Part shown: one piece after another, positions 1 through 48,035 of the stretch
Layout: each line of letters opens with the position of its first letter
Position numbering within the stretch: position 1 is the first letter of the stretch
Source: Ignavibacteriota bacterium
GTDB lineage: Bacteria > Bacteroidota > Ignavibacteria > UBA10030 > UBA6906
Length of the DNA: 48,035 nt
NCBI GenBank assembly: GCA_003158475.1
Contig: PMJR01000152.1
Span: 1-48,035 of the forward strand
Reading direction: 5' to 3'
Position numbers and translations under genes: made by a program
Notes under the pieces: model-generated
What the model saw: the letters and a program-made list of their open reading frames with translations, nothing else
Databases searched by the model: none
Told to the model about the DNA's origin: nothing

Positions 1-40
1 AGCAGCCACTAACACATGGGGTCAAAATTGCGGTTTTTCG

Positions 41-112
41 AGCTGAAGGTGGGATTTGAACCCACGACCTGCGGTTTACGAAACCGCTGCTCTACCGCTG
101 AGCTACTTCAGC
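41..112 (-). tRNA. tRNA-Thr (anticodon CGT)
   Basis: The minus strand folds into a complete cloverleaf: 7-bp acceptor stem GCTGAAG/CTTCAGC, 4-bp D stem GCTC/GAGC, 5-bp anticodon stem GCGGT/ACCGC with loop TTCGTAA (anticodon CGT), 5-nt variable loop and 5-bp T stem GTGGG/CCCAC with loop TTCAAAT. The anticodon CGT reads ACG, so it is a threonine tRNA. The discriminator base is T and CCA is not encoded. Its 5' end faces the repeat-rich region at 141-188. Confidence 0.96.
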
Positions 113-140
113 CGATTCAAATTTGGCACATTTTCAATAC

Positions 141-188
141 GCCTGTTATCAAAAAAGGTAGTTTTGATAACAGAAATTGATAACAGGC
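141..188. repeat. three-armed inverted repeat upstream of tRNA-Thr
   Basis: Arm A (GCCTGTTATCAA, 141-152, continuing AA) is perfectly complementary to arm C (TTGATAACAGGC, 177-188). Arm A shifted by two bases (CTGTTATCAAAA, 143-154) is also perfectly complementary to arm B (TTTTGATAACAG, 162-173). Two mutually exclusive 12-bp pairings are therefore possible. B and C are direct repeats of GATAACAG. The element starts 28 bp upstream of the tRNA 5' end, where a promoter or operator would lie. It could be a dimeric repressor site, a switchable hairpin, or a remnant of a mobile-element end. The pairing is directly visible; the function is inference. Confidence 0.7.
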
Positions 189-385
189 ATATGTGGTTTT
201 CAAGGAACCTACCGCTATCGCTTCAACCGATGTCAATAAAGGTAGGAGAATTTTCACACATATTCAATCAGAAGTCTACACTTTTGTATTGTCTGATGAT
301 GAAGCGATCAACATTCATCGGACGATGGTCGATGAGTTTCGCACCACCAATGTGAGATACAGAGAGCAGGCGCAAGTCAAGCAAT

Positions 386-622
386 CTAGACTTTCCGGAT
401 ATTTCCCTTTTGACCATGAAAGAGCATGCGATTCTCATAACCGTTAAGATACCGTACCGCTGACTTATTGATCGAATCGGTAGCCAGCCTGGCGTTTGCT
501 GAATCACCCCCGGTGAATTGGTTTTCGGTGCGGCTGCCAGTCGATTTGGAACGGCAACCAATTACGATCGCCGAAGCCAAGTTCAATAAGAGCGCTGTTG
601 CAGCGTGGTTGATTGCATACAT
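386..622 (-). pseudogene. possible truncated or frameshifted membrane-protein gene remnant
   Basis: This 78-codon minus-strand frame begins with ATG 8 nt after a good ribosome-binding site (AAGGGG). The first 14 residues (MYAINHAATALLLN) resemble, from memory, the start of a family of small integral membrane proteins. The remaining residues are polar, show no membrane segments and look like out-of-frame translation. One reading is a gene whose N-terminus survives and whose body was lost by frameshift or recombination near position 580. It may equally be a chance frame. The family resemblance cannot be verified here. Confidence 0.22.
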
Positions 623-719
623 TCGGTTTGCCCCTTCTCGTTCGGTGATCTACGTGCCACATTCAACCCGTAATCAGTTGGGACAAGCGAGGACTGGAGA
701 ATTACCACGACAATGGAAC

Positions 720-838
720 GCGTGACACGCCATCGGCTTGATCCTTCCCTTCGCACGATGGTGAAGGTCTCTGAAGCGACCACTCGCTTCTCGCCCCTCA
801 CACAACCGATGAGGTTGACTCATAGTAGCATGTCACGC
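720..838 (+). ncRNA. candidate structured RNA (three-way junction)
   Basis: Four helices nest without conflict. P1 is GCGTGACA (720-727) with TGTCACGC (831-838), 8 bp perfect. P2 is CATCGG (731-736) with CCGATG (806-811), 6 bp perfect. P3 is CCTTCGC (748-754) with GTGAAGG (761-767), 7 bp with one G-U. P4 is GAAGCGA (773-779) with TCGCTTC (784-790), 7 bp closed by a CCAC tetraloop. P2, P3 and P4 form a three-way junction. The single G-U pair in P3 is allowed only when the plus strand is the RNA. No known class was recognised. It could be an RNA element, the folded end of a mobile element, or coincidence. Confidence 0.35.
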
Positions 839-883
839 CGTGGTGTGTGCGAAGGCATTCACGGTCCGGCCTCCCCACCGGAT

Positions 884-916
884 GGAAAAGGCCCCTTGTA
901 TCAAGGGGCCTTTTCC
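884..916. terminator. strong bidirectional hairpin terminator
   Basis: A perfect 15-bp stem, GGAAAAGGCCCCTTG (884-898) with its complement at 902-916, closes a 3-nt loop. The A-rich and T-rich stem ends give a U tract in either direction. It lies 22 bp beyond the stop of the DUF4412 gene and separates it from the gene-poor region. Confidence 0.9.
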
Positions 917-938
917 GGACGCGGGCGGTATTCGCTTT

Positions 939-1703
939 TTACTGCCCCGGTTTTCCCATAAGGGGAGATTCAGTCTTGGTATAGCCGGCCGGGACGCTAA
1001 ACTCACCGGCAGGAGTTGTCCTCTTCTCGACCTTCGTGACGACTGTCGTCATTTTTCCCATGATGTCCATGTCCGTCTCCATCGGGAAACCGTCGATTTT
1101 CTGGTATGCGTCCCCCAGCCCCGACATGTTTGTCAATGCGGCCATCCGCTTCCCGAATTCCATCCAGTCTTTACGGAGGTTGTCAAAGCCCGCGACATCT
1201 TTTGTCACCCAGAGCGTCATCATTTCCTTGCCGCCGCGTTTCATGACGTATTTCGCACATGAAAACCCGTCCACCGATTTCTTCTCACCGGTCGCCGAGA
1301 TCTCAACCGGTCCCTCGGTTCCCCCCATCATGCCGGTCATTGCTTCTATCTGCTTCCTCTGTTCCGGAGGCATGTTCTTCATCTTCTCCCTGTACTGGGC
1401 CATCTTCTCTCCCGCCTTCTTTGCGTATGCTTCCATATCGGCAAACGTCATTTCCGAGTAAGTCTTCTTCGCGGGATCCACGGTGTAGATCTTCTCCTGA
1501 TCCATCCTGAGTATCATCACCGTCGTGGGGTTCACGATCTTGAACATTCTCGGCATCGCGTAGTTTTGGGAGATATTCTCTTTGTCCTTGAGTGGCCCGC
1601 CGCTGGTTGTGGATTCCCAGTAGAGGCCCTGACTGAACGCCGATCCTGCAAGGAGAATCGCCAGGCAAAGTCCGATGAAGTGCACGCGGCTGTTGATTTT
1701 CAT
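939..1703 (-). CDS. secreted DUF4412-like protein
   Basis: The 254-residue protein starts at ATG 1703, five bases after AAAGGG. Residues 1-24 form a signal peptide (hydrophobic core LCLAILLAGSAFSQ), so it is exported. The body contains the pattern seen in DUF4412 proteins: a predicted beta-rich domain with 'YTVDPAKKTYSEM' around residues 74-86, a Met/Lys-rich helix, then 'GFSCAKYVMKRGGKEMMTLWVTKD' type strands. DUF4412 proteins have no established biochemical role. It is the last gene of a tight minus-strand group (PAP2-like protein, ferredoxin, this gene) and is followed by the terminator at 884-916. The export signal is clear; the family call is from memory of its motifs. Confidence 0.8.
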   Translation of the reverse strand: MKINSRVHFIGLCLAILLAGSAFSQGLYWESTTSGGPLKDKENISQNYAMPRMFKIVNPTTVMILRMDQEKIYTVDPAKKTYSEMTFADMEAYAKKAGEKMAQYREKMKNMPPEQRKQIEAMTGMMGGTEGPVEISATGEKKSVDGFSCAKYVMKRGGKEMMTLWVTKDVAGFDNLRKDWMEFGKRMAALTNMSGLGDAYQKIDGFPMETDMDIMGKMTTVVTKVEKRTTPAGEFSVPAGYTKTESPLMGKPGQ

Positions 1704-1735
1704 AGTTACCCTTTCTCGATGGTTGAGGTATTTGG

Positions 1736-2137
1736 TCAGGACCGCTTTGAACCCGGAAGAGGAAGCGGGCCCTCACGGACAATCTCGATTCCCGGAGCGT
1801 TCTGTATCCACTCGGCCTGAGGCAGGACAGAGCGTTGCGTCCAACCGGCGGCAACCTGGAGCGATTCTGCGCTCGGGATCATTTCGATGGTTTCCCAGGG
1901 GCAATATTTCACACAAAGCTTGCAGCCGATACATATGTCGAGATCGATCTCCACGAGCTTTTTGTGCTGGTCGTATTCCGACCCCGGGACGGTGAGTATG
2001 CAATCGACAGGACAGAACTCGATACATACCTCACAGCCGGTACAACCGGCCTGGTTGACGACAGCCAGTTCCTTAGGACGCTTTTTTGCCTTTACCGGGG
2101 CCGAAGGGGCAGCCGGGCGAACGACTTGATCCGCCAT
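1736..2137 (-). CDS. 2x[4Fe-4S] ferredoxin-type protein
   Basis: The 133-residue soluble protein carries two complete cluster motifs: C32-x2-C35-x2-C38-x3-C42-P and C69-x2-C72-x2-C75-x3-C79-P. This is the bacterial dicluster ferredoxin pattern, so it should be a low-potential electron carrier. A roughly 20-residue Ala/Pro/Lys-rich head precedes the fold. A tail of about 50 residues, with no cysteine and two tryptophans, follows it and makes the protein longer than a minimal ferredoxin of about 60 residues. The start at ATG 2137 has a weak upstream GAGG. It lies 42 bp downstream of the PAP2-like gene and 32 bp upstream of the DUF4412 gene. The redox partner cannot be inferred from these neighbours. 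Confidence 0.88.
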   Translation of the reverse strand: MADQVVRPAAPSAPVKAKKRPKELAVVNQAGCTGCEVCIEFCPVDCILTVPGSEYDQHKKLVEIDLDICIGCKLCVKYCPWETIEMIPSAESLQVAAGWTQRSVLPQAEWIQNAPGIEIVREGPLPLPGSKRS

Positions 2138-2179
2138 GAAACAACGCCTCGTATATGGAAGAACGGGGTTCCCTGAACC

Positions 2180-2809
2180 TCAATTAACCACAATGCCCCT
2201 TCTTTTGCAAATACCGAGCACGATCGCGTAGGCCCCGTATGCGAAAAACGGAGCCGCAACCACGTCGAAGGTGTAGTGAACGTGCTGGAGCACGACACAG
2301 ACTCCCACCACCAGTGTGGCGCAGGCGTAGGCGACCCGCAGCCATTTGCCGGGGATCAGAAGAAAGAGGAGAAACGTCGTTGAGGTGTGCCCTGAAAAAA
2401 ACAGGTCGCGCGTGAGCGTTTTTCCTCCGCCGAAGAATTCGACGAACGGATCCCTCAGCTCGATGATCCCGGGGGGCGGCTCGAGCGGAGCCAGGTACAT
2501 CGCCGCCATGCGGAAGAGGACCATCACGACATACGCCTGGAAGACCAGAAGAAGGCGCCGAGGGTTCTGCGCGAGCACCAGAAGCCCGACAATGATCCCC
2601 GCATAGATGATCAGAAACGTTATCCACGTGAGATTCAGCGCGGGAAAGAGGGCAAGCACAGGATCCTGCAATGTCACGCCGTGCCTCCGCTCGACCCAAT
2701 CAAGGAAATGCGTCAGGGCAAAGAGAACCGGGACGAGCACGGCAATCGTGGCGGCAAACTCCGTTCTGAACGCGGGGTCGCTCCATGCGTTTCTTATGTT
2801 CACCAGCAT
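2180..2809 (-). CDS. PAP2-like (PAP2_C / sphingomyelin-synthase-type) membrane phosphatase
   Basis: The 209-residue integral membrane protein has about six hydrophobic segments. It contains the two catalytic motifs of the PAP2 superfamily in the form seen in the PAP2_C group: 'FFSGHTSTTF' and 'HYTFDV', with the two His and the Asp expected for phosphate-ester transfer or hydrolysis. Likely substrates are lipid phosphates or lipid head groups at the membrane. The frame stays open up to 2947, but that extension crosses a 10-bp terminator hairpin (2897-2929) that belongs to the upstream gene. ATG 2809 is therefore preferred, although no clear ribosome-binding site is seen. It is followed after 42 bp by the ferredoxin gene. 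Confidence 0.75.
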   Translation of the reverse strand: MLVNIRNAWSDPAFRTEFAATIAVLVPVLFALTHFLDWVERRHGVTLQDPVLALFPALNLTWITFLIIYAGIIVGLLVLAQNPRRLLLVFQAYVVMVLFRMAAMYLAPLEPPPGIIELRDPFVEFFGGGKTLTRDLFFSGHTSTTFLLFLLIPGKWLRVAYACATLVVGVCVVLQHVHYTFDVVAAPFFAYGAYAIVLGICKRRGIVVN

Positions 2810-2896
2810 GCGGACATGACGGTAAGTGGGAGGAAGCCAGATGGAGAATTCAGTAGGGAACGTGGTGAAACTACGGACTCGGGGGTTGAAAATCAA

Positions 2897-2929
2897 CAGG
2901 CCCCGCGGCACGGAAGGCTGCGGGGCCTG
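2897..2929 (-). terminator. hairpin terminator of the tandem sugar-binding-domain gene
   Basis: A perfect 10-bp stem, CAGGCCCCGC (2897-2906) with GCGGGGCCTG (2920-2929), has a 13-nt loop. On the minus strand it is followed by TGTTGATTTT. It lies about 60 bp after the stop at 2989 and argues against starting the next gene at 2947. Confidence 0.72.
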
Positions 2930-2988
2930 ATCGGTCCGGACGGACAACTATGCGGATGGGGAGGGAAATGGATGCGGTAAAAGCATCC

Positions 2989-4056
2989 TTATTCGAAGAA
3001 TCCTTTCAGAAGTTCCCACGGGTTCCTCTTTTCGCGGTGGCGGTGCTTCCATTCCAGGTATTCATCGCGCGTGATCAGGCCGACAGGCCCGTCGTAAATC
3101 CCGCCGTGGAGCCACGAATCGTAGACCCGCACGGCAAGGACATTCTCCTCTCCGAACTTCAGGAGTCCACTGGGAATGGTATAAGCGCGGAGCTGAGCGT
3201 ACTCATCCGATGTCTTGATCTTTCCGGAGTGAGTGCTCATTGATCCCGTGCGGCCGATCCTCTCGCCGTTCAGATATGTCTCATCGATATCATCGATCTT
3301 GCCGGCCAGCAGTATGAGCGTTTTCCCGTCGAAACCGGCGGAGGGGCGGAACCGATACCGGTACCATGCGAAGCCGTCATAGTCCTTCATCCCCTGTGTT
3401 TCCCAGTACAGCGGCACAACCGCGTCATTCCACGACGCATCGTCAAAGGCCGGCTCCTTCCAGTCAAAATCGTCGCCCGTTTTGATCTTCCATGTTCCAG
3501 CGAGCGACTGTCCGGGCCGCAGGGGATCTGACTGCTGGTATATCCCGATCTTCCCACCTGTGATGCCTCCCTCGCCTCCGGCATCATAGACGCGAACTGC
3601 GATGACATTGCTCGTGCCGAACCGGAGACACCACGCAGGCAGGAAATACTCTCTCGTCCAGCCGTATTCGCTGACATAGTGGGGTGGAAATTGTCCGCCG
3701 AATCCGATGAAATGCCCGTTGACATACACTTCGTCCGCGTCGTCGATTGTTCCCATGTGCAGAGTGAGGACCTTTCCCTGCCAGTCCTCTCGTGCATCAA
3801 ACTGTTTCCTGTACCACGCATAACCGTCGTAGCCGGGGTACCCTTCATCCTCCCATGGTGACGGCGCGAATATGTTGTCCCACTTGCCGTCGTTGAACGA
3901 CGGGTCGGCCCATCGTTGGTCATCACCGATTTGGAATTTCCATTTCCCACGAAGGTCCTGGATTAACTGCTGCTCCTGTGCACTGACGACCGCAGGGAGG
4001 GATGTCAGTATCGCCAGCACACAGGAACCCAACAGCAGATGTCGTACGGTGGTCAT
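2989..4056 (-). CDS. secreted protein with two glycoside-hydrolase-2-type sugar-binding domains
   Basis: The 355-residue protein starts at ATG 4056, preceded by a strong GGAGGAA. A signal peptide of about 27 residues ends in VVSA. The mature part is a duplication of about 150 residues. Each copy has the galactose-binding jelly-roll pattern of GH2 N-terminal domains: 'W.F..GDD..W..P.F.D..W', 'W.....GYDGYAWYR..F', 'GKIDDIDETYLNG..IG', 'GTSNVIAVRVYD.GG.GGI'. No catalytic GH2 barrel is present, so it looks like a stand-alone carbohydrate-binding or surface protein rather than an enzyme. A triple TGTCA direct repeat lies 68 bp upstream, matching the one upstream of the next gene. It is therefore a probable target of the neighbouring response regulator. 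Confidence 0.82.
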   Translation of the reverse strand: MTTVRHLLLGSCVLAILTSLPAVVSAQEQQLIQDLRGKWKFQIGDDQRWADPSFNDGKWDNIFAPSPWEDEGYPGYDGYAWYRKQFDAREDWQGKVLTLHMGTIDDADEVYVNGHFIGFGGQFPPHYVSEYGWTREYFLPAWCLRFGTSNVIAVRVYDAGGEGGITGGKIGIYQQSDPLRPGQSLAGTWKIKTGDDFDWKEPAFDDASWNDAVVPLYWETQGMKDYDGFAWYRYRFRPSAGFDGKTLILLAGKIDDIDETYLNGERIGRTGSMSTHSGKIKTSDEYAQLRAYTIPSGLLKFGEENVLAVRVYDSWLHGGIYDGPVGLITRDEYLEWKHRHREKRNPWELLKGFFE

Positions 4057-4124
4057 TGAAGTTCCTCCACGGAGTGTCTGTGCAGCAAATATCGTCATCA
4101 GATATGTTCCGTGCGTTTCAGACG

Positions 4125-4149
4125 TGTCAAAAATTGTCACATCTTGTCG
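4125..4149 (-). promoter_or_regulatory. putative response-regulator box A
   Basis: Three TGTCA-type pentamers (TGTCA 4125, TGTCA 4135, TGTCG 4145) repeat at exactly 10 bp, one helical turn, as expected for tandem OmpR-family binding. The box lies 68 bp upstream of ATG 4056. On the minus strand the promoter-proximal repeat reads TTGACA and could double as a -35. It is 19/25 identical to box B at 4490-4514. Confidence 0.65.
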
Positions 4150-4159
4150 CAGAGACTCG

Positions 4160-4417
4160 CTAGAACCCCCGGAGACTGTCGCCGTTATTCCCGAGGAGCG
4201 CTTTCTGGGCCCGCGCACCGATGGCATTGATCAAATCCTCATCCCATGCGTACTCTTGCCCGCTCTCGCCGGTGAAGATCGAAGGAGAATCATAGACGAG
4301 GCTGGCGAGGTAGGCCTTGTACCGTATCGCTGCCGTCTTCCCTCCTGTCGCGAGCGTCCCAAGCGACTCTCTCAGCCCTTCAAGCTGCATCGATGGGAAT
4401 GCCCATTTCATCTTCAC
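4160..4417 (-). CDS. small protein of unknown function, probable regulon member
   Basis: This is an 85-residue frame starting at GTG 4417, or ATG 4411. It has no recognised family, signal peptide or membrane segment. The sequence looks largely helical in the middle (LESLGTLATGGKTAAIRYKAYLASL-like amphipathic pattern) with an acidic stretch DED near the end. The frame is open further upstream with no good start, and no clear ribosome-binding site is visible. Support that it is real comes from its position between two response-regulator boxes: box B lies 72 bp upstream of its start, the same distance as box A from the next gene. It is the first gene after the two-component system. Confidence 0.55.
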   Translation of the reverse strand: MKMKWAFPSMQLEGLRESLGTLATGGKTAAIRYKAYLASLVYDSPSIFTGESGQEYAWDEDLINAIGARAQKALLGNNGDSLRGF

Positions 4418-4489
4418 GCTCTGGGCAATGGCGGATTCAACAACACCTTCTAGGGTTACGCCCGACGGGGGTGGAAGATGTGGGGGTTG

Positions 4490-4514
4490 CGTCAGAAATT
4501 GTCACGATTTGTCA
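4490..4514 (-). promoter_or_regulatory. putative response-regulator box B
   Basis: Pentamers CGTCA (4490), TGTCA (4500) and TGTCA (4510) have an exact 10-bp period and share the central AAATTGTCAC with box A. It lies between the regulator's stop (4542) and the 85-residue gene, 72 bp upstream of GTG 4417. Confidence 0.65.
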
Positions 4515-4541
4515 CGGAGGGGGGCGGAGGGGAAAACCCCA

Positions 4542-5222
4542 TCAAATCATGAGCTTGTATCCTGTCCCGTGTATCGTCACGATGTACCTCGGGTTCGACG
4601 GGTCCCCTTCGATTTTTTGTCGGAGCTTCAATATGAAATTATCGACGGTCCGCGTACTCACTGATTCGTCGTAACCCCAGACATTGGTCAGGAGCTGGTC
4701 CCTGCTGACGGTGCGGTTGCGGTGCTCCCAGAGGAATTTCAGGACTTCGAATTCCTTCGGGGTCATCGCGAGTGCGACCCCGTCCCTGGTGGCATCGTAT
4801 GAATCGAGGTCCGCTTCAAAAAACCCCAGCCGCACCCGGGAACCGGCCGCAGTTCCCCGTTCGCTCCGCCGGAGGACTGCCTTGACACGTGCCAGAAGTT
4901 CTCGCAGACTGAAGGGTTTCGTCATATAATCGTCGGCACCCAGCTCCAGGCCGAGGACCCTGTCGATCTCCTCCCCTTTTGCTGTGAGCATGATGACCGG
5001 TGTCAGGACCCCTTTCTCACGGGCTCTTCTCAGGACATCGAATCCGGACAGCCCGGGGAGCATGACATCGAGGATGACGCAATCGAACGCATTGTCGATC
5101 CAGGCCTGGAGTCCGGCCGTGCCGTTCCCCTCGGTCCGCACCTTGTACCCTTCGAACTCGAGGTTGTCCCTGAGCCCGGTCTGCATTTTTGGATCGTCTT
5201 CAATGATGAGTATTGTGCTCAT
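4542..5222 (-). CDS. OmpR/PhoB-family response regulator
   Basis: The 226-residue protein has an N-terminal receiver (about 1-118) with acidic pair E8-D9-D10, phospho-acceptor D52 (VILDVMLP), switch T80 and K102 (MTKPF). A C-terminal winged-helix DNA-binding domain follows (about 130-226, ending in 'YDESVSTRTVDNFILKLRQKIEGDP...YIVTIHGTGYKL'). It overlaps the kinase gene by 23 bp, so the two are translated together. The triple TGTCA repeats with 10-bp period upstream of both following genes are the natural candidates for its binding sites. All catalytic residues are intact. Confidence 0.95.
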   Translation of the reverse strand: MSTILIIEDDPKMQTGLRDNLEFEGYKVRTEGNGTAGLQAWIDNAFDCVILDVMLPGLSGFDVLRRAREKGVLTPVIMLTAKGEEIDRVLGLELGADDYMTKPFSLRELLARVKAVLRRSERGTAAGSRVRLGFFEADLDSYDATRDGVALAMTPKEFEVLKFLWEHRNRTVSRDQLLTNVWGYDESVSTRTVDNFILKLRQKIEGDPSNPRYIVTIHGTGYKLMI

Positions 5223-6786
5223 AACGGAATGCGAGTGTGAATGTGCTTCCCCTGCCGGGCGTGCTACTCAGGTCGATCCGGCCACCGTGGGCCTCCATGA
5301 TATGCCGCGCGATGGCAAGGCCGAGCCCGCTCCCCTTCGCGCCGGAGGTTTTCGAGGAAGGAACCCTGAAGAACGTTTCGAAAACCCGTTCGCGGTATTC
5401 GGGAGGAATTCCCGGACCGTGGTCTTCTATCTCCACATAGACGTCGTCCATACGGATCCCCGTTGCCACGCGCAGATATTTCTCACCTCCGCTGTATTTT
5501 ACCGCGTTGTCGAGTATGTTGATGAGCGCCTCCTGAACCGCCTCCATATCCGCACGGACTGCCGGAATCGCGGAATCGAGATCCACGATCGGGGAAAAAC
5601 CTTCGCTGCCCAGGTGCGGCGAGAATGAATCAAGCACACCACGGACAACCGCATTCAGATCAAGCGGGAGGAACGTGTACGGTCTGCGCCCCGCCTCCAT
5701 CCGGGAGAAATTCAGGAGGTTATTGACGAGACGGCTGAGGCGTTCCGTCTCCCTGACGATGGTGCTGTAGTACTCCTGTTTCTTCTCCTCCCCCACGAGT
5801 CGCCCCAATTCCAATGTCTCCGCATACATCCGGATGAGGGCCAGGGGGGTCCGGAGATCATGAGAGACATTCGATACGAAGTCCGATTTCAGGCGAACGA
5901 ATTCCATTTCCCTCCGCACGCTCCTGAAGACGACCCAGACCCCGGAGAGAAGCACGGCATCCAGAACGACGAGTATCATAATGTCGCGCGAGACGCGGGA
6001 CCGCGCAACCTGCTGGATCGTTTCCCCCTTCAGCCTGATCCCGACCGCAAGATCGGGGAAGAGCCAGAGCTGCCGCCGCTGCTCGGGATCGGCGCCCGGT
6101 CCCTCCTCGCTCGCAAACACGCGATCCCCGTTCGACGTCCGGAACACGGAGATGACGAATTCGCCGGCGGCAGCCTCCCGCATCCGTTCGCCGAGGACCT
6201 CCCGGACGAACCGTTCCTGGTGCAGCCTGATCCCGGCCAGGACGGGAATGCCGCGGATATCGCGCATGACGAACAGAAGAACCACCCCGCCCCCCGGACC
6301 GGAAGAATCCGGAAACGTGCGCGACTCGATCTTCCGGTAGTTCCGACTGCTGAGCATGAGCAAACGGTCGATGAGCGGCCTCTCCCCCGCGAGAAGAAGG
6401 GCCAGGCGCACGTGTGCGGGCTTCTCGTCCGCGCCTCTTCCCGCCATGAATGTGATCTCCGTCCCGGTTGAATCAGCGGTGAACACCGCATCGATCGCCT
6501 GATTCTTCCCCAGGAACTCCCGCGCGAACACGGGGGAGAACGAACCCCCGGCCTCCGCCGGCTTCCATCCGTTCTCCACCGCACCCGCCCAGGTGTTCGC
6601 CACGTCCCACGCAAACTGGTTGATGGAGAACAGTACGATGTCGAGCTGCCGGCGGTAAATATCCGTGACAAACGATTCGCTCCCGCTGAGCCCGCTGATC
6701 TCGTAGACGGTGAACACGAGCAGGGGGAGCAGAACGAGCAGCAGGAGAATGAGCGCGACGCCGCGGATTGTCCGGGGCTTTTTCAC
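5200..6786 (-). CDS. membrane sensor histidine kinase
   Basis: The 528-residue protein has a first membrane helix (about 9-28), then a periplasmic sensor region of about 235 residues with no recognised domain. A second helix (about 268-288) joins the kinase core without an obvious HAMP domain. The phospho-acceptor is H309 in 'VSNVSHDLRTPLALI'. The ATPase domain has an N box (ALINILDNAVKYS), G1 (EDHGPGIP), F box (ETFFRV) and G2 (SGLGLAIARHIMEAHGG). It partners the overlapping response regulator. The start is GTG 6786 with no clear ribosome-binding site. The signal sensed is unknown; the co-regulated secreted carbohydrate-binding protein suggests an envelope or surface role. Confidence 0.93.
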   Translation of the reverse strand: MKKPRTIRGVALILLLLVLLPLLVFTVYEISGLSGSESFVTDIYRRQLDIVLFSINQFAWDVANTWAGAVENGWKPAEAGGSFSPVFAREFLGKNQAIDAVFTADSTGTEITFMAGRGADEKPAHVRLALLLAGERPLIDRLLMLSSRNYRKIESRTFPDSSGPGGGVVLLFVMRDIRGIPVLAGIRLHQERFVREVLGERMREAAAGEFVISVFRTSNGDRVFASEEGPGADPEQRRQLWLFPDLAVGIRLKGETIQQVARSRVSRDIMILVVLDAVLLSGVWVVFRSVRREMEFVRLKSDFVSNVSHDLRTPLALIRMYAETLELGRLVGEEKKQEYYSTIVRETERLSRLVNNLLNFSRMEAGRRPYTFLPLDLNAVVRGVLDSFSPHLGSEGFSPIVDLDSAIPAVRADMEAVQEALINILDNAVKYSGGEKYLRVATGIRMDDVYVEIEDHGPGIPPEYRERVFETFFRVPSSKTSGAKGSGLGLAIARHIMEAHGGRIDLSSTPGRGSTFTLAFRYEHNTHH

Positions 6787-6825
6787 GTGGTCCGGTCGGA
6801 AGTGTCGTACGCAAACGGGTCATTG

Positions 6826-6854
6826 AAACTAGCCACATCGTCCGAGAAAGTCAA
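6826..6854 (-). promoter_or_regulatory. putative promoter of the two-component operon
   Basis: On the minus strand TTGACT (6849-6854) is followed after 17 bp by TAGTTT (6826-6831). The -35 is good and the -10 is weak. It would give a leader of about 33 nt before GTG 6786. Confidence 0.4.
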
Positions 6855-6928
6855 TCCGGCGGCACCCGCGCTCGCACGAACCGTTTTTTTTCGTATATTT
6901 GATGATATCTTTTTTGAAGGACGACACA

Positions 6929-8542
6929 GTGGGTATCAGGGAAGAGACAGAGCGCCGTCGGACATTTGCGATCATCTCGCACCCCGACGCGGGAAAGACC
7001 ACGTTGACGGAAAAGTTCCTCCTCTACGGCGGTGCCGTGCAGCTCGCCGGCTCCGTCACCGCCAGGAGGAATCAACGTCGTTCCACGTCCGACTGGATGG
7101 AGCTGGAACGGAAGCGGGGGATCTCCATCAGCTCCACGGTCCTGCAGTTCGACTACAACGGTTACAAGATCAACCTCCTGGACACACCCGGCCACCAGGA
7201 CTTCTCCGAGGACACGTACCGCGTGCTGACAGCCGTGGATGCCGTCGTCATGGTGATCGATGCCGCCAAAGGGATCGAGACACAGACGAGGAAGCTTTTC
7301 GAGGTGTGCCGGCGCAGGGGGATCCCGATCTTCACGTTCATGAACAAGCTCGACAGGCCGACGAGGGACCCGCTCGAATTGCTCGACGAACTGGAACACG
7401 TTCTCGGCATCGGTGCGTTCCCCATGAACTGGCCTCTCGGAACTGGATTCAATTTCCGCGGCCTGTTCGACCGGCGAGCCCGGCAGGTTCATCTTTTCGA
7501 ACTCGGCTCCGGCGGTGCCTACAGGGCTCCCGTTGAAATCTCAACCCTGGCCGACCCGCTTGTGAGGGAACGGTTCGATGACGTGGCCCACCGCAGGGTG
7601 TCGGAGGAAATCGAGATGCTCGATCTTGCGGGGAACGCCTTCCATCCCTCCGACGTCCTCAACGGAAAAATCACGCCGGTGTTCTTCGGGAGCGCCAGGA
7701 ACAACTTCGGCGTTCAGCTCCTCCTGGATGGTTTCCTCGCGCACGCCGAACCGCCGCGGCCCCGGATGAGCAAGGGGATGATCGTCCCCGTTGACAGCGC
7801 CGCATTCTCGGGGTTCATTTTCAAGATCCAGGCCAACATGGACCCGAGGCACCGTGACAGGGTCGCGTTTCTCCGCGTCTGCTCGGGGAAGTTTTCACGG
7901 GACATGACGGCAGTTCATGCACAGACGGGAAAGTCCATACGGCTCCCCAACGCCGCGAAGCTGTTCGGGCGGGACCGGGAGACCGTGGACGAGGCATATC
8001 CGGGTGACATCGTCGGATTTGTGGGCCAGTCACTCCTCGGGATCGGCGACACCCTCACGGAAGACCCTTCGATCATCTACGATGAAATACCCCGGTTCCC
8101 GCCGGAATGCTTCGCCATACTCAATAACCCCAACCCCTCGAAGTTCAAGCGCTTCCGCGAAGGACTCGACCAGCTTCTCCAGGAAGGCGTCGTCCAGGGA
8201 TTCCAGCCCCGGAACGCATCACAGCAGGTCCCGATCCTCGCTGCCGTCGGCCCGCTGCAATTTGAAGTATTCCAGTACCGCCTCGAAAGCGAGTATGGCG
8301 CCGAAGCGCGCCTCGATCCGACGGAATGGAAGTTCGCACGGTGGATCCACCCTTCCACCGACAGCTCTCTCATTTCTCCAGGTATGCTCCCGACGGGGGC
8401 GATACTTGCAGACGATTCCAGGGGACAGAGCGTCATACTCTTCCCCGGCGACTGGGCACTCAGCTACTTTGCAGAGAAACATCCCGCTATCACACTGGGG
8501 GAACTCCCTTTCGACAACGTCTCCGCGGAGACCCGGCGATAA
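6929..8542 (+). CDS. prfC: peptide chain release factor 3
   Basis: The 537-residue translational GTPase recycles RF1/RF2 after peptide release. G motifs are clear: P loop SHPDAGKTT near residues 17-25, 'DTPGHQDFSEDTYR', 'MNKLDR' and the RF3-type switch region 'RRNQRRSTSDWMELERKRGISISS'. GTG 6929 is chosen because AAGGA lies 8 nt upstream and the product then begins REETERRRTFAIISHPDAGKT, as in other RF3 proteins; the frame extends to 6899 without benefit. A TATATTTG element (6894-6901) resembles the Bacteroidota -7 consensus TAnnTTTG. It is a monocistronic gene, divergent from the kinase, and ends at a hairpin shared with the converging gene. Confidence 0.96.
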   Translation: MGIREETERRRTFAIISHPDAGKTTLTEKFLLYGGAVQLAGSVTARRNQRRSTSDWMELERKRGISISSTVLQFDYNGYKINLLDTPGHQDFSEDTYRVLTAVDAVVMVIDAAKGIETQTRKLFEVCRRRGIPIFTFMNKLDRPTRDPLELLDELEHVLGIGAFPMNWPLGTGFNFRGLFDRRARQVHLFELGSGGAYRAPVEISTLADPLVRERFDDVAHRRVSEEIEMLDLAGNAFHPSDVLNGKITPVFFGSARNNFGVQLLLDGFLAHAEPPRPRMSKGMIVPVDSAAFSGFIFKIQANMDPRHRDRVAFLRVCSGKFSRDMTAVHAQTGKSIRLPNAAKLFGRDRETVDEAYPGDIVGFVGQSLLGIGDTLTEDPSIIYDEIPRFPPECFAILNNPNPSKFKRFREGLDQLLQEGVVQGFQPRNASQQVPILAAVGPLQFEVFQYRLESEYGAEARLDPTEWKFARWIHPSTDSSLISPGMLPTGAILADDSRGQSVILFPGDWALSYFAEKHPAITLGELPFDNVSAETRR

Positions 8543-8550
8543 GCCACGGA

Positions 8551-8578
8551 GCCCTGTCCCGCAACGGCAGGACAGGGC
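8551..8578. terminator. hairpin between convergent genes
   Basis: GCCCTGTCC (8551-8559) pairs perfectly with GGACAGGGC (8570-8578) around a 10-nt loop. It sits 8 bp after the prfC stop and 22 bp after the stop of the converging membrane-protein gene. There is no strong U tract, so efficiency is uncertain. Confidence 0.6.
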
Positions 8579-8600
8579 CCCTGATTCCCCGCACCTGGCG

Positions 8601-9164
8601 TCAAGCGGCCGATTTCACGAATGCCGCGATCCCGATCCCACCGATGACCCACCCGATCAGCGAGTCGGCGACCCATGCGGTCGTGTAATCGACCGGATAC
8701 ATCATCCAGTTCCAGTTTGCCACGTGCACTGCGAGGCAGATGAAGAGACCGAGCGCGCCGCAGAACATGACACGGGCGAAGAAACCTGATTTCGCCGCGG
8801 TGCTTCTCGACAAGAGCCATGCCGCCAGCATCGCCGTGAGTATGCTGTCCAGAAGTCCGATGCCCATCTCGGCCAGCATCACATCGGAAGCTCCCGTGGG
8901 GTTGTACACCACCATCCCGACCGGACCCTGATTGAATTGTTTCTTCCAGAGGTCAATTGCAGCCTGGTCTCCGTTTTTGGGCCTCGCGGGGAACATATAC
9001 ACCGATTTTTTGTCCATCCCGCTCTTCATCGCGGTAATCACTGAATCTTCATGCGCCATCGCCGAAATCGTTGACGTGTGAAGAGGAAGTGCAATCCACG
9101 CAACCGCACTCCAGATGAACATCAAAAGACCGCCGACAGCGCCGGCGAGAAGTATCCTCTTCAT
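8601..9164 (-). CDS. integral membrane protein of unknown function
   Basis: The 187-residue protein starts at ATG 9164 after a strong AGGAGG. It has one N-terminal membrane helix (about 4-27) and three more in the C-terminal half (about 103-120, 128-150 and 163-183). Between helix 1 and helix 2 lies a polar loop of about 70 residues, probably extracytoplasmic, with 'MFPARPKNGDQAA' and 'FNQGPVGMVVYNPTG'. No catalytic motif or family was recognised. It starts 12 bp after the stop of the Gfo/Idh/MocA gene, so the two are probably co-transcribed, but the pairing does not suggest a function. Confidence 0.8.
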   Translation of the reverse strand: MKRILLAGAVGGLLMFIWSAVAWIALPLHTSTISAMAHEDSVITAMKSGMDKKSVYMFPARPKNGDQAAIDLWKKQFNQGPVGMVVYNPTGASDVMLAEMGIGLLDSILTAMLAAWLLSRSTAAKSGFFARVMFCGALGLFICLAVHVANWNWMMYPVDYTTAWVADSLIGWVIGGIGIAAFVKSAA

Positions 9165-9176
9165 GAAACCCTCCTT

Positions 9177-10166
9177 TTATAGTGTGAGTGCCTTGTCCAG
9201 GATCCTCTGGTTCAACAGGCCGTTCAACCCGTTGATTTCGGGTTCCTCCCCGCCGAGAATCCAGTCGGTGAACATCGTGCTCTCTTCGACGTAAAGGTTC
9301 GGCACGAGGATCTCTTCGGCCGTAACGCCGGCGGGCCTGTCTGCTTTCCCCCGGGTCAAGGTCAGGCGCCCGAGCTGGTCTCCCGAAGTGAATTCCGGCA
9401 CCGTGATGATCCCCTCGGTGCCGATGACTTCGAGCATCACGCGCCGGAACGGCGCGGTAAAGGAGCAAGAGACGGACGCCATGACGCCGTCCGGGAATTG
9501 CATGGCGAGAAAGGCAGATTCCTCTGTGGACGTCGCCGTCGGCGCCGGCCAGAGTGTCCCGGTGACTGCGGAAGGCTCGGCGGCAAGCACGTACCGGAGC
9601 GTGTCAATGCAGTGCACTCCGACATCGTACACCGGCCCTCCCCCGGCGACAGCGCGGTCGATCAGCCACGTTCTGTGGCTTACCCTCGCGTCATAGATGA
9701 ATTCCGCCCTCGCGGACTTCACACTCCCGATACGTCCCGCCACAATGAGCTCCCTCACCCTGCGCACGACGGGGGAGAGCCGCACCATGTGACCGACCAT
9801 CAGTTTCACGCCCCCCCCCGCACACGCCGCTATCATGAGTTCCGCTTCGCGCACGTTGAGCGCCATCGGCTTTTCGACAATCACATGCTTCCCCGCCTTT
9901 GCGGCGGCAAGCGTCTCGGGGCAGTGCGCGGAGTTCGCGGAGACGATGAACACCGCATCGATGTCAGGATGGCGGACGAGTTCGTCGACGGAGCCGAAAG
10001 CAAGAGGAATCGAACATTCGTCTGCTTTTTTCCTCGCCTCCTCCGCAGATCGCTTTTGCAGAGCGACGACCGCCGAGTTTCTGGCGCGCCGTATGGCCGG
10101 GGCGATCGCTTTTTCCGCAAAACGCCCGAACCCGATGATACCGTATCTGACAGTCCTCTGTGCCAT
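9177..10166 (-). CDS. Gfo/Idh/MocA-family NAD(P)-dependent oxidoreductase
   Basis: The 329-residue protein starts with a Rossmann fold (GIIGFG, residues 9-14), followed by the family's lysine motif 'VEKPMALN' and a C-terminal alpha/beta domain with 'GGGPVYDVGVHCIDTLRYVLA', which contains the conserved Asp and His. Such enzymes oxidise or reduce sugars, inositols or biliverdin-type substrates; the substrate cannot be told here. ATG 10166 is preferred over the frame start at 10205 because the Rossmann fold then begins at the usual distance. It has a run of nine C on the plus strand at 9811-9819 (Gly-Gly-Gly codons) that could be slippage-prone. It lies upstream of the membrane-protein gene. Confidence 0.88.
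   Translation of the reverse strand: MAQRTVRYGIIGFGRFAEKAIAPAIRRARNSAVVALQKRSAEEARKKADECSIPLAFGSVDELVRHPDIDAVFIVSANSAHCPETLAAAKAGKHVIVEKPMALNVREAELMIAACAGGGVKLMVGHMVRLSPVVRRVRELIVAGRIGSVKSARAEFIYDARVSHRTWLIDRAVAGGGPVYDVGVHCIDTLRYVLAAEPSAVTGTLWPAPTATSTEESAFLAMQFPDGVMASVSCSFTAPFRRVMLEVIGTEGIITVPEFTSGDQLGRLTLTRGKADRPAGVTAEEILVPNLYVEESTMFTDWILGGEEPEINGLNGLLNQRILDKALTL
9811..9819. repeat. homopolymer tract C9 inside the oxidoreductase gene
   Basis: Nine consecutive C (G9 on the coding strand) encode a Gly run within an intact reading frame. One of three such 9-mers in coding sequence in this window (also 37233-37241 and 46081-46089). Confidence 0.9.
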
Positions 10167-10257
10167 GGGGATTCCGTTGATTGTTCGTGCGGGTGCAAGA
10201 TACATCCGGGGAACCTTCCATGCAATGTTTTAATTTTCCCCGGTGCGACGAGCGAGG

Positions 10258-10286
10258 TTGACCCTCCGGGCATGAAGTGTTATCTT
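10258..10286 (+). promoter_or_regulatory. putative promoter of the M1 peptidase gene
   Basis: TTGACC (10258-10263) is followed after 17 bp by TATCTT (10281-10286). Transcription would start near 10292-10293, essentially at ATG 10292, implying a leaderless or nearly leaderless mRNA. This fits the absence of a ribosome-binding site there. Confidence 0.4.
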
Positions 10287-10291
10287 CGGAT

Positions 10292-12268
10292 ATGACGACC
10301 CGCCCGCTCCTTACCGCCGTGCTGACCCTCGCACTCTCTCTCCAAGCCCTCACGCAGACGGCCTCCCGGGACTTTGAGAAAGCCGGGTGGCGCGCTTGCA
10401 AGGAGGCGGGAGCTCCCCGCATGGCGCAGGAGCGGGGGGATTTTTCTGATCCCGGCATCCATGTGACGTATTACAGGCTCCGGTTGACCCTCTCGCCGTC
10501 CCCCGCTCTGCTGACGGGTGACGTCTCGGCGAAAGCAGCCTGCGTTGCAGACAGCATCCGAACGGTACAATTCGACCTTTCAGGATCGATGACAGTCGAT
10601 TCTGTCCTGGGGGCCGGGGGGAGCCTCCGGTTCTCCCAGTTCCTGCAGGGGTTCCAGGTGCAGCTCGAAAGGACCTACCGAAAAGGGGAAACGCTGACAC
10701 TCGATACGTACTACAGGGGAGTCCCGGGAGCCACCGGGTTCGGGAGTTTTATGTTCTCTTCCCAGAACGGCGTCCCCTGGATCTGGACTCTCAGCGAACC
10801 GTACGGGGCGCGCGACTGGTGGCCCTGCAAGGACGACAACAGCGACAAAGCGGACTCCGTGGATATGTTTGTCACGGTACCGGCCGGGCTTAAAGCAGGA
10901 TCGAACGGCACGCTGGCGGACACGCAGGCGAACGTCGATGGGACGACCACGTTCCACTGGTCGGAACGGTATCCGATCGCGGTCTATCTTGTCTCGCTCG
11001 CAGCCACAAATTATGCGGAGATCGACGACTGGTTCCGTTACAGCCCCTCGGATTCCATGCCCATAGTCAACTATGTGCTTCCGCAGTCGCTCAGCGACGG
11101 AGTGGGAGCACTCGCGGAGACGAAGAGCATGCTTCGTATCTTCTCCGATGCATACGGCCTCTACCCGTTCATCAAAGAAAAATACGGACACGCCCAGTTC
11201 GGATTGGGGGGTGCGATGGAGCACCAGACAATGACCTCCACAACCAATTTTGCCGAAAACACAATATCACATGAGCTCGCACACCAGTGGTTCGGAGACA
11301 TGATTACGTGCGCGAACTGGCCGAGCCTCTGGCTTAACGAAGGTTTTGCGGTGTTCAGTGAGTCCGTTTTTCTGGAGAAATACTACGGCCCGGGAGCCTA
11401 CAAAGCGCACATCGAGGACGTCATGAGTGCCGCGTTCAATGCAACAGGCACACTCTACGTACAGGATACCTCAACGGTCGCGACCCTCTTTGACTTCAAC
11501 AGGGTGTACGCCAAGGGTGCCTGGACCTTGCATATGCTCCGTCATGTGCTCGGCGATTCCGCGTTCTTTCGCTCCATGCGGGCCTATGCAAGCGATCCAC
11601 GGTTCAGGTTCAAGAGCGCGACGACCGAGGGGTTCAGGAGCGTCTGCGAGTCCGTTTCGGGGAAAGACCTCGGGTATTTCTTCGACGAATGGGTGTACGG
11701 GGAAGGGTATCCCCGGTATGGCTACCGCTGGACGTCCACACCCACCACAGGGGGATACGGGGTGACAGTGACTCTTTCACAAAGCGGCAGTTCGGCGGCG
11801 ACACCGTTTTTCAGGATGCCGGTGGACATCAGGATGGTTGCCGGGACGCGCGACACAACCGTGACGGTGTTCCATACGGCAACCGGGGAGACATTCACTT
11901 TCCAGGTCCCCTTCCCCCCTTCCGATGTGCAGATAGATCCCGACAAAAGGATACTCCGCGATGTCACCCCACCCGATGCGATCCTGCCCGAATCATACGC
12001 ACTCGCACAGAACTACCCGAACCCCTTCAACCCGGGGACATGGTTGTCGTTCTCTCTGCCCCACCGTTCAGATGTCACGCTGACGGTGTACGACCCGCTG
12101 GGACGGGAAATCGCGGTGCTCATACGGGGACAGCTCGAAGCGGGAACACACACTGTGCGGTGGGGAGGGACTGACGCGAGAGGATATCTTGTGGCTTCGG
12201 GAACTTACTTCTACCGTCTCACGGCGGGGACGTACGGAGAGACGCGCAAGATGATGCTCGTCCGGTAG
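10292..12268 (+). CDS. secreted M1-family aminopeptidase with C-terminal sorting domain
   Basis: The 658-residue zinc metallopeptidase has a signal peptide (MTTRPLLTAVLTLALSLQALTQ). The M1 domain carries the substrate-binding motif GGAMEH (GAMEN variant, about 306-311), the zinc site HELAH (H327, E328, H331) and E350 in 'LWLNEGFAVF'. The last 85 or so residues are a separate beta domain beginning 'YALAQNYPNPFNP' and ending 'YFYRLTAGTYGETRKMMLVR'. This is the C-terminal sorting/FlgD-like domain associated with type IX secretion in the Bacteroidota-Ignavibacteriota group. It likely trims N-terminal residues of peptides outside the cell. ATG 10292 rather than GTG 10277 is chosen from the signal peptide and promoter position. 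Confidence 0.93.
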   Translation: MTTRPLLTAVLTLALSLQALTQTASRDFEKAGWRACKEAGAPRMAQERGDFSDPGIHVTYYRLRLTLSPSPALLTGDVSAKAACVADSIRTVQFDLSGSMTVDSVLGAGGSLRFSQFLQGFQVQLERTYRKGETLTLDTYYRGVPGATGFGSFMFSSQNGVPWIWTLSEPYGARDWWPCKDDNSDKADSVDMFVTVPAGLKAGSNGTLADTQANVDGTTTFHWSERYPIAVYLVSLAATNYAEIDDWFRYSPSDSMPIVNYVLPQSLSDGVGALAETKSMLRIFSDAYGLYPFIKEKYGHAQFGLGGAMEHQTMTSTTNFAENTISHELAHQWFGDMITCANWPSLWLNEGFAVFSESVFLEKYYGPGAYKAHIEDVMSAAFNATGTLYVQDTSTVATLFDFNRVYAKGAWTLHMLRHVLGDSAFFRSMRAYASDPRFRFKSATTEGFRSVCESVSGKDLGYFFDEWVYGEGYPRYGYRWTSTPTTGGYGVTVTLSQSGSSAATPFFRMPVDIRMVAGTRDTTVTVFHTATGETFTFQVPFPPSDVQIDPDKRILRDVTPPDAILPESYALAQNYPNPFNPGTWLSFSLPHRSDVTLTVYDPLGREIAVLIRGQLEAGTHTVRWGGTDARGYLVASGTYFYRLTAGTYGETRKMMLVR

Positions 12269-12300
12269 GGACGGAGCGGGGAAAAACCCTCCGCCTGAAA

Positions 12301-12325
12301 TGGGCGGGACTGTGAGCCCCGCCCA
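12301..12325. terminator. bidirectional hairpin between peptidase and ferritin genes
   Basis: TGGGCGGG (12301-12308) pairs perfectly with CCCGCCCA (12318-12325) around a 9-nt loop. It lies between two convergent stops (12268 and 12340). Confidence 0.65.
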
Positions 12326-12339
12326 GGAGGGCCTGATTG

Positions 12340-12834
12340 TTAATGTGCGGCCCGGGCGGCGAGGGCACGGTCGAGCATCATCAGCGAAGCGCCGCTCTCA
12401 CCCGCCATCGTGAGCTGATCGAGGATCGTGGTCGCATTCTTTTCCTCCTCGATCTGCTCCTTGATGAACCACTGCACTTCGACCTGCGTGGCGTAGTCAT
12501 CTTCCTTCAGTGCGGTCTCATACAGCCTGTTGATCAGCGCGGTGATCTTCTGCTCGTGCGCAAGAACCTGGTGGAATATGTCCTGCGGCGACTTGAATTC
12601 CGCCGGCGGTTTTTCGACCGCCTGCAGCGCGACGCGCCCGCCCCTGTCGTGCACGATCTCCGTGAGCTTCATCGCATGAGCGAGTTCTTCCTGCCACTGT
12701 ACGCGAAGCCACGTGGCAAAACCCTGGAGCCCGACCGATGAAGAGTGCATGGACATGGCGAGGTAAAGGTACGCGGAATTGATCTCGTGCATGATCTGCT
12801 CGTTCAGCGCTTTCTGCATCGGTTTGCTGAGCAT
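12340..12834 (-). CDS. ftnA: bacterial non-haem ferritin
   Basis: The 164-residue four-helix protein has the ferritin signature: '[21 protein letters not shown]' in helix A with the ferroxidase Glu, '[11 protein letters not shown]' in helix B (the E-x-x-H pair), and '[11 protein letters not shown]' in helix D. It should assemble into a 24-mer that oxidises Fe(II) and stores iron in the cytoplasm. The length matches FtnA-type ferritins. It follows the FKBP gene by 13 bp on the same strand and is probably co-transcribed with it. The terminator at 12301-12325 follows. Confidence 0.95.
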
Positions 12835-12847
12835 GGCGGTGGCTCCT

Positions 12848-13543
12848 TCACTTCACAGAGATCAACTCAACCTGAAAAATAAGCGTCGCGTTCGGCGGTA
12901 TCGCTCCCCCTCCGGTACCTGCCGGGCCGTAGGCGAGGTCCGGGGGGACGTACAACTCCCACTTCGAACCTTCCTTCATCAACTGCAGGGCTTCGGTCCA
13001 GCCTTTGATTACCCCTGAACAGGGGAATGTCGCCGCTTCTCCCCGCTTGTACGAGCTGTCGAACTCCGTCCCGTCAAGGAGCTTCCCGCTGTACTGGGTG
13101 GTGACGGTGGAGCTGAGCTTCGGCATCTTCCCTTTTCCCTCGACGAGAACTTTGTACTGAAGCCCGCTCGGCAGCGTGACCACCCCGGGCTGTTTCTTGT
13201 TCAGCGCGAGGAACGCCTCTCCTTCTTTCTTGTTCTTGTCTCCGGCCACCTTCGCTCCCTCCTCGAGTTTTGTCCTCTGTTCCGCCTGATACGCCATAAT
13301 CGTTTCCTGTACCTGCGCGTCGGTCATCAGCCGGGCGGTAGTGTCGAGACCTGCGTCCATGACCCCCCGGATGAATGCATCGGGATTGATGGCGATCGAA
13401 TCGCGGCCAAGATTGTGTCCGACATTGAGGCCGATACTGTAGCTGAGTTTGTCCTTCTGTGTCTCCAGCTTGACTTTCTTGACCCCCGTCGTCTGACATC
13501 CGAGAAGAGCAAACGCGACGGCGCCAATCCAAAAACGATGCAT
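12848..13543 (-). CDS. FKBP-type peptidyl-prolyl isomerase lipoprotein (Mip-like)
   Basis: The 231-residue protein starts at ATG 13543 with GAAAGGA upstream. The signal sequence ends in a lipobox LLGC (C16), so it is a lipoprotein. Residues about 25-115 are the helical FKBP_N dimerisation domain ('[16 protein letters not shown]'). Residues about 135-230 are the FKBP catalytic domain with '[19 protein letters not shown]', '[29 protein letters not shown]' and '[16 protein letters not shown]'. It catalyses prolyl cis-trans isomerisation in the periplasm or at the outer membrane. It is followed by ferritin. Confidence 0.93.
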
Positions 13544-13616
13544 AGCGGGTCCTTTCGATGGGAGAGTAAGTATCATGTAATGTACCGACTCCGCGGCTCA
13601 GATGCAACGCGATTTG

Positions 13617-13841
13617 TCAGATCCCGTCAAAGACGTCGTTGAGAAGCTCGCGGGCCCGGTCGGAATATTCGCTGGGGACATAGAGATCCGCTCCCTGAGG
13701 GAGACCGAGCGCTCCCCCCGCGCCGAGAAACCCCGCATCGATCGACTGGATGATCGACGGGATGCTTTCGGCGTCAAGAGTCTGCCGCGCTCGCTCCGCG
13801 TACATCCGGTCGGGGAAATTTTTCACGAGTACCAGGTCCAC
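13617..13841 (-). CDS. DUF2007-type small protein
   Basis: The 74-residue protein starts at GTG 13841 with AAAGGGAGG upstream. 'LVLVKNFPDRMYAERARQTLDAESIPSIIQSIDAG' followed by 'ADLYVPSEYSDRARELLND' is the ferredoxin-like alpha/beta fold of DUF2007, a family annotated only as putative signal-transducing proteins. It is soluble, with no signal peptide. It lies between the acyl-CoA ligase gene and the FKBP gene on the same strand, with 39 and 73 bp gaps, and may belong to one long operon. Function unknown. Confidence 0.85.
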   Translation of the reverse strand: MDLVLVKNFPDRMYAERARQTLDAESIPSIIQSIDAGFLGAGGALGLPQGADLYVPSEYSDRARELLNDVFDGI

Positions 13842-13880
13842 GATGCCTCCCTTTCACAATGGCCGGTCACGGCCCACGTT

Positions 13881-15593
13881 TCAGTTCTTCTTCTGCGCAA
13901 GGAACCGCTTCACCTTTTGCGTTGTCGTCTTTTCGAACTCGCGGTCACGGATGTAGAATTTCCGGATCTGCTTGAACGCGGCAACCTCTTTATTCATCGA
14001 CGCGATCTCCTCCCCGATCACCGACTTCATGAGCTCGGGGGTGATCTCCTTCCCCCGGGTTTCCGCGAGCTCGATGAAGGCTTCCGCATCAACGACCACC
14101 TGCGCGGCGATAACTTCCCCCTGCTTCGGGTCCTCTTCCCCGTACACGAGCGACTCCATGACGAACGGGCTCCGGTTGAGCAGGTCCTCGAGCTCCTCAG
14201 GATACACGTTCTCCCCGCTCTTGGAGATGATGACGTTCTTCATCCTTCCCATGATATGAAGGAAGCCGTCGCTGTCAATCCGCCCCAGATCGCCCGTTTT
14301 GAACCAGCCATCTTCGAACACGCTTTCCGTCGCTGTCTCATTTTTATAGTAGCCGAGCATGACGTTCGGTCCCCGGGCCCAGATCTCGCCGATGCCGAGG
14401 TGATCCGGCTCGGCGATCCTGAGCGTAACGCCCGGGAGCGGGATACCGGCGGAATCGTCTTTGAAGTCTTCGATCCGGTTCAACGTAAGGATGGGGCCGG
14501 TTTCCGTCAGCCCGTAGCCCTGCACGAAACAGAACCCGAATTCGCGCAACCCCTTGGCAACGAGGGGATCCTGTGCCGCCCCCCCCGCGATGAACAACCT
14601 GATAGACCCGCCGAACCTCTCGTGTATCTCCTTGAACACGGTGCGCCGGAAGCCTTTCCAGCCGAACCTTTCCGCCACCGCGCCCGCCTTTATCAGCGGG
14701 CCGACGATCATGGAGGTGAGCTTCCTCTCGTGGATCCCCTTGTATACCCTTTTGAACATCTTGTCGTACAGGAGAGGCACGGCGAGGAGTATCGTGGCAT
14801 GGACCTTCTGCAGATCATCCACGATCGTCTTGAGAGACTGTGCGAAATGGATGGACGCCCCCGTGTAAATCGGGCAGAGGAAGCCGCATGTGCAGGCATA
14901 TGTGTGGTGAATCGGAAGCACGCCGAGGAACCTGTCCTCGGACGTAATCCGGATAAGTTTCACCATAGCCATCAGATTCTCCGCCAGGTTCCTCTGGCTG
15001 AGCATCACCCCCTTTGCCCGGCCCAGGGATCCCGAGGTGAATATGATCTCCGCAAGTTCCTCCGGATCGATCCGCGGGAGCTGTTCCGGCGAGCATCCCC
15101 GGCTCCGCTCGATCAGTTCCACCATGGAAAATGTCCGGTCTCTTTTCGCCGGCATGTCCATGTTGATGTAGAACTTCAGTTTCTTCATGGACGTCCGGCT
15201 CTCCCGCAGGAGCGGTTCGAACGCGTCCGAATAGATGACCGCCGTCGCCTCGGATTCGTGGAGGATGTTGAGTATCTCATTCGACATCAAAGCCCTGTCG
15301 ACCGGGACAACGACGTAGTTGAAGCACATCGACGTGAGGTACGCAAGGGACCACTGAACCCTGTTCTCGCCGATCACCGCCACGTGGCTCCGCTCCTTGA
15401 TCCCCATAGTGCGGAGCGCGATTCCGAACTTGAGAATGTTCCTCAGGAGCGACGCATAGGTGAGCCGCGGGATCGGATAATCCTTCAGATCTTCGAGGGC
15501 GGTCTTTTCCCCGTACACTCTCGCCGAACGCAGGACCATGTCCTGTATCGAGGAGATGGCGGGGACCGTGTTAAGGGGAAGCTGCATTGCCAT
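13881..15593 (-). CDS. long-chain acyl-CoA synthetase (AMP-forming)
   Basis: The 570-residue ANL-superfamily enzyme starts at ATG 15593 with a perfect AGGAGG six bases upstream. Motifs: P loop 'IIFTSGSLGRAKGVMLS' (about 183-199), 'GYGLTETGP', 'TGDLGRIDSDGFLHIMGRMKN' with the hinge, and the catalytic Lys near the C-terminus ('QKVKRFLAQK'). Domain order and length match FadD-type fatty-acid:CoA ligases, which activate fatty acids with ATP and CoA. The exact chain-length preference cannot be read from sequence. It lies 24 bp downstream of the fumarase gene. Confidence 0.9.
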   Translation of the reverse strand: MAMQLPLNTVPAISSIQDMVLRSARVYGEKTALEDLKDYPIPRLTYASLLRNILKFGIALRTMGIKERSHVAVIGENRVQWSLAYLTSMCFNYVVVPVDRALMSNEILNILHESEATAVIYSDAFEPLLRESRTSMKKLKFYINMDMPAKRDRTFSMVELIERSRGCSPEQLPRIDPEELAEIIFTSGSLGRAKGVMLSQRNLAENLMAMVKLIRITSEDRFLGVLPIHHTYACTCGFLCPIYTGASIHFAQSLKTIVDDLQKVHATILLAVPLLYDKMFKRVYKGIHERKLTSMIVGPLIKAGAVAERFGWKGFRRTVFKEIHERFGGSIRLFIAGGAAQDPLVAKGLREFGFCFVQGYGLTETGPILTLNRIEDFKDDSAGIPLPGVTLRIAEPDHLGIGEIWARGPNVMLGYYKNETATESVFEDGWFKTGDLGRIDSDGFLHIMGRMKNVIISKSGENVYPEELEDLLNRSPFVMESLVYGEEDPKQGEVIAAQVVVDAEAFIELAETRGKEITPELMKSVIGEEIASMNKEVAAFKQIRKFYIRDREFEKTTTQKVKRFLAQKKN

Positions 15594-15617
15594 GGAAAGC
15601 CTCCTGGTGGCTGGGGT

Positions 15618-17141
15618 TCAGAGAGTTGTTGGGGCGGCGAATCTGGCAAGCTCCTGCGCCGATGCCTTCTCCACGTCCGCATGGAGGCTGTTCCCGTTCG
15701 AGTCCATCGTCACGATGGCAGGGAAGTCCTTCACTTGGATATGCCACATAGCCTCCGGGGTACCGAAATCGAGGAAGTCGACTCCCTCGACCTGCGTGAT
15801 GCATTTCGCATAGTACTGAGCGGCGCCGCCGATTGCGTTGAGGTACACCGCGCCGTATTCCTTGAGTGCTGCAAGCGTTTTCGGGCCCATTCCCCCTTTC
15901 CCGATCACGGCCCGGATCCCGCATTTCCTGATGATGTCCGCCTGGTACGGTTCCTCGCGGCTGCTGGTTGTGGGACCCGCTGCGTTCATGAACCATCCGT
16001 CTCCCTTCTTGAGCGAAACCGGCCCGCAATGATACAGGGCGGCCCCTTTCAGGTCAACGGGGGGCTCATGAGACATCAGGTAGTGATGGATCATATCACG
16101 CCCTGTGTGCATGGGCCCGCTGAGGAGCACGACATCCCCGACGTTCAGCGAACGCACCTGCCCCTCCGAGAGGGGGGTCGTGAGCCGGACCTCGCGGCCC
16201 GTGAGAGGCAGACCCTGCGAGCGCGCCATGTGCACCGCCGGCGTGTCATCCTTGTAGAGCCAGCGCCGTATCGAACCTGTCTCCGCATCCAGAATCACGC
16301 CGAGCCGCCTGAACGCCCAGCAGTCATATGCAACGGAGACGAAGAAACTCGCCGGAAGCCGGTGATACGCACCGACCTTGCACCCGATCAGCGATACCGC
16401 GCCGCCGAATCCCATCGTACCGATCCCGAGCTTGTTGGCATTCTCCATGATATACGCCTCGAGCTTTGCAAGCTCGGCGTTCGGATTAATGTCGTCCAGC
16501 GTGCGGAAGAGCTGCTGTTTCGCATAATGGAACCCTGAAGCCCTGTCACCGCCGATGGCCACGCCGATGGCCCCCACGCTGCATCCATGACCCTGGGCCT
16601 GGTGCACTGCATGAAGTATGCACTTGCGGACACCGTCGATGTTCCGGTCGGCACGCCCGAGGTTCGGCAATTCGCACGGCACAGAGTACTGTATGTTCTT
16701 GTTCTCACACCCACCCCCCTTCAAAATCAGACGGACTTCGATCTCGTCCTGTTCCCACTGCTCAAAATGGAGGACGGGAGTCCCTTCACCCAGGTTGTTG
16801 CCGCTGTTCTTCCCGGTGAGGGAGTCCACCTGGTTCGGACGGAGTGTCCCGGCCTTCGTGGCTTCGACGATAACATCCCTGATTGACCGGGCAATCTCGA
16901 TCTGGTTCGTCCCGACCGGCGTCCTGATCTCAAAAGTGGGCATGCCGGTATCCTGGCAGATCGGTACGGCCCCGTCGCACGCCATGTCGATGTTTATCGC
17001 AATCGTGTCAAGGGCCAGGGCGGACTGTGTCGCGGGGGTCTCCGTCTTCATGGCGGCGGAGAGGGCGCGACGGACGTCCGGGGGGAGGTTCGTCGATGTC
17101 TCAAGGACGAGCTTTGCGAGACTCTCTTTGAGGTGCTGCAT
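15618..17141 (-). CDS. fumA: class I (iron-sulfur) fumarate hydratase
   Basis: The 507-residue single-chain class I fumarase interconverts fumarate and malate in the TCA cycle. The three cluster cysteines align with family motifs: C62 in 'PICQDTGMP', C187 in 'GHGCSVGAIGVAIGGDR' and C254 in 'GFGGAVSLIGCKVG'. C-terminal 'GPMHTGRDMIHHYL' and 'KGGMGPKTLAALKEYGAVYLNAIGGAAQYYA' complete the beta domain. ATG 17141 is chosen over the frame start at 17315 because AAGGAGA precedes it and the family N-terminus then fits. It is distinct from the class II FumC type. It sits between the queC and acyl-CoA ligase genes. Confidence 0.95.
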   Translation of the reverse strand: MQHLKESLAKLVLETSTNLPPDVRRALSAAMKTETPATQSALALDTIAINIDMACDGAVPICQDTGMPTFEIRTPVGTNQIEIARSIRDVIVEATKAGTLRPNQVDSLTGKNSGNNLGEGTPVLHFEQWEQDEIEVRLILKGGGCENKNIQYSVPCELPNLGRADRNIDGVRKCILHAVHQAQGHGCSVGAIGVAIGGDRASGFHYAKQQLFRTLDDINPNAELAKLEAYIMENANKLGIGTMGFGGAVSLIGCKVGAYHRLPASFFVSVAYDCWAFRRLGVILDAETGSIRRWLYKDDTPAVHMARSQGLPLTGREVRLTTPLSEGQVRSLNVGDVVLLSGPMHTGRDMIHHYLMSHEPPVDLKGAALYHCGPVSLKKGDGWFMNAAGPTTSSREEPYQADIIRKCGIRAVIGKGGMGPKTLAALKEYGAVYLNAIGGAAQYYAKCITQVEGVDFLDFGTPEAMWHIQVKDFPAIVTMDSNGNSLHADVEKASAQELARFAAPTTL

Positions 17142-17185
17142 GAAGGTTCTCCTTATTGGAATTAACGAGATTGGCCCGCAACAAT

Positions 17186-17875
17186 TCAGGAGTACTCCGG
17201 CCGGAGGTCGTACGGGAGCGGGTCTTCCCGACCGGCCTGCCGGAATCCACGAAGACGGAGAGCGCAGCTGTCGCAGACCCCGCAGGCGACGTCTTCCCGC
17301 TGGTAACAGGACCATGTGAGATGAAGCGGCGCGCCCAGGTCGATCCCCGTGCGTATGATCTCACACTTCTTCATCCGTATGACGGGGGTGATTATCGCGA
17401 TATCCGATCCCGGCTTCGTACCCGCGCGGACAGCCGCCTCGAATGCGTCATAAAACTCTCTCCTGCAATCCGGGTATCCCGAGGAGTCCTCCTCGACGGC
17501 GCCGACGAACACCGCATGTGCGCCGATCACTTCCGCCCAGCTGACCGCCACCGCGAGCATGTTGGCATTGCGAAAAGGGACGTAGGAAGAGGGGATCCCC
17601 TTCGCGGAGAGGTCTGCCCCCGAAACGGGGATGGAAGGATCCGTGAGACTCGACCCGCCGATCTTCCCCAGGTGCTCCATGGAGACTACGAGTCGGCTTC
17701 CGATCCCGTAATGGTCGGCAATAGAATGAAATGAACGGAGTTCGCGGGAGGCGGTCCGCTGCCCGTAACTGCAGTGAAGCATGGCAACATCGTACGTCCG
17801 GCGGGAAATCGCCACCGTGACGCAACTGTCCATCCCCCCGCTCGCCAACACCACTGCCCGGTTCCCCCCCATCAT
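17186..17875 (-). CDS. queC: 7-cyano-7-deazaguanine synthase
   Basis: The 229-residue enzyme converts 7-carboxy-7-deazaguanine to preQ0 using ATP and ammonia, in queuosine biosynthesis. It has the PP-loop SGGMDS (residues 12-17) and the C-terminal zinc site C190-x7-C198-x2-C201-x2-C204 ('CYQREDVACGVCDSCALR'). Its ATG overlaps the queE stop (ATGA), so the two are translationally coupled and supply consecutive pathway steps. Confidence 0.96.
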   Translation of the reverse strand: MMGGNRAVVLASGGMDSCVTVAISRRTYDVAMLHCSYGQRTASRELRSFHSIADHYGIGSRLVVSMEHLGKIGGSSLTDPSIPVSGADLSAKGIPSSYVPFRNANMLAVAVSWAEVIGAHAVFVGAVEEDSSGYPDCRREFYDAFEAAVRAGTKPGSDIAIITPVIRMKKCEIIRTGIDLGAPLHLTWSCYQREDVACGVCDSCALRLRGFRQAGREDPLPYDLRPEYS

Positions 17876-18516
17876 ACCCCCCTGGCGGTGGGTTCCCAGA
17901 TGTACTTATGTGCCTGGAGCTGGAATCTCGCGTTGGTCCCCTCTTCGAGCATCCAGCGCGCCAGCTCGAGGGGTTCGAGCTGTCCGAAAACGACGGACAT
18001 GAGGAGAGTGCACCGCCTGTCGATCCCGTGTTCCCTGATCCTCCCGACCGCCCAGTCGAAATCACCCCTGTCCATGATCACGAATTTCACCTCATCCTGC
18101 GGCCCGAGGGCGCCGACATTCGACCAGAGGTTCTTCTTCACCATCCCGCTCCCCGGACATTTGAAGTCGACGATCCTCTTGACCCTCGGGTCAATCCCGC
18201 CGATGTCGAGACTCCCCGACGTTTCGACAAGTACCTCGTACCCCCCGTCGCAGAGTACCGTGAAGAGGTCGTTCACCCCCTCCTGCATGAGAGGCTCCCC
18301 TCCGGTGACTTCCACGAGACGGCACGGGAACGATTCAACGGCGGAGAGGATTTCGGCAACGGACATCCTGCGCCCCTCCTCAAACGCGTAGGCCGTATCG
18401 CACCACGTGCAGCGGAGGTTACAGTACGTCAGCCGTACAAAAACGCAGGGTCGCCCTGTGTGGCTGGATTCCCCCTGGATGCTGTGGAAAATCTCGTTGA
18501 CGACGAGTTCTGTCAT
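17872..18516 (-). CDS. queE: 7-carboxy-7-deazaguanine synthase (radical SAM)
   Basis: The 214-residue radical-SAM enzyme makes 7-carboxy-7-deazaguanine from 6-carboxytetrahydropterin. The cluster motif is C32-x3-C36-x2-C39 ('YCNLRCTWCDT'), preceded by the QueE signature 'NEIFHSIQGESSHTGRPCVFVRL'. ATG 18516 gives the normal family start (MTELVVNEIF). The frame stays open upstream through a five-copy 12-bp repeat offering in-frame starts at ATG 18528, ATG 18552, GTG 18540 and GTG 18582, so N-terminal length is uncertain. No start has a good ribosome-binding site. It overlaps queC by 4 bp. Confidence 0.92.
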   Translation of the reverse strand: MTELVVNEIFHSIQGESSHTGRPCVFVRLTYCNLRCTWCDTAYAFEEGRRMSVAEILSAVESFPCRLVEVTGGEPLMQEGVNDLFTVLCDGGYEVLVETSGSLDIGGIDPRVKRIVDFKCPGSGMVKKNLWSNVGALGPQDEVKFVIMDRGDFDWAVGRIREHGIDRRCTLLMSVVFGQLEPLELARWMLEEGTNARFQLQAHKYIWEPTARGV

Positions 18517-18573
18517 AAATTCGGGCATAAATTCGGGCACAGATTCGGGCATAGATTGACGCGTAGATTGAGG
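18514..18573 (-). repeat. five-copy 12-bp tandem repeat at the queE start
   Basis: Five consecutive 12-bp units (18514-18525, 18526-18537, 18538-18549, 18550-18561, 18562-18573) share the core ATTCGGG or a one- to two-base variant on the plus strand. In the queE frame each unit adds four residues of the type M-P-E-F. Copy-number change would keep the frame but add or remove start codons. Confidence 0.9.
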
Positions 18574-18594
18574 CGGGACCACCCTGTTACGATG

Positions 18595-18623
18595 AAGGTA
18601 CAGAGAAGAGGAGGGAAAATCAA
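18595..18623 (-). promoter_or_regulatory. possible queE-queC promoter
   Basis: On the minus strand TTGATT (18618-18623) is followed after 17 bp by TACCTT (18595-18600). The -10 is weak. It would start transcription just upstream of the 12-bp repeats. Confidence 0.3.
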
Positions 18624-18652
18624 GGAGGCGGTTGTGGTGAGGAATCCGCTCC

Positions 18653-19489
18653 TCAGCTCCTGATTTGAGCCGTTTTTCTGCGGGAGATGCAGTTGATCAC
18701 GGAAGCGATGACAACATCGTCGTCGACCGGCTTCATGATCAGGTCGTCGACCCCGAAGCGCTTTCCCGCAATGAGCGTCTCGCGGTCGATGCGCGTTGCA
18801 AGGAACAGGAAGGGGACATCCTGATTCCCCGCGTTAGTCTTCAACCAGAGATACAGGTCGAACCCCTTCGGGCCCGTTTCAAAATTCACCTCGGATATCA
18901 CGACTTCGGGCCTGAACATTGAAAAAGTCTCGAGGGCCTCTTCGTAGCTCGACGCACCGATTGCCATAAAACCGTACCGGCGCAGCGTGCCTGTCAGAGA
19001 TATGAGGAGTCGTTCGTCTTGGTCGACGATCATCACAAGGTCGGATCTGCGGCGGCGGCCTTCCGTTCCGTCGGCCTTCTCCCTTTTGCCATTCGTTGTG
19101 CGCTTGAGGATGTGAGCGACAAGGTCATCGATCGCCCCCTTCAAAACCTTTCCCTCCTCGTTCGACGCGTCCAGTCCAAAGACAGTGTCGAGAGTCTTGA
19201 GTCCGGCCAGGTACCGCCCCATGTCGGTGTAGTCCCGCACATGTTGGAGGAAATGGTCCACCTTCGCACGTCGAAAAGCCTCCGCCGGGGTCAGCCCCTG
19301 CAGGTCATCGTCTTCGGCAATCACAAAAGATCTCCTGAAGTGCACGACACGGATTTCACCGCCACTCACTCTGGAACATTGTAGTGAAATCGGAGTGCTT
19401 TCACTGTGAGTCCAATCACCTGCCCCGGAAAGCGCATGTGCGTATTCCAAGAGGGTTCCTCGGGTGGAAACCTCAGGAAAATCTGTCAT
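18653..19489 (-). CDS. receiver-domain protein with Glu replacing the phospho-Asp
   Basis: The 278-residue protein has no signal or membrane segment. The N-terminal half (about 1-135) is unrecognised; it includes a helical stretch with 'TPAEAFRRAKVDHFLQHVRDYTDMGRYLAGLKTL'. A charged linker follows. Residues 150-270 form a response-regulator receiver fold: 'LVMIVDQDERLL' (acidic D156/D158), 'RPEVVISEVNFE', T232 and K253 in 'IMKPVDDD'. At the phospho-acceptor position the residue is E200, a permanent phosphomimetic. It begins 9 bp after the uppP stop with no ribosome-binding site, suggesting coupling. It is probably a constitutive or non-phosphorylated signalling scaffold. Confidence 0.8.
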   Translation of the reverse strand: MTDFPEVSTRGTLLEYAHALSGAGDWTHSESTPISLQCSRVSGGEIRVVHFRRSFVIAEDDDLQGLTPAEAFRRAKVDHFLQHVRDYTDMGRYLAGLKTLDTVFGLDASNEEGKVLKGAIDDLVAHILKRTTNGKREKADGTEGRRRRSDLVMIVDQDERLLISLTGTLRRYGFMAIGASSYEEALETFSMFRPEVVISEVNFETGPKGFDLYLWLKTNAGNQDVPFLFLATRIDRETLIAGKRFGVDDLIMKPVDDDVVIASVINCISRRKTAQIRS

Positions 19490-19498
19490 TTTGGGGGA

Positions 19499-20356
19499 TC
19501 AGGGGAGCATGAGGTCGTTCAGCAGGAGTATAATGAGGAGTATGCCGAGGAGAATCCTGTACCAGACAAATACCATAGTGGTATGCCGCATGAGGAATTT
19601 CAGGAGCCATGCTATCGACGCATAACCCACAACCCCTGAAACCACTGTCGAAATCAGGAGGTTTCCCACCCCCAGATCAAATGCCCCGTGAATCTTGGAC
19701 ATCTCGTAAATGCCGCTGGCAACAACCGCAGGGATGCTGAGGAGAAATGAGAATCTGGCAGCCGCTTCGCGCGTGAGCCCGAGATAGAGACCTGCGGTGA
19801 TTGTCGTCCCGGAACGGGACGAACCGGGGATCAGGGCGCAAGCCTGCGCGAACCCGACGACAAGCGCGTCCACCCAGGTGATCTGCCTGATTCCACGGAC
19901 GTGGCGGGCGACCTCCTCCGCAAGCCAGAGAAGGAGGGCAAGTGCGATCATACTGGCCGCAATGACGATCGTGGTTTTCGTCAGCGAGCCTTCAATGATA
20001 CGTTTCAACGAGAGACCGATCAGAGCGACGGGAAGTGTGCCGATGATGATATAGAGAGCCATGCGGGAGCGCTCCGTGAATCTTCCTTCAGTGCTCCCTT
20101 GAGTGTTCCGAGGAGCCGTAAGATCCCGGAACAGGGCCACCGTCATCCCCCACAGGTCATTCCAGAAATAGACTATGACTGCAGCAACCGTCCCCAGCTG
20201 CATCACGGCCATGAACTCGGTCCACGCTTCGGGGTGATTGGGGTCGATGACGCTCAGGAACTTGGCGGCAAGTGTGAGATGGGCTGTGCTGCTGATCGGG
20301 AGAAACTCAGTCACACCCTGGATAACGCCGAGGAGAAACGCGTAGAAGGGGTTCAA
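19499..20356 (-). CDS. uppP: undecaprenyl-diphosphatase
   Basis: The 285-residue, multi-pass membrane enzyme recycles undecaprenyl pyrophosphate to the monophosphate carrier for peptidoglycan and O-antigen synthesis. Both BacA/UppP signatures are present: 'GVIQGVTEFLPISSTAHL' at residues 10-27 and 'PGSSRSGTT'. The start is TTG 20356, with AGGA seven bases upstream. A near-consensus promoter lies at 20395-20423. It is followed 9 bp later by the pseudo-receiver gene. Confidence 0.95.
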   Translation of the reverse strand: MNPFYAFLLGVIQGVTEFLPISSTAHLTLAAKFLSVIDPNHPEAWTEFMAVMQLGTVAAVIVYFWNDLWGMTVALFRDLTAPRNTQGSTEGRFTERSRMALYIIIGTLPVALIGLSLKRIIEGSLTKTTIVIAASMIALALLLWLAEEVARHVRGIRQITWVDALVVGFAQACALIPGSSRSGTTITAGLYLGLTREAAARFSFLLSIPAVVASGIYEMSKIHGAFDLGVGNLLISTVVSGVVGYASIAWLLKFLMRHTTMVFVWYRILLGILLIILLLNDLMLP

Positions 20357-20394
20357 GAACGGGTCCTGTCTTTTGGGTGTCTGGAAAGGTTCTG

Positions 20395-20423
20395 AATATA
20401 CGAGACTACAGACTCAGATTCAA
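20395..20423 (-). promoter_or_regulatory. sigma70-type promoter of uppP
   Basis: On the minus strand TTGAAT (20418-20423) and TATATT (20395-20400) are separated by exactly 17 bp. The predicted start near 20388 gives a leader of about 32 nt before TTG 20356. Confidence 0.65.
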
Positions 20424-20429
20424 TTCACA

Positions 20430-22085
20430 TTACATAAGGCGCGACACGAGGAGCTGGACAAGTATGATCTTCGCTATCATTGAGACAGGGTACACCGACG
20501 CATACCAGACATTCGGGGCGTCCGTCCCTCCATGCTCGTTGGCGTATGCAAGGCAGGCGGGCTGAGTCTGTATGCCGGACATGAGCCCCATGACGGACGG
20601 GTAAGAAAGCCGTAGGAACCGGTTTCCGCCGATGAGCACGAGCAAGGTGGTAACGGCCGTGATGCCGGCACCGACGGCCATGAGGATCCAGCCGCCGTGT
20701 TCCACCGTTCCAACGAACCCGTCCCCCGCCTTCGTGCCGATCCCCGCAAGGAACAGGACAAGTCCCACCTGGCGCAACGTCAGGTTCACGCTAAAAGGCA
20801 TCCCCCATGTGATCGGACCGGAGCGCTGCAGGCGACCGAGGAGGAGCCCCGCAATGAGCGGCCCCCCCGCGAACCCGAGTGCGAATGTCCCGCCGCCCGG
20901 GAGTGGAAGCGGGGCGATTCCCAGGAGGACACCTATCACCAACCCCACGGAGAGCGAGAGGAAATCGGCTTCGGACCCTGACCGGACGGAATCCCCGAGA
21001 AAACGGGCCACGCGGTCGAGGTTCCCGGCCCACGTGAGAACCCGGACCCTGTCTCCCCGCTCGAGGACCGTCTCACCCGTCGGGATGAAATCGACATCCC
21101 CACGCCTGACCCTCGTGATCGTCGCGTCCAGCAGGTTCTGCATGTTCAGCTCACGGATTGTCTTTCCGATCACGCGCGTGTCGGAAACGTCGATCCGCCG
21201 GAAATCGAATTCCTTGTTCTCCGTCTGGATTTCCAGGTTGGATTCTTCCCCGAAGAGTATCCGCGCCCGCTCGTGCGCCGCCATGTTTCCCACGGCGACA
21301 ACCAGGTCGTCCCGTGCGAGCATGGTCCCCGCGTAGACAAGCGAAGTCTCGTCCCCGTGCCGAACGCGGCTGAGGACAAACCCATGGTGCGCTCCGTCCC
21401 CCAGGAGCGATGCCACGGTCTTGCCAAAGACACCGGGGTTTACGACGCGGTACGTCCGCCCGTACAGAGGTCCGGGCGTTTCCCCTGTCGAAGGCCCGGC
21501 TTCCGAACCCTTGAGCGCCACTCCGATATTCAGTTTTCCCACGAGATGGAATGCCAGCAGGACCCCTATGACGCCGAACGGGTACGCGACGCTGTAACCG
21601 ATGACGGGAGCGCTCGTCCTCAACTGCATGTCGATCGCCGTCAGTGCGGCTCCCCCGGGAGCCCCGCGAATCGCCTCAATGCTTGCGGCGAGCGCGGGGG
21701 TGTTCGTCAGAGCGCCGCAGAAGACGCCGACCATCGACAGTCCGTCAAGCCCGAACAGCGTGGCCCCGGAATATGCGAGCGCGGCGGCGAAAAGAATCGC
21801 ACCGAATGCGAAGAGGTTTGCCCGGAGCGCCCTCTTTCCGAATGACGAAAAGAAAGAGGGGCCGGACTGGAGACCGATCGTGTAGACGAACAGGACCAGG
21901 CCGAGGACATACAGGAGTTCGGGAATCCTCAGGCGGGAATCGAGCGACCCCATGAATATCCCCACAAACAGCACCGCCGCCGGCCCGAGAGAAAAGCCGA
22001 ATACGCGGATGCTCCCGGCAAGCCAGCCGACGCCGATCACCGTGAAGAGCAGGAGGAGAGGGGAAGAAGCGAGGAAATCAATCAT
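20430..22085 (-). CDS. AspT/YidE-family transporter with two TrkA-C domains
   Basis: The 551-residue membrane protein has two blocks of about five membrane helices (roughly 1-180 and 380-551), each containing the duplicated AspT-type repeat ('LGLVLFVYTIGLQSGPSFF', 'LVLFLAGIGTKAGDGF'). They flank two cytosolic TrkA-C/RCK_C domains (about 200-270 and 300-355). This is the architecture of the aspartate:alanine exchanger family and of the YidE/YbjL proteins. ATG 22085 gives the normal start and overlaps the methylmalonyl-CoA epimerase stop by 8 bp. The coupling suggests a carboxylate, such as a dicarboxylate or amino acid, as substrate; this is inference. Confidence 0.88.
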   Translation of the reverse strand: MIDFLASSPLLLLFTVIGVGWLAGSIRVFGFSLGPAAVLFVGIFMGSLDSRLRIPELLYVLGLVLFVYTIGLQSGPSFFSSFGKRALRANLFAFGAILFAAALAYSGATLFGLDGLSMVGVFCGALTNTPALAASIEAIRGAPGGAALTAIDMQLRTSAPVIGYSVAYPFGVIGVLLAFHLVGKLNIGVALKGSEAGPSTGETPGPLYGRTYRVVNPGVFGKTVASLLGDGAHHGFVLSRVRHGDETSLVYAGTMLARDDLVVAVGNMAAHERARILFGEESNLEIQTENKEFDFRRIDVSDTRVIGKTIRELNMQNLLDATITRVRRGDVDFIPTGETVLERGDRVRVLTWAGNLDRVARFLGDSVRSGSEADFLSLSVGLVIGVLLGIAPLPLPGGGTFALGFAGGPLIAGLLLGRLQRSGPITWGMPFSVNLTLRQVGLVLFLAGIGTKAGDGFVGTVEHGGWILMAVGAGITAVTTLLVLIGGNRFLRLSYPSVMGLMSGIQTQPACLAYANEHGGTDAPNVWYASVYPVSMIAKIILVQLLVSRLM

Positions 22086-22509
22086 GGGGTTGCGGTGCCG
22101 TCTCCGTGATTTCCGTGAGGACCCCGCAGGCAGACAAGGGATGTATGAATGCGATGGAAAGGCCTTCCGCGCCTTTTCTCGGTTCACTGTCGATCAATCG
22201 CACGCCGCCGGAAGCGAGATCATGGAGCGTCGCGCGAATGTCGCCCACCGCGTAGGCGATGTGATGAATGCCTTCCCCCCTTTTCGTGATGAACTTTGCA
22301 ATGGGCCCGTCGGGGCTCGTGCTCTCCAGGAGTTCTATCTTCGATTCCCCCACGCGGAAGAAGGCGGTCCTGACATGCTGGTCGGGCACCTCCTCCACTG
22401 CAGAGCAACGCACACCCAGGAGCTTTTCATATGTCCCGATCGCGGAATCGAGTTCCTTGACTGCAATCCCGATGTGTTCGATGCGCGTCGGTACCCCCGC
22501 TGTTTCCAT
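22078..22509 (-). CDS. mce: methylmalonyl-CoA epimerase
   Basis: The 143-residue vicinal-oxygen-chelate protein interconverts (R)- and (S)-methylmalonyl-CoA. Metal ligands expected for the family are visible: H12 ('IEHIGIAVKELD'), H83 ('GIHHIAYAVGD') and E133 ('GVLTEITE'), with 'IELLES' in the middle strand. It lies between the biotin carrier gene and the transporter gene, and its stop overlaps the transporter start. Together with the carboxyltransferase it supports propionyl-CoA/succinyl-CoA interconversion; the mutase is not in this window. Confidence 0.94.
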   Translation of the reverse strand: METAGVPTRIEHIGIAVKELDSAIGTYEKLLGVRCSAVEEVPDQHVRTAFFRVGESKIELLESTSPDGPIAKFITKRGEGIHHIAYAVGDIRATLHDLASGGVRLIDSEPRKGAEGLSIAFIHPLSACGVLTEITETAPQPHD

Positions 22510-22540
22510 GTCACGCCCTCCGGTTTTTCAGATCCTCAGC

Positions 22541-22858
22541 CTACTCCAGTTCGACAAGTATTTGCCCCTTCGTCACGGCGTCGCCGGGGGAGACACGGAG
22601 TGCGCGAACGGTCCCGTCACACGGCGACACGACCTCGTTCTGCATCTTCATTGCTTCAAGGGCGAGGAGAGGATCGCCGCTCCTCACCCGCAATCCCCTC
22701 CGGACAGCAACGGTCAGGATGACGCCCGGGATAACGCACCGGACATGGTGCGGGTCCGGCGCGACGTACGGCGTGCGGCGTTCGAACTTCTTCGTGTACC
22801 GGGTTTCGTAGGTGACCCCGCCGATCACCAGCTCCCGTGTCGTCTCCGGTGTCTGCAT
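22541..22858 (-). CDS. biotin carboxyl carrier protein
   Basis: The 105-residue protein has a C-terminal biotinyl domain with the attachment site K71 in 'LALEAMKMQNEV' and the matching strand 'SPCDGTVRALRVSPGDAVTKGQILVELE'. The N-terminal 35 or so residues are a short strand-rich head ('ELVIGGVTYETRYTKKFERR'). It starts 5 bp after the carboxyltransferase stop. It should carry CO2 on biotin between the biotin-dependent partner subunits of a propionyl-CoA carboxylase or methylmalonyl-CoA decarboxylase. Confidence 0.92.
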   Translation of the reverse strand: MQTPETTRELVIGGVTYETRYTKKFERRTPYVAPDPHHVRCVIPGVILTVAVRRGLRVRSGDPLLALEAMKMQNEVVSPCDGTVRALRVSPGDAVTKGQILVELE

Positions 22859-22863
22859 GGCGT

Positions 22864-24408
22864 TCAGAAGGGGGGGATGCCGTGTTTCCTGTAAGGCCTG
22901 ACCTCACTTTTGTTGGCCGAAACCTGTATCGCGTGGATCAGAAAATCCCTGGTCGCGGCGGGGCTGATCACCGCATCGATGTGCCCCGAGGCGGCGGCAA
23001 CGTACGGGTTCGCGAATTTCTCCGTGTACTCCGCCACCTTCTGACGGCGCATCCCGGCGGGATCGGGCGCGCCGGCGATCTCGTTCTTGAAGATGATGTT
23101 TGCGGCCCCTTCCGGGCCCATGACCGCGATCTCCGCCGTCGGCCAGGCGACGACGAAGTCCGCCCCGAGGTGCCGTGAGCACATGGCGATGTACCCTCCC
23201 CCGTACGCCTTCCGGAGAATGATGGTGATCTTCGGTACGGTGGCTTCGCTGAACGCGTACAGGAGCTTCGCCCCGTGCCTGATGACGCCGGCATGTTCCT
23301 GGTCGACGCCGGGAAGGTACCCCGGCAGGTCGACGAACGTTATGAGGGGGATCCCAAACGCGTCACAGAACCGGATGAACCGTGCCGCCTTGTCCGAGGA
23401 ATCAACATCAAGCACGCCGGCAAGGACCATCGGCTGGTTCGCCACAATCCCGACGGTCTCTCCGTCGATCCTGGCAAAGCCGACCACGATGTTCGCGGCC
23501 CAGTGGGCATGCACGTCGAGGAATTCTGAATTGTCGCACAGGGCGCAGATGACATTCCTCACGTCGTACGGTTTCCGCGAATCCATCGGCACGATCCGCT
23601 CGATGTCGAATTTCGCCTTCGGCGTCTTGACCGGATACCGTTCCGCCTTTCTTCTGTTGTTCCAGGGGATGAAAGTAAAAAGCTGTTTGATCATGTGGAA
23701 GCATTCCAGTTCGTTCCTGGCGTAAAAATGGGCGTTCCCCGATATCTCGCTGTGCACCCGGGCTCCCCCGAGATCTTCCATCGAGATCTCCTCCCCCAGG
23801 ACGGTTTTGATGACTTCGGGCCCGGTGATGAACATCTTTGAGATCTTGTCCACAACAAAAACGAAGTCCGTCAGAGCGGGGGAATAGACGGCTCCCCCCG
23901 CGCACGGGCCCAGTATGACCGATATCTGGGGCACGATCCCGGAGGCGAGCGTGTTCCTGTAGAAAATCTCACCGTAGCCGGCAAGGGAGTCGACGCCTTC
24001 CTGTATCCGGGCGCCTCCGGAGTCGTTGATCCCGATGATGGGCATCCCCATTTTGATCGCGTGATCCATGATCTTCGTGATCTTCCTTGCGTGCATCAAT
24101 CCGAGCGACCCCCCGGCAACTGTGAAGTCCTGCGCGTAGATGCATACCGGGTATCCCATGATCGAGCCGGTTCCTGTGATTACCCCGTCCCCGGGAAGCA
24201 CCCTTTTGTCCATGTCGAAATCACGGCATCGGTGCTCAACGAACAGGTCAAACTCGTAGAACGAATTGAGATCCAGGAGAGCGGTGATCCGGTCCCGGGC
24301 GCTAAGTTTTCCGAGCGCCATCTGTTTCTCGGAAGCCTTGTTCCCGCCCCCATTCAGCAGGCGGTCCTTCCTTCGGAAAAAATCAACGTGCTTGTTCGTC
24401 ACAGACAC
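22864..24408 (-). CDS. mmdA: propionyl/methylmalonyl-CoA carboxyltransferase subunit
   Basis: The 514-residue crotonase-fold protein has the duplicated carboxyltransferase domains. The first has 'GSLGLMHARKITKIMDHAIKMGMPIIGINDSGGARIQEGV' and 'GPCAGGAVYSPALTDF'. The second has 'FVDLPGYLPGVDQEHAGVIRHGAKLLYAFSEATVPKITIILRKAYGGGYIAM' with its oxyanion-hole glycines. The length is typical of PccB/MmdA. The start is GTG 24408 with AAGGA upstream. It leads the group with the biotin carrier, epimerase and transporter. No biotin carboxylase or Na+-pump subunit is present in the window, so carboxylase and decarboxylase roles cannot be separated. Confidence 0.93.
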   Translation of the reverse strand: MSVTNKHVDFFRRKDRLLNGGGNKASEKQMALGKLSARDRITALLDLNSFYEFDLFVEHRCRDFDMDKRVLPGDGVITGTGSIMGYPVCIYAQDFTVAGGSLGLMHARKITKIMDHAIKMGMPIIGINDSGGARIQEGVDSLAGYGEIFYRNTLASGIVPQISVILGPCAGGAVYSPALTDFVFVVDKISKMFITGPEVIKTVLGEEISMEDLGGARVHSEISGNAHFYARNELECFHMIKQLFTFIPWNNRRKAERYPVKTPKAKFDIERIVPMDSRKPYDVRNVICALCDNSEFLDVHAHWAANIVVGFARIDGETVGIVANQPMVLAGVLDVDSSDKAARFIRFCDAFGIPLITFVDLPGYLPGVDQEHAGVIRHGAKLLYAFSEATVPKITIILRKAYGGGYIAMCSRHLGADFVVAWPTAEIAVMGPEGAANIIFKNEIAGAPDPAGMRRQKVAEYTEKFANPYVAAASGHIDAVISPAATRDFLIHAIQVSANKSEVRPYRKHGIPPF

Positions 24409-24499
24409 GGGAGAGTCCTTTTCTAAGGTGACGGAGAAGAGCGGTCAGAGTGTGAAACGCTGCAGTATGAAATGTACGAAAAAGCAGGATGAAGTAAAA

Positions 24500-25402
24500 T
24501 CAGAAAACCGAGTCAAGGGCTGCAGCGAGCGCGGGGTACCTGAACCGGTAGCCCATTGTGAGCAGCTTTGCAGGAACAACTCGCTGCCCCGTCAGAATCA
24601 TGTCGGCCATCTCGCCAAGGGCGGCGCGGAGTGCCGGTGCGGGGACGGAAAGCCATGATGGCCGGGAAAGAGCGCGGCCCAGAGCGGCACAGAACGCTTT
24701 CATGTCCACCCTCTCCGGCGCCACAACATTGACGGGGCCGGCGAGCGCCGCGTTGCCGAGCGCGAACAGAATGACGCCCGCGACGTCATCCCTGTGCACC
24801 CATGGGAACCATTGCCTCCCGGAGCCGATCGGCCCGCCGGCGTAGAGACGGAATGGGAGGAGCATCTTTTCGAGCGCTCCCCCCTTTTCACCGATGACAA
24901 TGCCCGTCCGCAGGATGACAACGCGCGGGCCGAGTTCCCCCACGGCCAATGCCTCTTGCTCCCAGCGGAGGCAGACGTCCGCCAGAAACCCTGACCCGGG
25001 GGGATGGTCCTCGGTAACGTCTCCCGATTCGACCGGGCCGTAATACCCCACTGCCGATGAACTTATGAAAAGGAAAGGTTTCTTTTCCCCCAGGCGGATC
25101 GATTCCGAGAGCGCGCGTGTGGCGTTGACCCGGCTCGCGACGATCAGTCGTTTCCGGGTGGCAGTCCAGCGCCCTCCCCCGATGGATTCCCCCGCCAGGT
25201 TGATGACGGCATCCGCCCCCTGAACATGGGCCGTCCACTCACCCTGCGTCGCGCCATCCCACCCCACACGTGTTACGCCAGGGGCGTGCGGGACCTTGCC
25301 GGGGTCCCGCGTCAGCACGACAACATCATGCCCCTCGAGCCTGAGGAGCCGTACCAGTGAAGACCCGATAAACCCGGTGCCTCCTGCGACGACGATTTTC
25401 AT
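24500..25402 (-). CDS. TIGR01777-type SDR epimerase (YfcH-like)
   Basis: The 300-residue extended SDR protein has the nucleotide motif GGTGFIG (residues 7-13), 'ADAVINLAGESIGGGRWT' typical of the TIGR01777/YfcH group, the active-site region 'SSSAVGYYG', 'FPWVHRDDVAGVI' and the C-terminal DUF1731 segment with 'GQRVVPAKLLTMGYRFRYPAL'. The substrate is unknown. It lies 26 bp downstream of the B12-binding MerR regulator on the same strand, so the two are probably co-transcribed. From memory, family members often neighbour photolyase and light-responsive MerR genes. Confidence 0.9.
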   Translation of the reverse strand: MKIVVAGGTGFIGSSLVRLLRLEGHDVVVLTRDPGKVPHAPGVTRVGWDGATQGEWTAHVQGADAVINLAGESIGGGRWTATRKRLIVASRVNATRALSESIRLGEKKPFLFISSSAVGYYGPVESGDVTEDHPPGSGFLADVCLRWEQEALAVGELGPRVVILRTGIVIGEKGGALEKMLLPFRLYAGGPIGSGRQWFPWVHRDDVAGVILFALGNAALAGPVNVVAPERVDMKAFCAALGRALSRPSWLSVPAPALRAALGEMADMILTGQRVVPAKLLTMGYRFRYPALAAALDSVF

Positions 25403-25428
25403 CCGTGTGTCTCCCGCTCAGCGACGCG

Positions 25429-26355
25429 TCATGTCCGGGGTATCCCCCCGCCGGGACCGCTCTTTGTCCGGTCGAACCCCTGGATGAAGCAGAGAAGATC
25501 CCGCGACGAGTTGTGCGCAGTCTCAATGACCCCCTCGTCCATTTTCAGTGAGTCGGCGAGGGCCCCACCCGCAAGGACAACTGCACCAACACTCCCAGCA
25601 GCGTCCACTATGCTCCGGAGCTGTTTCTGCCGGTCCGCCGGAGCCCCGTACGTCGAGGAAAGACAGACAATGTCGGGCTTCCAATGGACGATGGCGGCGT
25701 TCATCGCTTCGGAGGGAACGCGTGACCCGAGATAGCGCGATTCCCACCCCTGAGATTCGAAGAGATAGTTTGCGCACCGGAGTCCGATCTCGTGGAGTTC
25801 ATCGCCGAGCGTCGCACACACGACCGAGTGCCCGCAGCGAGATTTCATTCCGATCTGGAGCTGGAGCATCGCCAGTGCTTCGAGAGTTTCGTAGGAGGCC
25901 CGATGTTCATCATCGACCCCAATCTCCCCGCGGGACCAGCGTTCCCCGATCTCGTGCAACGCGGGGCGGATGACCAGGTCGTGCATCTCCCAGAGCTGGA
26001 TGCAATGCTGATAAAGATAGGAGAGAAAGGGAAACAGACCGCTCTCCTCCTGAACGAGCGCCTTGCGCAGGTACGCGGACACGAGCACGGGAAATTCCCG
26101 TCCGAGGACTGCCACCTGGATCTTCGAGCCCAGGTCCTCGCCTCCGGGGATTTCAAGAGCCCCAACGGGATCGAATTGATTCTGTTCGGCGAACTCCACC
26201 ACATTCCTGATCTCGAACTTCCTGTGACCCCCGGGGGTTTTCTGACATTTCAGAGTCCCTTCATCAGCCCACCTTTTCACAGTAGTCTCTGTCACGTTGA
26301 AGAGCCTCGCGACGTCTGACGTGGAGAGAATGGTTTTCTGCAGAGAACTTGTCAT
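25429..26355 (-). CDS. CarH/LitR-like B12-binding MerR-family regulator
   Basis: The 308-residue regulator (counting from ATG 26355; residue numbers below are one lower if the TTG at 26358 is not used) has three parts. Residues 1-60 are a MerR winged helix ('TSDVARLFNVTETTVKRWADEGTLKCQKTPGGHRKF'). Residues 90-170 are a four-helix cap containing W141-x9-E151-H152, the Wx9EH motif of CarH photoreceptors. Residues 175-290 are a cobalamin-binding Rossmann domain with E187-x-H189-x2-G192, 'CLSSTYG' and 'LAGGALAD'. Known CarH proteins bind adenosylcobalamin, repress as tetramers in the dark and release DNA when light breaks the Co-C bond. An inverted repeat overlies this gene's own promoter, suggesting autoregulation. 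Confidence 0.88.
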   Translation of the reverse strand: MTSSLQKTILSTSDVARLFNVTETTVKRWADEGTLKCQKTPGGHRKFEIRNVVEFAEQNQFDPVGALEIPGGEDLGSKIQVAVLGREFPVLVSAYLRKALVQEESGLFPFLSYLYQHCIQLWEMHDLVIRPALHEIGERWSRGEIGVDDEHRASYETLEALAMLQLQIGMKSRCGHSVVCATLGDELHEIGLRCANYLFESQGWESRYLGSRVPSEAMNAAIVHWKPDIVCLSSTYGAPADRQKQLRSIVDAAGSVGAVVLAGGALADSLKMDEGVIETAHNSSRDLLCFIQGFDRTKSGPGGGIPRT

Positions 26356-26377
26356 CAATTTAGGTCGATATGGTCGA

Positions 26378-26419
26378 TTTGTTCGTTTGAATATATGAAC
26401 AAACCTGACCCAGAGTCAA
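26378..26419 (-). promoter_or_regulatory. promoter and operator of the CarH-like regulator
   Basis: On the minus strand TTGACT (26414-26419) and TATATT (26390-26395) form a near-consensus promoter with 18-bp spacing. The perfect inverted repeat TTTGTTC (26378-26384) / GAACAAA (26397-26403) brackets the -10 with a 12-bp spacer. Binding there would block RNA polymerase, as expected of a dark repressor controlling its own gene and the downstream SDR gene. Confidence 0.62.
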
Positions 26420-26450
26420 GCAAAATGACAGAAATTAGAGGGGGAGAGGA

Positions 26451-28649
26451 CTATTTCCTCTTGAAGTAGAGGGCAGCCAGAGGTGGAAGTGAGAGGCAGA
26501 GCGAGTACTCCCGGCCGTGTGCGGGGACAGGATCAGCGATAACTTCGCCTAAATTGCCGGTGTTGGATCCGCCGTACCGTGCGGCATCGGTGTTGAGGAT
26601 CTCGGCGTACGTTCCCGGCTGCCATACGCCGATTCTGTAACCGGCGCGGGGGACGGGAGTGAAGTTGAAAACCGCGGTCATCGTTTCGGAGCCGTCCGCC
26701 GATTTTCGGTCGAAGGCAATCACGCTGCTCGCAGCGTCATGGAAATCAACCCACTCGAATCCCGTGAACTGAAAATCGACTTCATGCATCGCTCGTTCCC
26801 GGCGGTAGAGCGCGCCCAGGTCCTGCATAAGATCCTGGACCCCCCGATGCGTTTGGTAGGCGAGGAGATGCCAGTCAAGGCTCTTCTCCTGATTCCACTC
26901 GTCCCACTGAGCTATCTCCCCTCCCATAAAGAGAAGTTTCTTCCCTGGGAACGCGTACATGAGCGAAAGAAGGAGACGCAGGTTTGCGAACTTTTGCCAG
27001 AGGTCACCCGGCATCTTTCCCAGCAACGAACTCTTTCCGTGGACGACCTCGTCGTGCGAGAGCGGAAGGAGGAACCGCTCCGTAAAAGCGTACAAGAGGA
27101 CGAACGTCAGGTTCCGGTGGTGGTATGTCCGGTAGACCGGATCCATCGAGAAGTACTCGAGGATATCATGCATCCATCCCATGTTCCATTTCAGGTCAAA
27201 ACCCAGGCCGCCATTCTCCACCGCATTGGTCACGCCCGGCCACGAGGTGGACTCCTCCGCGATCGTCAGCACCCCGGGGTGGTACCTGTGCACGACGCCG
27301 TTGAGATACTTGAGGAACTCGACAGCCTCCAGGTTTTCCCGTCCCCCGTACCTGTTGGGGATCCACTCCCCCTGTTTCCTGGAGTAGTCGAGGTACAGCA
27401 TGGACGCAACGGCATCGATCCTCAGTCCGTCGACGTGGTACTCCTCGAGCCAGAACAGAGCGTTGCTGACGAGGAAGTTTTTCACCTCGTTCCGCCCGAA
27501 ATTGAATATGAACGTCCCCCAGTCCTGGTGTTCACCCTTGCGCGGGTCGGCATGTTCGTACAGGTGCGTCCCGTCGAACTGTGCGAGCGCGTGCATGTCT
27601 TTCGGAAAATGGGCGGGCACCCAGTCGAGCACGACGCCGATGTTGTTCCTGTGGCATTGATCGACGAAGTACTTGAAATCAGAAGGGGTCCCGAACCTGC
27701 TCGTCGGCGCAAAATACCCCGTGACCTGGTATCCCCACGATGCGTCAAGGGGGTGTTCCATCACGGGCATGAGCTCGATGTGCGTAAACCCCTCCTGAAG
27801 GAGGTAGGAGACGATCCTGTCCGCAAGTTCGCGGTAGGTAAGCCAGCGGTTCCCTTCTTCCCGTTGCCATGACCCGATATGGACTTCGTACATGGCAAGG
27901 GGGCCTCCAAGCTGGCCCCCGCGGGCGCGTGCCTGCATCCAGGCCGAATCCCCCCAGTCGAAGCCCCGCAGAAAATTGACCTTCGACGCCGTCCGGGGGC
28001 GGATCTCCATCTCGGACCCGTACGGATCGGTCTTGTCCATTACGAAGCCGCTCTGAGTCTTTATCTGGAATTTGTAAAGTTCCCCCTCCGGAAGCCCGGG
28101 GATGAATATCTCCCAGATTCCTGACGAACCCAGGACGCGCATGGCATGGCATCGCCTGTCCCACCCGTTGAAGCCCCCGATCACGCTGACGCTCCGTGCC
28201 GAAGGGGCCCAGACCGCGAATTGAACCCCCCCCACCCCGTTGACCTCCGCGTAATGGGCGCCGAGCTTCTCATAGATCCTGTGATGATCTCCCGCATTAA
28301 AGAGGTAGATGTCGAAGTCTGTAAGCGTCGGCATGTATGAATAGGAGTCATGGAACACCTCTTCCCGGCCGCCGGAGAGGGTCTTCCTGAGCTCGTAGGG
28401 GAAGACCCCGCTGCAACCCGGGATGATCGCCTCGAAGAAACCGAGCTCGTGGACCCGTTCCATCGGGATCTCCTCGCCGGAGAGCTTCCCCCCCCTGACG
28501 ATCACCGAAACGGTTTCCGCTCCCGGCAGGAATGCACGAATTGCCAGGCGTCCCCCGTCAATCAGATGGGGTCCGAGCACTGTGAATGGGTCGTGGTGAT
28601 CGGTGAATATCACCCTGTATACTTCATCGACAGATGCGGTGGTGTTCAT
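26451..28649 (-). CDS. glgB: 1,4-alpha-glucan branching enzyme
   Basis: The 732-residue GH13 enzyme introduces alpha-1,6 branches into glycogen. It has an N-terminal branching-enzyme domain (about 10-110), a CBM48 domain (about 130-230) and the catalytic barrel, with nucleophile D412 ('[18 protein letters not shown]'), acid/base E465 ('IAEEST') and D533 ('SHDEVVHGK'). The C-terminal all-beta domain ends at '[12 protein letters not shown]'. Length and order match bacterial GlgB. It starts 3 bp after the COG3014 lipoprotein stop. No other glycogen genes are in the window. Confidence 0.97.
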
Positions 28650-28652
28650 GCG

Positions 28653-29984
28653 CTACCTTACGTCATCCACGATCAGGAATGTCGATTTTCCCGCCCGGAC
28701 ATTTACCGGTTCTCCGGGAAGGATGTATTTGCCGTCGCTGGAAGAGACGCGTACGGTATAGTCCCCGGGCGCAATGTTGAGCCGTGCAATCTGGAACTCC
28801 GCGGGGAGCGTCCGCCATGTCCGTACGTCCGCCTGCTCTGTCACCGCCACCGTCAGGTCCACCGCCAGGCTCCCAAGAAAGTTCCGGACCTTGTCGTCAC
28901 TGTTTTTGGAAAGCTCCGACTTCGCCTTCTCCGCCGCAAGGAACTTCAAGAGGGCCCGCCCCCCCGATTTCAGGTAGATGAGGGAGAGCCTGTCCTCCAG
29001 CGTCCGGGCGGCGATCGCCGTGACATCCTCCGCGACCTCCGTCGTTGCCACCATCGGGGTCACCCCCTCTCCCTGTCGAACATCGACGCTGTACCTTCTT
29101 CCCGCCTGGTGGCGTGCGACGAACTTCGGAAGGGCCACCTGGAACGTATGGATGACAGCTTTCTCGTCCGGTATGCTCACCTTCGGACGCACCTCCTGTT
29201 TTACCGGGCCCCTGCCGGAGTACACGAGTACGATGACGCTGCCGGAAGGCACACCCCCGGATGTGTATGCCCTCCCCCCCATCGCCCTGTAGGAAGCAGC
29301 CTCGTCGTCGAATGACATGAGCGTCGCGGTTCGTACAAGGTCATCAAGGAGAAACGACGGGGCAGGGGTCCCGTATTCCTTTGTGTACACGCGGTACGTC
29401 TCGAACGCTTTCCTGTATGCGATGAAGGCGTCATTAACCTCACCGCGTGATTCGTACAGGACGCCCGTCACATAGCGGATGAATGCGTCCTCCTGGTATT
29501 TGTTCTTTCCCTCGTATTGCCGGGCATACTCCCGCAGCTTCTCGTCCACCTTCCGCGCCTCGACAAGCGCATCGTCCGGCTCTCCTTTCTGCGCGTAGTT
29601 CAGTGCAAGGAAGACGTTGACGAGCACTTTCTCGAAATCCTCCCCCTCGTACGGCAGGACATTGTCATTGAGGAGCATCGAGGCGGCGGCAAGAGTGACG
29701 CTCCTGGTGAAGAGCTCGCCGATCTCCTTCTCCGCCGCGAAAAAATAGATGTTGCTCGAGTCGGGGACCCCCGCGTAGTGAAAGAGGAGCCCCACGTCAA
29801 GGTTGTACAGCACGGTGCTTTTGTCGCCGTAGGCCGGACGGTTCGCACGGACCTGATCCAGGGCTGCGCCGTAATTTCCGTCCGCGATATTGTTCTCGAC
29901 CCCTGTGTAAAACGCCGATGTCGAGGCACAGGAGACGAGGAAAAATGAAAGCGCCGCTGGAAGGATCCAGGGCGCTTTCCGCAT
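28653..29984 (-). CDS. COG3014-type lipoprotein
   Basis: The 443-residue protein starts at ATG 29984 with a lipoprotein signal ending FLVSC (C19). The N-terminal half is a helical repeat region like tetratricopeptide arrays ('ADGNYGAALDQVRANRP', 'YAQKGEPDDALVEARKVDEKL', 'SRGEVNDAFIAYRKAFE'). The C-terminal half is beta-rich and ends in a PEGA-like strand pattern ('GDYTVRVSSSDGKYILPGEPVNVRAG'). The frame is open to 30086, but that would overlap the LpoB-like gene, and the signal sequence fixes the start. Pairing with an LpoB-like lipoprotein is known in other bacteria and suggests a cell-envelope role near peptidoglycan synthases. Confidence 0.8.
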   Translation of the reverse strand: MRKAPWILPAALSFFLVSCASTSAFYTGVENNIADGNYGAALDQVRANRPAYGDKSTVLYNLDVGLLFHYAGVPDSSNIYFFAAEKEIGELFTRSVTLAAASMLLNDNVLPYEGEDFEKVLVNVFLALNYAQKGEPDDALVEARKVDEKLREYARQYEGKNKYQEDAFIRYVTGVLYESRGEVNDAFIAYRKAFETYRVYTKEYGTPAPSFLLDDLVRTATLMSFDDEAASYRAMGGRAYTSGGVPSGSVIVLVYSGRGPVKQEVRPKVSIPDEKAVIHTFQVALPKFVARHQAGRRYSVDVRQGEGVTPMVATTEVAEDVTAIAARTLEDRLSLIYLKSGGRALLKFLAAEKAKSELSKNSDDKVRNFLGSLAVDLTVAVTEQADVRTWRTLPAEFQIARLNIAPGDYTVRVSSSDGKYILPGEPVNVRAGKSTFLIVDDVR

Positions 29985-30028
29985 GAGGCCGGTCAGCTGA
30001 CGCGCGATGCCCGGGGGGAAGTTCAGGT

Positions 30029-30643
30029 TCAGAATTTCGTTCCGCTCTGCGAGATGTATTTCTTGATTTTCTTCTCCCCGATCCATGCTTTTCTGTTCGT
30101 CTCAATGTTGACAAGCTCGAGGTTAACCTGGTAGTACTTCACCTTCTCCCCACCCTCCTGGTCGACGATCGTGGTGATGTCGCCGCGAAGCATGAAGTCG
30201 GCCCCCGCCTCCTGCTGGAATTTCTTCATCGACTCGCGCGAGGCGTTCTCCTGCTGGTCAGCCCTCTCGTCGCGGACCTCGGTCCGCTCTTCCTTGTTTG
30301 CGACAAAGGTCACGCGTCCCGAATTGATGAGTTCCTTCTCCAGGTTCTTGATGAACGTGAGAGTCTGTATATGCTCGTCCGTCCGGTTACGGACCGTCCC
30401 GACGATGACATCGGGTGTGCGCTTCTTATCCCCTTTGAATTCACCAAGCCAGGGACGCGCGAGCACATCGCCGATCATCTCCTCGGCGACGAGGCGCGAA
30501 TCGGTGTCGTTCCAGTCGCCGCTCAGATCGATCGCCTTGTCCGGCTCGATGCGGGAGACGACCTTCCCGCCTCCGCCGCAACCGGCGTACAGCATGACGA
30601 GCATGACGGCAAGCGCCGCTGCAAGAAATCGGGGAGTGCTCAC
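30029..30643 (-). CDS. lpoB: LpoB-like penicillin-binding-protein activator lipoprotein
   Basis: The 204-residue protein starts at GTG 30643, preceded by GGAGGAA. The lipobox is YAGC (C22). The mature domain has the LpoB pattern: 'DLSGDWNDTDSRLVAEEMIGDVL', 'DVIVGTVRNRTDEHIQT', 'ADFMLRGDITTIVDQEGGEKVKYYQVNLELVNIETNRKAWIGEKKIKKY'. LpoB activates a class A penicillin-binding protein from the outer membrane in enterobacteria; whether the partner is the same here is inference. It lies 44 bp upstream of the COG3014 lipoprotein. A longer frame to 30793 would overlap the rmuC stop and lacks support. Confidence 0.85.
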   Translation of the reverse strand: MSTPRFLAAALAVMLVMLYAGCGGGGKVVSRIEPDKAIDLSGDWNDTDSRLVAEEMIGDVLARPWLGEFKGDKKRTPDVIVGTVRNRTDEHIQTLTFIKNLEKELINSGRVTFVANKEERTEVRDERADQQENASRESMKKFQQEAGADFMLRGDITTIVDQEGGEKVKYYQVNLELVNIETNRKAWIGEKKIKKYISQSGTKF

Positions 30644-30740
30644 TGTTCTTTCCTCCGGGTTGATCATGAATGGGGATGCAACGGGTCCGCGAGTCCGGAA
30701 TCCGGAATCCGTCCCAAAATAGTGAAATCGGTCCAAACGT

Positions 30741-32096
30741 TCAAGCGCTCTCCTCCCGTCCGCCCCCGGGGTCCTCCTCCAGTCCCCCCGCATCCCCGCC
30801 GAGGAGTTTCACCGCCTCACCTGCCGGGAGTTCCTGCACGTTGCGCAGTTTTCTCTCTATCTGCCGGGTTCGCGTCGCAGCGTTTTCGATCGTATTGCTC
30901 GCCTCCTGGAGTTTCTTCTGCGTCCTGTCGAGTATGTCGCCGAATTTCCCGAATTCTGTTTTCACGGCTCCGAGAAGGGCCCAGACTTCCCCGGACCGCT
31001 TTTCGATCGCGAGCGTCCGGAACCCCATCTGCAGGCTGTTGAGCATGGCAGCCAGCGTCGTCGGCCCGGTGATCATTATCCGGAAAGTGAGCTGGAGTTC
31101 CTCGGTGAGGCCCGGCCGGCGGAGCACTTCGGCATACAGCCCCTCCGTGGGGAGGAACATGATTGCAAAGTCCGTCGTATGAGGGGGATCGATGTACTTG
31201 TCCCGTATCGACTTCGCCTCCAGCCGGATCCGGTTTTCGAGCTGTTTCGCGGACTCCTCCAGGAGGAGAGGGTTCGCCTGTTCCGACGCATCCACTATGC
31301 GCTGGTAGTCTTCCTGCGGAAACTTGGCGTCTATGGGGAGCCACACCGGTCCCTGATCATCCCGCCCGGGAAATTTCACGGCGAACTCCACACGCTCGTT
31401 GCTCCCGGCCTTCGTCACCACGTTCGTTTCGTACTGCTCGCGGGTGAGTACCTGTTCGAGAAGGGCCCCGAGCTGGATCTCACCCCAGGTCCCCCGCGTC
31501 CTGACATTGGTGAGGACCTTCTTGAGGTCCCCCACGCCGGTCGCAAGCGCTCTCATCTCCCCGAGACCGAGCTGGACCTGTTCCAGACGCTCGCTGACAT
31601 GCCGGAACGACTCGCCGAGCCGCTGCTCCAGCGTTGCCTGCAGCTTCTCGTCAACCGTCTCCCGCATCTTGTCCAGCTGGCGATTGTTGTCCGCCTGTAT
31701 CGATGCGAGCTTTCCTTCCACGCTGTCGCGGACTCTGTCGAGTTTCTCGCCTGTGGTCTGTGACACGGCAGAGAGCTGGCCTGCAAACGAATCGAGCTGA
31801 CCACGCTGCAGGGAGGCGATTTCGGCAATGCGGGATTGAAGTGAATCCGCGCTCGAACGAAGTGCTCTCTGGAGCTCCTCCCTGTCCTGTTGCGCCGATC
31901 GTTCAAAGGCCTCCCTCGACCGGGCCGATTCATCACGCAGAAGACGGTCGACGGTTTCAATCGATGATTTCAGACCTTCAAAACGGATCAGGAGATCGCT
32001 CCCCGCACCGGCGGCAGGACGCCGGAGGAGGATCAGAAGTACCAGGAGGAGAGCCAGGAGAAGTGCGAGCGTGATAAGGAGGAGTATTTCTAACAT
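30741..32096 (-). CDS. rmuC: DNA recombination protein RmuC
   Basis: The 451-residue protein has an N-terminal membrane anchor (residues 2-25, almost all Leu/Ile). A long coiled-coil segment follows (about 40-185, with 'KLDRVRDSVEGKLASIQADNNRQLDKMRETVDEKL'), then the RmuC nuclease-like domain: 'VLTNVRTRGTWGEIQLGALLEQVL', 'VWLPIDAKFPQEDYQRI', 'DFAIMFLPTEGLYAEVLRRPGL' and 'MITGPTTLAAMLNSLQMGFRTLAIEKRS'. RmuC limits recombination at inverted repeats and is related to PD-(D/E)XK nucleases. It is upstream of the lpoB gene on the same strand with a 97-bp gap. Confidence 0.95.
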   Translation of the reverse strand: MLEILLLITLALLLALLLVLLILLRRPAAGAGSDLLIRFEGLKSSIETVDRLLRDESARSREAFERSAQQDREELQRALRSSADSLQSRIAEIASLQRGQLDSFAGQLSAVSQTTGEKLDRVRDSVEGKLASIQADNNRQLDKMRETVDEKLQATLEQRLGESFRHVSERLEQVQLGLGEMRALATGVGDLKKVLTNVRTRGTWGEIQLGALLEQVLTREQYETNVVTKAGSNERVEFAVKFPGRDDQGPVWLPIDAKFPQEDYQRIVDASEQANPLLLEESAKQLENRIRLEAKSIRDKYIDPPHTTDFAIMFLPTEGLYAEVLRRPGLTEELQLTFRIMITGPTTLAAMLNSLQMGFRTLAIEKRSGEVWALLGAVKTEFGKFGDILDRTQKKLQEASNTIENAATRTRQIERKLRNVQELPAGEAVKLLGGDAGGLEEDPGGGREESA

Positions 32097-32227
32097 GGCA
32101 GGGGAATCTCAGGCGTCGTGGGAAGCATGACGGAGGAGGGTCAAACCCCCTCCCGCCCCTTCAATATATGCCACCGACGGCTCAATTTCCACCAGGAAAA
32201 GACAACGATGGCCCCCGTGCCGCTTTT

Positions 32228-32512
32228 TCAGTACTCCCTGGTTTCCAATACCTCGACAATCCGCGCCCGAGGGTTCATCATTATTTTGCCCTCGACGCGA
32301 GCCCAGACGACGCGCATTGCGGCAAGCACGGATTCTGCCTGACTCGCGGTGTCGAACTCGAGGTCGATCATGACGCAATGAGGATCATCTGTCGGTCGTG
32401 AGATCCGGTAGCGGCATACGCCTGACTTCTCCCGGCCGACGGGATCGCTGTCGAAGGCCTTCTTCCAACCGTCGAAGTCGGGGACCGGGTGTTCAATCCT
32501 CAGGATGTACAT
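32228..32512 (-). CDS. small dimeric alpha-beta-barrel-like protein, function unknown
   Basis: The 94-residue protein starts at ATG 32512, six bases after GAGG and 7 bp after the thioredoxin stop. 'MYILRIEHPVPDFDGWKKAFDSDPVGREKSGVCRYRISRP' followed by 'CVMIDLEFDTASQAESVLAAMRVVW' follows the beta-alpha-beta pattern of the antibiotic-monooxygenase/EthD dimeric barrel superfamily. No catalytic residues can be assigned. It is probably co-transcribed with thioredoxin, which might hint at an oxidative-stress role; this is weak inference. Confidence 0.72.
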   Translation of the reverse strand: MYILRIEHPVPDFDGWKKAFDSDPVGREKSGVCRYRISRPTDDPHCVMIDLEFDTASQAESVLAAMRVVWARVEGKIMMNPRARIVEVLETREY

Positions 32513-32519
32513 GTGTGCC

Positions 32520-32876
32520 TCATGCGGCAACCTGGAGGACCTCTGTTATCGCCTGGACGAAGGCTTCCTTCGGCATCGCGCCCATCGCCATCTGGGGCTT
32601 CCCTTCTTTCGGGACGAAGAGGATGGAGGGGATGCTGCGTATCCCGAAAACGGAGGCGAGTTCCTGTTCCTTTTCCGTGTCAACCTTGTAGATATTGATC
32701 TTCCCGGCGAATTCCTTCGACAGATCCTCGAGCACAGGCGCCACCATTTTGCACGGTCCGCACCAGTCCGCGTAAAAATCGACAATACAGGGGATATCGC
32801 CGGCGAACGACCATTCCTTGTTCTTTTCGAAGTCGAAAACCTTCTCCTGGAATGTCTGTTTCGTTAAATGCTCCAT
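32520..32876 (-). CDS. trxA: thioredoxin
   Basis: The 118-residue protein has the thioredoxin active site W38-C39-G-P-C42 ('FYADWCGPCKM'), the cis-proline in 'IRSIPSILF' and the usual five-strand order. It is cytoplasmic, with no signal peptide. ATG 32876 is chosen because GGGAGAG precedes it and the length fits the family; the frame extends far upstream without meaning. An imperfectly placed inverted repeat AGGTTC (32898-32903) / GAACCT (32921-32926) lies just upstream, next to TATATT (32893-32898), and might be an operator. Confidence 0.95.
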   Translation of the reverse strand: MEHLTKQTFQEKVFDFEKNKEWSFAGDIPCIVDFYADWCGPCKMVAPVLEDLSKEFAGKINIYKVDTEKEQELASVFGIRSIPSILFVPKEGKPQMAMGAMPKEAFVQAITEVLQVAA

Positions 32877-32974
32877 GTACACTCTCCCTTGTAATATAGG
32901 TTCTTTCAATATGATGCAGGGAACCTCACAAAGGGTCAGGCCGGCCATGGAGGTGAGGGCCGTCAGGAGCGAGT

Positions 32975-33205
32975 CTACTGGATGATTGATGCTGCGGCTT
33001 CGTTTACGGCCTGCCGGAACTGTTCGACGGATTCCCCGAAAACGCGCACCGTGGAGCGCTGTTTCTTCTCCCCTTCGTCTATCCTGTTTTCCGAAATCGA
33101 GATGAACTTCCTGCCGTTTTTCGCCTCCTTGACGTCTACGTAGTAGGTCGTCTTCCCGGCCCTGACCATCGTGGAATACATGGTGGCGGCTGACGTATCG
33201 CTCAT
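32975..33205 (-). CDS. DUF3276 / PUR-alpha-like nucleic-acid-binding protein
   Basis: The 76-residue protein starts at ATG 33205 with GAGGAGGG upstream. 'TYYVDVKEAKNGRKFISISENRI', then 'RSTVRVFGESVEQFRQAVNEAAASI', is the PUR repeat pattern of DUF3276, small single-repeat proteins of Bacteroidota, spirochaetes and relatives that bind single-stranded nucleic acid. The presence of this family supports the taxonomic placement. It lies 98 bp upstream of trxA and is divergent from the large amidohydrolase gene. Confidence 0.88.
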   Translation of the reverse strand: MSDTSAATMYSTMVRAGKTTYYVDVKEAKNGRKFISISENRIDEGEKKQRSTVRVFGESVEQFRQAVNEAAASIIQ

Positions 33206-33342
33206 GAAACCCTCCTCTGGATTCTGTGTCGACTGATTGGTATTGGTCTCCTTTCCCACAGTGAATACAGTGCGAGACCATTTTTTCCGAGCGCAATTTA
33301 TTACATTGGTCAATTCCCCCATCGACGCACCGAAGGAGAGAC

Positions 33343-36300
33343 ATGAATCAACGCGCGCGTGTATCCCGTTTGTTGATCCCCCTATTCATCGCCGCAGGCT
33401 CCGCCGCGGGAGCGCCGGCAGACACTGCCGGAGGCGCCCCCCTCTGGGATGTGAGCGCTCCCCACGGCCCGACCCGGGAGTTGAAATTCGAAACCGACGA
33501 AGGGACATGGATATCGCTCGACGTCAGCCCGGACGGGAAGAGCATTGCGTTCGACCTCCTCGGGGATATTTACATCATCCCCTTCGAGGGGGGGAAGGCG
33601 CACCTCCTCTCCGGCGGTCCCGCATACGAGACGCAGCCGAGGTTCAGCCCGGACGGGACGAGGATATCGTTCACGTCAGACCGGGGGGGCGGCGACAACA
33701 TCTGGGTCATGAACACCGACGGAACGGGGCGTCACGCTGTGACGCATGAAAAAGTCCGCCTCCTCAACAACGCGGTCTGGACACCTGACGGCGATTATCT
33801 GATCGCCCGGAAGCATTTTGTGAACACCCGGTCACTCGGGGCCGGCGAGATGTGGATGTACCACACGAGCGGAGGGGACGGAGTGCAGCTCACAAAGCGC
33901 AGGAACTGGCAACAGAATGCGGGCGAACCTTCCGTCTCCCCCGACGGCCGGTATCTCTACTACAGCGAGGACGTCAGTCCGGGGGACGCATTTGAATACA
34001 ACCGGAACCCCTACGGCGTGATCTATGTTATCAACCGGCTTGACAGGGAAACAGGCAAGGTGCAGAGGTTCGTCTCAGGAAACGGCGGCTCCGTCCGGCC
34101 CCAGGTTTCTCCCGACGGAAAACTCATTGCGTTCATACGCCGGGTGAGACTGAAGACCGTCCTGTATCTGAGGGACATTCACTCCGGGGAGGAGTGGCCG
34201 CTCTTCGACGGTCTCGACAAGGATGCACAGGAAACGTGGGCCATATTCGGTGTGCACCCCGGGTTTGCATGGACTCCCGACGGCGGTTCAATTGTGATCT
34301 CGGCAAAAGGGAAGATCTGGCGGATTAATTCGGCTTCCGGGGAAGCGCGGCAGATCCCCTTTTCCGCGGAAGTGACGCAGACGCTCACGGAACCTGTTCG
34401 CTTTCCACAGGTGGTTGCGCCCGAGAGGTTCCCTGTCAGGATGCTCAGGTGGGTCACTGTTTCGCCGGACGGAAAGTCGGTCGTCTACAGCGCGCTGGGA
34501 CACCTCTGGAGGAAACCGCTCCCGGGCGGAACGCCCGTGCGGCTCACGGAGGGGGACCATTTCGAGTTTTATCCGGCCTTCTCTCCCGACGGAAAGTGGA
34601 TCGTGTACGCGGCCTGGTCTGACGCGGAGAGAGGGAGCATCATGAAGATCCGTTCCTCCGGAGGGCGCGGCATCCCCCTGACGACGGAAAAGGGGTCATA
34701 CACAGAACCATCATTCTCCCCCGACGGGAGGAATGTCGTCTTCGTGAAAAACGGTGGGGACTATCTGCGTGGAGGGTCCTACGGCACCGACCCGGGCGTT
34801 TACACGATCAGCGCCGAAGGGGGACCGATGACGTTTGTGACAGCGGAGGGTTCAAGCCCGAAATTCACCCGGACCGGAGACAGAGTTTTCCTGAGTACCT
34901 CCGAAGGCGAGAAAGTCGCGCTGGTCAGCGTGGATCTCCATGGAGAGACACGGCGCGTTCACCTGACCTCGGAGAACGCACAGGAGATCGTCCCATCGCC
35001 GGATGAACGGTGGGTCGCATTCACCGAGAGGTACAACTCCTACATCGCCGCGTTCCCCCACACCGGGCAGGGAGTCGCCATAGGACCGGGCACAACGGAT
35101 TATCCCGTGCAACGGATCACAAGGGACGCGGGGACATATCTCCACTGGTCTCCCGACAGCAGGACGCTCTTCTGGTCGCTTGGGCCCCAGCTTTTCTCAC
35201 GCACGCTCGGGCGGACGTTCCGCTTCAAGGCGCCCCCGGGGGACAGTGTGCAGAATTCCCCCGACACCAGCGGGATCGACATCGGGTTCTCCGCCCCCAC
35301 GGATAAACCCGAAGGACGCCTCGCACTGGTCGGCGCCACGATCATCACGATGAAAGGGGATCTGGTCATCCCCGGGGGGACAATACTCGTGGAGGGGAAC
35401 CGGATCACACGTGTGGGGAGCAAGCAGGAAGTCCCCGTCCCCGCCGGCACAAAGGTGGTCGATGTGAGCGGGATGTACATCATCCCGGGGTTGGTCGATG
35501 TCCATGCGCACGGTCCGGCCGGGAGCATCGGGATTACCGTCCAGCAGAACTGGGCGTTCTATGCAAGTCTCGCCTACGGTGTAACCACGGAGCACGACCC
35601 CTCCAACAACACCGAGGAGGTCTTTGCCGCTTCGGAAATGTTGAAAGCGGGGATGATCACGGGCCCCCGGCTCTTTTCGACCGGGACGATACTGTACGGT
35701 GCGGAAGGAAGCTTCAAGGCTGTTGTCGACAACCTCGACGATGCCCGTTCGAACCTCCGCCGCCTGAAGGCCGTCGGCGCGTTCACGGTAAAAAGCTACA
35801 ATCAGCCCCGCCGGGACCAGCGACAACAGATACTGGAGGCGGCACGGGACCTAAGGATGATGGTCGTGCCGGAGGGGGGATCGACTCTCTACTGGAACAT
35901 GACGCAGATCCTTGACGGTCATACGGGGATCGAACACGCGCTCCCGGTAGCACCGCTTTACAAGGATGTCGTCACAGTCTTCGCCAGGAGCGGCGTCGGG
36001 TACACGCCCACGCTGATCGTCTGCTACGGCGGACTGATGGGGGAGAATTACTGGTATATGAAAAGTAACGTCTGGGAGAACGAGCGCCTGCTGACGTACG
36101 TCCCCCGCACTCTCATCGACGCACGCTCCCGGCGGCGCATGATGGCGCCGGAAGACGACTGGCACCATTTTTCAGTCGCCCGGGGGGTGAAGGCCATCGT
36201 GGACTCCGGGGGGAGGGCGCAGCTCGGGGCGCACGGCCAGCTCCAGGGGCTTGGCGCACACTGGGAGCTCTGGATGCTCGCACAGGGAGGGATGACGCCT

Positions 36301-36588
36301 CTGCAGGCTCTCCGTTGCGCCACGCTGTACGGCGCGGCGTATATCGGGCTTGACAAGGAGATCGGATCACTCGAGGAAGGGAAACTTGCGGACCTGGTCG
36401 TGATGGAAAAAAATCCGCTCGAGAACATCCGGAACAGCGACTCGGTCCGGTGGGTGATGCTGAACGGCAGGCTCTATGATGCAGCCACGATGAACCAGGT
36501 CGGGAATCACCCCGTCACGCGGGGTGCGTTCTACTGGGAGGGGGGAAAAGATCCCGGCGGCACAACCGGCGTCACCGGGATCGAGTAG
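33343..36588 (+). CDS. secreted TolB-propeller amidohydrolase
   Basis: The 1081-residue protein starts at ATG 33343 with AAGGAGAG upstream. It has a signal peptide (residues 1-24). Residues about 40-660 are a series of PD40/TolB-type beta-propeller blades, each marked by 'SPDGK' ('VSPDGKSIAFDLLGD', 'FSPDGTRISFTSDRGG', 'FSPDGKWIVYAAW', 'FSPDGRNVVFVKNGG'). Residues about 665-1060 are an amidohydrolase domain with HxH metal ligands in 'GLVDVHAHG' (near 722-724) and 'GSLEEGKLADLVVMEKNPLENI' at its end. Similar two-part proteins are common in Bacteroidota. The substrate is unknown; a peptide or cyclic amide outside the cytoplasm is plausible. Confidence 0.9.
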   Translation: MNQRARVSRLLIPLFIAAGSAAGAPADTAGGAPLWDVSAPHGPTRELKFETDEGTWISLDVSPDGKSIAFDLLGDIYIIPFEGGKAHLLSGGPAYETQPRFSPDGTRISFTSDRGGGDNIWVMNTDGTGRHAVTHEKVRLLNNAVWTPDGDYLIARKHFVNTRSLGAGEMWMYHTSGGDGVQLTKRRNWQQNAGEPSVSPDGRYLYYSEDVSPGDAFEYNRNPYGVIYVINRLDRETGKVQRFVSGNGGSVRPQVSPDGKLIAFIRRVRLKTVLYLRDIHSGEEWPLFDGLDKDAQETWAIFGVHPGFAWTPDGGSIVISAKGKIWRINSASGEARQIPFSAEVTQTLTEPVRFPQVVAPERFPVRMLRWVTVSPDGKSVVYSALGHLWRKPLPGGTPVRLTEGDHFEFYPAFSPDGKWIVYAAWSDAERGSIMKIRSSGGRGIPLTTEKGSYTEPSFSPDGRNVVFVKNGGDYLRGGSYGTDPGVYTISAEGGPMTFVTAEGSSPKFTRTGDRVFLSTSEGEKVALVSVDLHGETRRVHLTSENAQEIVPSPDERWVAFTERYNSYIAAFPHTGQGVAIGPGTTDYPVQRITRDAGTYLHWSPDSRTLFWSLGPQLFSRTLGRTFRFKAPPGDSVQNSPDTSGIDIGFSAPTDKPEGRLALVGATIITMKGDLVIPGGTILVEGNRITRVGSKQEVPVPAGTKVVDVSGMYIIPGLVDVHAHGPAGSIGITVQQNWAFYASLAYGVTTEHDPSNNTEEVFAASEMLKAGMITGPRLFSTGTILYGAEGSFKAVVDNLDDARSNLRRLKAVGAFTVKSYNQPRRDQRQQILEAARDLRMMVVPEGGSTLYWNMTQILDGHTGIEHALPVAPLYKDVVTVFARSGVGYTPTLIVCYGGLMGENYWYMKSNVWENERLLTYVPRTLIDARSRRRMMAPEDDWHHFSVARGVKAIVDSGGRAQLGAHGQLQGLGAHWELWMLAQGGMTPLQALRCATLYGAAYIGLDKEIGSLEEGKLADLVVMEKNPLENIRNSDSVRWVMLNGRLYDAATMNQVGNHPVTRGAFYWEGGKDPGGTTGVTGIE

Positions 36589-36766
36589 CCGTCTCCGTTG
36601 AGAGCCCTTCCTGATGCCCCAGCATGCCGTAGGCCCCCAGCCTGCCGAGCCCCACGCGGAGGAGCTGCCCGGCAACCGCACCATACCCGTTTGCCGAATC
36701 GGTGACCTGTGCGGAAGCCGTGAGAGACGCGGCAAGCGCGAGAGCAGCGACGAAGGGAATTCTCAT
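36572..36766 (-). CDS. tiny secreted protein of unknown function
   Basis: The 64-residue frame starts at ATG 36766, overlapping the stop of the threonine-dehydrogenase-like gene by 4 bp (ATGA), with AGAGG nearby. Residues 1-20 (MRIPFVAALALAASLTASAQ) are a textbook signal peptide, leaving a mature part of about 44 residues rich in Gly and Leu. No family was recognised. The end overlaps the converging amidohydrolase gene by 17 bp. The signal peptide and coupling favour a real gene, but it may also be the truncated start of a longer lost protein. Confidence 0.5.
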   Translation of the reverse strand: MRIPFVAALALAASLTASAQVTDSANGYGAVAGQLLRVGLGRLGAYGMLGHQEGLSTETATRSR

Positions 36767-37797
36767 TGCGCATACCTCTGGCGGATCCCCGGGATCAGGT
36801 ACCGGTCGAATGCACGCTGCTGATCGAACGAAGGGGCGAATCCCCAGTCCCCGCGCGCGGCGCTGTCGTCGACATCCTCGGGCCACGAATCGACAATCGC
36901 CTGACGCTTGTCGTCCGGCCGGAACGTGATGGCGGCGCCGTCAAACGCACGGAGCGCGATCGCACGGATTTCACTTGCGGAGGGACTGAAGCTGGTGATG
37001 TTGTACACCGTCTGTGAAAGCTGCGACGAAGGGGCGGCTTCCAGCCGGAGGAGCGCATCGATGGCGTCGGGCATGACCATGAAGGGGATGCGGACGTCTT
37101 CCCGCACGAAACACTCGTAGTGTTTCTTCTGGGCCGCCGCGTGGAGCATTTCGGGCGCGTAGTCGCTCGTGCCGCCGCTCGGCACGGTGACAGCGCTGAT
37201 GAGGCCCGGAAAGCGGATGCACCGGAAATCGACCCCCCCCCGTTGATCTGAATCGGCAGCAAGCTGGCGGTAGTGATGCGCATAGTACCGCCCGAGATGC
37301 TCGCAATACAGTTTGTTGCAGCCGTACATGGTGATCGGCATCGTCCAGTCTTTTTCCGCCACCTTCCCGGCACTCTTCTTCGCGGAGACGGACGGGAGCC
37401 CGTAGACCGCGATGGAGCTGGGGAACAGGAACTTCACGGGGAAGCCGTGCCACCGCGATTGTTCGACGGCAAGTTTGAGGAGGTACATCGTTCCCTCGAC
37501 GTTCACTTTGTGCGCCGATTCGGGAGTGAACTCGGCGCGCGTGGAGAGGAGCGCCGCCAGGTGATAAATCGTATGTATTTCGTACTCGCTCTGGAGACGC
37601 TCCATCAGTCGCTGTTCGAGTATGTCGCCGGTGATTGTCTCGGCGCATTTCGAGCGGAGGGATTCGTCGAGGGGTCGCAGGTCGATGGCAATGATGATGT
37701 TCGAACCGGAGGAGGCGAGGGCTTCGATCAGGCCGTGCCCCATCTCCCCGTTGGCACCCGTTATCAGTGTGGCGGGTTTTCTGATGTGATTGCTCAT
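36763..37797 (-). CDS. SDR-type L-threonine 3-dehydrogenase-like protein
   Basis: The 344-residue extended SDR protein has 'LITGANGEMGHG' for NAD binding, the active-site 'MYGCNKLYCEHLGRYY' (Tyr-x3-Lys) and C-terminal features characteristic of the bacterial SDR-type threonine dehydrogenase: 'SGGTSDYAPEMLHAA', 'MVMPDAIDALLRL' and 'RQAIVDSWPEDVDDSAARGDWGF'. These enzymes oxidise threonine to 2-amino-3-oxobutyrate. The chain is longer than the usual 310-320 residues, so specificity is less certain. ATG 37797 is chosen because the Rossmann fold then starts normally; the frame is open to 38061. A perfect 21-bp tandem repeat sits just before the start. A C9 run lies at 37233-37241. Confidence 0.82.
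   Translation of the reverse strand: MSNHIRKPATLITGANGEMGHGLIEALASSGSNIIIAIDLRPLDESLRSKCAETITGDILEQRLMERLQSEYEIHTIYHLAALLSTRAEFTPESAHKVNVEGTMYLLKLAVEQSRWHGFPVKFLFPSSIAVYGLPSVSAKKSAGKVAEKDWTMPITMYGCNKLYCEHLGRYYAHHYRQLAADSDQRGGVDFRCIRFPGLISAVTVPSGGTSDYAPEMLHAAAQKKHYECFVREDVRIPFMVMPDAIDALLRLEAAPSSQLSQTVYNITSFSPSASEIRAIALRAFDGAAITFRPDDKRQAIVDSWPEDVDDSAARGDWGFAPSFDQQRAFDRYLIPGIRQRYAQ
37233..37241. repeat. homopolymer tract C9 inside the threonine-dehydrogenase-like gene
   Basis: Nine consecutive C (G9 on the coding strand) encode Arg-Gly-Gly-Val context within an intact frame. Confidence 0.9.
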
Positions 37798-37798
37798 T

Positions 37799-37840
37799 CG
37801 TTGATCCGGTTGTGGTTTCCGTTGATCCGGTTGTGGTTTC
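37799..37840 (-). repeat. perfect 21-bp tandem repeat in the leader of the SDR gene
   Basis: Two adjacent identical copies (37799-37819 and 37820-37840) of a 21-bp unit that begins CGTTGATCCGG and ends TTGTGGTTTC on the plus strand. The array ends 1 bp before ATG 37797 on the minus strand. The period equals two helical turns. It occupies the place where a ribosome-binding site would be, and none is visible within it. Confidence 0.9.
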
Positions 37841-37934
37841 GGGGAGGAAACTCGGGAAAAGCAAGGATGAAGAGCAGGTTGCCACCCAATGCCGGGAGAC
37901 GCTGTGCTGCGGCGATTGCAGGAGAGCGGACCGT

Positions 37935-38396
37935 TCAAAGAGTGGGTGTGCCGCTCCCGCCGCGTGAGCCGAAGCGTATCTGGGTCTGCCCCCTGGTTCG
38001 CGCACCGCCCGGAGGGAGTTTGGGTCTCTTGTCTTCGGGGGTCGTCAGGTAGTTGATCCATTCGATCATTTCTTCGACCGGCCGCGCCTTTCGCAGGAAG
38101 CCCTCGTAGCGGGGATCCTTCACCGAATCAAGCGTGTGCTGATCGTCGTACGCAGAGACGAAGAGAAAAGGGGTCTTTTCAAACTCCGGGGTCCCCCTCA
38201 CTTCGCGATGGAACCTGATGCCGTCCATGACCGGCATGTAGATGTCGGAAATCACCATGTCCACCTTTGATTCCTTCATCTTCGCTATCCCCTCTTCCCC
38301 GTTCTCCGCGAGGAGGACGTCCCATCCTTCCGCCATCAGGACGGCTCGCATTATCAGCCGGTATTCCGGCTCGTCATCCACGACAAGTAGTGTCAT
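37935..38396 (-). CDS. single-domain response regulator
   Basis: The 153-residue protein starts at ATG 38396 with AAGGGG upstream. It has a complete receiver: 'LLVVDDEPEYR', 'DMVISDIYMPVMDGI' with the phospho-Asp, a Ser/Ala switch in 'FLFVSAYDD', and 'FLRKARPVEEMIEWI' in which the usual Lys-Pro is replaced by Lys-Ala-Arg-Pro. The tail of about 30 residues is basic and Gly/Pro-rich, with no output domain. It is probably a phosphorelay or chemotaxis-like partner. It lies 54 bp downstream of the small Cys-rich gene of the copper cluster, but no kinase is near. Confidence 0.9.
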   Translation of the reverse strand: MTLLVVDDEPEYRLIMRAVLMAEGWDVLLAENGEEGIAKMKESKVDMVISDIYMPVMDGIRFHREVRGTPEFEKTPFLFVSAYDDQHTLDSVKDPRYEGFLRKARPVEEMIEWINYLTTPEDKRPKLPPGGARTRGQTQIRFGSRGGSGTPTL

Positions 38397-38450
38397 TTCG
38401 CTGACCCCTTCAGTACGTGCGCACTCCATGTGAACGATATCATGGATTCG

Positions 38451-38672
38451 TCACTGCTTCCCGCCGGCGGACTTCCCTTCCTTCGCGCAGGCGGAGTCAG
38501 ACGAGCAGCAGCCCATCTTCCCCCCCGCCTTCGTTTTCATTTTTGCGCAGCACTCGGATTTCTTATCAGAGTGAGCCGCAGGCTTCTTCGATTCGTCCTG
38601 CGCCTGCTGTGAAAATGCGACTCCCGCAATGACAAGAACCAGCACAACGGCGATTTCCTTGATATGCTTCAT
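38451..38672 (-). CDS. small secreted Cys-rich, probable metal-binding protein
   Basis: The 73-residue protein starts at ATG 38672. Residues 1-21 form a signal peptide (IAVVLVLVIAGVAFSQ). The mature part is Lys-rich with 'ECCAKMK', 'MGCCSSDSACAK' and several Met and His residues, five Cys in all. This composition suits soft-metal binding. It has its own promoter (38731-38759) and lies 92 bp after cusA. No family was recognised. A periplasmic copper/silver scavenger or chaperone is a reasonable inference. Confidence 0.7.
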   Translation of the reverse strand: MKHIKEIAVVLVLVIAGVAFSQQAQDESKKPAAHSDKKSECCAKMKTKAGGKMGCCSSDSACAKEGKSAGGKQ

Positions 38673-38730
38673 TTGCCTGGATTCCCCCTGGTGTGTAAGT
38701 GTCCGGAACATGGGTCCTCGAATACGCTGT

Positions 38731-38759
38731 AAAATAGGATAGAAATGTGAAACATGCAA
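38731..38759 (-). promoter_or_regulatory. promoter of the small Cys-rich gene
   Basis: On the minus strand TTGCAT (38754-38759) and TATTTT (38731-38736) are separated by exactly 17 bp. The -35 hexamer is identical to that of the cus operon promoter at 45093-45121. The predicted leader is about 50 nt. Confidence 0.55.
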
Positions 38760-38764
38760 TCCGG

Positions 38765-41700
38765 TCATCCCGCATGCTTGTTCATGTGCGACACCTTCAG
38801 GGTCCCTTTCCGGAGCGCGTGACGTTTCATGTAGGCAAAGAGGACCGGGGTCACCACCAGGACATGAACCGTGGATGTGATGAGGCCTCCGATCATCGGC
38901 GCAACGAGGGGCTGCATGACATCCGCCCCGACACCGCTGCTCCACATGATCGGGACGAGGGCGATCATCGCAGTCCCGACGGTCATCACCTTCGGCCGGA
39001 GACGGAGCACCGACCCTTCGACAGTCGCCTCCCTGATATCCTCCTCGGTGAGAGGGCCCCGCTCCCCCCTCGCAAACGAACGGAGACGCTTGTCGAGCGA
39101 CTCATGGAGGTAGACCACCATCACCACACCCGTCTCGACCGCAAGGCCGTAGAGCGCGATGAACCCGACCCAGACCGCCACGGAGAAATTGTACCCGAGG
39201 AAGTAGACCAGGTACACTCCCCCGACGAGCGCAAAGGGAACAGAGAGCATCACCACCAATGCCTCGAGGTAGTCTCTCGTGACGAAGTAGAGCATGACAT
39301 AGATGATGAGGAATACGAGCGGCATCAGGAGTTCCATCCGGCTCTTTGCGCGTATCTGGTTCTCCCACTGACCGCTCCAGCGGAGCGTGTACCCGGCGGG
39401 GAGCTTCAACTCCCGGTTGAGCGCTTCGCGGGCTTCGCCGACAAAGCTCCCCATGTCGCGCCCTCTGACATTGAGGAGAACTATCGAACGGAGCTGTCCG
39501 TTCTCACTCCCGATCATCGGCGGCCCGGGGACCACCGCGATGCGCGCCAGCGCGGAAAGGGGAACATAGGCACGCCGCGGCAGCGGAGACTGGGGAACGC
39601 CGGCCTGTATCGGCAGGGGGGAGGACGCGGACGGCATTCCGCCCGACGGCGTCCCGGCATCGGTGGCCGCGACCATCGGTCCCGCGGAAGGGGCTCCCCC
39701 GCCTGAGAGGTTTACCGGGACAGGGAGCGCGCGGATCGCGTCCAGGGAGTTCCGCATGTCCCGTTCATACCGGACGCGGATCGGAAACCGCTCCCGTCCC
39801 TCTATCACGGTCCCGATGTTCTCCCCCCCGAGCGCGGTTTCGATGACATCCTGTACGTCGCCGACGGAGACTCCGTAACGCCCCACGGCGCTCCGGTCGA
39901 TAGCGATGTCGAGGAACATCCCCCCCGCGGAGCGCTCGGCATAAAGATCGGCCGCGCCGGGGATCTGCCGGAGTATCTCTTCGGCCCGCAACGCCAGGCC
40001 TTCCAGTGTGTCAAGATCCCTCCCGAACACCTTCACACCGAGGTCCGTGCGAACTCCGGTCGAGAGCATGTTGATCCGGTTGATGATCGGTTGCGTCCAT
40101 CCGTTCCGGACGCCGGGAATCTGAAGTTTCCTGTCCAGCTCAGCCACGATGTCGCTTTTCGTCAAACCGGGACGCCACTGGTCCTTCGGCCTGAGCAGGA
40201 TGATCGACTCGATCATGCTCAGGGGAGCGGGATCCGTGGAAGTCTCTCCCCTCCCCGCTTTCCCGAGAACCGTCTCCACTTCGGGGACCGAGCGGATGGC
40301 GGCGTCCTGAACCCGGAGCAGCCTGTTCACTTCCGTGATCGAAGCTGACGGGAGAGTCACCGGCATGAACAGGAGGCTCCCCTCGTCCAGCGGCGGCATA
40401 AATTCCGACCCCATGCGGAGTATCATCGGGACGGCGGCAAGGAGCGCAAGCACATTGAGGCCGAGCGCGGTTTTCCGGTACGTGAGCGCCAGGCGGATGA
40501 CAGGCGCGTACAGCTTCCCCAGCACGCGGGTGACCGGATTCCTGTTCTCTGTCCTGAACTTCCCGCGCGTCAGGAGCGTCATGAGCATCGGCACGAGCGT
40601 GATCGCGATGATCGCCGATCCGGCCAGGACGAATGTCTTCGTGAACGCGAGCGGCCGGAACAGCCTCCCCTCCTGACCTTCGAGCAGGAACACGGGGAGG
40701 AACGACACGACCATGATCAGCACGGAAAAGAATATCGCGGGGCCCACCTGCTTCGCGGAGCGGATGGAGATCTCGATATAGTCCTCGTTGGTGAGCGTCC
40801 CCTTCCGCTCCTGCTCCGCTGCGACGTTCCTGTATGCATTTTCGACAAGGACGATCGATGCATCCACAATCACGCCGATGGCAAGCGCGATGCCCCCCAG
40901 TGACATGATGTTCGAGCTTATGCCGAAGACCCTCATGAATATGAAGGCGATCAGGACTGCGAACGGAATCTCGATGATGACACGGAGGACGCTCCGGATA
41001 TGGAGAAGGAACAGGAGCACCACCAGTGTCACCACCACGGCTGCTTCGACAAGTGCGCGTTCGAGCGTGCCGACCGCCGCGGTGATGAGCGTCGACCGGT
41101 CGTACGCGGTGTGGATCTCCACCCCCGGGGGAAGCCCGGGCCGGATCTCATCGAGCCTTTTTTTCACCCTGTCGATGACATCCTTCGCGTTCTCGCCGCT
41201 CCGCATCACCACGATGCCCCCGACGACCTCTCCGTTCCCATCCCTTTCCAGCGCCCCGCGCCGGATGTCACCACCGAGCTGGACGCGGGCGACCTGCTTC
41301 AACAGGAGCGCGTTCCCGCCACCGACGGTGGCAAGAGGAATATCCTCCACATCCTTTACCGAGTGGATGTAGCCCTGCCCGCGGACAAAATACTCCGCGT
41401 CCGACACCTCGATGATCTTTCCCCCGACATCGTTGTTGGAGCGCATAACGGCATTGCGGACATCGGCGAGCGTGAGGCCGAACGACTTCAGCAGGAGCGG
41501 ATCGACATCCACCTGGTACTGCCTGACGAACCCCCCGACGGAGGCAACCTCCGCGACCCCCTGCACACCCTGAAGGTTTAGTTTGACATACCAGTCCTGC
41601 ACCCCCCTCAGCGTCCCCAGATCGTACTTCCCCTCGAGCGTGTACCAGAATACGTGCCCGACACCCGTCCCGTCGGGCCCGAGCTGCATCTTCGCCCCCG

Positions 41701-42067
41701 CGGGAAGGCCTGACTGCACCGTGGAGAGTTTCTCCAGGACCCTGCTCCGGGCCCAGTAGAGATCGGTGGATTCATTGAAAATCACGTATATGAACGACAT
41801 GCCGAACATGGACTGGGCCCGTATGTCGTGCACCTCCGGGATCCCCTGCAATGCCGTCACGAGCGGGAACGTCACCTGGTCCTCCACGAGCTTCGGGGAG
41901 CGCCCCATCCACTCGGTGAATACGATGACCTGGTTTTCGGAGAGATCCGGGATCGCGTCGAGGGGGGTCGTGAGCATCCCCCAGATGCCGAATCCCAGGA
42001 CGACCAGGTACGCAAGGATGACGGCAAACCTGTTTCGCGCCGAGAATTCTATGATCCGCTCAATCAT
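38765..42067 (-). CDS. cusA: heavy-metal RND efflux pump, Cu/Ag type
   Basis: The 1100-residue inner-membrane proton antiporter extrudes Cu(I)/Ag(I) through the CusCBA channel. HME-RND signatures: 'DAIPDLSENQVIVFTEWMGRSPKLVEDQVTFPLV', 'GVAEVASVGGFVRQYQVDVDP', 'IDASIVLVENAYRN' in helix 4 and 'GRFGVSVGDVQDVIETALGG'-type repeats, with 12 membrane helices. It is longer than E. coli CusA because of a 45-residue Pro/Ser/Gly/Ala insertion near residues 786-830, in the second periplasmic porter region just before 'AYVPLSALARIAVVPGPPMI'. It starts 8 bp after cusB. Confidence 0.95.
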   Translation of the reverse strand: MIERIIEFSARNRFAVILAYLVVLGFGIWGMLTTPLDAIPDLSENQVIVFTEWMGRSPKLVEDQVTFPLVTALQGIPEVHDIRAQSMFGMSFIYVIFNESTDLYWARSRVLEKLSTVQSGLPAGAKMQLGPDGTGVGHVFWYTLEGKYDLGTLRGVQDWYVKLNLQGVQGVAEVASVGGFVRQYQVDVDPLLLKSFGLTLADVRNAVMRSNNDVGGKIIEVSDAEYFVRGQGYIHSVKDVEDIPLATVGGGNALLLKQVARVQLGGDIRRGALERDGNGEVVGGIVVMRSGENAKDVIDRVKKRLDEIRPGLPPGVEIHTAYDRSTLITAAVGTLERALVEAAVVVTLVVLLFLLHIRSVLRVIIEIPFAVLIAFIFMRVFGISSNIMSLGGIALAIGVIVDASIVLVENAYRNVAAEQERKGTLTNEDYIEISIRSAKQVGPAIFFSVLIMVVSFLPVFLLEGQEGRLFRPLAFTKTFVLAGSAIIAITLVPMLMTLLTRGKFRTENRNPVTRVLGKLYAPVIRLALTYRKTALGLNVLALLAAVPMILRMGSEFMPPLDEGSLLFMPVTLPSASITEVNRLLRVQDAAIRSVPEVETVLGKAGRGETSTDPAPLSMIESIILLRPKDQWRPGLTKSDIVAELDRKLQIPGVRNGWTQPIINRINMLSTGVRTDLGVKVFGRDLDTLEGLALRAEEILRQIPGAADLYAERSAGGMFLDIAIDRSAVGRYGVSVGDVQDVIETALGGENIGTVIEGRERFPIRVRYERDMRNSLDAIRALPVPVNLSGGGAPSAGPMVAATDAGTPSGGMPSASSPLPIQAGVPQSPLPRRAYVPLSALARIAVVPGPPMIGSENGQLRSIVLLNVRGRDMGSFVGEAREALNRELKLPAGYTLRWSGQWENQIRAKSRMELLMPLVFLIIYVMLYFVTRDYLEALVVMLSVPFALVGGVYLVYFLGYNFSVAVWVGFIALYGLAVETGVVMVVYLHESLDKRLRSFARGERGPLTEEDIREATVEGSVLRLRPKVMTVGTAMIALVPIMWSSGVGADVMQPLVAPMIGGLITSTVHVLVVTPVLFAYMKRHALRKGTLKVSHMNKHAG

Positions 42068-42075
42068 ACTTCACC

Positions 42076-43305
42076 TCACATTTTGTGACCTTCATGTTCT
42101 CCTCCGGCGGGTGCTTCGAGCTGGCTCTCAGAATCGATGAGGAATCCTCCCGTCACCGCGACCATATCTCCTTCGTCCACTCCGGACAGTATTTCGGTGA
42201 ATGCCCCGGCGGTCTGCCCCACGCTCACAACGTGTGGCGCGAAGCGCCCCGGTTCCGATTCGACCCATACGCGGGGATGCCTCCCCGTGAAGAGCACCGC
42301 CGACGTCGGGACGACGAGAGCCTCGCGGGGAGCCTGCTTCAGCGCGATCCGGGCATACATGTTCGGCTTCAGTGTACCTCCCGGGTTGGCCAGTTCTGTG
42401 CGGACGCGGACGGTACGGGAATCCGGATCGAGCACAGGCTCGATGAATCCGACCCGACCCTTAAGCAAGAGACTGGGGTAGGCGTCCACGCTCACTTCGA
42501 CGGCCTCTCCCACCCGCACAGACCGTATATCCTGCTCGGGGACCGAGGCGATCACCCATACGCGGGAGAGATCCGCCAGCTCAAAGAGCGTCGTCCCTTC
42601 CTCGACATACTGGCCTTCGACAACCGGCTTCCGTATCACGGTTCCGGCGATCGGGGAAGAATAGGTGGCCGGGCTTTGCATGTCGCGTTCACGCTCCAGG
42701 CGGTTGATCTGGGACTCCGTCAGTCCGAACCGCTCCATAAGCCTCTTCCGTGATGCTGCGACAAGTTGCGCCCTGGTGACTTCCTCCGTGCCTCCGAGCG
42801 CGATGAGATATTCCTCCTCGGCGCTGATCAGCTCAGGGCTAAAGAGGGCGAGAAGCGCTTCTCCTTTCCGGACAACGGTGCCTGTCTTGTTCACGAAGAG
42901 GTGCTCAATTCGCCCACGACCCCTGGCAGTAACGACTGACTGGAATGGCTCCGCAATTGCGACGACACCTGATGCAGAGACGGACGCGGAGAGCGGCATC
43001 CGTCTGACCACCGACGTCGCAATATTTGCCTGCACTCGCTGCGCCTGGGAGACGACCACCTCCCCTTCATGCCCGCCGGGGTGTCCACCTGAGACCTTCT
43101 TCACGAGTGTCATCCCGCAAATGGGACAGGGTCCAGGTTTGTACGCGATCACCGACGGGTGCATGGGGCATGTGTAGTACTCGACCCCCTCCCCGGAAGG
43201 CGCCGTGCCGGCCGCCTGATTGCTCCTGAAGGGGTGGAGGAACAGGAGACCCAGAATCAGGACGACCAGAAGGGTCGCCGCGATAAGGAACGGAGTTTTT
43301 TTCAT
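42076..43305 (-). CDS. cusB: RND periplasmic adaptor with heavy-metal-binding domain
   Basis: The 409-residue membrane-fusion protein has an N-terminal anchor (about 6-24). A heavy-metal-binding domain follows: 'YTCPMHP' and 'CPICGM' (C46, H49, C60, C63, with Met 48 and 65). The adaptor core comes next: 'GVVAIAEPFQSVVTARGRGRIEHLFVNKTGTVVRKGEALL', a helical hairpin, 'SPIAGTVIRKPVVEGQYVEEGTTLFELADLSRVWV' and 'VPTSAVLFTGRHPRVWVE'. It bridges CusA and CusC and passes metal to the pump. It lies 19 bp from cusC and 8 bp from cusA. Confidence 0.94.
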   Translation of the reverse strand: MKKTPFLIAATLLVVLILGLLFLHPFRSNQAAGTAPSGEGVEYYTCPMHPSVIAYKPGPCPICGMTLVKKVSGGHPGGHEGEVVVSQAQRVQANIATSVVRRMPLSASVSASGVVAIAEPFQSVVTARGRGRIEHLFVNKTGTVVRKGEALLALFSPELISAEEEYLIALGGTEEVTRAQLVAASRKRLMERFGLTESQINRLERERDMQSPATYSSPIAGTVIRKPVVEGQYVEEGTTLFELADLSRVWVIASVPEQDIRSVRVGEAVEVSVDAYPSLLLKGRVGFIEPVLDPDSRTVRVRTELANPGGTLKPNMYARIALKQAPREALVVPTSAVLFTGRHPRVWVESEPGRFAPHVVSVGQTAGAFTEILSGVDEGDMVAVTGGFLIDSESQLEAPAGGEHEGHKM

Positions 43306-43324
43306 CGTTCATTCATTCCTTTCT

Positions 43325-44584
43325 TCATCGGAGAAATGTCAGGTCTCTGACGCCGATTTCCTGTTCCAAGCCGGCGATCGAGCGCGCAAAATCCATCCGG
43401 AGCATCAAGGCTTCCATCGTCAGATCGCTCAGCATCCTGCAGGAATCGAGCACCATAAGGAGATCCCCCCTCCCGGAACGGTAGGCCGCGAGCGCCGACC
43501 GGAGCGCCCCTTCCGCCCGGGGGAGCATCGCGGTGCGGTACACTTCCACCTGATGCTTGTCCGCAACCGCCCTGGAATACCGGTCCCTCATCTCCGCGCG
43601 CACCATCGCGCGCGAAGCGGCGAGAGCGGCGGCGGCCCTGCTGATCCCGGCCTCCGACTCATCGATTTTCGCGGATCGGGCGCCAAGAGCCCACGGGGCG
43701 AATGGAAGGGTGATACCTGCTGTCACCGTCCAGCCGTTGAATCCGGTGAGAGGGGCGGTCATGTACTGAAGGCCGATCCTGAGATCGGGGATGTATTCCT
43801 GTTTGGCCGCGGAAAGTAGCGCCTTCTGCTCGAGCAGAGCGAGCGAATCGTGCTGCAGCATCGGCCGGTAGTCCATTCCCCTTGCAATGAGCGTGTCGAG
43901 AGTAACGTTGAGCACGAGCGAATCGGGCATGACGGCCGTCCCGAGCGTGTCGCCGTCGGGTCGGTCGAGAATCGACATCAACATGGACTTCATGCCGAGC
44001 TCCCGTTGCCGGAGCGATACGATGAGATTATCGTTCCTGGCCGATTCCACGGACGCCTTCAGGACATCCTCCTCCCCCGCGCTCCCGGCACCGTACCGGG
44101 CCCGTACCACCGCGAGAGCCTGTTGGAGCAGTTCTCCGTTCCGACGGGTGAGCGCGATCGATTGCTGCAGGTACCAGAGCTCCGCATAAGCCGATTTCAG
44201 CCGGTAGAGGACATCGAACTCCTTCTCCATATGATCATGGTGGGCGTGGTCGGCGCTTATCTCCGCGATCTCCCGCCTCGTTGAGAGCTTTGTCGGGAAC
44301 TGGAGCATCTGCATGATTTCTATACGGGAGAACATCGCTTCGGAGTAACGGAAGGAAGGCATCCCTTCCCTCATGAATGTGAGCTCCGGCGGAGGAAGAG
44401 AGGCTTCTTGCGCGACCTTCGCACCCATGACGGCCATTTGCTGACGGGCCGCTTCGATTTCGGGGTTGCGGTCGAGCGATTCCTCGACGAGGTCCCACAG
44501 TCGCGTGGTATCGGCCACTCCGGATGGGAAGACCGTGCGGAGAGGCCACAAAGCGACAAGAAGACCGCAAAGAAAAGCTGTCAT
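43325..44584 (-). CDS. cusC: TolC-type outer-membrane efflux protein
   Basis: The 419-residue protein starts at ATG 44584 with GAGG upstream. It has a signal peptide (MTAFLCGLLVALW...). Two OEP repeats of long helices contain 'LWDLVEESLDRNPEIEAARQQMAVMGAKVAQ', 'AYAELWYLQQSIALTRRNGELLQQALAVVRARYGAGSAGEEDVLKA' and 'FAPWALGARSAKIDESEAGI'. It forms the outer-membrane duct of the copper/silver pump. It is the first pump gene of the operon and follows the small Cys-containing exported protein by 102 bp. Confidence 0.92.
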   Translation of the reverse strand: MTAFLCGLLVALWPLRTVFPSGVADTTRLWDLVEESLDRNPEIEAARQQMAVMGAKVAQEASLPPPELTFMREGMPSFRYSEAMFSRIEIMQMLQFPTKLSTRREIAEISADHAHHDHMEKEFDVLYRLKSAYAELWYLQQSIALTRRNGELLQQALAVVRARYGAGSAGEEDVLKASVESARNDNLIVSLRQRELGMKSMLMSILDRPDGDTLGTAVMPDSLVLNVTLDTLIARGMDYRPMLQHDSLALLEQKALLSAAKQEYIPDLRIGLQYMTAPLTGFNGWTVTAGITLPFAPWALGARSAKIDESEAGISRAAAALAASRAMVRAEMRDRYSRAVADKHQVEVYRTAMLPRAEGALRSALAAYRSGRGDLLMVLDSCRMLSDLTMEALMLRMDFARSIAGLEQEIGVRDLTFLR

Positions 44585-44686
44585 GACATACCTCAGGTAA
44601 TTTTCGTGATTCGAAACCAGACGGTCGGTCGGGGTCGGACGCACCGGATCAGAAGTTGCGTCAACCCCTCCGGAGGAGGAGGAAGA

Positions 44687-45052
44687 TCAGATCAGAAGCG
44701 ATGAGTGTATGACGGGAATGTCGTCGGGGGCAAAATGAGAAGGGGTCGAAGCAGGGATCTGTGAAACGGAGGAGGAAGAAAATGGACTTATGCGGGACTG
44801 GAAAATGACGCACAGACTTGCAAAGGGATCGCACACGCTTTTCTGGATCCGGAGGAATTCATTTGCGTTCCCCTCGGCCGCGATGGAGGATGTGCAGCAC
44901 GGTCTCCCTTTCACGACCTCCCCACTTCCTTCGCCCGCATCCCGGTGACAGAGAGGGCACATCATTGAGCCCACGGGTTTCGGCATCGGGCATGAATCGA
45001 TCAAGATCGGGAGACCGACATTGAAAACCAGGAAGAGGGACGCAAGCAGCAT
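44687..45052 (-). CDS. small exported Cys-containing protein heading the cus operon
   Basis: The protein is 121 residues from ATG 45052. ATG 45082 is in frame but would lie only about 4 nt after the predicted transcription start. The N-terminus is hydrophobic (MLLASLFLVFNVGLPIL). 'SCPMPKPVGSMMCPLCHRDAGEG' and 'GRPCC' then give a Cys/Met/His cluster, followed by a Ser-rich tail. No family was recognised. Its place as first gene after the operator-controlled promoter of the copper pump suggests a metal-binding or sensing role. The second such protein lies at the other end of the pump genes. Confidence 0.68.
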   Translation of the reverse strand: MLLASLFLVFNVGLPILIDSCPMPKPVGSMMCPLCHRDAGEGSGEVVKGRPCCTSSIAAEGNANEFLRIQKSVCDPFASLCVIFQSRISPFSSSSVSQIPASTPSHFAPDDIPVIHSSLLI

Positions 45053-45081
45053 CCGCGATATTTGTGGGCCTGTCCGGTGCA

Positions 45082-45121
45082 TGACTGTTGAGAATATATA
45101 CAGTCAGTCCCTCAAATGCAA
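45082..45121 (-). promoter_or_regulatory. cus operon promoter with overlapping operator
   Basis: On the minus strand TTGCAT (45116-45121) and TATATT (45093-45098) are spaced exactly 17 bp. A perfect inverted repeat, TGACTGT (45082-45088) and ACAGTCA (45100-45106), with an 11-bp spacer, is centred on the -10. A repressor bound there would block the operon. No metal-sensing regulator gene is in the window. Confidence 0.68.
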
Positions 45122-45130
45122 ATTGGGAAT

Positions 45131-46264
45131 CTATTCAACAAAAAAACGTGGAACCCTTGGTGAAATGAGGCAGGTCACCTCGTACGGGATGGTCCCGAGT
45201 GTCTCTGCAATATCCCATGCCGTAATCGACAGGGTTCCGTCCGTTCCGATGAATGTCACATCGTCCCCGGTCCGGCATTCGGGGTCTGTTCCGACATCGA
45301 TCATGAGATGGTCCATGCAAATTGTCCCCACCACCGGGTATAATTTCCCCCGGATAACCGCGGACGACCGGTTTGTCAGAAGCCTCGTAAACCCGTCGCT
45401 GTAGCCGATCGGTACCGTTGCGATCGTCGTCTTATCCGGAGCAAAGAACCGTCGGCCGTAGGATATGCTCGTCCCTTTCCCGACGGACCGGAGCATGCTG
45501 ATGTTCGATACGAGAGACATTACCGGCGTGACCGGATGCCGCTGCGGCATCGACCGCGACGGCGGATACCCGTAGAGCATGATGCCCGGGCGGACCATGT
45601 CGAACAGCGCATCGGGCAGCGAGATTATCGCGCCGCTGTTGGCCATATGCCGGAGAGGGACTTCTATCCCCGAACTGCGCAGCCTCTCGATGACGTCGTT
45701 GTAGCGGGCAATCTGAGCCTTCGCAAAAGAGCTATCCGGGTCCTCCGATGTCGCAAAATGACTGTAAACACCCGCCAGTTCAAGATGGGGGAGCCGGAGG
45801 AGTGAGGCGATCTCCGCCGGGGCGGTGTCATCGGGAAAGCCGAGCCGCCCCATCCCGGTGTCCACCTTCACATGCACAGTAGCCTTCCCCTGTCTCTGCG
45901 ATGCGACCCGGCTGATGGAGACCGCCCCATCCGCGGTACTCACGGAGAGCTCGATCCCTTCCGCGATCGCAGCGTCAATCATCGAAGGAGGGGCAACCTC
46001 GAAGACGAGGAGGGGATGGACGATCCCGCTCTTCCGGATCTCCAGCGCTTCCGCAACGCGGGCGACAGCCAGGCAGTCCACCCCCCCCCGGATGGCTTCC
46101 CGGGAGAGTTCAATCATGCCATGACCGTATGCATTCGCCTTGACGACCGCCATGATCCTGGTACCTCTCCCGCAATAGGACCTGACACAACCGATATTGC
46201 GGCGGAAAGCATCCAGACTGACCAGGGCGCGCGTCGAGTCGTGTGGCCGGGGGAAATTCATCAT
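45131..46264 (-). CDS. alr: alanine racemase
   Basis: The 377-residue PLP enzyme supplies D-alanine for peptidoglycan. PLP lysine K42 lies in 'AVVKANAYGHG'. 'VHVKVDTGMGRLGF', 'RPGIMLYGYPPS' and the catalytic Tyr region 'GTSISYGRRF' follow, with 'TICMDHLMIDVG' near the end. ATG 46264 (or 46261) gives the normal length; the frame is open to 46375 without support. It is transcribed from a promoter at 46300-46328, divergent from amn. A C9 run lies in the coding region at 46081-46089. Confidence 0.95.
   Translation of the reverse strand: MMNFPRPHDSTRALVSLDAFRRNIGCVRSYCGRGTRIMAVVKANAYGHGMIELSREAIRGGVDCLAVARVAEALEIRKSGIVHPLLVFEVAPPSMIDAAIAEGIELSVSTADGAVSISRVASQRQGKATVHVKVDTGMGRLGFPDDTAPAEIASLLRLPHLELAGVYSHFATSEDPDSSFAKAQIARYNDVIERLRSSGIEVPLRHMANSGAIISLPDALFDMVRPGIMLYGYPPSRSMPQRHPVTPVMSLVSNISMLRSVGKGTSISYGRRFFAPDKTTIATVPIGYSDGFTRLLTNRSSAVIRGKLYPVVGTICMDHLMIDVGTDPECRTGDDVTFIGTDGTLSITAWDIAETLGTIPYEVTCLISPRVPRFFVE
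46081..46089. repeat. homopolymer tract C9 inside alr
   Basis: Nine consecutive C (G9 on the coding strand) encode 'RGGVDC' in an intact frame. Confidence 0.9.
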
Positions 46265-46299
46265 GCGTGCGGAGTCCAGTGGTTGAACGGATGAAGGGA

Positions 46300-46328
46300 A
46301 ATATCGATAGAGGGATGCTGACTTGCAA
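46300..46328 (-). promoter_or_regulatory. alr promoter
   Basis: On the minus strand TTGCAA (46323-46328) and GATATT (46300-46305) are spaced 17 bp. The leader to ATG 46264 is about 28 nt. Confidence 0.5.
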
Positions 46329-46337
46329 ATCGACAGA

Positions 46338-46366
46338 TTGATTTTGCCTGACGGCTTTGGTATTTT
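46338..46366 (+). promoter_or_regulatory. amn promoter
   Basis: TTGATT (46338-46343) and TATTTT (46361-46366) are spaced 17 bp. The -35 lies 9 bp from the alr -35, giving back-to-back promoters. The leader to ATG 46507 is about 134 nt. Confidence 0.5.
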
Positions 46367-46510
46367 ACCAGCCAATCCGCCGCGCCGGAGCGTGGCAGCC
46401 CTCTTTTATATAACGCGCACCTCGACCGGTTCCACACCTACCTCGGTGGGGACGCCGCTCCGTACGACATGTCGAAAATGCTCAGAGACCAGTCCGTGAA
46501 GGACAAATGA
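46352..46510 (+). other. open leader frame ending in an ATGA overlap with amn
   Basis: A frame open from 46352 to the TGA at 46508-46510 reads as plausible protein near its end ('HLDRFHTYLGGDAAPYDMSKMLRDQSVKDK' in two stretches) and overlaps the amn ATG by four bases. It lacks an early ATG; the first is at 46469, giving only 13 codons. It could be a translated leader, the remnant of an upstream gene, or chance. Confidence 0.25.
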
Positions 46511-47277
46511 GAACAAAGGAACAGATCGTCGCGAACTGGCTCCCCCGGTACACGGGGACGCCTCTCGATGCGTTCGCGAAACACATCCTGCTTGTGAACT
46601 TCAGCACCTACGTCGAACAATTCGCCGCGTGGCACAACGTCCCGGTGCGGGGAAAAGACAAACCGATGCCCAATGCCACGGCCCGCGGGATTACGATCAT
46701 CAATTTCGGGATGGGGAGCGCCAACGCGGCGACAATGATGGACCTCCTCGCGAGCATCAGGCCGAAAGCCTGCCTGTTCCTGGGAAAATGCGGAGGGCTC
46801 AAGAGGAAAAACAAACTGGGGGATTTGATTCTCCCCATCGCCGCCATCAGGGGGGAAGGAACCTCGATCGATTACTTCCCCGCAGAGGTTCCTGCACTCC
46901 CCTCGTTCAACCTGCAAAAGGCGATCTCCACCACGATTCGCAACCACGCGCGAGACTACTGGACGGGGACCGTCTACACGACGAACCGCCGTGTGTGGGA
47001 GCACGACGAGCTTTTCAAGCAGTACCTGCGCCGGATCCGGGTGATGGCGATCGACATGGAAACCGCGACGGTCTTCGTAACCGGATTCTTCAACAAGATC
47101 CCGACCGGCGCACTGCTTCTGGTCTCCGACCAGCCGATGATCCCGGAGGGGGTGAAGACGGCAGAGAGCGACCAGAGAGTGAGCCGGGAGTTCGGGGAAA
47201 TCCACCTCCGGATCGGCATCGACTCGCTGGCGGAACTGATCAACAACGGACTGACCGTGAAGCACCTGAAATTCTGA
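46507..47277 (+). CDS. amn: AMP nucleosidase (short Bacteroidota form)
   Basis: The 256-residue enzyme belongs to the purine/uridine phosphorylase superfamily. It cleaves AMP to adenine and ribose 5-phosphate and so tunes the AMP pool. The short form found in Bacteroidota is recognised by 'EQIVANWLPRYTGT', 'GITIINFGMGSANAATMMDLL', 'CLFLGKCGGLKRKNKLGDLILPIAAIRGEGTS' and 'AIDMETATVFVTGF' with the nucleoside-binding Met-Glu pair and 'LLLVSDQPM'. ATG 46507 overlaps the stop of a short leader frame. It is followed after 27 bp by the Kelch-repeat gene. Confidence 0.93.
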   Translation: MRTKEQIVANWLPRYTGTPLDAFAKHILLVNFSTYVEQFAAWHNVPVRGKDKPMPNATARGITIINFGMGSANAATMMDLLASIRPKACLFLGKCGGLKRKNKLGDLILPIAAIRGEGTSIDYFPAEVPALPSFNLQKAISTTIRNHARDYWTGTVYTTNRRVWEHDELFKQYLRRIRVMAIDMETATVFVTGFFNKIPTGALLLVSDQPMIPEGVKTAESDQRVSREFGEIHLRIGIDSLAELINNGLTVKHLKF

Positions 47278-47304
47278 CGCAGGAGCTCCAGAACGAGGCC
47301 CTTC

Positions 47305-48035
47305 ATGAGCGCATTCAACCTTCTTCTGATACTGCTTGCACTCTGCTCATCGCCTCAGGGTGGCCCGCAGGCGGGAAAGGGGACGTCCCCCCCTCCCCTC
47401 CTGAAGCCATTCGGCGCGATGACGGAACAGCGCGCTTCCCACGCCGCCACGCTCCTGAGCGACGGGAGGGTGCTGATCACGGGAGGGTTCCGGAAAGAGC
47501 ACGGGGGGGACGACGAGACCTACTCTTCGACCGCCGAGATATTCGATCCCCGCACGAAAAAGTTCGGCTACACCGGAGAGATGTCGTACACACGGGGAGG
47601 GCACACGGCGACGCTCCTCCCGGGAGGGCTGGTCCTCATCACGGGGGGCTGGAATATCATGGGCGTTCTCTCGAGCGCGGAACTGTACGATCCGGCAAGC
47701 GAGAAATTCACGACGATCGGGAGCATGAGCACACGCCGGGGTGGATGTACCGCGACGCTCCTGAACGACGGCCGCGTCCTGATTTGCGGCGGGACGGGTC
47801 GCGATGTCACGGCGAGCGCGGAACTGTTCGATCCGGCGAGAAAAAGTTTCGCCCCGACAGGCAGCATGACCATCCCGCGGCAATCCCACACCGCAACGCT
47901 CCTCCCGGGAGGGGGGGTACTCATCGCCGGGGGGTTGTCGCGCCGCGATGCGGTCCTGGCATCTGCCGAAGTCTACGACCCGGGGACCGGGACGTTCAGT
48001 CCGGTCGGTGACATGGCGGAGCCCCGCTGCAAGCA
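47305..48035 (+). CDS. Kelch-repeat protein, partial (cut by window end)
   Basis: 243 codons are visible from ATG 47305, preceded by GAGG six bases upstream; no stop is reached before the window ends. The first 16 or so residues are a short hydrophobic export signal (FNLLLILLALCSS). Four Kelch units of about 47-50 residues follow, each with 'R.SHTATLL.DGRVLI.GG' and 'SAE.YDP....F' ('HAATLLSDGRVLITGG', 'GHTATLLPGGLVLITGG', 'GCTATLLNDGRVLICGG', 'SHTATLLPGGGVLIAGG'). They form part of a beta-propeller, probably extracytoplasmic and involved in binding. The function is unknown. Confidence 0.88.
   Translation, partial: MSAFNLLLILLALCSSPQGGPQAGKGTSPPPLLKPFGAMTEQRASHAATLLSDGRVLITGGFRKEHGGDDETYSSTAEIFDPRTKKFGYTGEMSYTRGGHTATLLPGGLVLITGGWNIMGVLSSAELYDPASEKFTTIGSMSTRRGGCTATLLNDGRVLICGGTGRDVTASAELFDPARKSFAPTGSMTIPRQSHTATLLPGGGVLIAGGLSRRDAVLASAEVYDPGTGTFSPVGDMAEPRCK

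Follow-up and report, generated by a model that had tools for sequence, protein, structure and literature searches.

Do two matched repeat boxes that follow a kinase/OmpR-type regulator gene pair in an Ignavibacteriota genome belong to a dedicated regulon, and which proteins would such a regulon make? The question is raised by a contig of 48,035 nucleotides (hereafter the window), for which the original prediction had proposed that triple direct repeats tie the two-component system to a small protein and to a secreted sugar-binding protein. On the minus strand, the genes and boxes follow each other in the order kinase, OmpR-type regulator, box 2, short ORF, box 1 and GH2-type gene. A tRNA-Thr (CGT) gene is found on the same strand at the contig start (40-112).

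The sensor histidine kinase (5200-6786, minus strand) features an extracytoplasmic region, approximately residues 30-260, followed by HisKA (Pfam, 2.5e-20) and HATPase_c (Pfam, 1.3e-28) domains. The proposed box binder (4542-5222, minus strand), encoded directly upstream of the boxes as the prediction had it, combines a Response_reg receiver with a winged-helix Trans_reg_C DNA-binding domain, all four Pfam matches being above their cut-offs. The system is therefore of the OmpR/PhoB type, a known kind, while its outputs are undescribed; the open-licence papers that we searched contained no description of the cassette or of its motif.

Box 1 (4125-4149, minus strand; TGTCAAAAATTGTCACATCTTGTCG) precedes the GH2-type gene and reads CGACA-AGATG-TGACA-ATTTT-TGACA on the gene strand, with an equivalent box in the congeneric locus L070 and in others. 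Box 2 (4490-4514, minus strand; CGTCAGAAATTGTCACGATTTGTCA), at a position kept in relatives, precedes the small-protein gene and reads TGACA-AATCG-TGACA-ATTTC-TGACG. Both had been described as three TGTCA-type pentamers with a 10-bp period, 19/25 identical to each other and lying 68 and 72 bp upstream of the ORF starts at 4056 and 4417 (minus strand), and the sequence agrees on each of these points; the boxes read best on the gene (minus) strand, as TGACA repeats. Each departs by one mismatch from TGACA-N5-TGACA-N5-TGACA, and a scan of the whole 3.7-Mb genome, a check suggested with the prediction, returned these two boxes as the sole sites with 0-1 mismatches. They are also the only sites in the window with up to 3 mismatches, a limit at which shuffling gives a mean of 0.83 sites for the same 48 kb. 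The loose pattern is thus unremarkable in the window alone, so that we rejected its count there as proof, and the case for the boxes rests on comparison. That chance expectation is what speaks for mere accidental repeats, but the sequence and position of the boxes are conserved in dozens of genomes from several phyla, which makes such an accident next to impossible; judging from these comparisons, neither box is a product of chance.

Among Ignavibacteria, the conserved order is kinase, regulator, box, small protein, in some cases a further box, and tandem GH2-type protein. The same gene order and boxes were recovered in relatives, and also in other phyla, so that the test proposed against the prediction, a loss of the boxes from syntenic relatives, did not refute it. 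A search for the GH2 tandem, covering 84,980 species with one genome apiece, identified relatives in Ignavibacteria, Bacteroidales, Cytophagales, Rhodothermales (Roseithermus), Calditrichota, KSB1 and others, and these loci often include kinase, regulator and boxes; phage families gave no match. Several Bacteroidales display the order box-GH2-GH2-kinase-regulator, under which the circuit would be autoregulatory. Of the 71 named-genome loci whose upstream sequence is long enough, 52 have a box at most 750 bp before the GH2 gene, for a shuffled expectation of 0.0. Conversely, 12 of 46 regulator-linked GH2 loci of named genomes have no 1-mismatch box within that distance, and in some of these the locus does have a box, but placed at a small-protein gene. 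A box for each of the two genes, as originally pictured, is not the general rule: the second box, before the GH2 gene, occurs in a subset of relatives only. In the others no box separates the small-protein gene from the GH2 gene after it, which suggests a single transcript.

The comparison of 87 aligned box regions, 65 of which align without gaps over 65 columns, revealed a longer layout. Half-sites TKACA stand at offsets 0, 10 and 20 and are followed, 11-12 bp further on, by a fourth, GACA(TCT), with its T at offset 31, at approximately -33; CGTAnnnT (also CGTAnnTT) or TAnnTT occupies 54-61, at approximately -7. Three 10-bp repeats plus a fourth at 87 sites constitute the tandem direct-repeat operator typical of OmpR/PhoB-type systems. 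In the window, the fourth half-site is clear at box 2, where the alignment places it at 4476-4482 (minus strand; CACATCT, consensus GACATCT) near -33, and degenerate at box 1. The -7-like elements, also located by alignment with other promoters, lie on the minus strand at 4452-4460 for the small-protein promoter (CGTAACCCT; consensus CGTAnnnT / TAnnTTTG) and at 4086-4093 for that of the GH2-type gene (GATATTTG). On this alignment, each box is seen as part of a longer fixed promoter with a -7-like element.

Two other readings of this promoter have to be weighed. The GACATCT/CGTA pair could be the promoter of an extracytoplasmic-function (ECF) sigma factor, with the upstream repeats as a secondary activator site. 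CGTA often serves as the -10 element in ECF promoters, and C54 and G55 are well kept at small-protein promoters. The GH2 promoters, above all those of Bacteroidales, nevertheless have TAnnTT(TG), the Bacteroidetes primary-sigma consensus, and the conserved cassette includes no sigma gene, so that an ECF promoter appears very unlikely. The reported consensus of the Bacteroides primary sigma factor is TAnnTTTG at -7 and TTTG near -33 (PMC7366714), which is why the fourth half-site falls near -33. PhoB is known to contact sigma (PMC4168254), and the geometry would be that expected if an OmpR/PhoB-type activator replaces the -33 element. Alternatively, the regulator might repress, covering the -33 region and blocking RNA polymerase until a signal frees the promoter; the fourth half-site does overlap that region, and sites of the WalR/VicR type can mediate either effect (PMC4168254). 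Against this, three half-sites stand upstream of the core promoter, which suggests an activator-dependent promoter, and the fourth half-site is all that can be recognised as a -33 element. Repression is thus unlikely, and we infer activation.

The extent of the regulon was explored with a 65-bp, sequence-only promoter model derived from 65 sites in relatives, the window being left out. Genome scans scored the best 150 first-look candidates, so that weaker sites may be missed. Among these candidates, the genome of the window itself contains exactly two matches at E<=10, with 34.8 and 20.0 bits, located at 4456-4516 (E 5.5e-8) and 4103-4148 (E 0.0026). The 20 relatives have few strong sites each among their best 150 candidates, and by neighbourhood comparison those above 20 bits are at small-protein or GH2 genes; one strong site with exceptional placement (G117:C75) lies at the end of a contig, a short way downstream of the regulator. 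In 15 relatives that possess neither gene type, the model reached a maximum of 17.1 bits. Three weak matches were discarded, two with no box within 2 mismatches (G029:C6:202249 and G108:C14) and one with a box at 2 mismatches (G024:C49).

Ten genomes of other groups likewise have few model sites each, and three strong sites away from GH2 genes precede small exported proteins, two of which recognisably belong to HEAT-like families; the third (L258) bears a resemblance that is visible by eye only. In a Marinilabiliaceae locus (L253, ~1596-1990), the box precedes a different, unrelated-looking exported protein of ~131 amino acids, followed by GH2, at the position of the HEAT-like protein. As far as promoter sequence can indicate, the regulon appears to comprise hardly any genes other than those of the small-protein and GH2 types.

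Which protein binds the boxes? One clear orthologue of the regulator, scoring at least 296 bits, is present in 42 of 121 genomes, the next matches reaching at most 231 bits, and all 42 genomes also encode the GH2 tandem (Fisher's exact test, 2e-27, uncorrected for kinship; neither the co-occurrence nor the gene order is phylogenetically independent). Its recognition-helix motif, RT[VI]DNF, is nearly invariant among 65 cassette regulators. Given the single orthologue, the complete co-occurrence and this motif, the adjacent regulator stands well ahead of any other candidate. Five more genomes have the GH2 gene with no recognised intact regulator orthologue: in G004 and G016 the regulator runs into a contig edge or is broken, the GH2 gene is near a contig start in one (G058), and both the regulator orthologue and the sites are absent from the last two (G103 and G113).

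A different regulator, either an OmpR paralogue or a global factor, could bind the boxes instead, the adjacent two-component system being merely a linked co-target. Such a binder would account for the box found in 18 of 25 GH2 loci with no regulator in the fetched stretch, most of which are cut by contig ends or by the 5-kb flanks. It fits poorly with the single sharp orthologue per genome and its constant association with the GH2 gene, with the lack of sites in the two genomes that have GH2 but no regulator, and with the lack of strong sites at other genes among the best 150 candidates of the scanned Ignavibacteria, and we regard it as distinctly unlikely. The boxes are thus quite probably, on sequence grounds, operators of the adjacent OmpR/PhoB-type regulator in activator-dependent promoters, and the two outputs a closed two-protein regulon. 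The original regulon idea is strongly supported, order and boxes being conserved, the targets nearly all of two gene types and the regulator orthologue accompanied by the GH2 gene in all of its 42 genomes.

The regulator is distinct from PhoB and from WalR/YycF. Like Pho boxes, the cassette boxes are tandem direct repeats with a TGTCA core, in an activator-type position beside the core promoter, but the core of Pho boxes has the opposite orientation relative to the gene, and PhoB targets are phosphate genes, which the cassette targets are not. The PhoB consensus is CTGTCATAWAWCTGTCACA, with an 11-bp period (PMC4168254) as opposed to 10 bp here, and the regulator obtained 198.8 bits against the PhoB model TIGR02154, below the cut-off of 296.2; the score and the period led us to reject an assignment to PhoB. 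Its best NCBIfam score, 206.5 bits, was obtained with WalR/YycF (WalRK, VicRK; NF040534), again below the cut-off (340). Direct repeats with 5-bp spacers are common to both, but WalR half-sites are TGTWAH-N5-TGTWAH (PMC4168254) whereas the cassette has TKACA-N5 repeats, and this difference, together with the score, led to the rejection of WalR/YycF. The cassette regulon also comprises few genes, none of them recognisably a cell-wall hydrolase.

No Pfam family matched the extracytoplasmic region of the kinase. Its AlphaFold2 model (pLDDT 85) has KinD (Z 12.1, rmsd 5.2 over 195 residues) and LuxQ (Z 11.5, rmsd 3.7 over 186 residues) among the top structural matches, both comparisons being made with the predicted model only, and the sensor is accordingly predicted to be double-Cache-like. 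PDB sequence searches with profiles of the sensor and of the small protein returned nothing useful.

The first output differs from what had been proposed. The supposed undescribed protein of 85 residues (ORF 4160-4417) did not withstand comparison with its homologues, which have ~140-155 residues and apparent signal peptides and match it in their C-terminal part only. We therefore rejected it as an independent protein: it is the C-terminal piece of a signal-peptide protein of ~150 residues, encoded by the 5'-truncated remnant (4160-4447, minus strand) of a gene for a small exported protein of predicted HEAT-like fold. The conserved GVVES lies 67 bp from the box start in the window versus 298 bp in the congener L069; therefore, 231 bp are missing just after the -7 element in this assembly, and with them the leader, the start codon, the signal peptide and the first helix. 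An intact copy, which might have pointed to a misassembly, was sought in the same genome and none was found; the genome does encode a distant exported paralogue with no box (L246, contig C145:25180-25491). Box-free paralogues were also observed in relatives (L075, L077, L080, L101 and L106).

Should the deletion be genuine, the GH2-type protein would probably be the one output still intact in this genome. Between the GH2-type gene and a PAP2 gene (2810-2988), the window has no M13-family peptidase gene, of which the congeners L069 and L070 have one (~2 kb) directly after the GH2-type gene; none was found elsewhere in the genome. The absent M13 gene and the truncated small-protein gene together suggest local gene loss or assembly trouble. 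For the small protein, AlphaFold2 predicts a six-helix HEAT-like fold (pLDDT 79.5), similar to HEAT and armadillo solenoids (Z 8-10), and Foldseek gave no match at E<=0.001 for this model. The Pfam HEAT profile did not match the Ignavibacteria branch, while a distant branch occupying the same cassette position scored 35.7 bits with HEAT_2 (cut-off 27.7).

The second output is an exported tandem GH2-type jelly-roll protein of 355 amino acids (2989-4056, minus strand; Pfam Glyco_hydro_2_N 1.3e-10, BetaGal_ABD2 5.8e-10), for which PF02837 gives 41.9 bits against a cut-off of 28. Its predicted non-catalytic architecture was upheld: two jelly-roll repeats of sugar-binding type, both kept in 20 relatives, fill the 355 residues, with no match to the catalytic TIM barrel of GH2 glycoside hydrolases. 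The protein resembles the N-terminal sugar-binding domain of GH2 enzymes and the sandwich domain of sialate O-acetylesterase (PDB 7kmm, E 7.9e-26) but, unlike these enzymes, consists of two domain copies without a catalytic domain. The same domain occurs in one copy each in several kinds of longer, enzyme-like exported proteins of relatives (L221-L228), which suggests a carbohydrate-binding role for the tandem protein. The two exported proteins are likely to be a carbohydrate-binding surface or periplasmic pair.

In the activator model that we favour, the sensor kinase, with its predicted double-Cache-like region, would detect an extracytoplasmic cue and phosphorylate the regulator. The latter would bind head-to-tail to three TKACA half-sites one helical turn apart and to a fourth replacing the -33 element, and would recruit RNA polymerase to the TAnnTTTG-like -7 element. 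A few promoters would thereby yield the small HEAT-like helical protein and the tandem GH2-type jelly-roll protein. By analogy, one or both might further act as accessory sensor parts that bind the kinase, as LuxP and CpxP do. The cassette would then be a multi-component sensor complete in itself, for a surface carbohydrate or the state of the envelope; we offer this only tentatively. As in LuxPQ, the apparently double-Cache-like sensor is encoded beside exported proteins, and CpxP, a small helical protein that is exported, likewise belongs to the regulon of its own system, but the cassette has no LuxP or CpxP homologue. If the accessory-sensor reading is true, a minimal closed regulon would have been kept across Bacteroidota, Ignavibacteria, Calditrichota and KSB1.

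Judged by computation, the OmpR-type regulon is real, dedicated and widespread and has two exported proteins as its output, and the recurrence of its sites in several phyla, almost only before two kinds of exported-protein genes, points to a small, ancient, dedicated control circuit. Regulon predictions from a single genome are seldom so clean, with one layout in several phyla and almost only two exported families. What looked like an 85-residue orphan turns out to belong, in truncated form, to a conserved family of exported proteins, and the box marks this small-protein family even where sequence searches are weak (L251, L257 and L258). The box also offers biochemistry a ready operator and an entry to the signalling of poorly studied lineages.
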